This document shows positions 1-64,000 of a stretch of DNA of 64,000 nt, piece by piece. The notes beneath the pieces are model-generated. The model was not told where the DNA came from, ran no database searches, and was given only the letters and a program-made list of their open reading frames with translations. The first letter of the stretch is position 1. The number at the start of each line of letters is the position of its first letter. Source of the stretch: Acetobacteraceae bacterium (GTDB lineage: Bacteria > Pseudomonadota > Alphaproteobacteria > Acetobacterales > Acetobacteraceae); assembly GCA_027451405.1 (NCBI GenBank), contig DAIDJM010000043.1, positions 1 to 64,000 of the forward strand, in the 5' to 3' direction. Both the position numbers and the translations under genes were made by a program.

Positions 1-135
1 AAGGCTCTACTGCGCAAGGCCGCGCCGCGAGATCGCGACACCCTCTGGAAGACCATCGGCGCCTCCCTCGATCGCTTCAGCTCAGCCGAATGCGCAAACT
101 ATATCCGCAACTGTGGCTACGGACACCCTGCGTGA
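1..135 (+). mobile_element. IS630-family transposase, C-terminal end (cut by the window edge)
   Basis: The first 44 codons read in frame 1 and end at TGA 133-135. The closing residues NYIRNCGYGHP match the usual C-terminus of IS630-type DDE transposases. Catalytic residues lie outside the window. The fragment converges on the 3' end of malate synthase, with 68 bases between them in which I could not identify a terminal inverted repeat. Whether the copy is intact cannot be judged. Confidence 0.8.
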
Positions 136-203
136 AACCGCGCTAAACGACGCGATTACTTCAATCAAATAGTAGGGACGACCCAAGCTCTTGGGTTCCT
201 CGT

Positions 204-2375
204 TCAAAAAGAAACCCTCTTTCTTTCCCTGCGACGCTTCTGAAGAACAAACTCCGTATATCCGTTTGGCTGTTCCTGCCCGGAAAACACGAGATCGCAC
301 GCCGCCTGGAACGCGACCCCATCGAAGCCCGGCGCCATCGCGACATACGCGGGATCGGCGGCATTTTGCCGGTCCACCACTTCCGCCATGCGCCGCAGCG
401 TCTCCATCACCTGTTCGCGCGTCACGATCCCGTGCCGCAGCCAGTTCGCGACATGTTGGCTGGAGATCCGGAGCGTCGCCCGATCCTCCATCAGCGCGAT
501 GTCGTGGATATCCGGCACCTTGCTGCACCCGACCCCCTGATCGATCCAGCGCACCACATAGCCGAGAATGCCCTGCACGTTGTTGTCGAGCTCCTCCTGC
601 ACCTCGACCGGGGGGAAATTGGTTCCGGCCGCCAGCGGCAGAGTCAGCAGCTTGTCCAAGGGCGTGGGCGCGCGTTCGGCCAACGCCGCCTGCCGCGCTG
701 CCACGTCCACCGCGTGATAATGCATCGCGTGCAGCGTCGCCGCCGTGGGTGACGGCACCCAGGCCGTGCTCGCGCCAGCCTCGAGTTGCGCGCCCTTCAC
801 GGCCAGCATCTCCGCCATCCGGTCGGGCGCCGCCCACATGCCTTTGCCGATTTGCGCCCGCCCCGGCAATCCGCAGGCGATGCCGATATCGACGTTCCGG
901 TCCTCGTAGGCGGCGATCCAGTCGGTCGTCTTCATCGCGGCCTTACGCACGACCGGACCCGCCTCCATCGAGGTATGAATTTCGTCGCCGGTGCGATCGA
1001 GAAAACCCGTGTTGATGAAAAAGATACGTTCCTTTGCCGCGAAAATACAGGCCGCCAGATTGGCGCTCGTGCGCCGTTCCTCATCCATGATACCCATCTT
1101 GAGGATATTGCGCGGCAGCGCGAGCCGTTCCTCCACCGACGCGAACAATTCCGCAGCGAGCGCCACTTCTTCCGGCCCGTGCAATTTGGGCTTCACCATA
1201 TAAGCCGAACCCGCTCGGCTGTTGCGGAACCGTGGCGTCCCGCGCAGATCATGCGTCGCGATCAGGCCCGTCACCATGCAATCGAGAAAGGTCTCGGGTA
1301 TCTCCTCGCCTTCTTTGGTCAGCACGGCATCCGTCATCACATGATGACCGACATGCCGCACCAGCATCAGGGCCCGCCCCGGCAAAACGATCTCATGCGC
1401 CCCGTCCGGCGCGGTATAGACCCGATCCGGCTCCAATGTGCGCTCGACGTTCCGCCCACCCTTCTCGAACCCCGCCGTGAGCGTCCCCTGCGTCAGCCCC
1501 AGCCAGTTCCTGTAAACGCGCGCCTTGTCGCCGGCATCCACGGCGGCGACGCTATCCTCGCAATCCATGATGGTGCTGACAGCCGACTCCAGAATCACGT
1601 CGGCGATACCGGCCGTATCCTCGCGCCCCACCGGATGCGCCCGGTCGATGACGATCTCCACATGCAACCCGTTCTGCCGAAGCAATAGCGCGGATGGCGC
1701 GCCCGCCTCCCCGCGATATCCCACGAACTGCCCGGCCTCGCGCAATCCCGTCATTTCCCCGAAAGCATTCGTCGCAACGAGCGCACCGTTCTGCACACGG
1801 AACTCCGTCACGCCGGCATACGATCCGGTCTGGAGCGGCACCCACGCATCGAGCGCCGCCCTCGCCCGCGCGACAACCTGTGCCCCGCGGCGCGGATTGT
1901 AGCCGCCGCCTCGCTCCGCACCTGGCTCTTCCGCTACCGCATCGGTTCCGTAGAGCGCGTCATACAGGCTTCCCCACCGCGCATTCGCTGCATTCAGCGC
2001 GTAGCGCGCATTGTCCACCGGCACGACGAGCTGCGGTCCCGCGATCCGCGCGATCTCGGCATCCACATTCGCGGTGGAGATGGCAAAGGGTTCTGGTTCG
2101 GGCACGAGGTAGCCGATATCCACGAGGAAAGCCCGATAGGCAGGCGCATCGAAATTCTGCCCGGCCCGCTCGCGGTGCCATGCATCGATGGCCGCCTGCA
2201 GTGCATCGCGCTTCGCGAGCAGCGCGCGGTTCCGCGGCGCCAGTTCCGCGACGATCGCGGCAAAACCGTTCCAGAACTGCGCGTTCGTCACGCCACTCCC
2301 GGGCGCCGCTTCGTCGGCCACGAAATCATGCAGCACCTTCGCCACGCTCAGCCCGCCCGCCCCCACGCGTTCCAT
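204..2375 (-). CDS. glcB: malate synthase G
   Basis: Condenses glyoxylate with acetyl-CoA to malate in the glyoxylate route, allowing growth on C2 compounds and fatty acids. The 723 residues are the normal size of the single-chain G isoform. The core has typical stretches such as the [13 protein letters not shown] segment and the [13 protein letters not shown] segment. The ATG at 2373-2375 follows a GGAG Shine-Dalgarno. It is transcribed divergently from the PLP decarboxylase across about 100 bases. No isocitrate lyase is present here. It would fit with consumption of fatty-acid-derived acetyl-CoA, given the lipid genes at 32-41 kb, but that link is inference. Confidence 0.96.
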
Positions 2376-2475
2376 CCCGCTCTCCTCGCTTCCGGGCCGC
2401 GCTATCTGCCGCGATCGCGACCGCCGCGAAACCCCGAGCCTTTCCTCGCCGCCCGGTCTGTGGCATCGCGCCTGT

Positions 2476-3957
2476 ATGCCCTACGACGCCGACGCCCGAA
2501 CCGGCCTCGATCCACAAGATTGGGCCGAGACCCGCGCCCTCGGCCACCGCATGCTCGACGACATGCTCGACTGGCTTGAGCATGCCCGCACCCGGCCGGT
2601 CTGGGAGCGCATGCCCGACGCCAAGCGCGCCGAGCTTCGGACCCCGCTCCCCGAGCGGGGCACCGGGCTGGCCACGATCTACGAGGATTTCCAACGCCTC
2701 GTTCTGCCCTATGGCAGCGGCAACGAACATCCGCGCTTCATGGGCTGGGTCAATGGCGGCAACACCGAAGCCGGCCTGCTCGCCGGCCTCCTCGTCTCGG
2801 TCTTCAATGCCAACTGTGCCGGGCGTGATCACGCCGCCATCGAAATCGAGCGCCAGGTCATTGCCTGGTCGGCGGAGGCGATGGGGTTCCCGCCCAACGC
2901 CGGCGGCATTCTGGTCACCGGCTCCTCGCTGGCGAACCTGATCGCGGTGCTCGTCGCACGCCGCGCTGCCCTTGGCCCCGCCGTCCGGCAGGCGGGCCTG
3001 CGCGGCGCGCCGCTCACCGCCTACAGTTCGGCTGCCGCGCATGGCTGCATCGCCCGCGCCATGGACATGGCGGGCATCGGCACCGACGCGCTCCGCATCA
3101 TCGAGACCGACGCCGATGGCCGCCTGATCCCGGCCTGCCTCGAAGCCCGCATCGCCGCCGACCGGCGTCAAGGCCACCGTCCCTTTCTCGTGGTCGGCAC
3201 CGCCGGCACGGTCGACATCGCCGCCTTCGACCCGCTCGAGGCCATCGCGGCCATTACCGCGCGCGACAAGCTCTGGTTCCATGTCGATGGCGCGTTCGGC
3301 GCCACCTGCGCCTTCTCCGCACGCCACCGCAACAAGCTCGCCGGCCTCGAGCGTGCCGACAGCCTTGCCTTCGATTTCCACAAATGGGCCCAGGTGCCCT
3401 ACGACGCGGGCTGCGTGCTGGTGCGTGACCGCCAGCTCGAGCTCGACACGTTCGCGCAATCGCTTGCCTATTTGCAGACAGCCGAGCGCGGCATTGCCGG
3501 CAATCCACCCTGGCCGCGCGATCTCGGCCCCGACCTGTCGCGTCATTTCCGCGCGCTGAAAGTCTGGATGACGCTGCGCGCCTATGGTGCCGCGGGTATC
3601 GGCCACGTCGTCGATCACACCTGCGAGGTGGCGCAGCATCTCGCGCGGCGTATCGACAACGAACCGAAGCTCGAACGCCTGGCCCCCGTGGCGCTGAACA
3701 TCGTCTGCTTCCGCTACAGCGATGCGGCAGGCGATCTGAATGAATTCAATCACGAGCTGGTCGCCGATCTCCAGGAATCCGGCATCGCTGCCCCATCCAC
3801 GACCACGATCGACGGTAAGCTCGCGATTCGTGCCGGAATCTTTAACCACCGCACGCGATTCGAGGATGCGGACGCGATGGTGGATGGCGTTCTGCAGCTG
3901 GCGGAAAAACGGAAAAGGCTGGCGGCAATATCGCCTGCACCTTCATCGGGGCCATAG
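2476..3957 (+). CDS. group II pyridoxal-phosphate amino-acid decarboxylase
   Basis: 493 residues from ATG 2476. The PLP lysine lies in [13 protein letters not shown], and HVDGAFGA is the usual cofactor-binding Asp segment of the group II (glutamate/aromatic amino acid) decarboxylase family. Early [10 protein letters not shown] and the [13 protein letters not shown] segment also fit. The substrate cannot be read from the sequence: aromatic amino acids, glutamate or 2,4-diaminobutyrate are all possible. An in-frame upstream extension would overlap the start of glcB on the other strand, so I prefer this later start. It is followed after 51 bases by the M61 peptidase on the same strand. Confidence 0.9.
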
Positions 3958-4008
3958 GCTCCCCAACCCCGTTGCGCAGGCACGGGGGGCACCAGCAAGG
4001 GATTTCGA

Positions 4009-5916
4009 ATGCGCGTTTTCTGGCTTCTCCTCCTCGCCACTCCGGCCCTCGCCCAGGAGGCCGCCCCGCTCCCGCCTCCGATCCCCGCGCCGCAGGACAC
4101 CCCGTTTCCCGGCACGATCGCGATCGCGGTCGATGCGACCGACCTCAATCGCCATATCATCAAGGTGCATGAAACCATTCCGGTCGAAAAACCGGGCGCC
4201 GAGCTTACGCTGCTCTATCCGGAATTCATCCCCGGCGATCACGGCCCGACCGGTCCGCTTGCGGCGCTGGCCGGTCTCACGATCCACGCCGGCGGCAAGC
4301 GTATCGACTGGACGCGAGACACCGTCAACGTCCACGCCTTTCATGTTCCGGTGCCCGCAAAGGCCGACACGCTGGACGTGCAATACCAGTATCTCTCGCC
4401 CCCCACCGAACGCGAGGGCCGCGTCGAAATGACGCCCTCGATCATCGATCTCGAATGGAACGAGGTGGTGCTCTACCCCGCCGGGCATTACGCCCGCCAA
4501 ATTACCTACGCGCCGACGCTCACCATCCCTGCCTCCTGGTCGTATGGCACAGCGCTCGAGACCAAATCGATGGTCGGCAGCACCATCGCCTTCAAGCCGG
4601 TGACGCTGAACGTGCTGATGGACAGTCCGCTCTACGCCGGGCGCTATTTCGAGAAAATCGACCTCGATCCGAAGGCGCCGGTCCATGTCACGCTGGATGT
4701 CGCCGGTGACCGGCCGGAGGATCTGGCCATCAGCCCTGCCGATCTCGCCGCGCACCGCAACCTGGTCCAGCAGGCCTACAAGAATTTCGGTTCCCACCAT
4801 TACGACCATTATGATTTTCTTCTCGCCGTCAGCGACGAACTCTCCGGCGTCGGGCTCGAACATCACCGTTCGAGCGAGAACGGCACCGGCCGCGACTACT
4901 TCACCGATCCGGCGGCATCGGCCGCGGACCGCGATCTGCTGTGTCACGAATACACCCATTCCTGGAACGGAAAATTCCGTCGTCCGGCCGACCTCTGGTC
5001 GCCCGACTTCAACGTGGTGCCCGAGCGTGACAGCCTGCTTTGGGTCTATGAGGGACAAACCGAATATTGGGGCTGGGTGCTCGCTGCCCGATCCGGCATC
5101 CTGTCGGCTGATCAGGTGCGCGACGCCATCGCGCTGCTCGCTGCCAACATGCAGACTCATGTCGGCCGCGCCTGGCGGGATCTGGAGGACACCACCAACG
5201 ACCCGATCATCAACCGCCGCCGTCCGCTCGCCTGGCTCACCTGGTCACGCGAAGAGGATTATTATGTCGAAGGCATGCTCGACTGGCTCAATGCGGATAC
5301 CATGATTCGCGAGCAATCCGGCGGCAAAGCCTCACTCAGCGACTTCGCACGCAAATTCTACGGCATCGACGACGGAAGCTGGACCACCGTCACCTACACG
5401 TACGACGACGTCGTCAAAACCCTCAATGAGGTGCAGCCCGACGACTGGAATGCCTTCCTGCAAGCCCGCCTGCACACGCACGATGCCAAACACCTTTTCG
5501 ACGGCATCACGCGCGGTGGCTACAAGCTCGTGTTCAATGACCAAAAGACGGCAATGCTGAAAAGCATCGAAGGCCGTCTGAAGCAGACCGATTTCACCTT
5601 CTCGCTGGGTCTCTCGGTCGACGGCGAGGGCAAGATCGCCAGCGTCGTCTGGGGCAGCCCCGCCTTCCGGGCGAGCCTCACCAAGGGAGGCAAAATCATC
5701 GCTGTGAACGGTCTCGCTTACGAGGACGCCTCCGACCTCGAAGATGCTCTGAAACTCGCGAAGACCAGCAAGGCACCGATCGAAATCCTGGTGCAGGACG
5801 GCAACCATTTTCGCACGATCCGCATCGATTACCATGACGGACCGCGCTACCCGCACCTGGAGCGGATACCGAACACGCCGGACCTGCTGGACGCGATCCT
5901 GGCGCCGATGAAGTAG
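4009..5916 (+). CDS. exported M61-family metallopeptidase with PDZ domain
   Basis: 635 residues beginning with a signal peptide (hydrophobic stretch ending in TPALAQ). The zinc site is HEYTHSWNGK, followed by the third ligand in VYEGQTEYWG, as in glycyl-aminopeptidase M61 enzymes. A C-terminal PDZ-like segment (IIAVNGLAYEDASDLE) follows. Probably periplasmic and active on small peptides. AAGGGA-like ribosome site upstream of ATG 4009. A hairpin just after the stop may end the transcript. Confidence 0.93.
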   Translation: MRVFWLLLLATPALAQEAAPLPPPIPAPQDTPFPGTIAIAVDATDLNRHIIKVHETIPVEKPGAELTLLYPEFIPGDHGPTGPLAALAGLTIHAGGKRIDWTRDTVNVHAFHVPVPAKADTLDVQYQYLSPPTEREGRVEMTPSIIDLEWNEVVLYPAGHYARQITYAPTLTIPASWSYGTALETKSMVGSTIAFKPVTLNVLMDSPLYAGRYFEKIDLDPKAPVHVTLDVAGDRPEDLAISPADLAAHRNLVQQAYKNFGSHHYDHYDFLLAVSDELSGVGLEHHRSSENGTGRDYFTDPAASAADRDLLCHEYTHSWNGKFRRPADLWSPDFNVVPERDSLLWVYEGQTEYWGWVLAARSGILSADQVRDAIALLAANMQTHVGRAWRDLEDTTNDPIINRRRPLAWLTWSREEDYYVEGMLDWLNADTMIREQSGGKASLSDFARKFYGIDDGSWTTVTYTYDDVVKTLNEVQPDDWNAFLQARLHTHDAKHLFDGITRGGYKLVFNDQKTAMLKSIEGRLKQTDFTFSLGLSVDGEGKIASVVWGSPAFRASLTKGGKIIAVNGLAYEDASDLEDALKLAKTSKAPIEILVQDGNHFRTIRIDYHDGPRYPHLERIPNTPDLLDAILAPMK

Positions 5917-5928
5917 AGAGATGCTTCC

Positions 5929-5961
5929 GGGGGTAGGGAAGGGCTCCGCTTTCCTGCCCCC
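5929..5961 (+). terminator. hairpin after the M61 gene
   Basis: GGGGGTAGGGAAGG pairs with CTTTCCTGCCCCC using two G-T wobbles. It lies 13 bases after the M61 stop. There is no T-tract, so a true intrinsic terminator is uncertain. Confidence 0.4.
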
Positions 5962-6049
5962 ACCCGCTCGGGCCAACAGGCTCCAAACCCCGGAACTTGG
6001 CGATTTTCGCCATAGATCAGCGGAAACCCCCTTCAGGAACAGCCTGGCA

Positions 6050-6090
6050 CGAAGCTTGCTCGAAGCTTGCGGGAGGCTTGCGGGAAGCGC
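6050..6090. repeat. 11-bp tandem repeat upstream of the GIN-domain gene
   Basis: Units CGAAGCTTGCT, CGAAGCTTGCG and GGAGGCTTGCG follow each other at 6050, 6061 and 6072, with a partial fourth unit. The repeat sits 40-80 bases upstream of the start at 6130, where promoter elements would be expected. Confidence 0.75.
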
Positions 6091-6129
6091 CCTGTGCTTC
6101 CTCTTATGCTGCGCGAAGGCAGAAACACG

Positions 6130-6906
6130 ATGCGCCTCCTGTCCCTGCTCCTTCTTGTTCCTCTGCCCGGGTTTGCCGCAACGAACGCCCAAACCGCTCC
6201 AGGCCACGCACTTGCCGTCGACTTCCCCTGCGCGGCCCAAGTCACAATCGAGCCGGACCCCTCGCTCGACGACCAGGTCGCGCTCGCGGCCAGGGCCGAT
6301 CACCCCGAGGAAATCGCCCAGCTTCGCCTCTACAGCGAAAATGACACGGCAAAGCTCGTCATATCCGAAAAGCAATGTTGGTACCCGGAACAAAGCCCCG
6401 GCGGATTCCATCGCACGCTCGTGCTCGACCTCCGTATTCCCGTTCGCTCCCCAATCTCCATCAGCGATGGCGGCGACGCCACTTACGTCATCGGCGATGT
6501 CGACGCGCCAGCAAACATTTCGCTCTCCGGCAACATCGAGATCACCATGGGCACGATCGGTCCGGTCAACCTGGAGATGAACGGCACCGGCCATCTCCGC
6601 ATGGCCTCGATCGCCGGCCCCGCCCACATCGAGTTGAACGGTAGCGCCGATGCCGACATCGATAAGGCCGCAATGCCGGCCTTGAGCGCCGAGCTCTCCG
6701 GCGCGTCCACGCTTCAGATCCGAACCGGAACCGTCTCAACTCTGAGCCTGGATATCACCGGCAGCGCCGGGGCCAAAATCGGCGCCATTATCGGCACCGG
6801 TGCCGTCGAAATCGCCGGCACTGGCAAGGCCGAACTGGCACGCGTCGCGGGCTCGCTGACGCGCAACATATCGGGCACAGGAACGCTGACCGTGCAGGGA
6901 GAATAA
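6130..6906 (+). CDS. exported protein with a GIN (DUF2807-like) beta-helix domain
   Basis: 258 residues from ATG 6130: signal peptide (RLLSLLLLVPLPGFAATNA), then a repetitive domain of about 200 residues with recurring LSGNIEITMGTIGPVNLEM-like units, typical of the head/GIN domain. An earlier in-frame ATG exists, but the signal peptide starts here. Such proteins are envelope-exposed; their function is mostly unknown. Confidence 0.75.
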   Translation: MRLLSLLLLVPLPGFAATNAQTAPGHALAVDFPCAAQVTIEPDPSLDDQVALAARADHPEEIAQLRLYSENDTAKLVISEKQCWYPEQSPGGFHRTLVLDLRIPVRSPISISDGGDATYVIGDVDAPANISLSGNIEITMGTIGPVNLEMNGTGHLRMASIAGPAHIELNGSADADIDKAAMPALSAELSGASTLQIRTGTVSTLSLDITGSAGAKIGAIIGTGAVEIAGTGKAELARVAGSLTRNISGTGTLTVQGE

Positions 6907-6954
6907 GGCGAAACGGTTCGAGCGCCGAGCCGGGAACGGAAAGGGTTTGCGGGC

Positions 6955-8109
6955 TCAGCGGGGTCCCAGCAAAGGCGGATCGCGCACTTCGACCGCGGTG
7001 CCCCCGCCGAAACCGTTGAACCCGGTGCGCAGCGCCGAGCCATACGCTCCGGTCTGACCGATTTCGATCCAGTCCCCCTCGCACACATCGGCAGGTAGCC
7101 GGAACGGCCCCTGCATCGTATCGATACTGTCGCAGGTCGGTCCGAAGAAACGGAAATCGGCAGTTTCCGCTGCGCTCTCGCGCAACAGGCGCACCGGAAA
7201 GCGCAATCCTGCAAGCGGCCCAGCGTCCGACAGGTTCCCGAACACCCCGTCATTGAGATGCAGAGCATCGCCACGCCGAAGTTCGACACGCGCAACCGTA
7301 GACACCCCGCCGGCGACAAGCGCACGGCCCGGCTCAGCCCATAGACGAAGTCCGGGCGCTGCAAAATCCTCGGCACCTGCTTCGATCTCAGCGAGAAATG
7401 CGCCGAGCGGCGGCGGTTCGCAATCGGTGTAGGCGACAGGGAACCCACCCCCGACATCAAGAATATCCAGCACAATCCCCGCCTGCCGCGAAACCTCGCC
7501 CGCGCGCGCGATGGCGCGCCGCCAGGCCAGTGGATCGAGGCATTGAGAACCGACGTGAAACGAAAGTCCCACCCGCCCGGCGACCCGTCGGACCGAGCGC
7601 AGCAGCATGGCGGCATCTTCAGGAGCCGCGCCGAATTTGCCCGACAGATCGCAAAGCGCCGAGCCGCGCGGCAATGCCAACCGCACGATGAGCGTGAGGT
7701 CGCTGACCGCGCCGACGATATCCCGGATTTTCGTGAGCTCTGCCGGATGATCCAGCACGAAGCTGCGCACGCCGTGCCGCTCCCAAGCCTCCGCGATCGC
7801 CACCCGCGATTTCACCGGATGCATAAAGTGGATTTCCGCGTCCGGAAACAGCCCGCGCAAAAGACGGATTTCACCAATCGAGGCGCAATCGAAATGGCGG
7901 ACACCTCCGGCCCACAGCGCGCGCAGCACGGAAGGTTCGGGATTGCATTTCACCGCATAGAGCACGTCACCGGGAAAGGCGCCCACAAAAGCGGCCGCGG
8001 TCTCCCGCAGCGTGTCGGGTCGCGAGCACAGCAGCGGCTCGTCCGGCTGCGCCATGGCGACGAGATCGTCGATCCGCGGCAGCGGCACCGCGCGAGAGCG
8101 GACGCTCAT
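6955..8109 (-). CDS. ornithine/lysine decarboxylase-like fold-III PLP enzyme
   Basis: 384 residues of the alanine-racemase-like barrel family. YAVKCNPEPSVL carries the PLP lysine, HVGSQ and DVGGGFP bind phosphate, AEPGRALV follows, and FGPTCDSIDTM contains the catalytic CxSxD characteristic of ornithine decarboxylases rather than diaminopimelate decarboxylase. The probable product is putrescine, or cadaverine if lysine is used. A perfect 7-bp hairpin (8128-8147) sits about 20 bases upstream of the ATG in the leader, possibly affecting expression. Confidence 0.88.
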   Translation of the reverse strand: MSVRSRAVPLPRIDDLVAMAQPDEPLLCSRPDTLRETAAAFVGAFPGDVLYAVKCNPEPSVLRALWAGGVRHFDCASIGEIRLLRGLFPDAEIHFMHPVKSRVAIAEAWERHGVRSFVLDHPAELTKIRDIVGAVSDLTLIVRLALPRGSALCDLSGKFGAAPEDAAMLLRSVRRVAGRVGLSFHVGSQCLDPLAWRRAIARAGEVSRQAGIVLDILDVGGGFPVAYTDCEPPPLGAFLAEIEAGAEDFAAPGLRLWAEPGRALVAGGVSTVARVELRRGDALHLNDGVFGNLSDAGPLAGLRFPVRLLRESAAETADFRFFGPTCDSIDTMQGPFRLPADVCEGDWIEIGQTGAYGSALRTGFNGFGGGTAVEVRDPPLLGPR

Positions 8110-8436
8110 GGCCGTATCCTCGTCAGCGCCGGCCCACGTTGGCCGGCTCCACCGAAAAGGACGCCCGTGACAATGGCGTCGCGCGGCCCTTCGGGAAAAC
8201 CGCGGAGCGCGTAAATAGGGACTTAAGGGGGGACGTGGGTCTTGTTTTTTGCGGGTCGGGTATGCGTGGAAGGAAGGCGTTCTTTTTCTGAAGAAAAAGG
8301 ACCATAAAGACTTTCCCGCTGGGCCCGGGACGTCTGGCCGCCACGTCTATTGCAAGTCGCATGAGACAAGGCGTCAACAGGTCCGGAGAACAGACAAAAG
8401 TCTTTTTGGTTCTTTTTCTTCAGAAAAAGAACGAAA
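8110..8436. other. gene-free interval carrying a leader hairpin and a paired palindromic repeat
   Basis: No credible gene. The left part holds GCCGGCC-CACGTT-GGCCGGC (8128-8147) in the leader of the decarboxylase gene. The right part is the repeat described at 8279-8432. Short reading frames here are rich in F, K and Q because they run through the A/T palindromes. Confidence 0.7.
8279..8432. repeat. repeat family 1, copy 1: A/T palindromes in inverted pair
   Basis: Left arm CTTTTTCT-GA-AGAAAAAG (8282-8299) followed by AAAGACTTT. Right arm AAAGTCTTTTTGG followed by TTCTTTTTCT-TC-AGAAAAAGAA (8410-8431). The arms are inverted copies facing each other around about 75 bases. The right arm lies directly behind the DUF3297 stop and could act as its terminator. 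A second copy is at 55350-55467. Confidence 0.8.
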
Positions 8437-8676
8437 CTAACCTTCCTTAAAGTAAGGCTCCACCGTCCCGCTTAGTTTGATGGTCAGCGGATCCCCCTTG
8501 CGATCCCGCGTATTGCCGACCGCCAGCCGCACCCAGCCTTCGCTGACGCAATATTCCTCGACATTGGTTTTCTCGACGCCGCGGAAGCGCACGCCGACGC
8601 CGCGTTCGAGGATAGCGGCGTCGTAGAACGGGCTTTTCGGGTTGGCGGCGAGGCGGTCGGGCGGTGTTTCGCTCAT
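8437..8676 (-). CDS. DUF3297 family protein
   Basis: 79 residues. The sequence with SPFYDAAILERGVGVRF and GVEKTNVEEYCVSEGWV matches the small DUF3297 family, which is common in proteobacteria and of unknown function. Its ATG overlaps the gabT stop by four bases (ATGA), so the two are probably translationally coupled. Confidence 0.88.
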   Translation of the reverse strand: MSETPPDRLAANPKSPFYDAAILERGVGVRFRGVEKTNVEEYCVSEGWVRLAVGNTRDRKGDPLTIKLSGTVEPYFKEG

Positions 8677-9950
8677 GCGGCGAGGGCCCGTTCGAGTTTG
8701 TCGAGACCTTCTTCGAGCACCGGGTCCTCGACGGTGAGCGGCACGAGGATGCGGATGACGTTGCCCCAGACGCCGCAGGAGAGCAGCACGAGTCCCTCCT
8801 CGAGCGCGCGCGCGGTGACGCGCTTTGTGGCGTCCGGGTCGGGATCATGGCCGCCGCGCTCGCGGAAGATCTCGAAACCGACCATGGCGCCGGGGCCGCG
8901 GATGGCGCCGATCGGGAGGACGTCGTTGCGGCGAGCGATCTGCTCCAGCCTGGCCTTGATGCGGGCGCCGATCGCGTCGGCGCGAGCCAGCAGGCCTTCT
9001 TGTTCAATCACCTCGATCACCGCGAGGGCGGCAGCACAGGCGATCGGATTACCGGCATAAGTACCACCGAGCGCACCCGGTTCGGCGGCCTGCATGACCG
9101 CGTCGCGTCCGATCACGCCCGAGAGCGGGAAGCCGCCGGCGAGCGATTTGGCGACCGTCACGAGATCGGGCTCGACTCCGGAATGCTCAATCCCGAACAT
9201 GCGGCCGGTGCGGCCGAAGCCGGCCTGAACCTCGTCGGAGACGAGCAGGATGCCGTGCTTGTCGCAGATGCGCCGGAGCTCACGGAGAAGCTCATGCGGC
9301 GCCTCGTAGAAGCCGCCTTCCCCCTGCACCGGCTCGACCAGGATGGCGGCGACGCGCGAAGGCTCGATGTCGGCACGGAACAGGTAGTCGAGAGACTTCA
9401 GGCTCTCGGCGACGGTGGTGCCGTGGTGCGGGATCGGGAACGGCACGTGGTAGAGTTCGGGCGGGAACGGTCCGGTACCGCGTTTATAGGGTAGCGTCTT
9501 GCCGGTGAGCCCGCTCGCCAGCAGCGTGCGTCCGTGAAACGCCCCTGAGAAGGCGATGATCCCGCTGCGACCCGTCGCGGCCCGCGCGATCTTGACAGCG
9601 TTCTCGACCGCCTCCGCGCCAGTCGTGAAGAAAATCGTGCGCGCGGGGCCTGCGAACGGCGCCAGCGCGTTGAGCCGTTCCGCGAGCGCCACATAGGGCT
9701 CATAGGCGAGGACCTGGACGCAGCTATGCGTAAAACGCTGCATCTGCTCCATGGCCGCCTGCATGACGCGCGGGTGACAATGGCCCGTATTCAGCACGGC
9801 GATGCCACCGGCGAAATCGACATAGCGCCGTCCTTCGACGTCCCAGATCTCGGCGTTGCGGGCATGATGCGCGAAAGCAGGCGTCGCATGCGTCAGCGCG
9901 CGCGGCACAGCCTGCTGGCGGCGCGCGAGGAGGTCGGCATTCGTGGTCAT
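8673..9950 (-). CDS. gabT: 4-aminobutyrate--2-oxoglutarate transaminase
   Basis: 425 residues from ATG 9950 (MTTNADLLARR); a longer frame exists but the conserved N-terminus starts here. Class III aminotransferase: AFHGRTLLASGLTGK, SDEVQAGFGRTG and the PLP lysine in TVAKSLAGGFPLSGV. Converts GABA to succinate semialdehyde; it could also use related omega-amino acids. No gabD in the window. With the group II decarboxylase at 2.5 kb it could form a GABA route if that enzyme takes glutamate, which is speculation. Confidence 0.92.
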   Translation of the reverse strand: MTTNADLLARRQQAVPRALTHATPAFAHHARNAEIWDVEGRRYVDFAGGIAVLNTGHCHPRVMQAAMEQMQRFTHSCVQVLAYEPYVALAERLNALAPFAGPARTIFFTTGAEAVENAVKIARAATGRSGIIAFSGAFHGRTLLASGLTGKTLPYKRGTGPFPPELYHVPFPIPHHGTTVAESLKSLDYLFRADIEPSRVAAILVEPVQGEGGFYEAPHELLRELRRICDKHGILLVSDEVQAGFGRTGRMFGIEHSGVEPDLVTVAKSLAGGFPLSGVIGRDAVMQAAEPGALGGTYAGNPIACAAALAVIEVIEQEGLLARADAIGARIKARLEQIARRNDVLPIGAIRGPGAMVGFEIFRERGGHDPDPDATKRVTARALEEGLVLLSCGVWGNVIRILVPLTVEDPVLEEGLDKLERALAA

Positions 9951-10024
9951 GCCGATCCTATAGCCTCGGCTTAGGCCAAAAGTAAGGAAGGCGCGCTCAG
10001 GATAGCGCCCTTTCCGGGTGGAGC

Positions 10025-10603
10025 TTGCCGCTTCTGGGGCTGGAGTTGGGGCTGGCGCTGACACGTGCGGCATTGCTGCCGCTTCTCATGCAAGAGGCAG
10101 CGCGGCGGGGCGTGCCACCGGCCCTGGCCGATGCGGTCGCCGGCGTCGAGAGCGGGTATGATCCAGCGGCGCTCGGCGCCGCGGGCGAAATCGGGCTGAT
10201 GCAGGTGCTGCCCAATACCGCGGCCGCGCTCGGCTTCCGCGGAAATCTGGCCGGCCTCTTCGATCCGGCGACGAATCTGCGCCTAGGGGTGGCCTATCTG
10301 GCCCGCGCCTGGGCCGCGAGTGGCGGTAATCCGTGTCGCGCGCTCATGAAATACCGGGCGGGCCTGGGCGAGGAACGCTACTCGCCCCTGTCACTCGCTT
10401 ATTGCGCCCGGGCCCGCGCCTGGTTGCTGCGACAGGGCTCCCCGCTCGCGTCCCGAATACCGGACCGGCCGCCTACCTCGTCCGTCTTGACGCCCGTCCG
10501 GCACCTCGACCTGGCCGCGATCGCGGCGCTTGCGGACCTCCCTATTCGGGTCGAGCCCAGGGATGGGGTCGCGGACGCCGTGCGGGCGGCCCTGGCGGAG
10601 TGA
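10025..10603 (+). CDS. lytic transglycosylase (SLT domain)
   Basis: 192 residues. LADAVAGVESGYDPAALG holds the catalytic glutamate, and GLMQVLPNTAAALGF and NLRLGVAYLARA are the usual SLT motifs. The N-terminus is hydrophobic and may act as a signal. The chosen TTG at 10025 follows GGTGGAG closely; ATG 10088 is an alternative that would remove the hydrophobic part. Cleaves peptidoglycan glycan strands. Transcribed away from gabT. Confidence 0.82.
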   Translation: MPLLGLELGLALTRAALLPLLMQEAARRGVPPALADAVAGVESGYDPAALGAAGEIGLMQVLPNTAAALGFRGNLAGLFDPATNLRLGVAYLARAWAASGGNPCRALMKYRAGLGEERYSPLSLAYCARARAWLLRQGSPLASRIPDRPPTSSVLTPVRHLDLAAIAALADLPIRVEPRDGVADAVRAALAE

Positions 10604-10619
10604 CCGGATAGCCAGGCGT

Positions 10620-12788
10620 TCAACCCGACTTTGGCTGGAAGCGCGGATCTCCCATGCGCCAAAGCGCGAAAGCGAACAGATCGGCATACTCATCGTCGAA
10701 CTGACTGCGCGTCGATCCAATCCCGTGGCCGCCTTCGCTTTCCACGCGCAGCACGACCGGATTGGGCGAACCGCTCGCCTGCAGCGCCGCCGCCATCTTG
10801 CCCGGCTCCCAGGGTGACACGCGCGGATCCTGCAGACCCGTCGTCAGCACCACGCTCGGATAAATCGTGCCCTTCTTCACATGATGGAGCGCATCCATCG
10901 CGAGCAGCGCGTGCGCGGTCTTCGGATCTTTCACGCTGCCGAATTCGGGGACATTCGGCGGCCCGTTCGGCGAGAATTCAGACCGCGCGGCGTTGGAGAC
11001 GCCCACGCGCGAGAACACGACAGCGAACAAGTCGGGCCGCTCGGTCAGCGCCCGACCGACCGTGATTCCGCCCGCCGACGTGCCCTCGATCCCGAGCGTC
11101 TTCGGGGACGTCCATTTCTGCGCGATCATGTATTCGGCGCAATCGATCAGATCGTGCCAGGTATTCGGCTTGGTTTCCTTGCGTCCGGCCTCATACCAGG
11201 CCCGGCCGAGTTCGCCGCCGCCACGGACATGGGCCACCGCGAACACGCCGCCAAGATCGAGCCAGGCGAAATAACGCGAGGCGAATTCCGGGTCTATCGA
11301 AAGTCCGTAGCTGCCGTAGGCCGTGATGATGGTCGGCCGCGCGCCGTCGCGCGGCGCGCCCTTCTTATAAAGAATGGAGAGCGGCACATGCACGCCGTCG
11401 CGCGCAGGAACGAGCACGGTCTCCGATTCATAATCGGTCGTGTCGTAAGGCGCGGGCGGCGCGAAATCCGTGGTGACAATCTTCCCGTCGGCACCGCAGC
11501 GGCAAAGGATCGGTGCCTTCGTCCAGCTCGCCAGCTGGAACCAGATCCCGTCCTGCGTCGGATCGGCATAGGGCGAATTGATGCTGCCCTCCATCGGCAG
11601 CGACAGGCGTTCGATGGTCCCGTCCTTCATCAGCCGCCGCAGCACGCCGAGGCCGCGGCTATCGCGGCCGGTGAGATAGATCGCGTCGCGTGCGGCGAGC
11701 GGGGCATCCAGCAGATATTCGCTCTCGGGCACGACCGTGACCGCGCTCTTGACCGCCGGCTTGGCGGCACTCGTGCGCAACAGTTTGTAGCGCGGCGCGC
11801 CGTCATAGGTGAGCAGATAGAGCTCGTCGCCGCGCTGGGTTACGTTGGTGATCTTATCCTTCTCCGTACAAACACACTTCCAAGGAGTGCCTGGTTTGCC
11901 GAGCTCGTTGGCGGGCGCCGTGTACAGCGTCAGTTCGTTCTGCACGCCGTTCTGGATCGAAGCGAGCGCGATGCCCGATCCCGGCGTAAAGCTCACGAAG
12001 GGCGCCTCGATGTCATTAAGCGGGACCGACGCGTATTCACCCTGGGCAAGCAGCTTTACATCCTGGCTTTCCGGAGTGCCCAGCTTGTGGAGCCAGTTGA
12101 CGCTACGGGAGTAATAATCGAGCGCTGTCCTGTCGGTTCCGGAGAGCCGGTTGAACGCCACGGATTGATTGTCATCGCTCCAGCTCGGTCCGCCGAATTG
12201 CGCGCGGCTGATCGTGTCGGGCAAGACGCGGGCCGTGGCGGATTCGACGAATCTCAGCGACGCATCCTCGGACCCCGCCTCCGACATGCCGAAAGCCACC
12301 CGCGCACCATCGGGTGACACCTGCCAATAATTGATTGCCCGCTTTTTGCCGGCCGCACCTGCCTCGGGATCGAGCAGGATGCGGGGTTGGCCGTCCGGCA
12401 AATCACGAACGGTCAGCTTATAGGTCTCGGCCTTCGCCGGGCGCACTTCGAGAAACAGTTTGCCTCCGGCCGCCTGCGGATTGCGTGTGCCGGTCAGTCC
12501 ACCTGTGTAATGTGCGATGGCTTGTGCCAGCTTGTCGCGCCCCGGAATGCGGTCGAAAACGCTGCGCGCATAGGCGCCCTGGGCCTTGAGATAGGCCATG
12601 AATTCCGCGCTGTGCGGGGTTTCCATCCAGCGATACGGGTCGGTGATTCGGGTTCCGAAAATATTGTCGGTGACTGGGCGTTGCGGCGCCGCGGGCGGAG
12701 CGCTGGCGACCGTGCCGGCCGCGTGCGCGGCGCGCAACACGGGCAGCGCGGCCGTGGTCGCGAGAAGCATGCGGCGGGTGATCGGCAT
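10620..12788 (-). CDS. exported prolyl-oligopeptidase-family serine peptidase (S9)
   Basis: 722 residues. A twin-arginine-like signal (RRMLLATTAALPVLRAAHA) precedes a long beta-propeller and an alpha/beta-hydrolase domain. Nucleophile serine in GIEGTSAGG, Asp in DPRVSPWEPGK, His in ESEGGHGIGS. Two adjacent ATGs exist; GGAGG spacing favours the second (12788). Likely periplasmic peptidase of short proline-containing peptides. It is 3' of the signalling operon on the same strand, 20 bases after the kinase stop, and may be cotranscribed. Confidence 0.93.
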   Translation of the reverse strand: MPITRRMLLATTAALPVLRAAHAAGTVASAPPAAPQRPVTDNIFGTRITDPYRWMETPHSAEFMAYLKAQGAYARSVFDRIPGRDKLAQAIAHYTGGLTGTRNPQAAGGKLFLEVRPAKAETYKLTVRDLPDGQPRILLDPEAGAAGKKRAINYWQVSPDGARVAFGMSEAGSEDASLRFVESATARVLPDTISRAQFGGPSWSDDNQSVAFNRLSGTDRTALDYYSRSVNWLHKLGTPESQDVKLLAQGEYASVPLNDIEAPFVSFTPGSGIALASIQNGVQNELTLYTAPANELGKPGTPWKCVCTEKDKITNVTQRGDELYLLTYDGAPRYKLLRTSAAKPAVKSAVTVVPESEYLLDAPLAARDAIYLTGRDSRGLGVLRRLMKDGTIERLSLPMEGSINSPYADPTQDGIWFQLASWTKAPILCRCGADGKIVTTDFAPPAPYDTTDYESETVLVPARDGVHVPLSILYKKGAPRDGARPTIITAYGSYGLSIDPEFASRYFAWLDLGGVFAVAHVRGGGELGRAWYEAGRKETKPNTWHDLIDCAEYMIAQKWTSPKTLGIEGTSAGGITVGRALTERPDLFAVVFSRVGVSNAARSEFSPNGPPNVPEFGSVKDPKTAHALLAMDALHHVKKGTIYPSVVLTTGLQDPRVSPWEPGKMAAALQASGSPNPVVLRVESEGGHGIGSTRSQFDDEYADLFAFALWRMGDPRFQPKSG

Positions 12789-12808
12789 CATTCCTCCAGG
12801 GGATCGGA

Positions 12809-13876
12809 TCAGGCGCCCATATGCACCACAAAGCGGGTACCCATATGGGAACGATCCAGTTCTAGGGTCGCACCAAGCGAGCGTATCATGGCGCCGATGA
12901 TCAGGGAACCGATGCCGCTTCCCGCGGGCGCGGCGTCATCCGGTGGGTAGCCGACCCCGTCATCCTCGACCACGAGCTGGAGCCGATTGCCGTCCATGCG
13001 GCACAGCCGGACCCGCACGATGCCGGATCCGCCGTCGGGATACGCGTATTTGGCAGCGTTGGTGACAAGCTCGTTGACCATGAGCCCAATCGGCACCGCC
13101 TTATCGGTAGCGACACGCAGCGATTCGGCTTCAACCTCGACCCGCAGCGCATGCTCCCCGTCGCGCACCGTGCGCGAGAGTTCCTCGGCGAGCCCAGCCA
13201 GATAACTCGCCATTTCGACCGATTGCACGTCGTCGCCACTATAGAGCCGTCGGTGCACGAGCATCACCGCCTCGACGCGCTCGGCGGCCTGACGCAGCAC
13301 CTGGCGCGCCGCCGGGTCGGCCAAGCGCCGGGCCTGTATTTCGATCAGGGAAGTGATGAGCTGCAGCGAATTGGCGACGCGGTGGTTGACCTCCCGCAAC
13401 AGGATTTTCTGCTGGGCCGCGAGCTTGGCGAGGCGGTCACGGCTTTCGCGCACTTCGCGCTCGGCGGCCTCGTGCTCGCGCGCGAGGCGCGCCCGCGCGA
13501 TCTCCTGCCCGATACTGGCCGCGAGCAGCTCGATGAACGTACCCTGCACGTCTTTCAGAACGTAATCCGCTGCCCCGTTCTTGAGCGCGCTGATCGCAAT
13601 GCGCGGCTCCTCGGCGCCGGTGACGAAAATCACCGGCGGCCGGCCCGGCAGGTCCTGGAGCGCCTGCAGCAATTCCAGTCCATCGCGTCCGGGCATGTAA
13701 TGATCGAGTGCGATGCAATCGAAACCGCCCTCGCGCGCCAGCGCCTCGCCGCGATCGGGATCGTTTGCAACCGTCACTGCAAATCCATGCCGCGCGAGCT
13801 GCCGCTGAACGAGTCTGGCGATCCCGGGATCGTCGTCCACATAGAGGATTCGCGGCATCGAGCCGGCATCGTTCAT
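12809..13876 (-). CDS. hybrid response regulator / HisKA_2-type histidine kinase
   Basis: 355 residues. N-terminal receiver with phospho-acceptor D58 (CIALDHYMPGRDG), coiled linker about 125-160, then a HisKA_2 domain with H165 in REVNHRVANSLQ and a C-terminal ATPase (NELVTNAAKYAYPDG, DDGVGYP). HWE/HisKA_2 kinases often feed the PhyR general stress pathway. It sits 33 bases behind the Rcp1-like regulator, which could be the input to its receiver. No sensor domain and no membrane segment, so it is probably cytoplasmic. Confidence 0.9.
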   Translation of the reverse strand: MNDAGSMPRILYVDDDPGIARLVQRQLARHGFAVTVANDPDRGEALAREGGFDCIALDHYMPGRDGLELLQALQDLPGRPPVIFVTGAEEPRIAISALKNGAADYVLKDVQGTFIELLAASIGQEIARARLAREHEAAEREVRESRDRLAKLAAQQKILLREVNHRVANSLQLITSLIEIQARRLADPAARQVLRQAAERVEAVMLVHRRLYSGDDVQSVEMASYLAGLAEELSRTVRDGEHALRVEVEAESLRVATDKAVPIGLMVNELVTNAAKYAYPDGGSGIVRVRLCRMDGNRLQLVVEDDGVGYPPDDAAPAGSGIGSLIIGAMIRSLGATLELDRSHMGTRFVVHMGA

Positions 13877-13909
13877 GGCACGAAGGAGGATAACGCGCCG
13901 TGCACCGGC

Positions 13910-14341
13910 TCAGCCCGACTCGGGGACCTGCATCACGGTCAGAAATAGCCCGAGCTGCCGGATCGCCGCCGTGAAACTATCATACTCGACCGGCTTCGTA
14001 ATATAGACGTTGCAGCCGAGGTCGTAGCAACGCTGCACCTCCTGCCGGTCGTCCGTCGTGGTAAGCACGATCACCGGGGTCCGCCGCAACATCGCATCCT
14101 CCTTGATGCGCGCGAGGATGTCGGTTCCGCTCATGTCGGGCAGATTGAGATCGAGCAGAACCAGAACCGGATCCGACTTGCTGACCTCGCCGCGCCCGAA
14201 CAAATGCGCAAGCGCCGTCGTGCCATCGGCAAAATGCCGGATTTCGTTGGTCACCCCGGCGCGCCGCACATTCTTCTCGATGAGGCGCGCGTGGCCCGGA
14301 TCATCTTCGATGAGCAAGATCGTCACTGGCACTGCATTCAT
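13910..14341 (-). CDS. single-domain response regulator, Rcp1-like
   Basis: 143 residues, a receiver only: IEDDPGHARLIEKN, acceptor D64 in VLLDLNLPDMSG, VLTTTDD and the lysine in YITKPVEYDSF. The long insert and IEDDP start are typical of Rcp1-type regulators. No output domain, so it should pass phosphate to another protein. ATG overlaps the stop of the CHASE3 kinase by four bases, marking it as the cognate partner. Confidence 0.92.
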   Translation of the reverse strand: MNAVPVTILLIEDDPGHARLIEKNVRRAGVTNEIRHFADGTTALAHLFGRGEVSKSDPVLVLLDLNLPDMSGTDILARIKEDAMLRRTPVIVLTTTDDRQEVQRCYDLGCNVYITKPVEYDSFTAAIRQLGLFLTVMQVPESG

Positions 14342-15924
14342 CCCGGAACATTCTCCATCGGACCTGGGACGGCGGGCAACCGCAATGAGAAGCAGGACCC
14401 CACCCCAAGCTCCGAGCTGCACTCTATCGTTCCGCCAAGCCGCCTTGCCAGCGCGCGGACATGGGCAAGACCGATGCCCTCCCCCGGCACGTCCTGCGGT
14501 CCGGCACGCCGGAACAGTTCGAAGATACGCTCCAGATCGCGTCCCGCAATACCGCGCCCGTTGTCGCGCACCGAGTAGACCACCAGCGTTCCTTCGCGCA
14601 CGCCGTCGATCGAAATTCGGCCGGGCCGACTCGGATTCAGATATTTGATCGCATTTTCGAGGAGGTTCGAAAATATCTGTTCCATCGCCCACCGGTCCGA
14701 AACGAGCGGCGGCGTGCGGCCGATCACCAGTTCCGCGCCGCTCTCCGCCGCCTGATGCCGGACCGTGTCGGCAATTCCATCGAGCAGGGTCGCCATGTCG
14801 AGGCGCTCGGGCACGAGCACGCGCCTCCCTTCCCGCGACAACTGCAGTATCGCCCGGATCAGCCGGTCCATTTTGGCGGTGCTGGCCTCGATGAAACGGA
14901 TCGCCTCCGGCAGATCGGCCTCGCACGCCTCACGTACTTCGGCCGGGAGCTCTCCCCCCTCGCGCGCCAGGTTGAGTTCGACGAACTCATGCAAGCGCCC
15001 GGTAGCATTCTTCAACTCGGAGGTGAAGCCGATGATGTTCAGAAGGGGAGCCCTCAGATCATGCGAGACGATATAGGCGAAACGCTGAATCTCCTCATTC
15101 GCCCGCCGCAACTCGGCCGTGCGGGCCTGCACCGTCTGTTCCAGCCGCTCCCGTCCCGCCGCCAGTTCCGTATAGGCAAGTTGCTGGGCCTCTTGCGCGC
15201 GGCGCAATTGCCGCACGGAGCGGCGCGCGCCGTTCGCGATCACGCCGGCGAGCAGCACCAGCAACACAAACGCCACGGCATCGACCGCGGCGACGAACGC
15301 GGCCCCCCTGCCGCTCGCGGCGATGTCGTGCACCAGCACGCCGCGCTCGCGCTCAGCGATCCGCGCCACCAGCGTGCGCACATCCTGCATCCGGCGTTCG
15401 CCAAAATCCGACTGAACGATCGCCAGTGCCTCGTCGTGCCGGCCCGCCTTCGCGAGCTCGATGGTACGCTCGAGTTCACCGAGCTTATCTTCGATGGCCG
15501 CGCGCAGCGGGCGAAAGTCCGGATCGTCGGCAAGTTCCGGCCCGATCGCCGCCGTCATCCGCGGCAAGGCCTGCTTCGCCCGGCGGAACGATTGCAGATA
15601 GGAATCCTTACCCGTCAGCAGAAAGCCCCGCTGCCCCGTCTCCGCCGACGTGACCTGCTCCAGAAGCTCGATTGTCTGCGCCCGGATTTCCTGCGACCGG
15701 GCGGCCTGCTGCAGATCGCGGACGAGCCGGATGGACAGCCAGAGCGACGCGCACACGACGGCGCCCAGCACCACTGCGCCCAAGGCAAAGGCAAAGCGCT
15801 CCCGGGGCCCGTAGAGCCTGTCCTCTGCCTCGGTCGGATTTACGGTGTCTCCGATGGCGTCCGGCGCGGTATCAGCTCGCGCTCGAATCGATCCGGTTAA
15901 GCAGCGAGAGCGGGATGGCGGCAT
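14338..15924 (-). CDS. CHASE3-domain sensor histidine kinase
   Basis: 528 residues from ATG 15924, preceded by an AAGGTGG-like ribosome site. Order: short N-terminus, TM1, periplasmic CHASE3 (SAETGQRGFLLTGKDSYLQ), TM2, coiled coil, HisKA with SHDLRAPL, and HATPase_c (NLLENAIKYLNP, DNGRGIAGRD). No other start codon lies between 15924 and TM1, so the gene overlaps the 3' end of the DUF2939 gene by 53 bases. Downstream regulator overlaps by four bases. Confidence 0.88.
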   Translation of the reverse strand: MPPSRSRCLTGSIRARADTAPDAIGDTVNPTEAEDRLYGPRERFAFALGAVVLGAVVCASLWLSIRLVRDLQQAARSQEIRAQTIELLEQVTSAETGQRGFLLTGKDSYLQSFRRAKQALPRMTAAIGPELADDPDFRPLRAAIEDKLGELERTIELAKAGRHDEALAIVQSDFGERRMQDVRTLVARIAERERGVLVHDIAASGRGAAFVAAVDAVAFVLLVLLAGVIANGARRSVRQLRRAQEAQQLAYTELAAGRERLEQTVQARTAELRRANEEIQRFAYIVSHDLRAPLLNIIGFTSELKNATGRLHEFVELNLAREGGELPAEVREACEADLPEAIRFIEASTAKMDRLIRAILQLSREGRRVLVPERLDMATLLDGIADTVRHQAAESGAELVIGRTPPLVSDRWAMEQIFSNLLENAIKYLNPSRPGRISIDGVREGTLVVYSVRDNGRGIAGRDLERIFELFRRAGPQDVPGEGIGLAHVRALARRLGGTIECSSELGVGSCFSLRLPAVPGPMENVPG

Positions 15925-16414
15925 GCACCACCTTCCAGGTCGCCCCCCAGCCCGCGGGTTCCAGCTCGAGCCGGAGCGCGATCGGAGGGTCACCCGGCTG
16001 CTGCTGCGGTGTGCGGAACGCAACCTCGAACCGGGTCGGCCCCACGAAATAGGCGTCGACCAGCCGCGCCCCGAGATGTGCCCCAGCCTCCCGCATCGCA
16101 CTGACGCTCTGCGACAGCCTTTCGGGCGTTACCACGCGATCGACGATGTTCTCCGCCATTCCGCTCAGCATCCCCGCCCCGAACGGGGGCAGGTCGTCGC
16201 TGTCCTGGCTCACCGGCTCCGGCGCCGGCTGACCCGCGATGCCGCTGGCGATCTCCTCCTTGAGCCCGCTGCGCACCTGCGACCAATCCACCTCGGCGGC
16301 GAGCACCGACACGTCTCCGTGACGTAGCGCGCGTCCCATCTCATAGAGCGAGACATACGGCGAGGCCGCATAGGCCGCGACGAGAAAAACTCCAGGGAGC
16401 AACAGCGTCTTCAT
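15872..16414 (-). CDS. DUF2939 family membrane-anchored or exported protein
   Basis: 180 residues with an N-terminal hydrophobic segment (LLLPGVFLVAAYAASPYVSLYEM). The early SPYVSLYEMGRALRHGD is the hallmark of DUF2939. Function unknown. First gene of the operon behind the EcfG-type promoter at 16449-16473, followed by overlapping kinase and regulator genes, so it may take part in stress sensing. That is inference from position. Confidence 0.85.
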   Translation of the reverse strand: MKTLLLPGVFLVAAYAASPYVSLYEMGRALRHGDVSVLAAEVDWSQVRSGLKEEIASGIAGQPAPEPVSQDSDDLPPFGAGMLSGMAENIVDRVVTPERLSQSVSAMREAGAHLGARLVDAYFVGPTRFEVAFRTPQQQPGDPPIALRLELEPAGWGATWKVVHAAIPLSLLNRIDSSAS

Positions 16415-16448
16415 GATTCACCCGAGGGGGGTTGAACGCGCCGGGTGG

Positions 16449-16473
16449 AACACTACGCAAGCTCGGCGGTTCC
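16449..16473 (-). promoter_or_regulatory. EcfG (general stress response) promoter of the DUF2939-kinase operon
   Basis: Read on the minus strand: GGAAC at -35 (16473-16469), a 17-base spacer, and GTT at -10 (16451-16449). This is the consensus used by alphaproteobacterial EcfG sigma factors. It lies about 35 bases upstream of the DUF2939 ATG. EcfG and PhyR are encoded within 1.5 kb. The motif is symmetrical (GGAAC-N17-GTTCC), so it also matches on the plus strand. Confidence 0.78.
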
Positions 16474-16497
16474 CCGCCAGTGCTAAAATGGCGAAAC

Positions 16498-17259
16498 TTA
16501 CGACAGGCTGACCGCCTGAACCCCTCCCGTCACCGCCTGATAGGTGGCGATCGCCAATGTCAGCGGCTCGAAGGGCTTCGTGATCACGAAGGCCGGTTCC
16601 ACCGCATCGCCGGTCAGGAGCCGCTCCGGATAGGCGGTCACGAAGATCACCGGCGCATAATGATCCCGCAGGATCTTCGCGACGGCCTGCGTGCCGTCCC
16701 CGCCGTTGCCGAGATTGATGTCGGCGAGAATGAGCCCCGGCTTGGTCACCGCCGCCAGCTCCACCGCCTCGCGCTCGCTGCTCGCCACACCCACCACCCG
16801 ATGGCCGCAACCGGCCACCAGCTCTTCGAGATCGAGCGCGATGATCGGCTCATCCTCGATGATGAGCACGTCCGCGGCCGCAGCCGCGCGCAGCCTCTCG
16901 CGCGCCTCCGTCAGCATGGCCGCCGCGCTGTCCCCCGGCAGCCCCAGGATCGCCCCTGCCTGCAGCGGCGAGACATCCTCGAGCGCGGTCAGCAGAAGCA
17001 GCTCCCTGTGCCGCACCGTGAGCATCTCCCCCGAGGCGAGTGCGGGCGCCTCGCCGCCGAAACGCCGAGTCACCCCCCAGTAGAGAATGTGCCGTTCATC
17101 GGCGAGCGGCGCCGGGGGTTCCGCGCTGCCCTCCAGCATCTCGCGCAGACTGTCCGCCACCAGCGCGTCCCCGCGGGTCTGGCTCCCGGTCAGCGCCCGC
17201 GCATAGCGCCGCGCATAAGGCAGGGCATGGATCAGCGCCTCGCGTCGTATCGAAGTCAT
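16498..17259 (-). CDS. phyR: general stress response regulator PhyR (sigma-like domain plus receiver)
   Basis: 253 residues. Residues 1-120 are an EcfG-like decoy domain; 130-245 form a receiver with acceptor D180 (LILADINLG) and PAFVITKPFEP at the end. This inverted sigma-receiver order is diagnostic of PhyR. When phosphorylated, PhyR binds the anti-sigma factor NepR and frees EcfG. It is divergent from the sigma gene with 78 bases between; there is no nepR in that gap, unlike the usual arrangement. Confidence 0.93.
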   Translation of the reverse strand: MTSIRREALIHALPYARRYARALTGSQTRGDALVADSLREMLEGSAEPPAPLADERHILYWGVTRRFGGEAPALASGEMLTVRHRELLLLTALEDVSPLQAGAILGLPGDSAAAMLTEARERLRAAAAADVLIIEDEPIIALDLEELVAGCGHRVVGVASSEREAVELAAVTKPGLILADINLGNGGDGTQAVAKILRDHYAPVIFVTAYPERLLTGDAVEPAFVITKPFEPLTLAIATYQAVTGGVQAVSLS

Positions 17260-17337
17260 GGTTGGTGTCTCGTCCTTCTAGCTCTGCGCTGGCCTCGTCT
17301 GCGCCAGCCCGGGCTGGCAGCGACCGCGGATCGGCGT

Positions 17338-17874
17338 ATGCCCGCCCCGATGACCGACCGTGCCGCGCCGGACCCGGATCTGCGCGGCGAACTCGCTTCC
17401 CTGCTGCCGCACCTGCGCGCCTACGCGCGCTTTCTGCTGCGCGACCCGGGCCCCGCCGACGATCTCGTCCAGGAGACGCTGCTGCGGGCCATGGCCGCGC
17501 TGCCGCAATTCGAAATTGGCACGAATTTGCGGGCCTGGGCCTTCACGATCCTGCGCCGCACGTTCCTCGAACAGGCCCGCCGCCGCCGCCGGGAATCCGC
17601 CGCTCTCGAAACCCATTCCCATCTCCAGCTCGCCGCCACCCCTCATCCGGCCGACCTCGCCGACCTCTCCCGCGCGGTCTGGACACTGCCACCCGCATTG
17701 CGCGAGGCGCTGCTGCTGGTCGGCGCCGAAGGCCTGTCGCACGAGGAGGCCGCGTCCATCTGCGGGGTCGCCGTAGGGACCATGCGCGCCCGCCTCACCC
17801 GCGCCCGCTCCCTGCTGGCGAGCCGCCTGGGCACGCCCATGGCGCGGCCGAGCGACACCGATGCGGAATCCTGA
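17338..17874 (+). CDS. ecfG: EcfG-type (ECF15) RNA polymerase sigma factor
   Basis: 178 residues from ATG 17338; ATG 17350 is equally possible and neither has a clear ribosome site. Region 2: DDLVQETLLRAMAAL and GTNLRAWAFTILRRTF. Region 4: ALREALLLVGAEGLSHEEAA and GVAVGTMRARLTRARS. Both match EcfG proteins. Beside phyR, it should direct the general stress regulon from GGAAC-N16/17-GTT promoters such as that at 16449-16473. No such motif was seen in front of this gene. Confidence 0.88.
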   Translation: MPAPMTDRAAPDPDLRGELASLLPHLRAYARFLLRDPGPADDLVQETLLRAMAALPQFEIGTNLRAWAFTILRRTFLEQARRRRRESAALETHSHLQLAATPHPADLADLSRAVWTLPPALREALLLVGAEGLSHEEAASICGVAVGTMRARLTRARSLLASRLGTPMARPSDTDAES

Positions 17875-17913
17875 CCGGCGGAGCAAGACGCGCATACCGC
17901 ATCTGACGGACAC

Positions 17914-19281
17914 GTGAACGACGCGCCCGCTCCCTGGACAAAGCGTCCCCCGCCCGACATTCCACCCTGGATGACAGTCCGTTCGCCCAGCGAAATCCTG
18001 CGCACCAAGCTGGCATTGCCCTGCGGCGCCACGCTTCCCAACCGGCTGGCCAAAGCGGCCATGACCGAGCGCCTCGCCGATGCGCATAACCGCGCTACCC
18101 CCCGACTCGAACGCCTCTACCGGCTCTGGAGCGAAGGCGGCGCCGGCCTGCTGTTCACGGGCAACATCCAGATCGACCGCCGCCATCTCGAAGCCGCCGG
18201 CAACGTGGTCATCGACGGCACCGAGAGCGAGGCGGCCCTCGCCGCCCTGCGCCGCTTCGCCGCCGCCGCCACCACCGCCGGCAACCATGCCTGGGTGCAG
18301 CTCTCCCACGCCGGCCGCCAAACCCAGAAACCGATCAACCCCCACCCTCAAGCCCCTTCCGCGGTCGCGGTCGCGCTGCCGGGCGGCCGCTTCGGCGAAC
18401 CCGTAGCCATGACGACCGAGCAAATCGCGTCACTGCCGGAAAGGTTCGCCCGCGCCGCGAAAATCGCGCGCGAAACCGGCTTCACCGGCGTGCAGCTCCA
18501 TGCCGCCCACGGCTATCTGCTCAGCTCGTTCCTCTCCCCGCGCGCCAATCGGCGCAGCGATGCCTATGGGGGCTCGCTCGAAGCCCGCGCCCGCGTTCTC
18601 CTCTCATCGGTCCGCGCCACCCGCGCCGCGATCGGCCCCGATTTCCCGCTTTCGGTGAAGATCAACTCGGCCGACTTCCAGCGCGGCGGCTTCTCCGCCG
18701 AGGACAGCCTGACCGTGGTGCGCTGGCTCGACGCCGAGGGGATCGACCTCGTGGAGATCTCGGGCGGCAGCTACGAACAACCGGCCATGATGGCGATCGA
18801 TGGGCTCGAGCCGCGCGAGCAACCCACGCTCCCCGCCTCCACCCGCGCCCGCGAAGCCTATTTCCAGGCCTTCGCCCCCGCCATCCGCGCTGCGCTCACC
18901 CGCGCCAGACTGATGGTCACCGGCGGCTTCCGCACTGCCGCCGGCATGGCCGCCGCCATCGAGGCCGACGGTATCGACGTGATCGGGCTCGGCCGCCCGC
19001 TTTGCGTCGATCCCGCCGCGCCTGCTCGCCTCCTGCGAGGCGAGATCACGCAACTCGACCGCTGGGAAAACCAATTGCGAATCGGCCCCGGCTGGCTCGG
19101 TCCCCACTCGCCCTTCCCGCTGATGCGCGTGGTGAACGGCTTCGGGGTGCAGGGCTGGTATTACGAACAGCTCGTGCATCTTGCCGACCAGGGCGAAGCT
19201 CGCCCCAATCTCGGCGTGCTCGCGGCGCTGATCGCGGACCAGCGCCGCGAGGCGCGCACTCTGGCCGCGTTAGTGCGTTGA
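17914..19281 (+). CDS. NADH:flavin oxidoreductase of the Old Yellow Enzyme family
   Basis: 455 residues. FMN-barrel signs: HAGRQTQKP, FTGVQLHAAHGYLLSSFLSP followed by RSDAYGGSLEAR, MVTGGFRT and IGLGRPLCVDP. Begins at GTG 17914, 39 bases after the sigma gene; ATG 17971 is an alternative start. Reduces activated alkenes or related substrates; the real substrate is unknown. It may be cotranscribed with ecfG. Confidence 0.88.
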   Translation: MNDAPAPWTKRPPPDIPPWMTVRSPSEILRTKLALPCGATLPNRLAKAAMTERLADAHNRATPRLERLYRLWSEGGAGLLFTGNIQIDRRHLEAAGNVVIDGTESEAALAALRRFAAAATTAGNHAWVQLSHAGRQTQKPINPHPQAPSAVAVALPGGRFGEPVAMTTEQIASLPERFARAAKIARETGFTGVQLHAAHGYLLSSFLSPRANRRSDAYGGSLEARARVLLSSVRATRAAIGPDFPLSVKINSADFQRGGFSAEDSLTVVRWLDAEGIDLVEISGGSYEQPAMMAIDGLEPREQPTLPASTRAREAYFQAFAPAIRAALTRARLMVTGGFRTAAGMAAAIEADGIDVIGLGRPLCVDPAAPARLLRGEITQLDRWENQLRIGPGWLGPHSPFPLMRVVNGFGVQGWYYEQLVHLADQGEARPNLGVLAALIADQRREARTLAALVR

Positions 19282-19369
19282 GAGGCGCCAGGCCGGGAGA
19301 GCAGGGCTCCGCGCTGGACAAGCTGGGGCCGGACGCAACCAGGCCTCGTATTGAATGGAGATTTTGCCC

Positions 19370-22000
19370 GTGAAATGGCTCCTGGCTGCGAGTTTGACGG
19401 CGCTTTCCTTCCCCCTGCCGGCCGGCGCCGAGGCGCCGTTCCGGTTCGACTCCACGCCTGGACAATTGCCGAAAACCGTCACGCCGACCAGCTATGTCGT
19501 CGATATCGTTCCCGATCCGAATACCCTTACGCTCACGGGTCACGAGACCATCGATCTCACCGTGCGGACGAGCACCGATAAAATGGTGCTCAACGATATC
19601 GATCTGGCCATCGCCGACGCGAAACTCGACGGGAGCGAGCCGGCGACCGTTGCCCTCGACACCCGCGCGCAGACCGCAACACTCAGCTTCGCCCACCCCG
19701 TGCCGCCCGGACCGCATCGCATCGAACTCGATTTCCGTGGCACGCTGAAGGACACGCCCGCCGCCGGTCTTTATTACGACGACTACAAGACGGAGGGCGG
19801 CAGCCAGAAACGCATGCTGGTGTCGCAATTCGAAGTCGCCGACGCGCGCCGCATGTTCCCCTGCTGGGACGAGCCGGTATTCAAGGCAACCTTCCGTCTC
19901 TCCGCCGTGCTTCCCGCCGACTTCACCGCCATCTCGAACATGCCGATCGAGAGCCGCACGCCGGCGGGCGCCGGACGCACGAAAGTGCAATTCGCCACCA
20001 CCCCGCGCATGTCCACCTATCTTCTGGCGCTCGTCGCGGGCGATATGCGCGCCCTCGATGGCCACGCCGCAAACACCGCCATGCATGCCTACGCGCCGGC
20101 CGGTGAACAGGATCAGGCCGGCTACGCGCTCTCGGTCGAGCAGAAAGTCCTGCCCTACTACAACGAATATTTCGGCGTGCCCTTCCCGCTGCCGAAGCTC
20201 GACCTGATCGCGATCCCCGGCAACTATGCCGCGGGCGCCATGGAAAACTGGGGCGCCATCACCTTCGTCGACAGCACGATGCTGTTCGACCCGACAACCT
20301 CGGACGCGCGCACGCGCGAAACCATCCATATCGATGTCGCGCACGAAATGGCCCACCAATGGTCCGGCGACCTCGTGACGATGGCTTGGTGGAACGATAT
20401 CTGGCTGAACGAAGGCTTTGCGACCTGGATGCAGTTCAAGGCCACCGATCATTTCAATCCCAGTTGGGAAATCTGGCCGCGCCAGCACGCGGCCCGCGAG
20501 GCGGCCATGGGGCAGGACGCGGTCCCGAGCACCCATGCGATCGAACAACCCATTCACGACGTCTCTCAAGCCAACAGCGCGTTCGATGTGATCAGCTACC
20601 AGAAAGGCAGCCAGGTCATCCGCATGATCGAGGACTGGATCGGACCGGATGTCTTCCGCGACGGCATGCGCCGCTACATGAAGGCCCATGCCTACAGCAG
20701 CACGACGAGCGCGGATCTCTGGGCAGCTCTGTCGGCCGCCTCGGGCAAGAATGTCGCCGCCGTGGCCAATACCTTCACGAGCCAGCCCGGCATCCCGCTC
20801 GTCGTCCTGTCCCGTCAGTGCGACCACGGAACATCTAACCTGACCCTCGCGCAGGAGCGCTTCACGATCCACGATCCGCATCCTGCCCCGCTTCACTGGC
20901 TCGTCCCGGTCACGATCGGTGTTGCTGGCCGCGGCCCGGTGCAGCGAATCCTTCTGGACGGCAAAGCGTCGCTGTCCCTGCCTGGATGCGATACGCCGGT
21001 GAAAGCAAACTGGGGCGAAAACGGCTACTACCGCACGCAATACGACGCGCCGTCACTCCAATCGCTGGCCGCGCATTACGCGGCCCTGGGCCCGGCGGAC
21101 CGCGCCAACCTGCTCGGTGATCAGTTTGAATTGTTCGTGGCGGACAGACAATCTCTTGCCGATTATCTCAACCTGCTACCGGCGCTGAAAGCCGAGACTG
21201 ACATCGCCGTGTGGACCGACACACTCAATCGCCTCCGCACCCTCGACCGCCTGACGCGCGGTACGCCGACCCGTGCACCGTTCCGCGCCTATGCGCAAAG
21301 CCTCATCGCCCCGGAATTTGCCCGGATCGGCTGGGACGCGAAGCCGGGAGAGTCGTTTCTCGACGCACTGCTCCGTCCGGAACTGATCCAGACGCTCGGC
21401 CAGCTCGGCGACCCGCAGGTGATCGCGGAAGCCGACCGTCGCTTCGCGGCCTTCCGGCAGAACCCCTCCTCCCTCGCCCCCAATTTGCGCGAACCCGTGC
21501 TCGCGATCGTCGCGCACCATGCCAGCGCGGCGACTTATGATCTCTTGCGTAAAATGGGCGAGCAAGCCACCAGCACCGAAGAAAAGACCCGCTATTTCGC
21601 CGCGATGGCGAGCGCCGAGGATCCCACCCTCATTGCGAGGACGGTAAAATACCTCGAGGGCGATCAAGTCCCGAGCAACAGCATCTTGCGCGTCGTCTTC
21701 AGCGCCAGCATGAACTCGGACAATCCCGACACGGTCTGGGCCGACGTGCAGAAGGAAGGCCCGGCGATCCGCCGAAAGCTGGCCCCCCTCACACAGGACA
21801 TCCTGCTGCCCGCGGCCGCCATGGGAAGCAGCAATCCCGAAGTCGCCGAGGCGCTCCGCAACGATCCGCTGAGCAATGATTCCGCGGGCGCCAGAATCTG
21901 GGCAGCGCGCGCGCTCGACGCGATCGGCACGCAAGTGGAACTGAAAAACCGCGCGCAGCCAGCGCTCGCGGCGTGGCTCTCGGCAAATGGGGCCGGATAG
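19370..22000 (+). CDS. exported M1-family aminopeptidase
   Basis: 876 residues from GTG 19370, which has GGAG nine bases upstream and opens directly into a signal peptide (KWLLAASLTALSFPLPAGA); ATG 19355 overlaps that ribosome site and is less likely. Substrate-binding GAMENWG, zinc site HEMAHQWSGDL with NEGFATW. A C-terminal ERAP1-like helical domain follows. Periplasmic removal of N-terminal residues from peptides. With the M61 and S9 enzymes this is the third exported peptidase in the first 22 kb. Confidence 0.93.
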   Translation: MKWLLAASLTALSFPLPAGAEAPFRFDSTPGQLPKTVTPTSYVVDIVPDPNTLTLTGHETIDLTVRTSTDKMVLNDIDLAIADAKLDGSEPATVALDTRAQTATLSFAHPVPPGPHRIELDFRGTLKDTPAAGLYYDDYKTEGGSQKRMLVSQFEVADARRMFPCWDEPVFKATFRLSAVLPADFTAISNMPIESRTPAGAGRTKVQFATTPRMSTYLLALVAGDMRALDGHAANTAMHAYAPAGEQDQAGYALSVEQKVLPYYNEYFGVPFPLPKLDLIAIPGNYAAGAMENWGAITFVDSTMLFDPTTSDARTRETIHIDVAHEMAHQWSGDLVTMAWWNDIWLNEGFATWMQFKATDHFNPSWEIWPRQHAAREAAMGQDAVPSTHAIEQPIHDVSQANSAFDVISYQKGSQVIRMIEDWIGPDVFRDGMRRYMKAHAYSSTTSADLWAALSAASGKNVAAVANTFTSQPGIPLVVLSRQCDHGTSNLTLAQERFTIHDPHPAPLHWLVPVTIGVAGRGPVQRILLDGKASLSLPGCDTPVKANWGENGYYRTQYDAPSLQSLAAHYAALGPADRANLLGDQFELFVADRQSLADYLNLLPALKAETDIAVWTDTLNRLRTLDRLTRGTPTRAPFRAYAQSLIAPEFARIGWDAKPGESFLDALLRPELIQTLGQLGDPQVIAEADRRFAAFRQNPSSLAPNLREPVLAIVAHHASAATYDLLRKMGEQATSTEEKTRYFAAMASAEDPTLIARTVKYLEGDQVPSNSILRVVFSASMNSDNPDTVWADVQKEGPAIRRKLAPLTQDILLPAAAMGSSNPEVAEALRNDPLSNDSAGARIWAARALDAIGTQVELKNRAQPALAAWLSANGAG

Positions 22001-22037
22001 CGGCGCGGTTCCGCGCGGCCGGCTGAATAGCGCCTTC

Positions 22038-22088
22038 TGGCGGCCCGGGCCCTGCCCGGGACCAGCCGGGGCCGGAAGGCCCCGGACC
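22038..22088. repeat. repeat family 2, copy D
   Basis: CGGCCCGGGC-CCT-GCCCGGGACC hairpin, then GGGGCCGGAAGGCCCC hairpin, in plus orientation. Lies between the convergent 3' ends of the aminopeptidase and P450 genes and may serve as a terminator for both. Confidence 0.7.
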
Positions 22089-22115
22089 TCAGTTTATTGA
22101 AACTGGGTTGCTGGA

Positions 22116-23483
22116 TCAGATCGTCGTAGAGGGGCGCCGCCGATAGATCTGCATCATCATCCCTTCCGCTGGCCGCATCGTCACCCGCAATTTCGGCGTC
22201 GGGACGAATCCGCGTTGCGCCTCTGCCCGGACCGCGGGCAGCAAAACGCCCAGGATCGCTACCGCCTCCACCAGCGCGAACCCCATCCCGATACAGATGC
22301 GCGGCCCCGCCCCGAACGGCAGATAGGCCCAGCGATGCCGCGCGCGGACCTGATCCGCCGTGAACCGCCCCGGGTCGAATCGTTCCGGTTCAGGCCACAA
22401 CGTCGGATTGCGGTGGATCGCATAGATCGGCACGAAGGCATTGTCCCCCGGCGCCAGTTCGTTACCCCCGACTCGCACCCGCTCGGTCGCGGTACGCACC
22501 ACCATCGCGACGGGCGGATAGATGCGCATCGATTCCATCACCACCTGCCGCACATAGCCGAGCGCTTCCACATGCTCGGACCGCAACGCTCCGCCGCCGG
22601 TCACGGCGTCGATCTCGGCGAGCATGCGCGTCTCGATCTCTGGATGTTGCGACAGGAGGAATAAGGTCCAGGTCAGCGCGAGCGCCGTCGTCTCATGCCC
22701 CGCACCGATAAAGGTCAGAAGATTATCGGTGATTTCCGTATCGTTCAGCGCCTCGCCGGTCTCCGGATCGCGCGCATCGAGCATGAGCGAGAGCAGATCG
22801 TCGTGCCGCTCTCCGGTGCGCCTACGCTCCTGCACCCGCGCGAACGTCATCGCGCGCAGATAGTCCCGGCCCGCCCCAGCCCGGTATTTGCCCGGAAAAG
22901 GCACCCATCCCGGGGCCCGCAGCGCCGACAGCACGATCGCCCAGCTCGTCGACTCGAGAAAATCCCGGATGCTGCGCTCGCATCGCGCGACATCGATATC
23001 GCCCCGCCCCGACAGCATCGTCTCCAGAATGATCTCGAACGTCACGTGCATCATCTCGCTCGCGACATCGAGCTCGGTCCCCGCCGGCAACGCGACCCAC
23101 CGGTCGCGCAACGCCCGCGCCGCGGTCAGCATCGCGGGCAAGAAATCGTTCACATGCGAAGGCCGGAACACCGGCGCCGCAATACGCCGCTGCAACCGCC
23201 ACCGCGCGCCTTCCGCCGTCAGGATTCCCTGCCCGAGCGCCGGCTCGAGTCCCCGGCGCATCGCGTCCGCCTTCACGAACGCCTCCGCGCGATCCACGAG
23301 CACGGTCTGCACCTCGTCGGGGCCGCTCACGAACCAGGTGGTCTGTCCGAGAAAGCGCGACCGCACCATCGGGGAGGTGTAGATTGCGGCGGGCCAGCTC
23401 TCGATCGGATTGCGTACCGTACGGCGCAGGATGCGCAGCGTGGCGAGCGGACCAGGAGCGGGGAGTATGGCGGCTTCGCTCAT
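22116..23483 (-). CDS. cytochrome P450
   Basis: 455 residues. I-helix GAGHETTALALTW, K-helix ESMRI, and haem-cysteine loop FGAGPRICIGMGF. The sequence resembles the group that includes CYP102-type and fatty-acid-hydroxylating bacterial P450s, but no reductase domain is fused and no ferredoxin is adjacent, so the substrate is open. Confidence 0.93.
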   Translation of the reverse strand: MSEAAILPAPGPLATLRILRRTVRNPIESWPAAIYTSPMVRSRFLGQTTWFVSGPDEVQTVLVDRAEAFVKADAMRRGLEPALGQGILTAEGARWRLQRRIAAPVFRPSHVNDFLPAMLTAARALRDRWVALPAGTELDVASEMMHVTFEIILETMLSGRGDIDVARCERSIRDFLESTSWAIVLSALRAPGWVPFPGKYRAGAGRDYLRAMTFARVQERRRTGERHDDLLSLMLDARDPETGEALNDTEITDNLLTFIGAGHETTALALTWTLFLLSQHPEIETRMLAEIDAVTGGGALRSEHVEALGYVRQVVMESMRIYPPVAMVVRTATERVRVGGNELAPGDNAFVPIYAIHRNPTLWPEPERFDPGRFTADQVRARHRWAYLPFGAGPRICIGMGFALVEAVAILGVLLPAVRAEAQRGFVPTPKLRVTMRPAEGMMMQIYRRRPSTTI

Positions 23484-23536
23484 AAGAACAGCGTTAACTC
23501 AGCTCGCCTCCGGCGGCCAGGAGTCTGACCTAGATC

Positions 23537-25714
23537 TCACTGTCGGCGCCGGGCGCCCCGCCGCCGCTTCGCCGGATCATACCCCCCTCCGCCCGGCCCC
23601 AGCGGCTCGGGGGTCCTGTCGCGCCGCGGCCGCGCGCTCGCCGCCGGCGGCGGCTCGAGCCCCAGATCGAGTGCCTCCAGCCGCTTGATCTCGTCCCGCA
23701 GCCTGGCCGCTTCCTCGAATTCGAGTTCCGCCGCGGCCGACCGCATGCGCTTCTCAAGCTCCGCGATCGAGGTGCGCAAATCCTTCCCCACCATGTCGGT
23801 GACACGCGCATCCCGCACCGGCGCCACCGTCACATAATCCTGCTCGAACACGCTCGAAAGCGCCTCGCCGATATGTTTGCGTACCGATTGCGGCGTGATC
23901 CCATGCGCCTCGTTCCACGCCTTCTGTTTGTTCCTTCGTCGTTCTGTTTCCTCGATCGCATAGCGGAGGCTGTCGGTCATGCTGTCGGCGTAGAGAATGA
24001 CCCGCCCGTCGATATTGCGCGCCGCCCGCCCGATCGTCTGCACGAGCGACGTGCGGCTGCGCAGAAACCCCTCCTTGTCCGCGTCCAGGATCGCCACGAG
24101 CGCGCACTCGGGAATATCGAGCCCTTCGCGAAGCAGGTTGATCCCCACGAGCACGTCGAACACGCCAAGCCGCAGATCGCGGATAATCTCGATCCGCTCG
24201 AGCGTATCCACGTCGGAGTGCAAATACCGCACCTTCACGCCATGCTCGGTCAGATACTCGGTCAGATCCTCCGCCATGCGCTTGGTGAGCGTCGTCACCA
24301 GCGTCCGCGCCCCAGCCGCAGCCGTCGCGCGAACCTCGGCCAGCAGATCGTCCACCTGCCGCTCGACGGGGCGAATTTCGCACACCGGATCGATCAGCCC
24401 GGTCGGCCGGATCACCTGCTCGGCGAACACGCCGGCGACGCGTTCCATCTCCCACGGCCCGGGTGTCGCGCTCACGAAAATGGTCTGCGGCCGGAACCGT
24501 TCCCATTCCTCGAACTTGAGCGGTCGGTTGTCGATGCAGGAGGGCAGCCGGAAACCAAACTCGGCCAGGATCGATTTGCGCGCGAAATCGCCGCGCTCCA
24601 TGCCGCCGATCTGCGGCACCGTCACATGGCTCTCATCGACGATGAGCAGCGCGTTCTCCGGCAGATATTCGAACAGGGTCGGCGGCGGCTCGCCGGGCGC
24701 GCGCCCCGACAGATAGCGGGAGTAGTTTTCGATCCCTTTGCAGGAGCCCGTCGTCTCCATCATCTCGAGATCGAACGTGGTGCGCTGCTGCAGACGCTCG
24801 GCTTCCAGCAATTTGCCTTCCGCCGTCAACTCATCGAGCCGCGTCTTCAGCTCCTGCTTGATCGCGCCGATCGCCTGGTTGAGCGTCGGCCGCGGCGTCA
24901 CGTAGTGGCTGTTCGCGTACACGACGATCTCGTTCAGGCTGGCGCGCTTCTCGCCGGTCAGCGGATCGAATTCCTCGAGCGACTCGATCTCGTCGCCGAA
25001 CAGCGTGATGCGCCAGGCGCGGTCCTCGTAATGCGAGGGATAGATGTCCACCGTCTCGCCACGCATCCGGAACGCGCCCCGCTGAAACGCCGCGTCGTTG
25101 CGGCGGTATTGCAGCTCCACGAACGCTTTTGCGAGCGTCTCGCGCTCGATCCGCCCGCCCAGCTCGAGCTTCACCACCATCTTCGAATAGGTCTCGACCG
25201 ACCCGATGCCATAGATGCAAGAGACCGAGGCCACGATGATCACGTCGTTGCGCTCGAGCAGCGCCTGCGTCGCCGCATGGCGCATCCGGTCGATCTGCTC
25301 GTTGATCTGCGCATCCTTCTCGATATACGTGTCGGTGCGGGGCACATAGGCTTCCGGTTGATAATAATCGTAGTAAGAAACAAAATATTCGACGGCGTTT
25401 TCAGGAAAAAACTGCTTCATCTCGCCATACAGTTGTGCGGCCAGAGTCTTGTTGGGCGCCAGGATGAGCGCCGGCCGCTGGATCGCCTCGATCACCTTGG
25501 CCATCGTGAAGGTCTTGCCCGAGCCGGTGACGCCCAGCAGCACCTGATCCCGCTCGCCCTGGCCGATGCCGTCCACTAGCGTCGCAATCGCGCCGGGCTG
25601 ATCGCCGGCGGGCTGATAGTCCGAGACCACCCGCATCGCGCGCGTGACCGGCTTGGCGGGCTGCTTCGGCGGCTGGAAACGGACGGGGGCGGGGCGGGCC
25701 AGAGTCTCGGACAT
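23537..25714 (-). CDS. uvrB: excinuclease ABC subunit B
   Basis: 725 residues. Walker [14 protein letters not shown], beta-hairpin region with [12 protein letters not shown], helicase motifs ([26 protein letters not shown]), and C-terminal UVR motif ([19 protein letters not shown]) that binds UvrC. Damage verification in nucleotide excision repair. recA lies 1 kb upstream on the same strand. No LexA box is seen in the short leader. Confidence 0.98.
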
Positions 25715-25730
25715 GGGGCTTATATAGGGT

Positions 25731-25796
25731 GTGCCTCCGGCGGGCAGGGGGCCTTGCCCCCTGCACCCCGACTGCGGCCGAAAGGCCCCAGACCCA
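25731..25796 (+). repeat. repeat family 2, copy A
   Basis: Starts GCCTCCGGCGGGCAG, hairpin GCAGGGGGC-CTT-GCCCCCTGC, then GGCCGAAAGGCC hairpin. Ends exactly at the 3' end of the reductase gene at 25797. Inverted relative to copy B on the other side of that gene. Confidence 0.8.
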
Positions 25797-26630
25797 TTAC
25801 TGAAAAGTCTGAGTCAGGCCGGCGGCCAAAGATATCGGTTCGATGCTCAGGCGCTGGCGCATCGGCTCGATGGAAAAATCCTTGTCCTCAGTGAGGCGGC
25901 GAATCTCGTCGGGAGCAACGCGCGGCAGGCCGGGCACGAGCCGCGCGGCCCGCGCGCCGGCCTGCACCAGCCATTGCGGAACCGGCACGAGACGCGGCGA
26001 CGGCAAGCCGGCCGCCTGCGCCACCGCCCGCACGAACGCGGCATAGGGCATCGCCGCCGGCCCCGCGATGACCAGGGATTCCGGCCCGGACAGGGGAATC
26101 TCCAGCGCCGCCAGGATCGCCCGCGTCACATCTCCCTGGTAGATCGGCTGCACGAGCGCCCGCCCGCCGCCCGGCAGCGGCACCAGCGGCAGTCGCCGCA
26201 GCAGCGCTGCCAACCGCTGCACATTGTCTTCGCCTTGAGCCCCGTAAATCATGGTCGGGTGCAGCATCACGCCGCGCCGCCCCGAGGCGAACAGCGCGGC
26301 CTCCCCGGCTTTCACACCATCGCCATGCGCGTCGGGCCAGCGGGTGAATTTCCGCGTGCTGCCCAGGAACACGAAGCGCGCGTTCGCGGGCGCTGCGGCG
26401 ATCACGGCCCCCGCATGCCGCGCATGCGCCGTGCTGACGATCTGCGTCGCGTCGGACAGAGCTTCCGACAGCGCCTGGCTATTCTCGATCGCCGCGACGC
26501 GGGCGATTTCAGGGCCCGCCCAGCGGCCGGTATCGCGCACGATCGGCACGAGTGGGGTCCCGCGTGCCCGCAACGCCGCCCCGAGCGCCATCCCCGAGCG
26601 CCCGGTGGCCCCGATCACATGAACCCGCAC
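25797..26630 (-). CDS. NAD(P)-binding atypical short-chain reductase/epimerase-like protein
   Basis: 277 residues from GTG 26630. Rossmann start [17 protein letters not shown], later [11 protein letters not shown] and [10 protein letters not shown] (Y of the active site without the usual YxxxK). Extended-SDR or NmrA-like family; substrate unknown. It lies between recA and uvrB on the same strand, bracketed by inverted copies of repeat family 2. Confidence 0.75.
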
Positions 26631-26641
26631 TCAAGAAAGCA

Positions 26642-26701
26642 GGGTATGGGGCCTATCGGCCCCAGCGGGATGCAAGGGCAGAGCCCTTGCCCGCCGGAGG
26701 C
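26642..26701 (-). repeat. repeat family 2, copy B
   Basis: On the minus strand: GCCTCCGGCGGGC, hairpin GCAAGGGC-TCT-GCCCTTGC, then GGGGCCGATAGGCCCC hairpin. Directly downstream of recA, where it could terminate or attenuate. The stem sequence differs from copies A and C but keeps pairing. Confidence 0.8.
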
Positions 26702-26712
26702 GCGCCCGCAAC

Positions 26713-27750
26713 CTAATCCGCCGCCTCCGCCTCATCCCCGCTCGGTTCCGCCAGCAGCGACGCGGCCACCACCCCCGACTGTTCCCGGATCCGCCGTTCG
26801 ATGCTTTCCGCCATATCCTTATGATCGCGCAGGAACTGCTTCGCGTTCTCGCGCCCCTGCCCGATCCGCTGGCTGTCGCAACTGAACCACGCGCCCGATT
26901 TCTCCACCACGCCGGCCTTCACGCCGAGATCAAGCAATTCACCGACCTTGCTGATGCCTTCGCCGAACATGATGTCGAATTCCACCTCGCGGAACGGCGG
27001 CGCCAGCTTGTTCTTCACCACCTTCACGCGGGTCTGATTGCCGACCACGTTCTCGCGGTCCTTGAGCGACCCGATGCGGCGGATTTCCATTCTGATCGAG
27101 GAATAGAATTTCAGCGCGTTGCCGCCGGTGGTCGTCTCCGGGTTGCCGAACATCACGCCGATCTTCAGCCGGATCTGGTTGAGGAAGATCAGCATGGTGT
27201 TGCTGCGCGAAACCGAGCCGGTGAGCTTGCGCAACGCCTGGCTCATCAGCCGCGCATGCAGCCCGACATGCGCGTCGCCCATTTCGCCTTCGAGTTCGGC
27301 GCGCGGCACGAGCGCCGCCACGCTGTCGATCACAACCACGTCGATCGCGCCCGAGCGCACCAGCGTGTCGCAGATTTCGAGCGCCTGTTCGCCAGCGTCG
27401 GGCTGGCTGATCAGCAGATTATCCACATCGACGCCGAGCTTGCGCGCATAGATCGGATCGAGCGCGTGCTCCGCGTCGATGAAGGCGCAGGTGCCGCCGC
27501 GCTTCTGCGCCTCGGCGATCGCATGCAGCGCGAGCGTGGTCTTGCCCGAGCTTTCCGGTCCGTAGATCTCGATCACCCGCCCGCGCGGAAACCCGCCGAT
27601 GCCGAGCGCCAGATCGAGGCTGAGCGATCCTGACGGGATCACCTCGATCGCCTCGTCATTGGCCCGCTGCCCGAGCCGCATGATCGAGCCCTTGCCGAAG
27701 GCGCGCTCGATCTGCGTGACCGCGGCTTCGAGCGCCTTGTTTTTTTCCAT
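26713..27750 (-). CDS. recA: recombinase RecA
   Basis: 345 residues from ATG 27750 with GGAGGATTGGT upstream. N-terminus [20 protein letters not shown], Walker [19 protein letters not shown]-like [15 protein letters not shown], and acidic C-terminus (DEAEAAD). Homologous recombination and LexA cleavage in the SOS response. A near-consensus alphaproteobacterial SOS box lies upstream at 27887-27901. Confidence 0.98.
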
Positions 27751-27886
27751 ACCAATCCTCCCAGGGCCCAACCGCCGCGCGAATTGGCCATTTGATGTAT
27801 CGCGCCAAGCGTGCGTCCGGCACTCTGTCACAGCGACTCGCGGCCCGGCAACAGAGAGAACGAAAGCAACACGCGATTAACCATTC

Positions 27887-27901
27887 GTTTATGCTTTGTT
27901 C
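27887..27901 (-). promoter_or_regulatory. candidate LexA (SOS) box of recA
   Basis: GTTT-ATGCTTT-GTTC matches the alphaproteobacterial GTTC-N7-GTTC at seven of eight defined bases, 137 bases upstream of the recA ATG. A weaker second match (GAAC-N7-ACAC, 27859-27873) is nearby. Confidence 0.5.
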
Positions 27902-27969
27902 TCAAACTGCACAAGCCCCAACGTGCGGCCAGGCTCTGGAAAACCGCCTCTGAAAAAGGGGGGCGCGGC

Positions 27970-28581
27970 TCAGCGCCCCCGGTCGATATCGGCGCCAGTC
28001 AGGCTCGGAGAGGGCGCGGTCGGCCCGGTCGGCGGGTCGAACCCCCGCCAGCCGGCTTCGCGGTATTCCGCCCGACGCGCTGCCAAGTCCACGCCGCGAT
28101 GGCTCAAGATCCTCTGCGCCTCACCGACGCGCATCTCGTCCACGCGCGCGGTCACGAGGAACCCGCCGCGGCGTACCCCCTCGGCATAGATTTCCGCATC
28201 CTCCCGCGAGACCCCCGCCTCTGTCAGCGCGCCCACCAGCCCGAGCGCCACGGCGCCCACGCCCGCCCCGGTGACCGCGGCAACCAGCCAGCCGGCCGCC
28301 ACCACCGGACCGACGCCCGGGATCGCGATCGCACCGATGCCGGCGAGCAGCCCCGCGCCACCCCCAAGCAGCGTGCCGATCGTCGCCCCCGCGCCCACCC
28401 CGGCACCCGCGGCGTGATGCGTGGCGTCCGTCGCCCCATCGCCGGCGCGATAACGGCCGCTTTCATTGCCACCCACCAGGCCGATCTCGTCGTGGCCCAT
28501 GCCGGCGGCCTCGAGCGCCCGCACGGTCGCCACCGCGTCTTCCTCGTGATCGTAGAGACGCGTCAGAACCCGCGTTGCCAT
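27970..28581 (-). CDS. general-stress-protein-like membrane-associated protein
   Basis: 203 residues from ATG 28581. The N-terminus VLTRLYDHEEDAVATVRAL resembles the general-stress 17M-like domain. A central glycine-rich hydrophobic region (GAGVGAGATIGTLLGGGAGL, then VVAAGWLVAAVTGAGVGAVA) could span or associate with the membrane, followed by a VTARVDEMRVGEAQRIL segment. Downstream of and 14 bases from the exported protein gene, in one operon. No EcfG promoter motif seen. Confidence 0.7.
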   Translation of the reverse strand: MATRVLTRLYDHEEDAVATVRALEAAGMGHDEIGLVGGNESGRYRAGDGATDATHHAAGAGVGAGATIGTLLGGGAGLLAGIGAIAIPGVGPVVAAGWLVAAVTGAGVGAVALGLVGALTEAGVSREDAEIYAEGVRRGGFLVTARVDEMRVGEAQRILSHRGVDLAARRAEYREAGWRGFDPPTGPTAPSPSLTGADIDRGR

Positions 28582-28595
28582 GGTTCGACCCCCGC

Positions 28596-29063
28596 TCAGG
28601 ATTGCGCGCCGACGGCACCGCGGAAATCGAGCCACACCTTCACCGGCGCGCCGCCTTTCTCCGCCCGTCCGTGCCAGATGCCGCTCCGGTCCAGCGTCAG
28701 ACCGCTCACGTTCTGGTAGCCCCAGCTTTCGATCCGGCTACGCGCTTCCGCCCGCGTGAAGCTGTTTGCCCCAGTCGATGGCGCGCTGGCTCTCTGTCCG
28801 GAAAGCGCGACCGGCGGATTACCCTGCCGACTGGTCGATGAACCCTGATCGTTCGGGCCAGCGGCACCGGGAGTGCCGGATTGCGACGGCTGCGCCCGCC
28901 CGGCCGGCGCGCCAAGCGGCGTGCCCGCAGTGGGCTCGTTGTTCGAGGCCGCGCCCGGCGGGGGCGGGGGCGTCGATGAGCTGGTGGTGCCAGGTCCGGT
29001 CTGCGCAAACGCCATGCCCGCCGCCAGCAGCAGCGTGGCCGTTTCCACCAAAAGCCGGTTCAT
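28596..29063 (-). CDS. exported low-complexity protein with PepSY-like C-terminus
   Basis: 155 residues: signal peptide (ETATLLLAAGMAFAQ), a Pro/Ser/Gly-rich linker of about 75 residues, and a C-terminal domain (FTRAEARSRIESWGYQNVSG, then IWHGRAEKGG) resembling PepSY-type periplasmic modules. Function unknown; likely envelope-located. Confidence 0.7.
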   Translation of the reverse strand: MNRLLVETATLLLAAGMAFAQTGPGTTSSSTPPPPPGAASNNEPTAGTPLGAPAGRAQPSQSGTPGAAGPNDQGSSTSRQGNPPVALSGQRASAPSTGANSFTRAEARSRIESWGYQNVSGLTLDRSGIWHGRAEKGGAPVKVWLDFRGAVGAQS

Positions 29064-29189
29064 GCCGGTCTCCCTGATTTCTCTGTTGTCCGGCAGAAAC
29101 GCACCCGCGCGTTCCGGTTTTCGAGGCTCGAAGCCGGTCCTCGGTTGCCGGCATTGTCTTCGCCGCCGCGGAGCGCCACCTTGGCGCCG

Positions 29190-29489
29190 ATGGATCGGCG
29201 CGCTCCCCAGACGATCGACATGAATCCCGACGGCAGCTTTGCCGCCCCGCCGCCCAGGGCTGGCCTGCCCTGGTCGGCGAGGATCGCGCTCGCCGCGTTC
29301 GCGGTGTCGTTCGTCACCGGGCTGGTCGCGGTCGCAGCGCTCGCGCTCTATATCGCTGCGATATTGATACCCGTGATGATCCTGGCCGGGATCGGCGGGT
29401 ATCTCGGGTTGAAATGGCAGGCATGGCGGCAGGCCAATGCGTCTGGCCGGCAGGGGGCTTGGCCCCCCGCCCCCCCGCTGGGGCGCTGA
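29190..29489 (+). CDS. small membrane protein
   Basis: 99 residues from ATG 29190, or 89 from ATG 29220. Two close hydrophobic stretches (IALAAFAVSFVTGLVAVAAL and YIAAILIPVMILAGIGGYLG), then KWQAWRQAN. The last 13 or so codons and the stop come from repeat copy F, so the C-terminus has been altered by the repeat. No family recognised. Confidence 0.55.
   Translation: MDRRAPQTIDMNPDGSFAAPPPRAGLPWSARIALAAFAVSFVTGLVAVAALALYIAAILIPVMILAGIGGYLGLKWQAWRQANASGRQGAWPPAPPLGR
29443..29487 (+). repeat. repeat family 2, copy F (coding)
   Basis: TCTGGCCGGCAGGGGGC-TTG-GCCCCCCGC followed by CCCCGCTGGGGCG. It forms the 3' end of the small membrane protein gene. Faces copy C, 40 bases away in the opposite orientation. 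Confidence 0.65.
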
Positions 29490-29524
29490 GCCCTGCTGAC
29501 GGAGCGACTTCTTCCCGTCACGGG

Positions 29525-29582
29525 ATCTGGGGCTTTTCGGCCCCAGCGGGTCCCGGGCAGAGCCCGGGCCGCCGGAGGCGCC
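29525..29582 (-). repeat. repeat family 2, copy C
   Basis: On the minus strand: GCGCCTCCGGCGG, hairpin CCCGGGC-TCT-GCCCGGG, then CTGGGGCCGAAAAGCCCCAG. Intergenic, between the small membrane protein and the 110-residue protein. Confidence 0.75.
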
Positions 29583-29696
29583 CCTCGATGCCGCGTCCCA
29601 TGCCTGGCAAGAACGGCGGTCACCATACGGCCCCAGCCCCTATTCGCAGAAGCTGGTCACACTTCCTGAACCTGCCGGGCGCAGAATGGCCGGGCC

Positions 29697-30029
29697 ATGC
29701 CGATCGAACGTCGCCACATCGTGTTCCGGCCGGCCGAGTATATCGACGCGATCCGCGACTACCGGCGGCGCTGCGGTAGCCCGCTGCCGCCGGATCGCGT
29801 GCTGCGCAGCGAGCTCGGCGGCGAGGACGAGCTGCACGCCACTCTCACGCTCGCCAGCCGCGAAGGCGCCGAGTCGCAAATCGCGATCCCGCAGCACGAG
29901 CTGGTGGCGGCCCTCGTCTTCCACTGCATCAACCACCGGATTCCGCTGCCCTCGAAAACGCCCAAGGGCCTGAAACGCTACGCCGAGTCGCTCGCGCTCA
30001 CGCTCGACCTCGAGATCGCCCCGGCCTGA
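29697..30029 (+). CDS. conserved hypothetical protein
   Basis: 110 residues beginning MPIERRHIVFRPAEYIDAI. Contains ELVAALVFHCINHRIPLPSK and ends in a helix. It looks soluble, with no signal or membrane segment. Overlaps the 3' end of tsaE by 52 bases on the opposite strand. No function known to me. Confidence 0.75.
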   Translation: MPIERRHIVFRPAEYIDAIRDYRRRCGSPLPPDRVLRSELGGEDELHATLTLASREGAESQIAIPQHELVAALVFHCINHRIPLPSKTPKGLKRYAESLALTLDLEIAPA

Positions 30030-30493
30030 CCGCACCATCGCGCGATCGCCGCCGCCCAGCGCGTTCCGCCGGACAGCCGCACCCTCCGCCCGTCCCCCGA
30101 CAAGGCGAGTTCGGCCAAGAGCGCGGCCTCCGGCCGGCGGCGCCCAAGCCGCTCCGGCCATTCGACGATCACAACTCCCTCGCGCGCCTCATCCCAGCCG
30201 AGCTCTGCGAGCGCCTCGGGCCCTTCGAGGCGCCATAGATCGAAATGATGCAGCGGCAGCGCCCCCTGGTAGCTCTGGACGAGCGTGTAGCTGGGGCTCG
30301 GCACCACGAGACCGGAATCGCCGCACGCCGCGCGCAGCATGGCCCGCGCCAGCTCGGTCTTCCCCACCCCGAGCGGCCCCGCCAGCAGCACCGCATCGCC
30401 GGCCCGGCATTCAGCTGCCATTCCGGCCCCTAGCCGCCGTGTCGCCTCCAGGTCAGGCAACGCCAGCGTCGCGACACCCGCCTCGCCTGCCAT
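29978..30493 (-). CDS. tsaE: tRNA threonylcarbamoyladenosine biosynthesis ATPase TsaE
   Basis: 171 residues. Walker A GPLGVGKTELARA, the conserved PSPSYTLVQSY and HHFDLWRL, and IVEWPERLG. Works with TsaB and TsaD in making t6A37 in ANN-decoding tRNAs. C-terminus is slightly longer than usual and overlaps the converging gene. Lies just 3' of tRNA-Pro on the same strand. Confidence 0.94.
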   Translation of the reverse strand: MAGEAGVATLALPDLEATRRLGAGMAAECRAGDAVLLAGPLGVGKTELARAMLRAACGDSGLVVPSPSYTLVQSYQGALPLHHFDLWRLEGPEALAELGWDEAREGVVIVEWPERLGRRRPEAALLAELALSGDGRRVRLSGGTRWAAAIARWCGQAGAISRSSVSASDSA

Positions 30494-30517
30494 GCCACCC
30501 CGAATTCCGGAAAAACC

Positions 30518-30594
30518 TGGTCGGGGCGAGAGGATTCGAACCTCCGGCCCCCTGCTCCCAAAGCAGGTGCTCTACCAGGCTGAGCTACGCCCCG
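30518..30594 (-). tRNA. tRNA-Pro (anticodon TGG)
   Basis: Minus-strand cloverleaf of 77 bases: acceptor CGGGGCG pairs with CGCCCCG; D arm with GCCTGGTAGAGC; anticodon stem CCTGC/GCAGG with loop TTTGGGA; T arm GGAGG-TTCGAAT-CCTCT (last pair partly mismatched); 3' ACCA is encoded. Anticodon TGG reads CCA and other proline codons. Confidence 0.97.
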
Positions 30595-30703
30595 ATCCGA
30601 GGCATCACTCGCCAGGGATCCGGCGTCCGTCAAGCCGCCGCTTGCCCGACGCTGCCATCACGCCGCAATGAACCGGCAACCTGTCCCGGATCCCCGATCC
30701 CCG

Positions 30704-31750
30704 ATGCGCATCCTCCATGTCGGCAATTTCGGCTCCCGCGCCAAAGGCGCCTTCATGCACTCGGTGGCGCCCAAGCTCAGTCGCGGCCTGATCCGTGCCG
30801 GCCACCAGGTGATCGATCTCTCCGACCGTGACGCCGCCCGCGCCGGCACTCCGTTCGGCGCCCGCAAGCTCGGCACCGCCGCCGCCAACAGCACGCTCGC
30901 GCAACTCGCCCTCGACACGCGCCCCGACGTGCTCCTGCTCGGCCACGCCGACACGATCCGCGCCGGCACGATTGCCGGTCTCCGCCGCGCCCTTCCCGCC
31001 TTGCGCGTGCTGCAATGGAACGTCGACCCACTCTTCGAACCCGACAACGTCACCCGCCTGCGCAGCAAACTGGACGTCGTGGACGCTACCCTCGTCTCGA
31101 CCGCCGGCGACGCGCTGCGGATCGTCGCGCGCCCCGGCATGGCGCTCGGTTTCCTGCCCAATCCGGTCGATTTCTCGGTGGAAAGCGGGCATGCGCACGA
31201 AAACCCCGCCCCAGTCTTCGATTTATTCTACGCTTGCGGCCACCCGTCCCGCCCGCTGCGCCACCTCTTCGGCCGCGACTGGAATCTCGATCACCTGCTG
31301 ACCGAAATAAAACGCGCGCTCCCCGATCTTCGCACCTGTCTTCCCGGCCTGTTCGGCGCCCCCAACCTCGCCGGCGCTCCCTACCAGCAAGCGCTCGAAA
31401 GCTGCGCCTGCGGCCTCAATATCAGCCGCCGCAACGATCAATACCTCTATTCCTCCGATCGCCTCGCCCATATGATCGGCAACGGCCAGGCCGTGCTCAT
31501 CGACCGCGCCACAGGCTATGATCGGTTATTTACGGACAAGGAACTGATCTTCTTTTCGACCCTTGACGAACTCACCGCCCAACTCCGCACGCTCGCCGCA
31601 GACCCCGGCACCCGCCAAGCCATCGCGGCCGCGGGCCGCGCCCGCTACCATGCGCTGTTCAACGAAACGCGCGTGGCCGAGTATGTCCTGTCCGTCGCAT
31701 GCGGCATACACCGGGCGGGCGACGTCCCTTGGCCGTCCTTGATCGACTGA
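30704..31750 (+). CDS. CgeB-like glycosyltransferase
   Basis: 348 residues from ATG 30704 (MRILHVGNFGSRAKGAF); an ATG at 30668 would add 12 residues. Two Rossmann-like halves; the C-terminal half (CGLNISRRNDQYLYSSDRL, GNGQAVLIDRATGYDRLF, EELTAQL-like spacing) matches the Glyco_trans_1_2/CgeB domain. GT4-type sugar transfer, acceptor unknown. No other glycan genes adjacent. Confidence 0.78.
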   Translation: MRILHVGNFGSRAKGAFMHSVAPKLSRGLIRAGHQVIDLSDRDAARAGTPFGARKLGTAAANSTLAQLALDTRPDVLLLGHADTIRAGTIAGLRRALPALRVLQWNVDPLFEPDNVTRLRSKLDVVDATLVSTAGDALRIVARPGMALGFLPNPVDFSVESGHAHENPAPVFDLFYACGHPSRPLRHLFGRDWNLDHLLTEIKRALPDLRTCLPGLFGAPNLAGAPYQQALESCACGLNISRRNDQYLYSSDRLAHMIGNGQAVLIDRATGYDRLFTDKELIFFSTLDELTAQLRTLAADPGTRQAIAAAGRARYHALFNETRVAEYVLSVACGIHRAGDVPWPSLID

Positions 31751-31914
31751 ACTATGCTCCCGGTGCGGAGGCTTCGCCCTGCGCAGCGCCGGCCATACGT
31801 CTCGATTGTCGTTGACCGCAATCCGTGCCCCCCTTTCTCCCGCAGCCGGCCAGGATTTGATCGCCCATCCGGATCGCTGTAGATTTGGTCTGTATCGGTT
31901 CCGGGAGAAGCGGT

Positions 31915-33369
31915 GTGTCGCATCCGGAGCGAATGGCCGCCGTCGATGCGACCTGGCTGAGCTTGGACCAGCCGGGTAACCGCATGGCGATTCTCGGTGT
32001 GATGGTGCTCGAGGGCCCCGTCGACATCGCGGGCCTGGAGCGCAGCCTCGCGCAACGTCTCCTGCATCATCGCCGCTTTCGCCAATGCGCGGCAGCCACC
32101 TCGACCGGCGCGGTATGGTATGACGATCCCCGCTTCGATGTCGCGCGCCATATCCGCCGTGCACGCTTGCCTGCGCCCGCGGGCAAGGTGGAGCTTCAGG
32201 AATTCATGGGCGAACTCGCGGGACGCGAACTCGATCCCACGCATCCGCTCTGGCAGTTTCACATCATCGAGGAATACGCCGGCGGTGCGGCCATCGTCGC
32301 ACGCATTCATCACGCCATCGCCGATGGGATCGCGCTGATCGCGGTGATGCTGTCGCTTGCGGATGGCGGCCCGATGCCGGACGGCGGAACGCAGGTTGCG
32401 GAAATGTCGGCATTCCGCAGCGCGATCGAGCCGCTGCTGAGCGCGGTCGAACAAAGCATGGGCCAATTGTCCCAACTGCTGAGCCTTGCCACGAATCCCG
32501 CGCGATGGTTGGGCTTGCTGCGGGATGGGACCGGTATCGCGGCTGAGCTCGCCTGGCTCCTGGCGATGCCGGACGACAGCCCGACACGGCTGAAAGGCAA
32601 GCCATGCGGCGAGAAACGTGTGGCGTGGTGCGAACCGCTCCGTCTACGCGATGTGAAAGCCGTATCCCACGCGCTCGACGTTTCGGTGAATGACATCCTG
32701 CTCGGCTGCGTTGCCGGCGCGCTGAGGTCGTATCTTCAGAGCAAAGGAGACAGCACGGATTCCGTCGAACTGCGTGCGCTTGTTCCGGTCAATCTTCGCG
32801 ATCCTGCGTCGCTCGGGCGGGAGCTCGGCAATCATTTCGGTATCGTTGGACTCTGCCTGCCGATCGGGATCGCCGACCCGGTCGATCGGGTACGCGAAGT
32901 GCACGCGCGGATGCAAGCACTCAAGCAAAGCCGTGAAGCCGTCGTGACGCTCGGATTGCTGACCGCGCTCGGCTATGCGCCGCAGCTCATGCGGGACCGG
33001 CTGTTCGATCTGCTGCTGCATCGGGCGACTGCCGTCATGACGAATGTACCAGGACCACAATGGCAACTCCGCCTGGCGGGTGCCGGGGTGCGGCAGGTGA
33101 TTTTCTGGGTGCCGCAATCCGGCGATATCGGCCTGGGGGTTTCGATACTGAGCTACAATGGCGATGTGCAGTTCGGGCTCATGGCCGACGCCGAGCTTCT
33201 GCCGGCGCCGAGCGAAGTGGTCGAGCGCTTCGCGCCGGAACTGGAGACGTTGCTGCTGCAGGTTCTGATGGAGCATTGGCCCCTTCAGCCATCGACTTCC
33301 GCCCGCGCCACCGCGACGTCGAGCGCCTCCATCGCATCTTCCGCCGGGCATCCCGCGGCTTCACGATAG
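31915..33369 (+). CDS. wax ester synthase / acyl-CoA:diacylglycerol acyltransferase (WS/DGAT)
   Basis: 484 residues from GTG 31915, which has an excellent GGGAGAAG ribosome site; ATG 31933 is less favoured. Catalytic HHAIADG at 132-138, PLWQFHIIE before it, VSVNDILLGCVAGALRSYL, and TNVPGPQWQL near the end: all hallmark blocks of the family. Joins fatty alcohol or diacylglycerol with acyl-CoA to give wax ester or triacylglycerol storage lipid. 3' end overlaps the converging repeat-protein gene by 85 bases. Partner acyl-CoA reductase, ligase and phasin follow within 8 kb. Confidence 0.93.
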   Translation: MSHPERMAAVDATWLSLDQPGNRMAILGVMVLEGPVDIAGLERSLAQRLLHHRRFRQCAAATSTGAVWYDDPRFDVARHIRRARLPAPAGKVELQEFMGELAGRELDPTHPLWQFHIIEEYAGGAAIVARIHHAIADGIALIAVMLSLADGGPMPDGGTQVAEMSAFRSAIEPLLSAVEQSMGQLSQLLSLATNPARWLGLLRDGTGIAAELAWLLAMPDDSPTRLKGKPCGEKRVAWCEPLRLRDVKAVSHALDVSVNDILLGCVAGALRSYLQSKGDSTDSVELRALVPVNLRDPASLGRELGNHFGIVGLCLPIGIADPVDRVREVHARMQALKQSREAVVTLGLLTALGYAPQLMRDRLFDLLLHRATAVMTNVPGPQWQLRLAGAGVRQVIFWVPQSGDIGLGVSILSYNGDVQFGLMADAELLPAPSEVVERFAPELETLLLQVLMEHWPLQPSTSARATATSSASIASSAGHPAASR

Positions 33370-34088
33370 AGTGCGCGTGCCTCCGCCAGCCGCCTGCGGC
33401 CGAATAATTGAGCGATGGCATTGGCATATTCGATGTGCGCAATCGCGGAATACGGCAAACGCCGCAGGGCGTGCCGGAAATGCGCGAGCGCCGCCTCCGC
33501 GGATGCGGCATGGGTGACGCGGGCGACGGTCGGGCCAAGTTTCGCAACCAGCGCGGCATGGAACGCCCCGTAGGCGATATGGGCTTCGGCATGATCCGGG
33601 TCGAGCGCGAGGGTGCGCTCAAGCGCCGAGCGCACCCGCGAAACGATGCCTTCGGCAAGGGCGCGCGCGACGGTGATCGACTGGCCATAACGCCCGAGGG
33701 CCTGGGCATCGAAATACCACGCGTTGGGGAAGTCGGGCGCGATGCGCTGCAGTGCTTGCGCACGTTGCGAGGAGTCGAGCCATAATTCCTGCTGGGGGCG
33801 CGTGTCCGTCACTTCGTAGGTGGCATGGATATTGGCGGATTTGTTCGCCGCATTCGCGCCGAGCGGGCCCAGCTTCGCCGCAATATCGGTCGCGGTCCGG
33901 AAATCGCCGGCATGATAGGCGCGCCACGCTGCCTGGAGTTCCGCGACGGCCTTTGCGGGATCGACCTCCGGCGCCAGGGCCGGATGCGCGCGAAGCGCCG
34001 CCGCGAGCCACGCCTGATCGGGGAAGGGCTCGCCGTCCCCGGCATGCAAGCGAGGCCAGGCCGCACGCAGGGCAGCACCGGGGCGCAC
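33285..34088 (-). CDS. TPR-like helical repeat protein
   Basis: 267 residues, rich in alanine helices with TPR-like units (WRAYHAGDFRTATDIAAKLG, ALERTLALDPDHAEAHIAYG, LARFRHALRRLP-like). No signal peptide. Starts at GTG 34088, 13 bases after the patatin gene's stop; the true start could be slightly upstream inside that gene's 3' end. Third gene of the phasin-patatin operon; function unknown, perhaps a scaffold. Confidence 0.68.
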   Translation of the reverse strand: MRPGAALRAAWPRLHAGDGEPFPDQAWLAAALRAHPALAPEVDPAKAVAELQAAWRAYHAGDFRTATDIAAKLGPLGANAANKSANIHATYEVTDTRPQQELWLDSSQRAQALQRIAPDFPNAWYFDAQALGRYGQSITVARALAEGIVSRVRSALERTLALDPDHAEAHIAYGAFHAALVAKLGPTVARVTHAASAEAALAHFRHALRRLPYSAIAHIEYANAIAQLFGRRRLAEARALYREAAGCPAEDAMEALDVAVARAEVDG

Positions 34089-34101
34089 AAACCGGTTTGT
34101 T

Positions 34102-35325
34102 TCATTCTGGCTGATCGTGATCCAAGCCTCCGGCGACAGGCAGCATCGCCCGGAGCCGGTTCAGGCCGGCATCGAGCGCGCGGAGGGTTTCACCGAGATC
34201 GGTTCGCGAGCTGCCAGGACGAAGCCTGCGCTCCGGATCTGCCAGCACGGCGAGATCGAGGCTCAGCCCATGCCGGGCCAGCACCGGCGCGAGATCGGCC
34301 GCGCGTGCCCGCAGATCGGTGCGGGTATATTGATAGGCATGCTCGCAAAGCCGTTCGCGATCCGCGTAGCTGAACACATTGACGAAGAACATGTCGGGAT
34401 CGCCGCGGCCAGGCTGCAGCATCACCAGGTCGGCATCGGGAAATTCATGCGCATAACGCCCGAGTGCGGCTTCGACACGGGAGTTGATGAGGGACCGGAA
34501 TGTCTGCGACAGGACCAGCGGCAGACCGGCCTGTACGAGCGGTGGCGGCTTGTGGCCATGCTCGCGTTCGGCAAGCCGGGCATCAAACGGCACCAGCGGA
34601 TTGATGGCAAAAAGTAGCCCAACACCTTCGCGCAGCGCGAGCGAGGCATGGAAGGTCTTGCGTAAAGCACCATCCACGTAACTCCGCCCCTGATGCTGCA
34701 CCGGGGGGTAGAGGCCGGGCAACGCGGCGCTGGCTGCGATGGCCGTGGATATGGGAATGTCGCGCCAGCCCGGGGCGCCGAATGGGGCAACCTCGCCGCT
34801 GTCGAGATCGGTGGCGACCACGAAAAGTTGTTTCCGGAGATCGTGGAAATCGTCGACACGTCCGGGCTGACGAAGCAGGTTCGCGGCGAAGCCGCTGATC
34901 GATCCGGTATCGAAAATGCCAGGCGGGAGCGTCGCCGCCAGCCGTTCCAGGGCCGCGATCGCACCGCGCCGGGTGTGCCACCATGCGCCGGCGGCCCCCC
35001 AACTCCGCGACGCCAGCGCCGTCAGAAAGCGCCCGAATTCGGGGAAAGCCGGCCGCATGAGCACGCCCGGATCGAAAACATCCTCGGCGTCGCCGGTGAT
35101 GTAGATGTCGACGAGGGCGCGCGGCGTGATCGCATTTGCGAGCGCAGCGGCAAAGAAACTGCCCGAGCTCACACCTACGAAAGTGTCGAAGGCAACAAGC
35201 CGACGGCCGACCAGCGCCTCGTCGAGCGCGAGCAGCGCTCCCGCCGTATAGATCGCGCCAAGAGGGCCGCCTCCCGCGAGGGCGAGACCGAACTTGCCGC
35301 GCTCCACGGGAGAGTTCGCAAGCAT
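34102..35325 (-). CDS. patatin-like phospholipase/acylhydrolase
   Basis: 407 residues from ATG 35325 with CGGAG upstream. Oxyanion loop LALAGGGPLGAIYTAGALLA, nucleophile GVSSGSF, and catalytic Asp in YVDGALRK. Hydrolyses acyl esters of lipids. Between a phasin gene (37 bases upstream) and a repeat protein in one minus-strand operon facing the wax-ester synthase, so it may mobilise storage lipid or PHA. That role is inference. Confidence 0.9.
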   Translation of the reverse strand: MLANSPVERGKFGLALAGGGPLGAIYTAGALLALDEALVGRRLVAFDTFVGVSSGSFFAAALANAITPRALVDIYITGDAEDVFDPGVLMRPAFPEFGRFLTALASRSWGAAGAWWHTRRGAIAALERLAATLPPGIFDTGSISGFAANLLRQPGRVDDFHDLRKQLFVVATDLDSGEVAPFGAPGWRDIPISTAIAASAALPGLYPPVQHQGRSYVDGALRKTFHASLALREGVGLLFAINPLVPFDARLAEREHGHKPPPLVQAGLPLVLSQTFRSLINSRVEAALGRYAHEFPDADLVMLQPGRGDPDMFFVNVFSYADRERLCEHAYQYTRTDLRARAADLAPVLARHGLSLDLAVLADPERRLRPGSSRTDLGETLRALDAGLNRLRAMLPVAGGLDHDQPE

Positions 35326-35362
35326 GCGTTCGCTCCGGCCCGGTAGGGCGAGTGTCGGACCC

Positions 35363-35821
35363 TTATTGCCCCGTGACGCGATCCCGGGCTTCGTGGGCCT
35401 CCTTGTGGTCATCCCCATGTGCCGCATGGGCGCGGCCATGGCCGGTTCGCTGCCCGAGATCCTCGACGGCAGCGGTCAGGGCGTCGACCTTGTCCTTCAA
35501 GGCTTCGACGTCCCGGCTGGTGGGAACACTGAGGCGCCCGAGAACCTGCGACACCCGGTCTTCGAACACTTCCTCGAGCTTGTCCCAACGTTCGCCGGCG
35601 CGCTCGCGCATTTCCGCGACGGCATCGCCGGCGGCGCCGCGCATATGTTTCTGCGCCTTTTCGCCTTCCTTCACGAGGCTTTCGAATAGCTTGGTGCCTT
35701 CCTCCTGGGCCTTGCTGAAGGCACCGAGGCCTGCGAGCCAGATTTGTGTGGCCGAATCGACCACCATTTTGCCGAATCGTCCGTCCTTTTCCTCTGCGAG
35801 TGCGTCGAGCTTCTTCGTCAT
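35363..35821 (-). CDS. phasin / polyhydroxyalkanoate granule-associated protein (PhaI/PhaF-like)
   Basis: 152 residues from ATG 35821 with GGAGGATACG upstream. The N-terminal half (VVDSATQIWLAGLGAFSKAQ, EGTKLFESLVKEGEKAQ) matches the PhaF/PhaI phasin family; a long amphipathic coiled coil (EALKDKVDALTAAVEDLG) follows and the tail is His/Ala-rich. Coats hydrophobic storage granules. No PHA synthase is in the window, so it may serve wax-ester or mixed granules. Confidence 0.82.
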   Translation of the reverse strand: MTKKLDALAEEKDGRFGKMVVDSATQIWLAGLGAFSKAQEEGTKLFESLVKEGEKAQKHMRGAAGDAVAEMRERAGERWDKLEEVFEDRVSQVLGRLSVPTSRDVEALKDKVDALTAAVEDLGQRTGHGRAHAAHGDDHKEAHEARDRVTGQ

Positions 35822-35970
35822 CGTATCCTCCACGACCGAGTGCGGGGAAATTGCCGCTCCGCTCGCAACACCGCCATGATCCAGGTCAATGGCTGGGTGG
35901 GTCTGCCCCGGTAGGGTGCCGGTCCGGGCGGCCGATTGGGTGCGCCCGAATGAATGCTCGGTGCGCCGGC

Positions 35971-37956
35971 ATGCGGTATTTCATTACTGGAGCGAGCGGG
36001 TTTATCGGCCGGCGACTCGTGCGGCGCCTTCTCGAACGGCCGGATGCGCTGGTGTTTTATCTTCGCCGGGTGGGTGATCCGGTGCCGGAAGCCGAGCTCG
36101 CGACGTTCTGGGGTGTTGGCGCTGCTCGGGCGATTGCCGTCGAAGGCGAAATCACGAAGCCCAATCTCGCCCTACCGGATGAATGCCTCAAGGAGCTCAC
36201 CAATCACGTCGATCACGTCTTCCATCTTGCAGCGATCTACGATCTCAAGGCCGACGCCAACCTTGTGCTGCGCGTCAATGTCGAGGGGACACGACAGGTG
36301 GTCCGTTTCGCCGAGACCATCCGGGGGACGCGCTTTCACCATATCAGTTCGATCGCGGCGGCCGGGCTCTACAGGGGCGTCTTCCGCGAGGATATGTTCG
36401 AGGAGGCCGAGGGGCTCGATCATCCTTATCTGAAAAGCAAGCACTTATCAGAGCGCGTCGTCCGGCAGGAATGTCGGGTGCCCTGGCGGATCTACCGGCC
36501 CGGCATCGTCGTCGGCGACAGCCGGACCGGAGAGATGGACAAGATCGATGGTCCTTATTATTTCTTCAAATCGATCCAAAAGATGAGGCGGTTGCTGCCG
36601 TCCTGGATGCCCGCCGTCGGCATCGAGGGTGGCCGGATCAACCTGGTGCCGGTTGATTTCGTGGTAGCGGCACTCGATCACCTGGCGCACCGGCCCGAGC
36701 TTGATGGGCGTTGCTTCCACCTGACCGATCCGGATACGCATCGGGTCGGCGACATGCTGAATATCTTTGCCCGCGCCGCTCATGCGCCAGCGATCGCGCT
36801 GCGTTTCAACGCCGCTCTCCTCGACGCCCTTCCGCAGCCAGTGATGCGCAGCTTGCTGGCGCTTTCTCCAGTGAAACGGACACGGGACTTGGCAATGGAA
36901 TCATTGCAACTGCCACCCGATATCCTACAATTCGTCAATTTCCCCACCCGTTTCGACAGCCGGGAAGCAAGGGAAATCCTGGAGCCCGCGGGAATCCGCG
37001 TGCCTGCGCTCGAGGACTATGCCTGGCGTCTTTGGGACTATTGGGAGCGCCATCTCGATCCGGACTTGTTTGCCGAACGTTCGCTGAAGGATCGCGTGAA
37101 TGGAAGGGTGGTCCTTGTGACCGGCGGTTCATCGGGAATCGGCAAGGCCGTCGCGTTGCGCCTGGCGCAGGCCGGTGCCACCACCCTGATTGTCGCGCGG
37201 GATCGGCGGCGCCTGGAACAGAGCTGTGCCGAAGCCGCCGATGCGGGGACGCGCCTGCATCCTTATGTCGCCGATCTCACAGACGCCATGGCGTGTGGTG
37301 AATTCATCCGGCTCGTTCTTGAGGAACATGGCGGGGTCGAAATTCTGATCAATAACGCTGGCCATTCGATCAGGCGAAGCATCGAGATCTCCTTCGACCG
37401 CTTTCATGATTTCGAGCGGCAGATGGCCATAAACTTTTTCGCCGCACTTCGGGTAACGCTTGGGCTACTGCCGGCGATGACCGCGCGCGGTGCAGGCCAT
37501 GTGATCAATATTTCTTCGATCGGTGTGCTGACCAATGCACCGCATTTTTCCGGCTACGTAGCCTCGAAAGCGGCACTCGAAGCCTGGAGTCGCTGTGCCG
37601 CGGCGGAGTTCCTCGACCGCGGCGTGCGTTTCACCACGATCAACATGCCGCTGGTTCGTACGGCCATGATCGCGCCTACCCGGCTTTACGACGATGCCCC
37701 GACGCTCGATCCGCAGCAAGCGGCCGATATCGTGATCGACGCGATCATCCGCCGCCCGGCTCGCATCGCAACGCGGCTCGGCTTGCTTGGGCAGACGGTC
37801 AATGCCGTTGCACCACGTTTCGGGCAAATCATCATGAACACGGCGTTCCGGCTGTTCCCCGACTCCGCTGCGGCCCGAGGGAAGCCTGAAGCAGAAAGCG
37901 ATACAACGTCAGAGCAGATCGCGCTCGCCGGACTGTTGCAGGGAATCCATCTGTGA
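35971..37956 (+). CDS. alcohol-forming fatty acyl-CoA reductase, two-domain (Marinobacter type)
   Basis: 661 residues from ATG 35971 (ATG 35950 also in frame). N-terminal NAD-binding-4 domain: GASGFIGRRLV, HISSIAAAGLYRGVFREDMF, PYLKSKHLSE, RIYRPGIVVG. C-terminal SDR domain from about residue 375: GGSSGIGKAVA, NNAGHSIRRS, SSIGVLTNAP and YVASKAALEAW. Order, length and signature segments match the Marinobacter enzymes that reduce acyl-CoA by four electrons to fatty alcohol, from memory of that family. Supplies alcohol for the wax-ester synthase. Stop overlaps the acyl-CoA ligase start. Confidence 0.9.
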   Translation: MRYFITGASGFIGRRLVRRLLERPDALVFYLRRVGDPVPEAELATFWGVGAARAIAVEGEITKPNLALPDECLKELTNHVDHVFHLAAIYDLKADANLVLRVNVEGTRQVVRFAETIRGTRFHHISSIAAAGLYRGVFREDMFEEAEGLDHPYLKSKHLSERVVRQECRVPWRIYRPGIVVGDSRTGEMDKIDGPYYFFKSIQKMRRLLPSWMPAVGIEGGRINLVPVDFVVAALDHLAHRPELDGRCFHLTDPDTHRVGDMLNIFARAAHAPAIALRFNAALLDALPQPVMRSLLALSPVKRTRDLAMESLQLPPDILQFVNFPTRFDSREAREILEPAGIRVPALEDYAWRLWDYWERHLDPDLFAERSLKDRVNGRVVLVTGGSSGIGKAVALRLAQAGATTLIVARDRRRLEQSCAEAADAGTRLHPYVADLTDAMACGEFIRLVLEEHGGVEILINNAGHSIRRSIEISFDRFHDFERQMAINFFAALRVTLGLLPAMTARGAGHVINISSIGVLTNAPHFSGYVASKAALEAWSRCAAAEFLDRGVRFTTINMPLVRTAMIAPTRLYDDAPTLDPQQAADIVIDAIIRRPARIATRLGLLGQTVNAVAPRFGQIIMNTAFRLFPDSAAARGKPEAESDTTSEQIALAGLLQGIHL

Positions 37957-39683
37957 CCACGCAAAACACGGAAGGAATTGCCGAGCCGGCTCGGCCCGAG
38001 GCTGCGGCGACAAACCCTTCCCGGATCTGGCTCCGCTCCTACCCGCCTGGCGTGCCACCGGAAGTGCGCACTGACCGGTTCGCAACACTCGGTGAACTCT
38101 TCCGCGACAGCGTCACCCGGTACGGCGAGCGGCCCGCCTTCGTCAGCATGGGCCGGGTCCACCGGTTTCGCGACGTCGACGCGCGCGCCCTCGCATTCGG
38201 TGCCTGGCTTCAGCAGGTAGAACACCTGCCGCAAGGCTCACGAGTGGCGATCGTGCTACCAAATCTCCTGCAATATCCGGTGAGCTTGTTTGGCGCCCTG
38301 CTCGCTGGCTATGTCGTCGTCAACTGCAACCCGCTCTATACGGAGAGCGAACTCGCGCGTCAGTTGCGTGACTCCGAGGCGCGGGTCGTCGTCACGCTGG
38401 CCAACCGAGCCGATCTCGTGCGGAAGGCCTGCGTCGGCACCTCGGTCGAGCGCGTGATCGTCACGGGCGCGGGCGATCTGCTGCGCGCACCGCGCGGCGC
38501 ACTGATCAATCTGATGATGCGGCCCTGGCAGCGGAGAGCACAGGCGGACCACTTGCCCCCAGTGACGGCATTCCGACGCGTGCTCCGGGAAGGCGGCCAG
38601 CGAACCCTGGAGCCCTTCGCCGGCGGCAGCGGAGATCTCGCTTTCCTGCAATATACCGGAGGCACCACGGGTATACCGAAAGGGGCCATGCTGACCCATG
38701 GCAACATTCTGGCCAATATCGAGCAATGCCTTGCCTGGCTCAAACCCTATTTTTCCGAGAGCCAACCAGAGACGGTTCTCACCGCGCTACCGCTCTACCA
38801 CATTTTCGCGCTTACGGTGAATTGTCTGGTTTTTTTCCGCATCGGAGCCCGCAACGTCCTGATCGCCGACCCACGCCGAACGGACGACATCGTGAACCAG
38901 ATGCGCCGCTACCGCGTCACCGCCCTGACAGGCGTCAGCACTCTGTTCAACGCCCTTCTGCATAATCCACGCTTTCCCAAACTGGATTTCCGTTCGCTGC
39001 GCTTCTGCCTGGGTGGCGGCATGGCCGTGCAGCGCGCCGTCGCTGAAAAATGGCATACGGTTACCGGAAAGCCCATCATCGAGGCCTATGGGCTGTCGGA
39101 AACCTCGCCGGCCGTGACAGCCAACCGCCTTGACCTTGCAACCTATAGCGGCACCATCGGATTACCGTTGCCATCCACGGAAATTGCTATCCGGGACGAT
39201 GCCGGACGTGATCTGCCGCTCGGCGAGGTGGGTGAGCTTTGCGTACGGGGTCCGCAGGTCATGCGTGGATACTGGAAGCGGCCGGACGAGACGGCGCGGT
39301 CCATGACGCCAGATGGGTACTTCCGCACAGGTGATCTCGCGCGGTTGGATGATTCCGGCATGATCAGCATCGTCGACCGGAAGAAGGACATGATCATCTC
39401 CGGTGGGTTCAATATCTATCCGAATGAAATCGAGGAAGTGGCCATGATGCATCCCGGGGTGCTGGAGGCAGGCGCCGTTGGCGTGCCCGATCCCGCCGCC
39501 GGTGAACGACTCAAGATCGTCGTGGTACGCAAGGATCTCTCCCTGACCGAAGAAGCGCTGGTATTGCATTGCCGCCGATATCTCACCGGCTACAAGGTGC
39601 CGCGGCAGGTGGCGTTTGCCGATGCCTTGCCGAAAAATCCGGTCGGAAAGGTCCTGCGCCGGGAACTTAGATCGATCGAATGA
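37953..39683 (+). CDS. long-chain fatty-acid--CoA ligase
   Basis: 576 residues. GTG start overlaps the reductase stop by four bases (GTGA), so synthesis is coupled. AMP-binding P-loop YTGGTTGIPKGAML, YGLSETSPAV, GYFRTGDLARLDD and the C-terminal lysine region near NPVGKVLRREL, as in FadD. Activates imported or internal fatty acids to acyl-CoA for the reductase and the wax-ester synthase. Followed after 27 bases by the FadL-type porin. Confidence 0.94.
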   Translation: MTTQNTEGIAEPARPEAAATNPSRIWLRSYPPGVPPEVRTDRFATLGELFRDSVTRYGERPAFVSMGRVHRFRDVDARALAFGAWLQQVEHLPQGSRVAIVLPNLLQYPVSLFGALLAGYVVVNCNPLYTESELARQLRDSEARVVVTLANRADLVRKACVGTSVERVIVTGAGDLLRAPRGALINLMMRPWQRRAQADHLPPVTAFRRVLREGGQRTLEPFAGGSGDLAFLQYTGGTTGIPKGAMLTHGNILANIEQCLAWLKPYFSESQPETVLTALPLYHIFALTVNCLVFFRIGARNVLIADPRRTDDIVNQMRRYRVTALTGVSTLFNALLHNPRFPKLDFRSLRFCLGGGMAVQRAVAEKWHTVTGKPIIEAYGLSETSPAVTANRLDLATYSGTIGLPLPSTEIAIRDDAGRDLPLGEVGELCVRGPQVMRGYWKRPDETARSMTPDGYFRTGDLARLDDSGMISIVDRKKDMIISGGFNIYPNEIEEVAMMHPGVLEAGAVGVPDPAAGERLKIVVVRKDLSLTEEALVLHCRRYLTGYKVPRQVAFADALPKNPVGKVLRRELRSIE

Positions 39684-39710
39684 CTCACATCGCTACCGGA
39701 GGAAGCGGAC

Positions 39711-41021
39711 GTGATCCATCTTCGCAAGGCCGCGATTGTTCTGCTGCTCGGCGGTGGAATGGGGGTCTCCCACTGGGGCACCGCCGCCCATGCGGCCGGC
39801 TTTCAACTTCGTGAGGGCGACCCAGACTGGCTCGCGAATGCTTTCGCCGGGATCACCGCGAAGGCCTACGATGCCGGAACAGTCTGGAACAATCCGGCTG
39901 GCATGACTCGCTTAGGTGACAGCGAGATCGATACGGGCCTCACCTATTTCGATCCAGGCATCCGGTTCAGCGGGGAGGATCGGGTTGGTGGCGTACCCGT
40001 AGCGGGCAATACGGGTGGCGACGCAGCTCCACCCGCGGTCGGCGCCGGGTTCGAAGGCTATTGGAATGCGAGCCCGGATGTGAAATTCGGCGTCGCTGCC
40101 GAGGCGCCGTTCGGGCTTCGCACGGCCTATGCGAACGGCTTCCTCGGCCGCTATCAGGCGCTGGTCTCCTCGATCACCGATTACCAACTCGCATTCGCCG
40201 CAGGCTGGCGGCTGACGCCACAGCTTTCCATCGGGGGCGGCCCGATCGTAACCTACTTCCATGCGCGGCTCACGCAAGCACTCAATACCACGACATTCCT
40301 CCCGCAGGCCGGTGATTCCATCCTCGATGTGCATGGCGATGCGACCGCCGCCGGATGGCGGATCAGCGGTCTCTACGAATTCTCCGACCGATTTCGCGTA
40401 GGGCTTGACTACCGATCGCGAATTGGAATCGCGCTGGGCGGAAAACAGACGGTCGCGATACCTGCCGCGATCCAGAATGACAGCCCCTTCATCACCGGCA
40501 TTCTTGCCGCATTGCGGAAACCCGCAAAAACCCAGATCGCACTACCCGATGTTGCGACAGTCGGTTTCTATTATGACATCACCCCCACGCTCGCCGCGAT
40601 GGGCACGGCGCAGTGGACCCATTGGGGATTGATCCAGACGATCTCGATTGAGATACCTGGGTCGGTCGAGCCGACGCCCATTCATTTTCGCGATACCTGG
40701 ATGGGCGCCGTCGGTCTGAACTGGCGGCCGATCGCCTCCGAGCCGCTGATGTTACAAACCGGCCTTCTCTATGATGAAGGCGCCAGCACAGACGCCACCC
40801 GCGGCCCTCGCTTGCCTGACGAGGACCGCATCGGCCTCGGCATCGGCGCCGCCTATGCGCTCACCCGCGCCATCGATCTTCGTGCCGCCTATCTCCACGA
40901 ATTCCCTTTCGGCAGCAATCGGACGCAGTATTCCAACAATTTCCCGGGAGCCGGCACTTTGATCGGAAGTTTCGCGAACAACGCAGATCTGGTGAGCCTT
41001 GGGGTCGCGATCCGCTTTTAG
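39711..41021 (+). CDS. FadL/OmpP1-type outer-membrane fatty-acid transporter
   Basis: 436 residues from GTG 39711 behind GGAGGAAGCGG. Signal peptide ending near AAHAAGF; the plug segment with AKAYDAGTVWNNPAGMTRL is the family signature; beta strands follow and the last residues VSLGVAIRF end in Phe as expected for BAM insertion. Imports long-chain fatty acids or other hydrophobic molecules. Completes an uptake-activation-reduction operon. Confidence 0.92.
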   Translation: MIHLRKAAIVLLLGGGMGVSHWGTAAHAAGFQLREGDPDWLANAFAGITAKAYDAGTVWNNPAGMTRLGDSEIDTGLTYFDPGIRFSGEDRVGGVPVAGNTGGDAAPPAVGAGFEGYWNASPDVKFGVAAEAPFGLRTAYANGFLGRYQALVSSITDYQLAFAAGWRLTPQLSIGGGPIVTYFHARLTQALNTTTFLPQAGDSILDVHGDATAAGWRISGLYEFSDRFRVGLDYRSRIGIALGGKQTVAIPAAIQNDSPFITGILAALRKPAKTQIALPDVATVGFYYDITPTLAAMGTAQWTHWGLIQTISIEIPGSVEPTPIHFRDTWMGAVGLNWRPIASEPLMLQTGLLYDEGASTDATRGPRLPDEDRIGLGIGAAYALTRAIDLRAAYLHEFPFGSNRTQYSNNFPGAGTLIGSFANNADLVSLGVAIRF

Positions 41022-41030
41022 AGCGCGATC

Positions 41031-43076
41031 ATGAAGCCTGTGAACTGGAGCCATGACGAGGGCGCGCCGGTCCCGCTGGGCGCCACCTGGATCGAGAGCG
41101 AGGACGCCGTCAATTTCGCGCTCTACTCCAAGCACGCGACGAGCGTGACACTGCTATTGTTTTCTGCGGCCGATCCCACCAATCCGCTGCGCATCTGCCA
41201 GCTGGATTACCTACGGAACAAGACCGGACGTGTTTGGCACTGTCGTATTGCGGCTCGCGATCTGGAGGGGGCTGCCTATTATGCCTATCTCGTCGACGGG
41301 CCGGACGAGCCCGCAGCGGGACATCGATTTGATCGCGGCAAGATCTTGCTCGATCCATACGCGCGCGCGATTCTTTTCCCACCGGACTTTAGTCGTGAGG
41401 CGTGCCGCAGGCCAGGGATGCATCCGGGCCGGGCGCCTCTTGGCGTGTTGTTCGCCGGCCCCGACACGTTCGACTGGTCCGGCGACCGACGGCCGCGGCA
41501 CACCAACGATCTCGTGCTTTACGAGCTGCATGTGCGAGGCTTCACGCAACGGCCAAACTCAGGAGTGGCGCCCGAGAGCCGTGGCACGTTTGCAGGGCTC
41601 ATGGCAAAAATCCCATATTTGCAGCAACTCGGTATCACGGCGGTCGAACTTCTGCCGATTTTCCAGTTCGACCCGCAGGAAGGTAATTACTGGGGATATA
41701 TGCCGGTGGGCTTCTTTGCGCTGCACCACGCCTACGGACACGCGCATGATTTCGGCGAGCAGATCCGAGAGTTCCAAACGCTCGTCAAGGCGCTGCACCG
41801 CGCCGGAATCGAGGTCATTCTCGATGTGGTCTACAATCATACGGCCGAAGGTGATGAGAATGGGCCAACCTACGGGTTCCGCGGCATAGACAATTCAACC
41901 TATTACCTTCTGGAGAAGGATCGACGGCGATACCGCAATGACAGCGGAACAGGCAATGTGCTGCACACAGCCAATCGCCACGTCCAGTCCATGGTCGTCG
42001 AGAGTCTCCGCTACTGGGTCCGACATTTCCACATCGATGGATTCCGGTTTGATCTCGCCTCGCTATTCACGCGGGCCGATGATGGCAGCATCAACCTTGA
42101 TGACCCGCCGATCATCGCGGCTATTCAGAGCGACCCTGTGTTGCGTGACGTGCGCCTGATTGCGGAGGCCTGGGATCTGTCGAGCTATCAACTGGGGCGT
42201 ACATTCCCAGGCATTACTTGGTTGCAATGGAATGGTGTGTTCCGTGATCAGATCCGGGCGGCCGTACGTGGGGATGCGGGTCTGCTGGGCCACGCGATCA
42301 CTCGCCTGTACGGCAGCGACGATCTGTTTCCCGATACACTCGACGCTGCCTATCATCCCTATCAAAGCGTGAACATTGTCACCACGCATGATGGCTTCTG
42401 TCTTTGGGATCTGGTCTCCTTCGACCGGAAGCATAACGAGGCGAACGGGCACAACAATCGAGACGGCATGGGAGAGAACCTCTCCTGGAACTGCGGATGG
42501 GAGGGGAATCACCAGGTTCCCCCTGAAATCGTCGCGCTGCGCAAGCGGCAGGCCCGGAATTTCATCACGCTTTTGCTGCTCGCCAATGGCACGCCGATGC
42601 TCGTCGCCGGCGACGAGTTTCTCAATACGCAGGAGGGAAACAACAATCCTTACAATCAGGACAATGAGACCACCTGGTTGGATTGGGATCGCCTCCAGGC
42701 AAATGAGGATTTCTTCCGGTTCTGCCGGCTCATGATCGCTTTCCGCAAGCGCCATCCAAGCTTGGCGCGCAGCCGGTTCTGGCGGAGCGATGTTGCCTGG
42801 TTCGGTGATAGAGGCGCGCTTCGCTTCGATCGCATGGATCACACGCTTGCCATGTTCCTCTCAGGCGCTTCGCAGGAGGATAAGGACATCTATGTGATGG
42901 TGAATTTTGGCGTGAACGCCAGCACCTTCCTGATACAGAGGACAGGGCGATGGAATCGTGCCGTGGACACGGCGCTCGAGTCGCCGCTCGACATCGCCGA
43001 GCCCGGGGATGAACCAAGAATTGGGCCGGAGTATGAGGTTCGGGATCGATCAGTCGTCGTTCTGGTGAGTGACTGA
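41031..43076 (+). CDS. glycogen debranching enzyme GlgX-like (isoamylase, GH13), paralogue 2
   Basis: 681 residues. N-terminal CBM48-like domain (PLGATWIESEDAVNFALYSK), then the GH13 barrel: VILDVVYNHTAEGD, nucleophile Asp in DGFRFDLAS, acid Glu in LIAEAWDLSS, and VTTHDGF. Hydrolyses alpha-1,6 branches. Nine bases after the FadL gene and so probably in the same transcript. Differs from the canonical paralogue that converges on it: KSDLSFSD-like and other regions are missing or altered. Confidence 0.88.
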   Translation: MKPVNWSHDEGAPVPLGATWIESEDAVNFALYSKHATSVTLLLFSAADPTNPLRICQLDYLRNKTGRVWHCRIAARDLEGAAYYAYLVDGPDEPAAGHRFDRGKILLDPYARAILFPPDFSREACRRPGMHPGRAPLGVLFAGPDTFDWSGDRRPRHTNDLVLYELHVRGFTQRPNSGVAPESRGTFAGLMAKIPYLQQLGITAVELLPIFQFDPQEGNYWGYMPVGFFALHHAYGHAHDFGEQIREFQTLVKALHRAGIEVILDVVYNHTAEGDENGPTYGFRGIDNSTYYLLEKDRRRYRNDSGTGNVLHTANRHVQSMVVESLRYWVRHFHIDGFRFDLASLFTRADDGSINLDDPPIIAAIQSDPVLRDVRLIAEAWDLSSYQLGRTFPGITWLQWNGVFRDQIRAAVRGDAGLLGHAITRLYGSDDLFPDTLDAAYHPYQSVNIVTTHDGFCLWDLVSFDRKHNEANGHNNRDGMGENLSWNCGWEGNHQVPPEIVALRKRQARNFITLLLLANGTPMLVAGDEFLNTQEGNNNPYNQDNETTWLDWDRLQANEDFFRFCRLMIAFRKRHPSLARSRFWRSDVAWFGDRGALRFDRMDHTLAMFLSGASQEDKDIYVMVNFGVNASTFLIQRTGRWNRAVDTALESPLDIAEPGDEPRIGPEYEVRDRSVVVLVSD

Positions 43077-43120
43077 GCAGAGGGCCTGCCCGTTTAAAGA
43101 ACGAACTTCTGCGCCGCTTC

Positions 43121-45220
43121 CTATGCGTTCAGGCGGAAAAGCAGGGCTGAGCGGCCGGTGACGGTGTAGGCGTCTCCGATATCGAAGCTCTGTTCGCGCG
43201 TCATCTCCGGTTCGGTGGTATCGAAAAGGAGCTTCCAGTGCTTGCCATCCGTGCAGTCCGGCATGGTGAATTCGACGATGTCGTGATACGCGTTCAGGAC
43301 GAAAAGCAGGGTCACGTCGCGGCCGCGGCGCCGAATGCCGGTCTCCTGCCCACGCCCATCCATGAGCATGCCGAAGCAGCGCATGTTGTCGTCGTCCCAG
43401 TCACTTTCCTGCATCTCGGTGCCGTTCGCGTTGATCCAGGTCACGTCGCGCACCTCCAAGGCTTCATTCCATTCGCCGGTCATGAAGCGGCCGCGCCGCA
43501 GGATCGGATATTCACGGCGCAGCCGGGTCAGCATTTGGACGAAGCGGATCATCGCATCGCCCTTTTTGCATATGTTCCAGTCGATCCAGCCGATCTCGTT
43601 ATCCTGGCAATAGGCGTTGTTGTTGCCTTTCTGCGTGCGGGCGAACTCGTCGCCGGCGAGCAGCATCGGGGTGCCTTGACTCAGCAAAAGAGTTGCCAGC
43701 AAGTTGCGCATGGTGCGCTCGCGCTGGGCATTGATTTTGGGATCCTTGGTCGGGCCTTCGACGCCGTGATTCCAGCTGTGGTTGTTGTCGTGACCGTCGC
43801 GATTGTCCTCGCCGTTCGCTTCGTTGTGCTTGTCATTGTAACTGACGAGATCGTTGAGCGTGAAACCGTCATGGGCGGTGATGAAATTGACGCTGGCCCA
43901 GGGTTTCCGGCCGCGCCGATTAAAGACCTGTGCGCTCGCGCAGAGCCGGTCGCTGACCTCGCGCACGGGCAGATCGCCCTTCCAGAAGGCACGCATCGTG
44001 TCGCGGAAACGGTCGTTCCATTCGGCCCAACCTGGCGGGAATCCGCCGACCTGATAGCCGCCCGGGCCTAAATCCCACGGTTCGGCGATCAGTTTGACGC
44101 CGCCCAGCACGGGATCTTGGCTACAGGCTTTGAGGAAGCCACTCTGCTCATCGAAACCGTGCGGCTCACGCGCCAGTATTGTTCCAAGGTCAAACCGAAA
44201 ACCGTCGACATGCATCTCGTCTACCCAGTAGCGCAGGCTGTCGGTTACCATCTGGATCACGCGCGGATGGGAGAGGTTGACGGTGTTCCCGGTACCGGTG
44301 TCGTTGATGTAGTAACGTGGATTGTCGGGCAGCAGCCGGTAATAGCTGGCGTTGTCGATGCCCTTAAACGAAAGCGTAGGTCCCAGCTCGTTGCCTTCGG
44401 CGGTGTGGTTATAGACAACGTCAAGGATCACTTCGAGTCCGGCGTCGTGCAGGCGAGCGATCATCTGCTTGAATTCGGCGTGCGCGAAATCAGGGCTCAT
44501 CGCGTAGCGCGGATCGGGCGCGAAAAAGCCGATCGTGTTGTACCCCCAGTAATTGTGCAGTTTCTTCTGCACGAGATATTCGTCATTGACGAAGGTGTGG
44601 ACTGGCAGCAACTCGACGGAGGTGACCCCGATCGCGCGGATGTAGTCGATGACTTCCTGGGTGCCCAACCCAGCATAAGTACCGCGCATCTCGTCGGGCA
44701 CGGCAGGATGGCGTTTCGTGAACCCTTTGACATGGAGTTCATAGAGGATGGTGCGCTCCCAGGGAACGCGCGGATTGTTGGCGCGCCCCCAGGTAAAGGC
44801 CGGATCGACGACCCGGCATTTCGGCATGTAAGGCGCACTGTCGACATCGCTGAAGGACAGATCGCTTTTTTTATGCCCTTGGATATAGCCGTAGACGGCC
44901 GGATCCCATTTCAGCTCGCCGACATGGGCGCGCGCGTATGGGTCGAGCAGCAATTTGTTGGGATTGAAACGGTGACCGGCTTCCGGAGCATAAGGGCCGT
45001 GCACGCGATAGGCATAGACCGTTCCGGGACGCGCGTCATGCACGTAACCGTGGAAGATTTCGTTGGTGTATTCAGGAAGCTCGATGCGCTCCAGTTCACG
45101 TTCGCCATTGGCGTCAAACAGACAGAGTTCCACTTTCGTGGCGTTGGCGGAAAAAAGCGCAAAATTCACGCCGAGCCCATCCCAGGTTGCGCCCAGCGGG
45201 TGAGGTAGGCCTTCGGACAT
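43121..45220 (-). CDS. glgX: glycogen debranching enzyme GlgX
   Basis: 699 residues from ATG 45220 with GAGAAGGG upstream; ATG 45247 is in frame but lacks a ribosome site. Canonical GlgX: PLGATWDGLGVNFALFSANA, VHDARPGTVYAYRVHGPY, VILDVVYNHTAEGNE, DGFRFDLGT, LIAEPWDLGPGGYQVG, ITAHDGFTLNDLVSYN. Releases branches from limit dextrin in glycogen breakdown. No glgA, glgB, glgC or glgP in the window. Confidence 0.93.
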   Translation of the reverse strand: MSEGLPHPLGATWDGLGVNFALFSANATKVELCLFDANGERELERIELPEYTNEIFHGYVHDARPGTVYAYRVHGPYAPEAGHRFNPNKLLLDPYARAHVGELKWDPAVYGYIQGHKKSDLSFSDVDSAPYMPKCRVVDPAFTWGRANNPRVPWERTILYELHVKGFTKRHPAVPDEMRGTYAGLGTQEVIDYIRAIGVTSVELLPVHTFVNDEYLVQKKLHNYWGYNTIGFFAPDPRYAMSPDFAHAEFKQMIARLHDAGLEVILDVVYNHTAEGNELGPTLSFKGIDNASYYRLLPDNPRYYINDTGTGNTVNLSHPRVIQMVTDSLRYWVDEMHVDGFRFDLGTILAREPHGFDEQSGFLKACSQDPVLGGVKLIAEPWDLGPGGYQVGGFPPGWAEWNDRFRDTMRAFWKGDLPVREVSDRLCASAQVFNRRGRKPWASVNFITAHDGFTLNDLVSYNDKHNEANGEDNRDGHDNNHSWNHGVEGPTKDPKINAQRERTMRNLLATLLLSQGTPMLLAGDEFARTQKGNNNAYCQDNEIGWIDWNICKKGDAMIRFVQMLTRLRREYPILRRGRFMTGEWNEALEVRDVTWINANGTEMQESDWDDDNMRCFGMLMDGRGQETGIRRRGRDVTLLFVLNAYHDIVEFTMPDCTDGKHWKLLFDTTEPEMTREQSFDIGDAYTVTGRSALLFRLNA

Positions 45221-45339
45221 GCGCGCCCTTCTCGGGAAATCGATCATTCGGCGGGCTCACGTTCGGTGATTGCCCGCCCACAACGAGCCTGCGCGCGCCG
45301 CGGTTTCGGAGCTATATCAGATGTGCGAGCGGTTCGTCA

Positions 45340-45412
45340 GCCTCCGGCGCCAGAGGGCTCTGCTGCCCGGCATCCGGCAGGGGCCAGGGTGCAATGCAGG
45401 GCTCACCCCCGT
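45340..45412 (+). repeat. repeat family 2, degenerate copy I
   Basis: GCCTCCGGCGCCAGAGGGCT followed by CTGCTGCCCGGCATCCGG and GCAGGGGCCAGGG. It retains the start and parts of both hairpins. Just downstream of the truncated MprF gene, which ends 20 bases away. Confidence 0.5.
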
Positions 45413-45432
45413 GCCCGCGCGGCGCGCCCAAC

Positions 45433-47481
45433 TCACACGAGGATTCTTCGCCGCCCCAGCGATGCCAGACACGGCGCCATCGCCCCCAGATCCCGCTCCG
45501 GCTTTACGCACAAAAACTGCCGTGCCGTTTCCGCTTCCGCCTGCGCCGCCGGCAGGCCGTCGCGACCGAGCGGCACGGCGGTGAGGCCGAGATCGGCATA
45601 GACCTTCAGCAATTGCGGGCCTGCGCGCCAGATGGCGGCTTCCCCGCCTTCCTGCTCGGCGAGGTCGCGCAGCCGCCAGACGGCGGAGACGCGGTCACTG
45701 TCGGCGCCGGCGGGGTCGCCCAGGCCGAGCAGCACGCGGCCAATGCGGCGGAAGGGAATGCCGGCACGGCCGAGCTCGCCCATCACGAGCCCATCGGCTT
45801 CGGGCGGCGGCAGGGCGCCAAGCGCGGCATAGCGCAGGCGGCCTTCGGCGTTCCATGGAATGAACCGCACGCGGCTCGGGCGCATCACGCCCCAGAGCGC
45901 GGCGAAACCCAGAGCGGCAGCCAGTCCGATCGCAAGGCGCAATGAGTTCGGCGCCTCGCGCGACAGCACCACTTCCCACCAGCTCGTCTGCGCGAGATAG
46001 CGCACGCGCGGCTCGAAGCTCGCGAGCCAGACGACGCTCGCGAGCAGGGCGAGCAGCGGCAGCAGCGTGCTGCGACGAAGCGGCTGCGCGATCAGGCGGG
46101 CGTGGCGATAATAGGCGTCGCGGAACGGGGCCATCGATAGCGCGGTGACGGTGAGGATCGCCGGCACCCAGTCCGGCTCGCCTTGCAGCGCGGTCAGCGC
46201 GGCGCCGGCGAGCAGCAGCAGGATCGAGGCCCACCAGGCCAATGTCACCCGCTGGGCAAGGCCGATCGTGAGCACCATGAGCGCGGTGCCGATCAGCGAG
46301 GGCAGGTACTGGCCGGCGCTCGCGGCCGCCGCCGCGAAATCCGTATCCATCCACGAATAGTCGGGTCTGGTGTCGAGAATGCCGACCGAAAGCAGCATCG
46401 CGCCACACACCGCGACGCCGCCGGTGGTGGCGGCCGCGGCGAGATCGGGCTCGCTCCAGCGCGGGCGGGCAGCGGCACCCGGGACCAGCGCGCGGCTGCG
46501 CATCATCACTTCATTGCCGGCGAACAGAGCGCCGGCAAGGAAGAGCGGGATGATATAGTAATAGAGACGAAACAGAAACATCGCGCTGAGCGCGACTGGG
46601 GTGGGCAGGTAGTCGGCAAGGCCGAGCAGCATGCCGGCATCGAAGACGCCGAGGCCGCCGGGCACGTTGGCAATCAGGCCGGCAGCGTAGGAAGCGAGAT
46701 AGACCGCGAGGAACCGCAGGAAGGTGAGGCCGTGCGCGTGCGGCAGCAGCGAATAGAATATCAGCGCCGTGAGGGCCACGTCGGCGGTGGCGAGCCCGAC
46801 CTGGGCAACGGCCATGCTGGCGCGCGGCAATTCGATGAGGCGGCCGCGCAGACGGAGCACCGGCATGCGCGCGGCGAGCAGCACGTAGCCGCCGGCGACG
46901 AGCCAGGCGAGAATGCCGACCGCAATCAGCAGCGCGCGCGGCAGATGGGTGAAGGCGAGGGCCGAGGGCTCGCCGATCAGGATGGCGCCGCCGAGCACCA
47001 TGCCGCCGAGCCCGAATGTGAGTGAGCAGAAGGCGATGACCTTGCCGATCTGCACCGCATCCAGCCCCCAATGGGCGTAGAGCCGGTAGCGCACCGCGGC
47101 ACCCGATACGGCAGCGAAACCGAGATTATGCGCGAGCGCGTAGGCGCAGAAAGAGGCGAACGCGGTGCGGCGATAGCTGACCCGGTGACCGGCATAGATG
47201 GTGGCGAGCCGGTCATAGATGGTGAGCAGGCCGTAGGAGGCGATGGTGAGAAGCCCGGCGAGCCAGATGCGCCAGGCCGGCATCGCGTGCAGCGCGCGGG
47301 CGACGTCGTGGACCGAGAGATGGCGGAATTCGTGCTGGACGACATAGACCGCGCCGATCAGGAGCGCGACGCCGAGGATTGCGGGTATGTTTTTGAGCCA
47401 GGGGCGGATCGCCGGGGCCTTGAAGGAACCCGACCGGGGAGCCGACTGACCGCCGGTCCCTGCGCTCTCGCGCTCACGCAC
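45433..47481 (-). CDS. MprF-like lysylphosphatidylglycerol flippase with truncated synthase domain
   Basis: 682 residues from GTG 47481 with GGAG upstream. At least twelve hydrophobic segments form the flippase part (LPG_synthase_TM; NVPGGLGVFDAGMLLGL). From about residue 550 the DUF2156 domain begins (RIGRVLLGLGDPAG, AAIWRAGPQLLKVYADLGLT) but stops about 90 residues in, whereas full MprF has about 300. The aminoacyl-transfer core is therefore missing. Acts at most as a flippase, or is decaying. Adjacent LysRS fits an ancestral Lys-tRNA link. Confidence 0.82.
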   Translation of the reverse strand: MRERESAGTGGQSAPRSGSFKAPAIRPWLKNIPAILGVALLIGAVYVVQHEFRHLSVHDVARALHAMPAWRIWLAGLLTIASYGLLTIYDRLATIYAGHRVSYRRTAFASFCAYALAHNLGFAAVSGAAVRYRLYAHWGLDAVQIGKVIAFCSLTFGLGGMVLGGAILIGEPSALAFTHLPRALLIAVGILAWLVAGGYVLLAARMPVLRLRGRLIELPRASMAVAQVGLATADVALTALIFYSLLPHAHGLTFLRFLAVYLASYAAGLIANVPGGLGVFDAGMLLGLADYLPTPVALSAMFLFRLYYYIIPLFLAGALFAGNEVMMRSRALVPGAAARPRWSEPDLAAAATTGGVAVCGAMLLSVGILDTRPDYSWMDTDFAAAAASAGQYLPSLIGTALMVLTIGLAQRVTLAWWASILLLLAGAALTALQGEPDWVPAILTVTALSMAPFRDAYYRHARLIAQPLRRSTLLPLLALLASVVWLASFEPRVRYLAQTSWWEVVLSREAPNSLRLAIGLAAALGFAALWGVMRPSRVRFIPWNAEGRLRYAALGALPPPEADGLVMGELGRAGIPFRRIGRVLLGLGDPAGADSDRVSAVWRLRDLAEQEGGEAAIWRAGPQLLKVYADLGLTAVPLGRDGLPAAQAEAETARQFLCVKPERDLGAMAPCLASLGRRRILV

Positions 47482-47612
47482 GGAAATGCGCTCCGCTCCG
47501 GTGCTCGCGAACGACCGCCAGCCGACCCGCCATACCGAGTTTCTTCACAGCCTCTCTGCCGCTCGCGTGACCCCTGCGTCCGGAAGGCCCCAGCCCCCGC
47601 GCGCAGCGGGGT

Positions 47613-47671
47613 CGGGAGCCTTTCGGCCCCCGCTCGAACGCAAGGGGCAGTGCTCCTTGCCCGCCGGAGGC
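47613..47671 (-). repeat. repeat family 2, copy E
   Basis: On the minus strand: GCCTCCGGCGGGC, stem GCAAGGAGC-ACT-GCCCCTTGC (imperfect), then GGGGGCCGAAAGGCTCC. Directly downstream of the lysyl-tRNA synthetase stop, between it and the MprF-like gene. Confidence 0.7.
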
Positions 47672-47678
47672 AAAACGC

Positions 47679-49250
47679 TCATGCCGCCGCTTCGGACGAA
47701 GGTTTCAGCAGCGCGGTTTCGATCAAACCCACGGTCTCCGTCACGCCATAGAGCGCCACGAACCCGCCAAAGCGCGGCCCTTCCTCCTGACCGAGCAGCA
47801 CCTGATAGAGGCAGCCGAACCAATCTTTCAGCGCCGGAAACGGGTGGCGCTTGCCGACTTCGTAAATCGCCGTCTGGATCGCCTCCGCCGGGGTCCCAGG
47901 TTCCATGCCGCGCAGCGTCTCGGCGAGATCGGCGAGTGCCGCGCGCTCGATGTCGTCGGCGGCGCGGAACCGCTTCGCCGGGCGCACGAAATCACGGTAG
48001 TAGGCGACGGCGTGTTCGACGAGGCGGGCGAGAAAGGGCTGGGTTTGCTCGGTGGCGTCGGGGCTGTAGCGGCGAATGAAGCCCCAGAGCATCTGCGGCT
48101 GTTCGGCGTTCACGACGCTCGCGAGGTTGAGCAGCATGCCGAACGGGATCGGGCTGCCGGCATTGTCGGGGATCTGGCCGGCATGGATGTGCCAGGCGGG
48201 ATTGGCTTGCGCGGTCTCGGGTGCCGCGCGGGCGCGCTCGACATTGGCGACATATTCGTCGGTGGCGCGTGGGATCGCGTCGAAATAGAGCCGCTTGGCG
48301 CGCTGCGGCGCATTATACATGAACTGCGCCAGGCTCTCGGGCGGCCCATAGCGCAGCCATTCCTCGACCGAGAGCCCATTGCCGCGGCTTTTGCTGATCT
48401 TCTGTCCCTGATCGTCGAGAAACAATTCGTAGGTGAAGCCGATCGGCGGCCGGGCGCCAAGGATCCTGCAGATCTGCGTCGAGAGCTTGACCGAGTCGAT
48501 CAGATCCTTGCCGGACATCTCGTAATCGACGCCGAGTGCCGACCAGCGCATGGCCCAGTCGGCCTTCCACTGGCATTTGGCGGCGCCGCCGAGCACGCTG
48601 GTCTCGAAGCGCCGGCCCGCCTCGTCCCGCCAGACGATGGTGGCGGCATCGGGGTCGACGCGCTCGATCGGGACCTGCATGACGATGCCGGTTTCGGGAT
48701 GGATCGGCAGGATCGGCGCATAGGTGGCGCGGCGCTCGGGGCCGAGCGTCGGCAGGATGACGGCGAGGATCTCGTCGAAACATTCGAGCACGCGGCGCAG
48801 CGCGGCATCGAACCGCCCGGCGGCGTAGTAGGCGCTGGCGGAGGCGAATTCATATTCGAATCCGAAACCATCGAGAAAGCCGCGCAGGCGTGCGTTGTTG
48901 TGCGCGCCGAAGCTGTCGTGGGTGCCGAACGGGTCGGGGATACGGGTGAGCGGACGGCCGAGGAATTCGCGCAGCACCTCGCGGTTGGGCACGTTGTCCG
49001 GAACTTTGCGCAGCCCGTCCATGTCGTCGGAAAAGGCGAGCAGGCGCGACGGCTTGCCGGTGAGGGTCGTGTAGGCGTGACGCACCCAGCTCGTGCGGGC
49101 GACTTCCCCGAACGTGCCGATATGCGGCAGGCCCGAGGGGCCGTAGCCGGTTTCGAACAGGACGGACGCGAGGCCGAGGGCCTCGGCGCGCTCGGCGAGT
49201 TTCTGCGCTTCCTCGAATGGCCAGGCTTTGGGCAGCGGCGGCTGGGGCAT
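47679..49250 (-). CDS. lysK: lysyl-tRNA synthetase, class I
   Basis: 523 residues. Class I signatures: LPHIGTFGEVART (HIGH-like), QKISKSRGNG (KMSKS-like), and CQWKADWAMRW. This is the archaeal-type enzyme also found in many alphaproteobacteria; it charges tRNA-Lys. It could also supply Lys-tRNA to MprF, but the MprF-like protein downstream lacks its transferase core. Confidence 0.95.
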   Translation of the reverse strand: MPQPPLPKAWPFEEAQKLAERAEALGLASVLFETGYGPSGLPHIGTFGEVARTSWVRHAYTTLTGKPSRLLAFSDDMDGLRKVPDNVPNREVLREFLGRPLTRIPDPFGTHDSFGAHNNARLRGFLDGFGFEYEFASASAYYAAGRFDAALRRVLECFDEILAVILPTLGPERRATYAPILPIHPETGIVMQVPIERVDPDAATIVWRDEAGRRFETSVLGGAAKCQWKADWAMRWSALGVDYEMSGKDLIDSVKLSTQICRILGARPPIGFTYELFLDDQGQKISKSRGNGLSVEEWLRYGPPESLAQFMYNAPQRAKRLYFDAIPRATDEYVANVERARAAPETAQANPAWHIHAGQIPDNAGSPIPFGMLLNLASVVNAEQPQMLWGFIRRYSPDATEQTQPFLARLVEHAVAYYRDFVRPAKRFRAADDIERAALADLAETLRGMEPGTPAEAIQTAIYEVGKRHPFPALKDWFGCLYQVLLGQEEGPRFGGFVALYGVTETVGLIETALLKPSSEAAA

Positions 49251-49309
49251 GCGCTCAACCTAGGCATCTCCCGGGTTGATGGCGAGACCGGCGGGCTTAT
49301 GCTGCCCCT

Positions 49310-52024
49310 GTGAGCCGAATCGCCCTGGCGGCCGCGCATGGGCGGGCCGCGATCCTGACGCCGGACGGCGAACTGCTCACGCTTTCTGCCGCAGAGGCCA
49401 GCAAGCGGCTGGCAGAAGCGGGGCCGCCACTGCTGGTGCATGGTCCGGCGACCTTCCGTCGGCTGGGGCTCAGGCCTGGGCCGGCGTTCGATCTGCTGGA
49501 ATTGTTCGCCTTCGTGCTGCCGGCGCGCAGCGTGCCGCCGACCGCTGGGGGACTGGCCGATGCGCTGGGGCTCGCGCGGTCGCGATCGCTGGAGGCGGAG
49601 GCGGCTTTGCTGCCCGATATCGAGGCGGCGCTGCTGGCACGGTTACGGGCCGCGAAGGATGTCCCGGCCAACGCGCAAGCCGCCGGGATCGCAGCGCGGA
49701 TGGGCCGCGGCGGATGGCGCTGGGCGCCCGCCGTGGCGGAAGCGCTGGGGGCAGCGCCGGCGACGGGGGACGGTTTCCGGGTGTGGCGACGGCTGCCGCT
49801 ATGGGACGAGGGGGCGCCCCCGCCGCCGCCGGCCCAGCATCCGGTCCCGCCCGAGGCGGCGCGGGCCAGGCTATCCGCCATTCTGGGGCCCGACGCGGAG
49901 CAGCGGCCGAGCCAGGCCGATTATGCCCATGCCGTGAGCACCGCGTTTGCGCCGCGCGAGGCCGCCGGGGACCCGCGATTGGTGCTGGCCGAAGCGGGGA
50001 CGGGCACGGGCAAGACGCTCGGCTATATCGCGCCCGCCAGTTTATGGGCCGAGCGGAACGGGGCGCCGGTCTGGATCAGCACCTTCACCAAGCATCTGCA
50101 GCGGCAGATCGAGGGGGAGCTCACCCGGCTGCATACCGATCCGGCCGAGCGGCGCCGGCGCGTGGTGATCCGCAAGGGCCGCGAGAATTATCTCTGTCTC
50201 CTCAATTTCGAGGATGCGGTGGGGACCGCGCTCGCCGGCAACGGGGCTGGGGTGATCCCGCTCGGGCTGCTCGCGCGCTGGGCCGAGGCAAGCGCCGACG
50301 GCGATCTGGTGGGCGGCGACCTGCCGGGGTGGTTCGGGGAATTGTTCGGGGCCGGGATTCCCGGCCGGCTCGCCGATCGCCGGGGCGAATGCCTGCACGG
50401 CGCCTGCACGCACCACCGCCGTTGTTTCGTGGAGCATACGATCCGGCGCGCCCGGACCGCCGAGCTCGTGATCGCCAACCATGCGCTGGTGATGGCGCAG
50501 GCGGCCTGGGGCGGGCTCGATGGCGAGACGGTGCCGACGCGCTACGTGTTCGACGAGGGGCATCAGCTGTTCGAAGCCGCGGATTCGGCCTTTTCGGCCG
50601 AGATTTCCGGCATCGAGGGGGCGGAGCTGCGCCGCTGGCTGCTCGGCACCGAGGGCGGGGCGTCGCGGGCGCGGGGGCTCAAGCGCCGGATCGACGATAT
50701 CGTCGTGGGCGAGGCGGCGCTCGAGGCGCCGCTCGAGGCGCTGCTGCTGGCGGCGCGCATCCTGCCGGGCGGGGCCGCGGGACAAGCCGGGCCGTTCGGG
50801 GCGTTTCTGGCCTCGGTCGCCGAGCAGGTGCGGGCGCGCTCACCGAAGGGGGACGATCCGTCAGCTGCCTCGCTCGAGGCCGATCTCTATCCCGCGAGCG
50901 AGGGGCTGGTCGCGGCGGCGGCAGCGCTCGGGCGGGGGCTCGCGCGCATCGCCGAGCCGCTCGCCGTTCTGATCGCGCGACTGGAAGCGAAGCTCGAGGC
51001 GGATGCCGACCTCCTCGACGAGGCGGGCCGGACGCGGATCGAGGCGAGCCTGCGCGGGCTGCGGCACCGGGTGCGCGATCCGGTCTCGGCCTGGCGGGCG
51101 ATGCTGGACGCGGTGGCGGCACCGGTGCCGGAGCCGGGACAGCGCCCGGATCACGTCCATATCCTGCGGCTCGAGCGCCGCGAGGCCGGAGAGGATGCGT
51201 CTTATTGCCGGCATTTCCTCGATCCCACGCTGCCTTTCGCATTGACGCTGGCGCGGCCGGCGCATGGGTTGCTGGTGACGAGTGCCACGCTGCGGGACAG
51301 TTCGGAGGACGGGGCGGAAGCCGATTGGGAGGCGGCCGAGGCACGCACCGGGGCCGCGCATCTGCCCTCGCGGGCCTATCGCGCCGCAGTGCCGAGCCCG
51401 TTCGATTATGCGGCGCAGACACGGTGTTTCGTGGTGAGCGATGTCGGGCCCGACATCGCAGCGCTGGCGGGGGCCTACCGGGCGCTGTTCCTCGCGGTGG
51501 GCGGAGGCGGGCTCGGGCTGTTCACGGCCATCGCGCGGCTGCGGGCGGTGGCCGCGCGCATCGCCGAGCCGCTCGAGGCGGCGGGAATCCGGCTGCTCGC
51601 GCAGCATGTGGACGCGATGGACAATGCGACGCTCGTCGATATTTTCCGCCACGAGGAGAATGCGTGCCTGCTGGGCACGGATGCGATGCGGGACGGGGTG
51701 GACGTGCCGGGGCGGTCGTTGCGGCTGGTGGTGTTCGAGCGCACGCCCTGGCCGCGGCCGGACATTCTGCACCGGGAACGGCGGCTGCACCTCTCGGGTG
51801 GCGCGCCGCGCGCCTATGACGAGCGGGTGGCCCGGCTGCGGCTGCGGCAGGCATTCGGCCGGCTGATCCGGCGCGGCAACGATCGCGGGGTGTTCGTGTT
51901 GCTGGACCGGCGGGTGCCGACGCGCTTGCTCTCGGCCTTTCCGCCCGGGGTCGAGGTCCAGCGGGTCGGGCTCGCGGCCGCGATCGAGGGGGCCCGCACC
52001 TTTCTCGCCGAGCCGCCGGGCTGA
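49310..52024 (+). CDS. DinG/XPD-family ATP-dependent DNA helicase
   Basis: 904 residues from GTG 49310. After an N-terminal region of about 200 residues: Walker A AEAGTGTGKTLGY, an iron-sulfur cysteine set (C in ENYLCLL and CLHGACTHHRRC), DEGH box VFDEGHQLFEAAD, LLVTSATL, and final motif RLRLRQAFGRLIRRG. A 5'-3' helicase likely acting in repair or R-loop removal. No exonuclease domain. Stop overlaps the next ATG (TGATG). Confidence 0.9.
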   Translation: MSRIALAAAHGRAAILTPDGELLTLSAAEASKRLAEAGPPLLVHGPATFRRLGLRPGPAFDLLELFAFVLPARSVPPTAGGLADALGLARSRSLEAEAALLPDIEAALLARLRAAKDVPANAQAAGIAARMGRGGWRWAPAVAEALGAAPATGDGFRVWRRLPLWDEGAPPPPPAQHPVPPEAARARLSAILGPDAEQRPSQADYAHAVSTAFAPREAAGDPRLVLAEAGTGTGKTLGYIAPASLWAERNGAPVWISTFTKHLQRQIEGELTRLHTDPAERRRRVVIRKGRENYLCLLNFEDAVGTALAGNGAGVIPLGLLARWAEASADGDLVGGDLPGWFGELFGAGIPGRLADRRGECLHGACTHHRRCFVEHTIRRARTAELVIANHALVMAQAAWGGLDGETVPTRYVFDEGHQLFEAADSAFSAEISGIEGAELRRWLLGTEGGASRARGLKRRIDDIVVGEAALEAPLEALLLAARILPGGAAGQAGPFGAFLASVAEQVRARSPKGDDPSAASLEADLYPASEGLVAAAAALGRGLARIAEPLAVLIARLEAKLEADADLLDEAGRTRIEASLRGLRHRVRDPVSAWRAMLDAVAAPVPEPGQRPDHVHILRLERREAGEDASYCRHFLDPTLPFALTLARPAHGLLVTSATLRDSSEDGAEADWEAAEARTGAAHLPSRAYRAAVPSPFDYAAQTRCFVVSDVGPDIAALAGAYRALFLAVGGGGLGLFTAIARLRAVAARIAEPLEAAGIRLLAQHVDAMDNATLVDIFRHEENACLLGTDAMRDGVDVPGRSLRLVVFERTPWPRPDILHRERRLHLSGGAPRAYDERVARLRLRQAFGRLIRRGNDRGVFVLLDRRVPTRLLSAFPPGVEVQRVGLAAAIEGARTFLAEPPG

Positions 52025-53055
52025 TGCCGGGCCCGGCGAGCCTGCGCGACCTGCTCGGCGCCTTCGCTGCCTACGTGCCGGGCACGCCGGCGCAGGATTT
52101 CCTGGCCGGGCTCGATTGGGGCGCGGCGACGCCCCGGCAGATCGTGCACGCGTTCTTCGACCGGCCGCCCACGAACGAGGCCGTCCGGGCGCTCGAGGGG
52201 CAAAGCCCCGCCGAGATGGCCTTCACGGTCTTCGCGTCGCCCGCGTTCCGCCAGGGCCTGGTTCCCCGGCTGCTGGGCGCGCAGCCCGGCAAGCGGCGCA
52301 TTCTGTTCGTGCATTTGCCGAAATGCGCCGGTACCGATTTCGAGCAAGTGCTGCGGCAGCGCGGGCCGCTGGTCCATCCGTCTTTCGAGTCCGCCGAGGC
52401 GCATCCGCTGGAGTCACTTGCCACGCAGCTGCGGGCGATCGGACGGGGATTGGCCAAGCCCGGCGACATCGCCTGCGGCGGCCATCTCGGCCTGCGCTGG
52501 TATCTCGACGAAGGGCTGTTCCGCTTCCGTGACAGGCTCGTCACGGTGGTGCGCGATCCCGAGCCGATTGCGGTTTCGTTCGCGAATTACGTGGTCGCGC
52601 GCTTCCGCATGCACCCGGCGCTCGACGCGATCGATGTGCGCGGCTGGGCGGCGAAGCTCGGGCTCGGGCCGCTCGATCCGGAGATGGGCGAGACCGCCTG
52701 GCGCGACCTCGCGCTGCGGGTGGTGACGGCTCCCGGGATGATGCCGACGAACCCGCTCTGCTCGCTGCTCGGCAACGGCACCGCTGCCGGCGCCTTCGCG
52801 CAGATGCGGCGGGCGGCGATCGAAATCGCCACGGTCGAAACCTACGACGCGTGGCTCGCGGCGCGCTGGGATGGGGCGCGGTCGGTGCGGGTGAACGCGC
52901 AATCGCAACGCATCCGCTGGGAGGATCTGTCGCCAGCCCAGCGGGAGACGATCGCGGCGGCGTCGGCCGAGGACCGGGTGCTGATGCGGGCGGTTCGCAG
53001 CGCCCTGGGCGATCGGCTCTGGACCACCGGGCCGCAGGTGGTGGCTGCCGCCTGA
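52024..53055 (+). CDS. sulfotransferase-like protein
   Basis: 343 residues. FVHLPKCAGTDFEQVL resembles the PAPS 5'-phosphosulfate loop, and VTVVRDPEPIAVSFANYVV the 3'-phosphate segment, although the usual Arg of that motif is absent. An N-terminal region of about 95 residues has no clear family. Translationally coupled to the helicase gene. Acceptor unknown; activity uncertain. Confidence 0.68.
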   Translation: MPGPASLRDLLGAFAAYVPGTPAQDFLAGLDWGAATPRQIVHAFFDRPPTNEAVRALEGQSPAEMAFTVFASPAFRQGLVPRLLGAQPGKRRILFVHLPKCAGTDFEQVLRQRGPLVHPSFESAEAHPLESLATQLRAIGRGLAKPGDIACGGHLGLRWYLDEGLFRFRDRLVTVVRDPEPIAVSFANYVVARFRMHPALDAIDVRGWAAKLGLGPLDPEMGETAWRDLALRVVTAPGMMPTNPLCSLLGNGTAAGAFAQMRRAAIEIATVETYDAWLAARWDGARSVRVNAQSQRIRWEDLSPAQRETIAAASAEDRVLMRAVRSALGDRLWTTGPQVVAAA

Positions 53056-53176
53056 AGCGGAATCCTCCGCCGCAGCGGTCCCTCTCGCGCATCACCGTCC
53101 GACGATCGCCCGAACCGGCGGGTCTGCACAAGCAAGGGGCAAACCGTTGCTGATAAGCCACAGCCCATCCGGGCTC

Positions 53177-53191
53177 TGGCACGCAACCTGC
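53177..53191 (+). promoter_or_regulatory. sigma-54-type promoter of the porin gene
   Basis: TGGCACG-CAAC-CTGC: the -24 block is perfect, the -12 block matches three of four (CTGC for TTGC), and GG and GC are ten bases apart as required. It lies about 60 bases upstream of the porin ATG. A dyad CAGCCC-ATCC-GGGCT overlaps its left side, and AGCAA-N11-TTGCT lies further upstream as a possible activator site. Confidence 0.6.
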
Positions 53192-53251
53192 TTCGGCTCT
53201 CACGCAAAATTGCGCCATGCGTGTGAACCACAGCCGAGGAATGACTAGGAA

Positions 53252-54484
53252 ATGAGCAGATTTGTATGGATGGGCGCTTTGTTCAGCGGCGCCCTCGCGA
53301 CCACGACGGCCCTGGCCCAAACCGCGCCCGCCCCCGCCGCGCCTGCCCCCGCCGCACCCGCTCCAGCGGCGCCGGCCGCGCCCGCGGCGCCCCCCTCCGT
53401 CACACTGCTGGCGCCCGGCATGAACGGACCGCTCGCCTTCCCCTCGCAGCCCTACAGCATCGATGTGGGGCCGCTCGGCAAATGGTATATCGACGGCGCG
53501 CTCACCGGGCTCGGGCTCTGGCAGGACAACCGCACCGCGGTCGACCACGCGACCTACGGCGACCTCAGCAACGGCCAGATCTTCATCCAGAAGGTGGATG
53601 GGTGGTGGCAGTTCTTCGTGCAGGCGGGCGGCTATTCGATCCCGGCGCTCGGTGCCGCCTACACGCCGAACGACCTCGTCCATTCCTGGGGCGATTACTA
53701 TACCGCTCTGCCGCAGGCCTTCCTGAAGCTGCAGCCGACCGACAATTTCTATATCGAGGGCGGGAAGCTGCCGACGCTGATCGGCGCGGAATCGACCTTC
53801 ACCTTCGAGAACCTGAATATCGAGCGCGGTCTGCTCTGGGGACAGGAGCCGGCGGTGAGCCGCGGCGTGCAGGCCGGCCTGACGGAAGGCCCCCTCACGT
53901 TCGCGCTGTCGCTGAACGACGGCTATTATTCCGACCGGTTCAACTGGCTGTCCGGCTCGGCGGCCTGGACCATCAATTCGGCCAATACGCTGACCTTCGC
54001 CGCCGGCGGCAATCTCGGTCACACCGGAACGTCGGCGTTGCGCACGCCGTTTTTCCAGAACAACAGCTCGATCTACAACCTGATCTACACCTACAATAGC
54101 GCGCCGGTGATCTTCACGGCCTACTTCCAGTATCAGAACGTCCCGACCAACACCCAGCTCGGGATTGCGCAGGGCGCGGACAGCTGGGGCATCGGGCTGC
54201 TCGCGAATTATGCATTCACCTCGAACTTCAATCTGGCGGGCCGGTTCGAATACATCTCGACCAGCGGCAGCTCGGCGCAGGGAACGCCCAACCTGCTCTA
54301 CGGGCCCGGCAGCAACGCCTACTCCTTCACGATCACCCCGACCTTCATCTTCGACAAATTCTTCATCCGCGGCGAGGGTTCGGTGGTGACCGCCGGGAGC
54401 GTCACGCCGGGTGACGTGTTCGGCACGAGCGGGACCAAGGATACCCAGTTCCGGGGTCTGCTCGAGGGCGGCATCGTCTTCTGA
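53252..54484 (+). CDS. outer-membrane beta-barrel porin
   Basis: 410 residues from ATG 53252 with GGAA just upstream. Signal peptide ending in TTALAQ, then an alanine-proline linker made of repeated PAPAA units (about residues 25-47), then a barrel with alternating aromatic strands ([28 protein letters not shown]), ending in GGIVF with a terminal Phe. Similar to the putative BBP2/OmpL porin family. Substrate unknown. Followed by a strong terminator. Confidence 0.85.
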
Positions 54485-54550
54485 CGAACCGGGCGGCCGC
54501 CCTCCGGCGCGATGCGTGGCCGGGGGCGGCCTGCAACCGGCGGCGCCGGC

Positions 54551-54590
54551 GGGCAGAGCGCTCCCCTCAAGGGGCGCTCTGCCCTCGTTT
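54551..54590 (+). terminator. strong intrinsic terminator of the porin gene
   Basis: GGGCAGAGCG-CT-CCCC, loop TCAA, GGGGCGCTCTGCCC, then TCGTTTT. A 14-bp stem with a two-base bulge, 66 bases after the porin stop and before purQ. Confidence 0.85.
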
Positions 54591-54642
54591 TGCACGGCGG
54601 TTGATGGTAGGAGAAGCCCGTTTCCGGCTTCAGAGAGGCTTC

Positions 54643-55335
54643 GTGAAGGCCGCCATCATCCTGTTTCCCGGCACCAACCGCGACCGCGACATGGCGATCG
54701 CGCTGCGCGGCGCGAGCGGGCGCGAGCCACTGCGCCTTTGGCACACCGAAACCTCGCTCCCTTCCCTCGACCTCGTGGTGCTGCCCGGCGGCTTCAGCCA
54801 TGGCGACTATCTGCGCTGCGGCGCCATGGCGGCCCATTCGCCGGTCATGCGCGAGGTGCGGCGTTTCGCGCAGGCCGGCGGCCATGTGCTCGGCGTGTGC
54901 AACGGGTTCCAGATTCTGATCGAAGCCGGGTTGTTGCCCGGCGCCCTGCTGCGCAACGCCAATCTGCGCTTCATCTCGCGGGACTGCCATTTGCGGGTGG
55001 AGCGCGCGGACACGGCGTTCACGCGCCATTATCAGCGCGGGCAGGTCTTCCGGGCGCCGATGGCGCATGGGGACGGCAATTATTTCGCCGGCGAAGAATT
55101 GCTGGGGCAGCTCGAGGATCAGGGCAGGGTCGCCTTCCGCTACACCGATGCGGCCGGGCGAACGGGCCCGGGAAGCAATCCGAACGGCAGCACGGACGCC
55201 ATCGCGGGTGTCTATAGCGAAAATCTCCGGGTTCTCGGGCTGATGCCGCACCCGGAAGATCTTGTGGACGGGCTGATGGGCGGGACCGATGGCGCGCCGC
55301 TCTTTTCTGGGCTCGTCGAGAGCCTCGCGGCGTAA
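54643..55335 (+). CDS. purQ: phosphoribosylformylglycinamidine synthase, glutaminase subunit PurQ
   Basis: 230 residues from GTG 54643 (AGAGAGG upstream); the first residues [16 protein letters not shown] fit PurQ. Catalytic Cys in [10 protein letters not shown], His and Glu in MPHPEDLVD. Releases ammonia from glutamine for PurL. PurS is not encoded here. Confidence 0.96.
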
Positions 55336-55349
55336 GCAAAGGAAAGGAT

Positions 55350-55467
55350 TCTTCTTTTTCTGAAGAAAAAGAAGCAAAAAGACTTCGTCTGTCTCCGAGC
55401 GCGGCGCCGCTCCGGGCACCATCCAAACAGATGAAAGTTTTTTGGTTCTTTTTTTCAAAAAAGAACA
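55350..55467. repeat. repeat family 1, copy 2: A/T palindromes in inverted pair
   Basis: Left arm CTTCTTTTTCT-GA-AGAAAAAGAAG (55351-55374) then CAAAAAGACTTCGTCTG. Right arm CAGATGAAAG, TTTTTTGG, then GTTCTTTTTT-TC-AAAAAAGAAC (55445-55466). It fills the whole purQ-purL gap. Same design as the copy at 8279-8432. Confidence 0.85.
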
Positions 55468-55476
55468 AAAAACACC

Positions 55477-57654
55477 ATGACCGACCTCGCAGCCCTTGCC
55501 CAAAGCTTCGGCCTGAACGCCGAAGAATACGCCCGCATACCCGCAATCCTCGGTCGGGAGCCCACGCTCACCGAGCTCGGCATCTTTTCCGTGATGTGGT
55601 CGGAACATTGCTCGTACAAATCCAGCCGCGTCCATCTGCGCACGCTGCCCACCACGGCGCCCTGGGTCATTCATGGTCCCGGCGAGAATGCCGGCGTGGT
55701 CGATATCGGCGAGGGGCTTGCGGCGGTCTTCAAGATGGAGAGCCACAACCACCCGAGCTTCATCGAGCCCTATCAGGGCGCGGCGACCGGGGTCGGCGGC
55801 ATCCTGCGCGACGTCTTCACCATGGGCGCGCGGCCGATCGCGAACCTGAACGCGCTGCGCTTCGGGCGGCCGGAAAATCCGGTCACCAAACGCGTGGTCG
55901 ATGGGGTGGTGCGCGGCATCGGCGGCTACGGCAATTGCGTCGGTGTGCCGACGGTGGGCGGCGAGGTCAATTTCCACGCGGCCTATGACGGCAATCCGCT
56001 GGTCAATGCGATGACGGTCGGCATCGCGCCGCGCGACCGGATTTTCCTCAGCGCCGCGGCCGGGATCGGCAATCCGGTGGTCTATGTCGGGTCGAAGACC
56101 GGCCGTGACGGGATTCATGGTGCGACCATGGCCTCGGCCGAATTCTCCGCGGACGCCGAAGAGAAGCGCCCGACCGTGCAGGTGGGCGATCCGTTCACCG
56201 AGAAATTGCTGATCGAGGCCTGCCTCGAGCTGATGCAGACGGACGCGATCGTGGCGATCCAGGATATGGGTGCCGCTGGACTGACCAGCAGTTCGGTGGA
56301 GATGGCCGGACGCGGCGGCGTCGGGATCGATCTCGATCTCGATCGCGTGCCGCAGCGCGAGACCGGCATGTCCGCCTACGAAATGATGCTGTCGGAGAGC
56401 CAGGAGCGCATGCTCATGGTGCTGCGGCCGGACCGCGAGGATGTGGCGCGGCGGATCTTCGAGAAATGGGAGCTCGATTTCTCGGTGGTCGGACATTTGA
56501 CCGACACCGGGCGGATCGTCGTGCGGCATGGCGGGCGCATCGAGGCGGATATTCCGCTGGCGCCGCTCGCCGACCAGGCGCCCCTCTATCGCCGGCCGTT
56601 CACGGAGCCCGCGAAGCCGGCGCCGCTCGGCGCGGTCGACGATCCCATCGGGATCGGTCCGGCGCTGCAGCAGCTCATCGGATGTCCCGATCTCTGCTCC
56701 CGCGCCTGGATCTGGGACCAGTATGACGCGACCGTGGGGGGACAGACCGTCAAGCGCCCCGGGGCGGCGGACGCCGCGATCGTGCGCGTGGAGGGAACCG
56801 CGCGGGCGCTCGCACTCACCACCGACTGCACGCCCCGTTATTGCGCCGCCGATCCGGAAACCGGGGGCGCGCAGGCCGTGGCGGAAGCCTGGCGCAACAT
56901 CACCGCGACCGGCGCGACGCCGCTGGCCGTCACCGACAATCTGAATTTCGGCAACCCGGAGAAGCCGGCCATCATGGGGCAGATCGTGGCGGCGCTGCGG
57001 GGCATGGCCGAGGCCTGCCGGGCGCTCGATTTTCCGGTCGTGAGCGGCAATGTGAGCCTCTATAACGAAACCGAAGGCGCCGCGATCCTGCCGACGCCGG
57101 CGATCGGGGGCCTCGGCGTGATCGAAAACGCAGCGCACGCCGTGGGGATCGCGCTCTCCCCAGGCCTGTCGCTGGTGCTCGTGGGCGAGACGCGCGGGCA
57201 TCTCGGACAATCCCTGTGGCTGCGCGAAATTGGCGGACGCGAGGCCGGCGCGCCGCCACCGGTGGACCTCGCAGCCGAACGGCGCTGCGGCGATTTCGTG
57301 CGTGCGCAGATCCTGCGCGGCGCGGTCGCTTCCTGCCACGATGTCGCGGATGGCGGCTTGCTGGTCGCGGTCGCCGAGATGGCGATGGCGGGCGGATGCG
57401 GCGCGTCGCTGCTGCCGGGCCCCGCCGAGATCGCGCCGCATGCCTGGTGGTTCGGCGAGGATCAGGCGCGCTACGTGCTCGCGGTCGCGGATGCCGAGCC
57501 GATTCTCGCGGCGTCCGCCTCGGCCGGCGTGCCGGCGCGCCGGATCGGGCGAGCGGAGGGCAGCGATTTGACACTCCCGGACGGGGCCACCATATCGGTC
57601 CGAACATTGGCGGCCGAACACGGCCGCTTTTTCCCCGCCTGGATGGACGCGTAA
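55477..57654 (+). CDS. purL: phosphoribosylformylglycinamidine synthase subunit PurL (short form)
   Basis: 725 residues, the length of small PurL. Motifs: [60 protein letters not shown]-dependent step four of purine synthesis, together with PurQ and PurS. Separated from purQ by the repeat; bolA follows after 18 bases. Confidence 0.97.
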
Positions 57655-57672
57655 GCGGAGAGAGGTCGAGCC

Positions 57673-57918
57673 ATGGCCATGCAGGCCGGCGAAATCGAGT
57701 CCCTTATCAAAGCTGCCTTGCCGGATGCGGTGGTGGTCGTCGAGGACCTGGCCGGCGACGGTGATCATTACGCCGCCACCGTGACCAGCGAGCGGTTCCG
57801 CGGATTGTCGCGCGTGAAGCAGCACCAGCTCGTATTCCAGGCACTCGGTGGCCGTATGGGCGGCGCGCTGCACGCGCTCGCGCTGCAGACCAACGTTCCG
57901 GACCAGGAGAACGCATGA
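57673..57918 (+). CDS. BolA family protein
   Basis: 81 residues. The [20 protein letters not shown] and [15 protein letters not shown] segments match BolA/YrbA. Partners with monothiol glutaredoxin in iron-sulfur handling; the glutaredoxin gene overlaps its stop by four bases, a conserved pair. Confidence 0.92.
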
Positions 57919-58244
57919 GCGAGAATGACGTGGAAGCGCGGATCAAGCGCGAAATCACCGAAAATCCGGTGATGCTCTACATGAAGGGAACCGCAATGTT
58001 CCCGCAATGCGGCTTCTCCGCGCGCGTGGTGCAGATCCTGAACCATGTCGGCGTGCCGTTCGCCACCGCGAACGTGCTCGAGGACCCGGACCTGCGCGAC
58101 GGCATCAAGCAGTTCTCGAACTGGCCGACCATCCCCCAGCTCTATGTGCGGGGCGAGTTCATCGGCGGTTGCGACATCGTGACGGAGATGTTCCAGAGCG
58201 GTGAGCTCGAGCCTTTGCTCAAGCAGGCGACGCCGGCGGGCTGA
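57915..58244 (+). CDS. grxD: monothiol glutaredoxin, Grx4 family
   Basis: 109 residues. CGFS active site in [12 protein letters not shown], then [20 protein letters not shown]. Carries a [2Fe-2S] cluster between subunits or with BolA. Overlaps bolA (ATGA). Confidence 0.96.
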
Positions 58245-58289
58245 GGCCCGCTTCCCGCTTGGACACTGGCGCGCCATCCCGACACCCCC

Positions 58290-58310
58290 TGGGGCCGCCG
58301 AAAGGCCCCA
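58290..58310. terminator. hairpin between grxD and the DUF4239 gene (repeat family 2 half-copy)
   Basis: CTGGGGCC-GCCGAAA-GGCCCCAG, an 8-bp stem, the same as the second hairpin of repeat family 2. It sits between converging genes and may terminate either. Confidence 0.55.
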
Positions 58311-58313
58311 GTT

Positions 58314-58358
58314 CCGGTCACTTCAGAACCGGTCACGTCAGAACCGGTCACTTCAGGG
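58314..58358. repeat. 15-bp tandem repeat, three copies
   Basis: CCGGTCACTTCAGAA, CCGGTCACGTCAGAA and CCGGTCACTTCAGGG in a row. The third unit includes the stop codon of the DUF4239 gene (58348-58350). Confidence 0.9.
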
Positions 58359-59112
58359 CGGTGATGTTGCCCAGGGTTTCGATGAAGTTGGCGGGGGTCA
58401 GCGCCAGCGCGCCTTCGAACGGGTAGTTCAGCAGGCGCGCGACCAGCAGGACGCTGACCGTGCCGGCGGTGAAGATCACCGCGACCGTCACCGCCGTCGG
58501 GCGATCCTCGATGCCGGCGAAGGCCACGAAGCTCGAGAGCACCGCGGTCAGCCCGATCAGGACCCCCCAAAGCGCGGCCGGGATGCCGTTCGCGGCCTCA
58601 TAGAGGCGCTCTTCGCTTTGCGAATGGGCCTCGGCGAACAGCGAGACGATCTGGCTTTGGCGGGCGCGGTCGTCGGGATCGGACAGTTTCGCCTCCGCGG
58701 CGGCCTGGAGCATGCGGACGATCGCGTCGCGGGTCGCGTGATCGCCATGGCGGGTGTTTTCCATGGCGGGCCATTCACGCTGGACCAGCACCTCGATATA
58801 GGCGATTTCCGCGTTCAGGATGGCGTGCGCGGCCGGGGGCGGCAGGGTCGCGGCGAGGATGGCCGCGCCATGCAGCGCGCCGCATTCGCGGTCGATCGCG
58901 GCCTGGGCGTCGTTGTAGCCCCCGAGGCATTCGTTGCAGACGAACGCCAGCAGCACGGCGAAGACGACACCGAGCTGAAGGAAGATGACCGAGCCGACCT
59001 CGTGATGATGGCGGCGCCATTCGAGTTCGATGCGGCGGTGCACCAGGCTGGTGACCCACCCCGCCGCCACGCTCGAGAGCACCAGGATGAGGATCGCTTC
59101 GCCGTAACGCAT
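58348..59112 (-). CDS. DUF4239 (bestrophin-like) membrane protein
   Basis: 254 residues from ATG 59112. Two N-terminal hydrophobic segments (AILILVLSSVAAGWVTSLVH, FLQLGVVFAVLLAFVCNE), a helical soluble part with NDAQAAIDRECGAL, and two C-terminal segments (GVLIGLTAVLSSFVAFAG, VAVIFTAGTVSVLLVARLL). This layout is typical of DUF4239. Function unknown, possibly channel-like. Confidence 0.85.
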   Translation of the reverse strand: MRYGEAILILVLSSVAAGWVTSLVHRRIELEWRRHHHEVGSVIFLQLGVVFAVLLAFVCNECLGGYNDAQAAIDRECGALHGAAILAATLPPPAAHAILNAEIAYIEVLVQREWPAMENTRHGDHATRDAIVRMLQAAAEAKLSDPDDRARQSQIVSLFAEAHSQSEERLYEAANGIPAALWGVLIGLTAVLSSFVAFAGIEDRPTAVTVAVIFTAGTVSVLLVARLLNYPFEGALALTPANFIETLGNITALK

Positions 59113-59283
59113 CGCGCGATGGATACCGGGAAAAACAGGGCAAAGCCCAGGGGTCCGGAACCTTTCGGCCCCGGCGTGCAGGGTCGGAAAGGACCGAGCC
59201 CTCCTCAAACCAAAGTTGGGTCATCGCGTCCGGGGAGGGCCGAGCCCTCCCCAGGACGGGCCCGCAATGTTATCTGATTTCAC

Positions 59284-59895
59284 ATGTCCCGAGCCTACCA
59301 CCACGGCAATCTCCGCGAGGCGCTGATCGACCACGCGCTGGCGCTGATCGCCGAGCGCGGTCCCGCCGGGTTCACGCTCGCCGAGGTGGCGCGCGCCGTG
59401 GGCGTCAGCGGTGCGGCACCCTACCGGCATTTTCCGCAGCGCAATGCGCTCGTCGCGGAAATCGCCCGGCAGGGTTTCGAGCGGTTCGCAGCGGAACTGC
59501 GCGCCGCCTGGAACGAGGGCCGGCCCGACCCGGTACGAGCGATCGAGAATACCGGGCGCGCCTATCTGGCCTTCGCGCGGCGTGAGCCGGCTTTCTATGC
59601 CGCGATGTTCGAGCCCGGGTTCGCGCTCGAGACCGAGCCTGCCTTGCTCGCCGCGTCCGAGCGCGCGTTCGGCGTGCTGCGCGACGCCGCGGAGCTGGCG
59701 GTGCGGGGCATGCCGGAGCGCGGCCGTCCGCCGGCACTGATGGTGGCGCTGCATCTCTGGTCGTTCGCGCACGGCATTGCGTCGCTGTTCATCGGCGGTC
59801 CGGGCGGGGCGCGGCGGCGCTTGCCGATGCGGCCGGAGGAGCTGCTCGAGGCCGGCCTGCTCATCTATCTCGGTGCGCTGGCGCCGGCGGCTTGA
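59284..59895 (+). CDS. TetR-family transcriptional regulator
   Basis: 203 residues. Helix-turn-helix: GFTLAEVARAVGVSGAAPYRHFPQRNALV at about 29-57 (written here as the recognised motif region), with YHHGNLREALIDHAL before it. The ligand domain is of the WHG/TetR_C type. Probably controls the DUF2852 gene downstream through the operator at 59921-59943, and perhaps itself: TTTCACATG at its own start resembles a half-site. Confidence 0.92.
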   Translation: MSRAYHHGNLREALIDHALALIAERGPAGFTLAEVARAVGVSGAAPYRHFPQRNALVAEIARQGFERFAAELRAAWNEGRPDPVRAIENTGRAYLAFARREPAFYAAMFEPGFALETEPALLAASERAFGVLRDAAELAVRGMPERGRPPALMVALHLWSFAHGIASLFIGGPGGARRRLPMRPEELLEAGLLIYLGALAPAA

Positions 59896-59920
59896 CTTCG
59901 CCCCGGGGCCGGACCATCAA

Positions 59921-59943
59921 TGTGAATGTGTTTTACATTCACA
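59921..59943. promoter_or_regulatory. TetR-type operator
   Basis: Perfect 9-bp inverted repeat TGTGAATGT-GTTTT-ACATTCACA, between tetR and the DUF2852 gene, 13 bases upstream of the latter's ATG. A TTGACT at 59892 gives a plausible -35, so bound repressor would block transcription. Confidence 0.8.
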
Positions 59944-59956
59944 TGGGAGACCGGCC

Positions 59957-60346
59957 ATGCCGATCGCCGAAAAGCTGGACGAGTATGGCAAGGGAGCCTG
60001 GATCGCGCTGATCCTGCTGGGCTTCTGGGTAGCCTGGCCGATCGGACTGGCGCTGCTCGTTTTCACGGTGGCCACCGGACGGATGCGGGGCTGGAAAATG
60101 CAGAACCGGGGTAGCTGGTACGTGGCACAGCGCCGGGGCGGTGGCTTCGGCTGGGGCAGCGGCGAGCCGCCTTCGTCGGGGAACGCGGCGTTCGACGAAT
60201 ACCGTGCCGAGACGCTGCGCCGCCTCGAGGAAGAGCAGCGGGAGTTCGTCGAGTATCTGGAAAAGCTGCGCGCGGCCAAGGACAAGGCCGAGTTCGACGC
60301 CTTCATGGCAGAGCGCCGCAGCCGCCAGACGCCGCAGGCGGCCTGA
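59957..60346 (+). CDS. DUF2852 family membrane protein
   Basis: 129 residues from ATG 59957. One membrane segment (WIALILLGFWVAWPIGLALL), then RGWKMQN and a charged coiled coil (FDEYRAETLRRLEEEQREF, EKLRAAKDKAEFDAFMAERR) typical of DUF2852. Function unknown. Expression probably set by the upstream TetR protein. Confidence 0.85.
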   Translation: MPIAEKLDEYGKGAWIALILLGFWVAWPIGLALLVFTVATGRMRGWKMQNRGSWYVAQRRGGGFGWGSGEPPSSGNAAFDEYRAETLRRLEEEQREFVEYLEKLRAAKDKAEFDAFMAERRSRQTPQAA

Positions 60347-60382
60347 ACCGGCGTCCGGGCGATCCCGGATATAGCCGGCACG

Positions 60383-60412
60383 AAAAAGGCGGGATGATCT
60401 CCCGCCTTTTTT
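60383..60412. terminator. bidirectional intrinsic terminator
   Basis: AAAAA-GGCGGGA-TGATC-TCCCGCC-TTTTTT between the converging DUF2852 and cold-shock genes. Runs of A and T on both sides serve both strands. Confidence 0.92.
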
Positions 60413-60419
60413 ATTGTGT

Positions 60420-60623
60420 TTAGAGCAGCTTGAGGTTGGAAGCGGCGGCCTTTCCGCGCTCCATCACGACTTCGTAGGAAATCGCCTGCCCGTCATTCAG
60501 ACCGCGAAGACCGGCCGCCTGAACCGCAGTGATGTGGACGAAAACGTCGGGTCCACCTCCCTGCGGGGCGATGAAGCCGAAGCCTTTCGTCGCGTTGAAC
60601 CATTTCACGGTACCGGTAGCCAT
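60420..60623 (-). CDS. cold-shock domain protein (CspA family)
   Basis: 67 residues from ATG 60623. RNP1-like GTVKWFNATKGFGFI and RNP2-like DVFVHITAV; ends in ASNLKLL. Binds single-stranded RNA or DNA as a chaperone. The function of this copy at low temperature versus constitutive is unknown. Confidence 0.95.
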   Translation of the reverse strand: MATGTVKWFNATKGFGFIAPQGGGPDVFVHITAVQAAGLRGLNDGQAISYEVVMERGKAAASNLKLL

Positions 60624-60766
60624 CAGGTCGTCACTCCAAGAACGTCTCAGCCTATGGGCCAGGCGGGCCTTGGGCACAAGGGCGACGCGTTCACCGAGTG
60701 GTGTTCCGCGCGGAGCAACGCCGGCCGGAGCGCGCCGTTGGCGGCGCTCAACGCGGAGTTTGCGCC

Positions 60767-61786
60767 ATGGCTGAAGACGATCCCGGCTTGTCCCGTCGGC
60801 ATATGGTGGGCGGGGCGGGCGTCGCCCTGGCCGCCGCCGGGATCGCGCCCGAGGCCGAAGCGCGCACCGCCGCGCAGAGTGCGCCGGCGCTGGACACATC
60901 GGCCGACGCGGTGCGCAACCCTGATACGAAATACCCCAAACCGCCCTACAGGAAACAATCGCAGCCTTGGCCGGGTCTGGCGAGCCGCATGGATCCGCCG
61001 CCCGATCACGGCGAGACGAGTTATCGCGGATCGGGCCGGCTCGCCGGGCGGCGCGCGCTGATCACGGGTGGGGATTCCGGCATGGGGCGGGCGGCGGCGA
61101 TCGCCTTTGCGCGCGAAGGCGCCGATGTGGCGATCAATTATTACCCGAGCGAGGAGCCCGATGCGCAGCAGGTGACCGACTACATCCGGCAGGCGGGCCG
61201 GCGCGGCGTGCCGATCCCGGGCGATCTGCGCGACGAAGCCTTCTGCCGGAAGCTGGTGGCGCAGGCCCTCGACGGTCTGGGCGGGCTCGACATCCTGGTG
61301 TGCAACGCCGGGCGGCAGCAGCAATGCGGGTCGATCCTCGACCTCACGAGCGAGGCGTTCGACGCGACGATGAAGACCAACATCTACGCGCCGTTCTGGA
61401 TCATCAAGGCGGCGCTGCCGCATCTGAAGCCCGGCTCGGTCATCATCGGCACGACCTCGGAACAGGCGTACGATCCTTCGCCCGATCTTTACGACTATGC
61501 GCAGACCAAGGCGGCGACGATGAATTACGTGAAATCGCTGGCGAAACAGCTTGGGCCGAGGGGCATCCGCGTCAACGGTGTCGCGCCCGGGCCGATCTGG
61601 ACGCCGCTGCAGGTCTCGGGCGGCGCCACCATGGAGAAGCTCGAAAACTTCGGAAGCAAAACCGCGATCGGCCGCGCCGGGCAGCCGGCGGAGCTCGCGT
61701 CGATCTACGTGCAGCTCGCCGCCGACGAGGCCAGCTACACCACCGGCAATGTCTACGGCGCCGGCGGCGGCACCGGGCAACCCTGA
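60767..61786 (+). CDS. SDR-family oxidoreductase with twin-arginine-like signal
   Basis: 339 residues from ATG 60767. N-terminus SRRHMVGGAGVALAAAG resembles a Tat signal. Then ITGGDSGMGRAAAIAFAREG, NAGRQQ, and YAQTKAA (YxxxK). The YPSEEPDAQQV segment places it with YghA/general-stress-39-like SDRs. Substrate unknown. The 3' end overlaps the ligase gene on the other strand by 34 bases. Confidence 0.87.
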   Translation: MAEDDPGLSRRHMVGGAGVALAAAGIAPEAEARTAAQSAPALDTSADAVRNPDTKYPKPPYRKQSQPWPGLASRMDPPPDHGETSYRGSGRLAGRRALITGGDSGMGRAAAIAFAREGADVAINYYPSEEPDAQQVTDYIRQAGRRGVPIPGDLRDEAFCRKLVAQALDGLGGLDILVCNAGRQQQCGSILDLTSEAFDATMKTNIYAPFWIIKAALPHLKPGSVIIGTTSEQAYDPSPDLYDYAQTKAATMNYVKSLAKQLGPRGIRVNGVAPGPIWTPLQVSGGATMEKLENFGSKTAIGRAGQPAELASIYVQLAADEASYTTGNVYGAGGGTGQP

Positions 61787-62937
61787 GCGGCGTCGCTGCG
61801 GGGTCGCCATGACAACATCAGGCCCGCCGGCACCCACAGAATGAACCAGAGCGGGCCCGGGCCTTTCGTGACCTGGCCGAGATCGGTCAGCCCCGCGAAG
61901 AGCACATTGAGGCCGAGCGCGCCGAGCCAGGGAAACTCGCCCTCGTCGCGGCGGCGCCAGAGCTGGGCCGCAAACGAGGCGGCGAGTGCCGCGAACAGCA
62001 GCAGGCCGGCGGCGCCGCTGTAGAAGAGCAGCGAGAGATAGAGATCGTGCGGAAAGGTGATGTGTTCGGTGATGAACCCGCGTCCCTGCGGATCGAACAC
62101 GTCGAGATGAAGATTGTCGGCCAGCCCATGGCCGAACAGAGGACGCTCGGCGATGATGCGCGCGGTGTAGCGCCAGATTTCGAACCGGTGCGAAGCGCCG
62201 CGCTGCACGATGACGGTCTCGGCATGGTGCTGAACCGATGCGGGCAGCAGGAGCCAGATGACCGCGCAGGCGGCGAGAGCCGAGAGCGCGCGCAGGCGCC
62301 AGGGGCCGGCGGCACAGAGAAACAAAGTCGCGACGCTGGCGGCGAGCAGCGGGCCGCGGCTTTCCGTCAACAAAATGAACCCCGCCATGACCGCGGCGGC
62401 GCCGAGGCTCGCGAGGCGATGGCCGGGGCCGGCCAGGCCACGCCAGAGCGCGGTCAGATAGGCAACCGTCATGACCGAGGCACCGAGGATCGGGTGGCTC
62501 GTGGCCCCCCAGCCATGCAGGCGCGGGCCGGCGCCATGATGGAAGGCCCCGACCAGGATCGCGAACCCCGCGTTGAGGCCGCCGAGCCAGGTCAGCAGCG
62601 TGGCGAGCCGGCGGCGCAGAGCGGGGTCGCGGAATGCGAGCGCCATGCCGAGCACGAAGCAGAGCGTATTGAAACTGTCCCAGGCGAAACGGAAGGAGCG
62701 GTGGCCGTCGTCATGGCCCCAGAGCAGCGTGGCGCCGGAGAAAAGGATCAGGGCGAGGGCGAGGGCGAGCGGGGTCGTGAGCGGCGGGCGGGTGGTGGTC
62801 AGGCTGGCCAGGATCGGGGGCAGGCAGGCCAGATAGAAAATGAGCGCATAGGCGGATTGATTGGGGAGCACGAACGCCGAGGCGAAGAAGAGGAGCAGGG
62901 CTTCGGGAAGCCAGGAGGCGAGGCTGGTGACGCGCAT
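61753..62937 (-). CDS. O-antigen ligase/polymerase-like membrane protein (Wzy_C)
   Basis: 394 residues with about ten hydrophobic segments. The periplasmic loop contains RFEIWRYTARIIAERPLFGHG and HNDYL-like PHDLYLSLLFYSG, the usual Wzy_C features. Joins or polymerises lipid-linked glycans in the envelope. No other LPS genes adjacent. Confidence 0.85.
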   Translation of the reverse strand: MRVTSLASWLPEALLLFFASAFVLPNQSAYALIFYLACLPPILASLTTTRPPLTTPLALALALILFSGATLLWGHDDGHRSFRFAWDSFNTLCFVLGMALAFRDPALRRRLATLLTWLGGLNAGFAILVGAFHHGAGPRLHGWGATSHPILGASVMTVAYLTALWRGLAGPGHRLASLGAAAVMAGFILLTESRGPLLAASVATLFLCAAGPWRLRALSALAACAVIWLLLPASVQHHAETVIVQRGASHRFEIWRYTARIIAERPLFGHGLADNLHLDVFDPQGRGFITEHITFPHDLYLSLLFYSGAAGLLLFAALAASFAAQLWRRRDEGEFPWLGALGLNVLFAGLTDLGQVTKGPGPLWFILWVPAGLMLSWRPRSDAAQGCPVPPPAP

Positions 62938-62997
62938 GGCCGGTGGGGTTAGGCCAAATCGGCGGCGACCGGCAGGGGGAGACCGTCGTCCTCCGGC

Positions 62998-64000
62998 TCA
63001 AAGACGAAGCAACACGCCCGACAGCGGCAAATGGACGATCCGCTCCCGCACCCGCACATGCCCCATCCCGCAGGCAGCGGCATAGGCTTCCAGCTGCGGC
63101 GCGATCTGCCGACACTTCGCCGCCCAAGTCTCTTCTCCACCCGGAAAACTCTTGTGGTCGACGATCGTGACGCCATCCGCCTCGCGCAGCAACAGATCCA
63201 TCCGGCCTTCCAGAAGGCGGTCGCCGAGCCGGGCGGCGATGGGCACTTCGCGCGACACACGCGCGCCGGGATGCGCCGAAGCGCACCAGGCCCAAAGCCG
63301 ATCCGCGGCAACAACAAAATCCTCGGCCTCCAGCGCCGTCACGGCCCAGTTGCGGAGACATCGCTCAGCGATCGCCAGTCGCTCGGTCCGCGGCCGCGCC
63401 GGGCGGTAGGCGGCGAAGAAACCATGCAGCGCCTCGCCAAGCGCGGTCATGTCCGGCGTGCCCGCGAGCGGCAGACGCGGGCCGAGCCGGATGATCTCGA
63501 ACTCGGCTTTCATCGCGTCTCCACCGCCCGGAACCATCTCGCCATCGCTGGGCCGCACACGCAGGGGCGGATAAGGGACCGTCGCGGCAACCGCTGGCGG
63601 GAACCAGGCCGGGCGCTCCGCGCAAACGGCCTCGGACGCATGCGCCGCGACGATGCGGCAAGGGTATGGGTTGCCCCCCACCGAGACTTCCCCCGCATCC
63701 CCCGCCGGCAGCACGGGGGCGCTTTCGCCGAGCCGCTCCAGCCAGCCGATGTCCAATCCTTTGGCCTTCCGCGTCGGCGCGAACAACAGATAGTCCCGCG
63801 CCCGCGTCATCCCGACATAAAGCAGCCGCACGCGCTCCTGCGCGTCGCGCGCGATGGCGGCTCGGCCCACCGCCGATGCCTCGGCCGCATCCGCCAGCGG
63901 AATCCCCGCCGCCTGCCGCCCGTAGGGCCAGGGCCAGAACCGCAGAAGCCGTCTCGCGAGCGGTTGCCTGATATCGCTGCCATCGCCCGGGTCGGTGCCG
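62998..64000 (-). CDS. addA: AddA-type UvrD helicase / PD-(D/E)XK exonuclease, C-terminal part
   Basis: About 333 codons visible, open through the window edge (WPWPYGRQAAGIPLADAAEA is read upstream). Helicase motif VI VRLLYVGMTRARDYLL, then the nuclease: GRMDLLLREADGVTIVDHKS and QLEAYAAACG. This matches the AddA subunit of AddAB, which processes double-strand breaks for RecA. N-terminal helicase motifs lie outside. Confidence 0.9.
   Translation of the reverse strand, partial: GTDPGDGSDIRQPLARRLLRFWPWPYGRQAAGIPLADAAEASAVGRAAIARDAQERVRLLYVGMTRARDYLLFAPTRKAKGLDIGWLERLGESAPVLPAGDAGEVSVGGNPYPCRIVAAHASEAVCAERPAWFPPAVAATVPYPPLRVRPSDGEMVPGGGDAMKAEFEIIRLGPRLPLAGTPDMTALGEALHGFFAAYRPARPRTERLAIAERCLRNWAVTALEAEDFVVAADRLWAWCASAHPGARVSREVPIAARLGDRLLEGRMDLLLREADGVTIVDHKSFPGGEETWAAKCRQIAPQLEAYAAACGMGHVRVRERIVHLPLSGVLLRL

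Follow-up and report, generated by a model that had tools for sequence, protein, structure and literature searches.

Behind phyR, in a 64,000-nucleotide stretch of DNA from an Acetobacteraceae bacterium (the window), lies a block of genes that is probably an operon for stress input to the general stress response (GSR) of alphaproteobacteria. A KipF-like sensor kinase would act on the receiver (REC) domain of a PakF-like kinase and phosphate would reach PhyR, a reading to which we assign a probability of about 0.65. We favour it because of the domains encoded, the placing of CHASE3 between transmembrane (TM) segments, the HRxxN motif of the second kinase, the conservation of three of the genes as a unit, the co-occurrence of that unit with phyR, sometimes in linkage, and a precedent in Sphingomonas melonis. 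The idea of such a relay is largely known already from KipF and PakF of that species. New are the conserved three-gene unit, its co-occurrence and linkage with phyR, and the unusual, split GSR locus of the window's genome.

PhyR is encoded on the minus strand (16498..17259) and combines a sigma-like domain with a receiver, as identified by Pfam, PhyR chains in the PDB and NCBIfam PRK09191 (268 bits, the cut-off being 240). Divergent from it, on the plus strand, is the gene for an EcfG-type ECF sigma factor with sigma-70 regions 2 and 4 (17350..17874, an in-frame alternative start at 17338 being also possible). We name this paralogue SigW. In the PDB its sequence matches best with 5uxx (E 9.1e-32), which we take to be a GSR sigma-NepR complex. 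Behind phyR the minus strand continues with the gene for a DUF2939 protein (15872..16414, Pfam DUF2939) and that for a sensor kinase with Pfam CHASE3, HisKA and HATPase_c domains (14338..15924, start uncertain), in which a hydropathy scan places TM-like stretches on either side of CHASE3. The likely start of the kinase gene is the ATG at 15924, inside the 3′ end of the DUF2939 gene, and the two genes probably overlap. An ATGA overlap joins the stop codon of the kinase to the start of the next gene, which encodes a single-domain receiver of 143 residues (13910..14341, Pfam Response_reg). By sequence the receiver matches 3heb best in the PDB (E 1.9e-57), and is Rcp1-like (RCP1 1i3c, E 1.8e-21). 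The last gene of the block (12809..13876) encodes a PakF-like hybrid of response regulator and histidine kinase, 355 residues long, with Pfam Response_reg (10-111), HisKA_2 (162-236) and HATPase_c. This REC-HisKA_2 kinase has the HRxxN motif and, by hydropathy scan, no TM-like stretch. The matches to Pfam, NCBIfam and the PDB bear out the sequence-only reading in the set of genes it placed together here. A simple scan found no terminator-like site between phyR and the DUF2939 gene, so all five genes might be transcribed together.

Does any of this arrangement recur elsewhere? The CHASE3 kinase, receiver and REC-HisKA_2 kinase genes form a unit that holds together at 24 of 26 places outside the window (seven of eight in the family and 17 of 18 in the class), some of the neighbours being counted from partial or split matches (L151, L218 and L220) and a weaker place, G036:C107, lying outside the count. 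The two exceptions are a partial additional copy in G010 and a place in G278 that has the receiver without the second kinase. The CHASE3 kinase itself was found in 11 of 100 family genomes, the window's included, at E <= 1e-30, and at E <= 1e-60 in 18 class genomes besides the window's, among 387 searched. The unit is present in 11 families of the class other than the window's own. A PhyR match (E <= 1e-20) was obtained in 16 of the 18 class genomes with the kinase as opposed to 58 of the 368 without it. Fisher's test gives p 9e-11, a value that ignores kinship and genome size; counted by family, the co-occurrence stands at ten of 12. The two kinase-bearing class genomes in which PhyR gave no match are G278 and G414; these searches score few candidates per genome, and misses are possible. 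Co-occurrence and occasional linkage, together with the KipF-PakF architecture, uphold the claim of the sequence-only reading that the block serves GSR input. Among the literature matches listed, drawn from a literature outside which most subscription papers lie, no title deals with the three-gene arrangement.

The surroundings of phyR in the family are stable. We compared 100 loci, 20 and the best 80 from two sets of family genomes, all selected for having PhyR and 93 of them distinct; the family is mostly Acetobacteraceae in the wide sense, some members being labelled Roseomonadaceae or Elioraeaceae in the tree. For orientation, 67 of 100 family genomes give a PhyR match at E <= 1e-10, weak receiver-only matches included. 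In 80 of the 85 distinct loci with enough DNA on the sigma side, phyR is divergent from sigW, sigC and nepR, in that order. The exceptions are four loci without a separate sigW, three of them from Gluconacetobacter, and one without a nepR match. A HisKA_2 kinase gene follows in 73 of the 85. On the other side, no CHASE3 kinase, REC-HisKA_2 kinase or DUF2939 gene was found beside phyR in any of the 93 distinct loci, 77 of which extend at least 5 kb behind phyR, and a receiver match (39% identical) was found there in two. The relatives L041, L061 and L062 carry GlgE/TreS-like and branching-enzyme-like genes behind phyR, named by reading their translations, at the place that the sensor block occupies in the window.

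Since nepR lies on another contig here, the window's genome splits this otherwise stable locus. The assembly is 97.66% complete, in 67 contigs, and two genome searches agree on one full PhyR. The sole NepR match of the genome search, on contig C14, scores 26.1 bits (cut-off 25.7). There the gene order is a second EcfG-like sigma gene (SigC), nepR, and a phyK-like HisKA_2 kinase gene whose product has an N-terminal TM-like stretch, judged by eye. Were the two contigs adjacent, some 28 kb or more would still separate the phyR and nepR places. Thus nepR was not found at the phyR/sigW locus of this genome, its presence there being the usual arrangement and not obligatory. On the technical side, the split is open to doubt mainly because a contig could be mis-binned. 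Such an error is made less likely by the complementary gene sets of the two places and by the nearest relatives (L061, L041 and L062) that PhyR and the full-length phyK-like kinase have in common.

All the components of the PhyR-NepR-EcfG partner switch are therefore in the genome, whose core differs from the usual one in its two EcfG-type paralogues and in the placing of phyR with SigW, and of SigC with nepR and the phyK-like kinase, on separate contigs. A tree of 35 sequences, which carries long-branch warnings, sets SigW and SigC apart as distinct groups; in the PDB the two score much alike (113.6 and 108.5 bits). We think that SigC is the main EcfG and SigW an accessory paralogue, because SigC is linked to nepR, evolves slowly by the tree and persists in loci that lack sigW. 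The window's sigma factor had been cast as the output sigma factor; it is indeed of EcfG type, but it is one of two paralogues and not the one beside nepR. A further sigma factor, on contig C3, is matched by the PhyR-sigma2 model, and the product of the next gene contains a hydrophobic stretch, as anti-sigma factors do. With such an anti-sigma-like neighbour, it was set aside as a GSR sigma factor.

The DUF2939 protein is predicted to adopt an NTF2-like fold with a long N-terminal helix (AlphaFold2 model, mean pLDDT 85.4). The nearest folds are NTF2-like, the best with a modest Z of 8.8 that says nothing on function; Foldseek returned nothing for the model at E <= 0.001, and the hydropathy scan shows no TM-like stretch. 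DUF2939 matches occur in 26 of 387 class genomes, where, outside the window, none is near phyR or the CHASE3 kinase gene, the genes being on other contigs or more than 200 kb apart. We accordingly dropped DUF2939 as a regular partner of phyR or the sensor genes, and its presence in the block looks incidental.

Does the GSR in turn control its sensors? An EcfG-type sigma factor could drive DUF2939 and the sensor genes from a putative promoter on the minus strand, GGAAC-N16-TGTT (16449..16473), which was found by pattern match. This feedback is independent of the readings of the pathway; it is possible but weakly supported, and we lean against it. In favour of it, the site lies in the 83-nt gap behind phyR, some 35 nt ahead of the first codon of DUF2939. 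The sequence-only reading had called it a consensus EcfG promoter, and a near match it is; but it has TGTT and not CGTT, and it is part of an exact inverted repeat, GGAAC-N17-GTTCC (16447-16473), that reads in both directions. Upstream of DUF2939 the form GGAAC-N16/17-CGTT was not found and the looser GGAAC-N17-20-GTT was. The latter is the loose motif of S. melonis in the part of PMC6599016 available, whereas GGAAC-N16-CGTT is ascribed to R. etli or S. granuli in the accessible portions of PMC3892343 and PMC7083833. In the window the loose pattern has four matches, two of which are the palindrome itself, against 2.88 expected, and the strict CGTT form one, at 54026, against 1.30 expected. Across the genome 121 loose sites compare with 85 for a reversed control, so that perhaps about a third exceed chance. 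In two of 24 units the 300 bp ahead of the CHASE3 kinase gene contain a loose site, against 0.6 expected (2.6% per unit); 25 units were given, L220 was skipped, and the window was counted negative as its site precedes DUF2939. These sites are too few to tell from chance. Moreover, transcription from phyR might run on into the block, given that the simple scan detected no terminator-like site behind that gene. The suggestion that EcfG raises the level of its own input proteins is thus only a possibility.

Two further motif searches were set aside. In family loci the strict GGAAC-N16/17-CGTT occurs in five of 87 sigC-nepR gaps (0.25 in shuffles), four of 93 sigW-sigC gaps (0.05 in shuffles) and none of 93 phyR-sigW gaps, a survey in which a few sigW matches may be cross-hits to sigC. 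Above chance in two gaps, it is too rare to calibrate the window's site. A sequence pair conserved upstream of sigC gave 12 matches in the window's own genome against two for the control. It was dropped as a regulon motif since, on a crude ORF map, sigC alone is in a clear promoter position; L198, L199 and L205 are also outside mapped ORFs.

The two-tiered KipF-PakF-PhyR kinase pathway of Sphingomonas melonis Fr1 was described by Kaczmarczyk and colleagues in 2015. KipF reportedly has its CHASE3 domain between two TM helices. The window likewise encodes a CHASE3 TM kinase and a soluble REC-HisKA_2 kinase with HRxxN, a likeness of architecture. We infer the signal, the phosphotransfer steps and the role of the single receiver as follows. 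The membrane CHASE3 kinase would sense stress and phosphorylate the N-terminal receiver of the REC-HisKA_2 kinase, which would thereby be activated. Phosphate from this second kinase would end on PhyR, directly or via a further carrier, and PhyR~P would capture NepR, encoded on the other contig, and free the EcfG-type sigma factors. In keeping with this reading, the second kinase shares 39% identity over 233 columns with the HisKA_2 kinase beside nepR. In S. melonis, PakF is described as being without a sensor and as phosphorylated by KipF during stress in the portion of PMC5863495 consulted. The same portion supplies a second example in which one kinase is able to phosphorylate a REC-controlled kinase on its receiver, LvrA-LvrB of Leptospira, which belongs to a different phylum and is described there without a PhyR output. 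Unlike KipF and PakF, the window's kinases are encoded in one unit behind phyR with an Rcp1-like receiver between them; the Pak genes of S. melonis are scattered in the genome according to excerpts of PMC5898713.

The single receiver would most likely be phosphorylated by one of the kinases as an additional target and serve as a phosphate sink or brake. By sequence it matches the structures of RCP1, RcpA and RcpB, response regulators of phytochromes, but it is encoded with a CHASE3 kinase and not with a phytochrome. Its first helix reads DDxGHAxLIE in 24 of 24 units. The corresponding helix in the REC of the second kinase has DDxG..RL in 19 of 24, the pattern being absent from L162, L212, L215 and L216, while L218 was misread by the script; that of the PhyR receiver is EDEPIIALDLEEL. 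First-helix identity is 0.33 within units and 0.28 and 0.33 to PhyR. These values do not separate partners and so lend no real support to a shared kinase.

The strongest rival, in our view unlikely, is a relay of the Sphingomonas type, in which the second kinase would phosphorylate the single receiver, and phosphate would pass to the histidine of the nepR-linked membrane HisKA_2 kinase, in the role of PhyT, and on to PhyR. A Pak-SdrG-PhyT-PhyR route is published, in which PhyT is anchored in the membrane and its gene belongs to the phyR locus (PMC5898713, in part). Excerpts of that paper also report that Paks phosphorylate SdrG in vitro, and PhyR when NepR is present; together with the part of PMC6599016 available they make Pak-SdrG-PhyT-PhyR the main route in vivo and direct Pak-to-PhyR transfer a minor one. 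Similarly, the window's genome encodes, near GSR core genes, both a single receiver and a kinase anchored in the membrane, the latter being the nepR-adjacent kinase with its N-terminal TM-like stretch. The receiver argues against such a relay. SdrG and the other FAT GUY single receivers have the motif PFxFATG(G/Y), as given in the accessible text of PMC5964349; the window's receiver is Rcp1-like and its translation, inspected by eye, lacks PFxFATG.

It is improbable that the unit controls an output other than PhyR and is behind phyR by accident, although its position gives that idea some substance. The unit is unlinked to phyR in six family genomes that have both, where it lies either on a separate contig or some 266 kb distant, and in 12 of the 16 class genomes with both; the seventh family genome with the CHASE3 kinase, G031, has no PhyR match. 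What follows phyR also varies in the family, a GlgE/TreS-type gene being present in 20 of the 83 loci that extend at least 3.5 kb. Against this, the unit is less than 5 kb from phyR in the other four of those 16 class genomes, where 0.04 would be expected, and these cases span two families, three of the four being from one genus; in G113 the PhyR concerned is a second, divergent copy. The co-occurrence in 16 of 18 genomes and the KipF-PakF precedent point the same way. The chain proposed by the sequence-only reading, from CHASE3 kinase to single receiver to REC-HisKA_2 kinase to PhyR, agrees with the position of the receiver gene between the kinase genes in 24 of 26 places but is very improbable, as it requires a receiver-to-receiver (Asp-to-Asp) transfer that is chemically unlikely and, to our knowledge, not an established reaction, while transfer to the histidine of the second kinase would leave its REC without a role.

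The preferred reading, a pathway like that of KipF and PakF, has observations against it too: the minor share of direct Pak-to-PhyR transfer in S. melonis, the lack of linkage between unit and phyR in the family, and the two class genomes without PhyR.

More tentatively, and at somewhat less than even odds, the CHASE3 kinase, Rcp1-type receiver and REC-HisKA_2 kinase may form an obligate PhyR-input cassette, with the receiver as a brake or sink that sets the threshold, which joined phyR as the ancestral GSR locus of the window's lineage broke up. If so, the input arm and the anti-sigma arm of the response are now at separate places in that lineage.

In sum, familiar signalling logic is here arranged in a new way and joined by a puzzling third component. 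In acetic acid bacteria and related organisms, two adjacent EcfG-type sigma genes are the rule at GSR loci, a pairing that figures in no title among the literature matches listed. The compact operon makes the role of the receiver testable, and the conservation of the unit suggests that the two-kinase input known from a single Sphingomonas strain is widespread as a cassette, with an uncharacterised receiver as its third part.

In the family Acetobacteraceae, the usual arrangement places the EcfG-type genes sigW and sigC in tandem between phyR and nepR, as seen in 80 of 85 distinct loci (from the set L041-L140). Four loci of that set, from Gluconacetobacter, lack sigW. Upstream of the SigC gene a promoter-like pair, GYARC-N16-18-YATT, occurs in 73/93 distinct family loci (L041-L140), against a background of 1.3% per 320 bp. 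The version in the genome from which the window derives is GCAGC-N17-CATTG, at positions 68515-68541 of contig C14 (locus L009, G000). The pair may be a sign that a different ECF sigma factor, possibly SigW, controls SigC.

Contig C3 of the same genome carries one more ECF sigma gene (locus L010, 4811-6072); the next gene encodes a protein that has a hydrophobic stretch and is probably an anti-sigma factor.

The unit of CHASE3 kinase, Rcp1-like single receiver and REC-HisKA_2 kinase is found approximately 3 kb from phyR in other genomes of the class, at L162 and at the family f37 loci L161, L206 and L207; in f37 the gene order is three-gene unit, sigma gene, phyR and phyK-like kinase. In the window, the DUF2939 protein (15872-16414) is predicted to adopt an NTF2-like fold with a long N-terminal helix (mean pLDDT 85.4).

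In the close relatives L041, L061 and L062, the genes that come after phyR are GlgE/TreS/GlgB-like and are likely an output of the general stress response.
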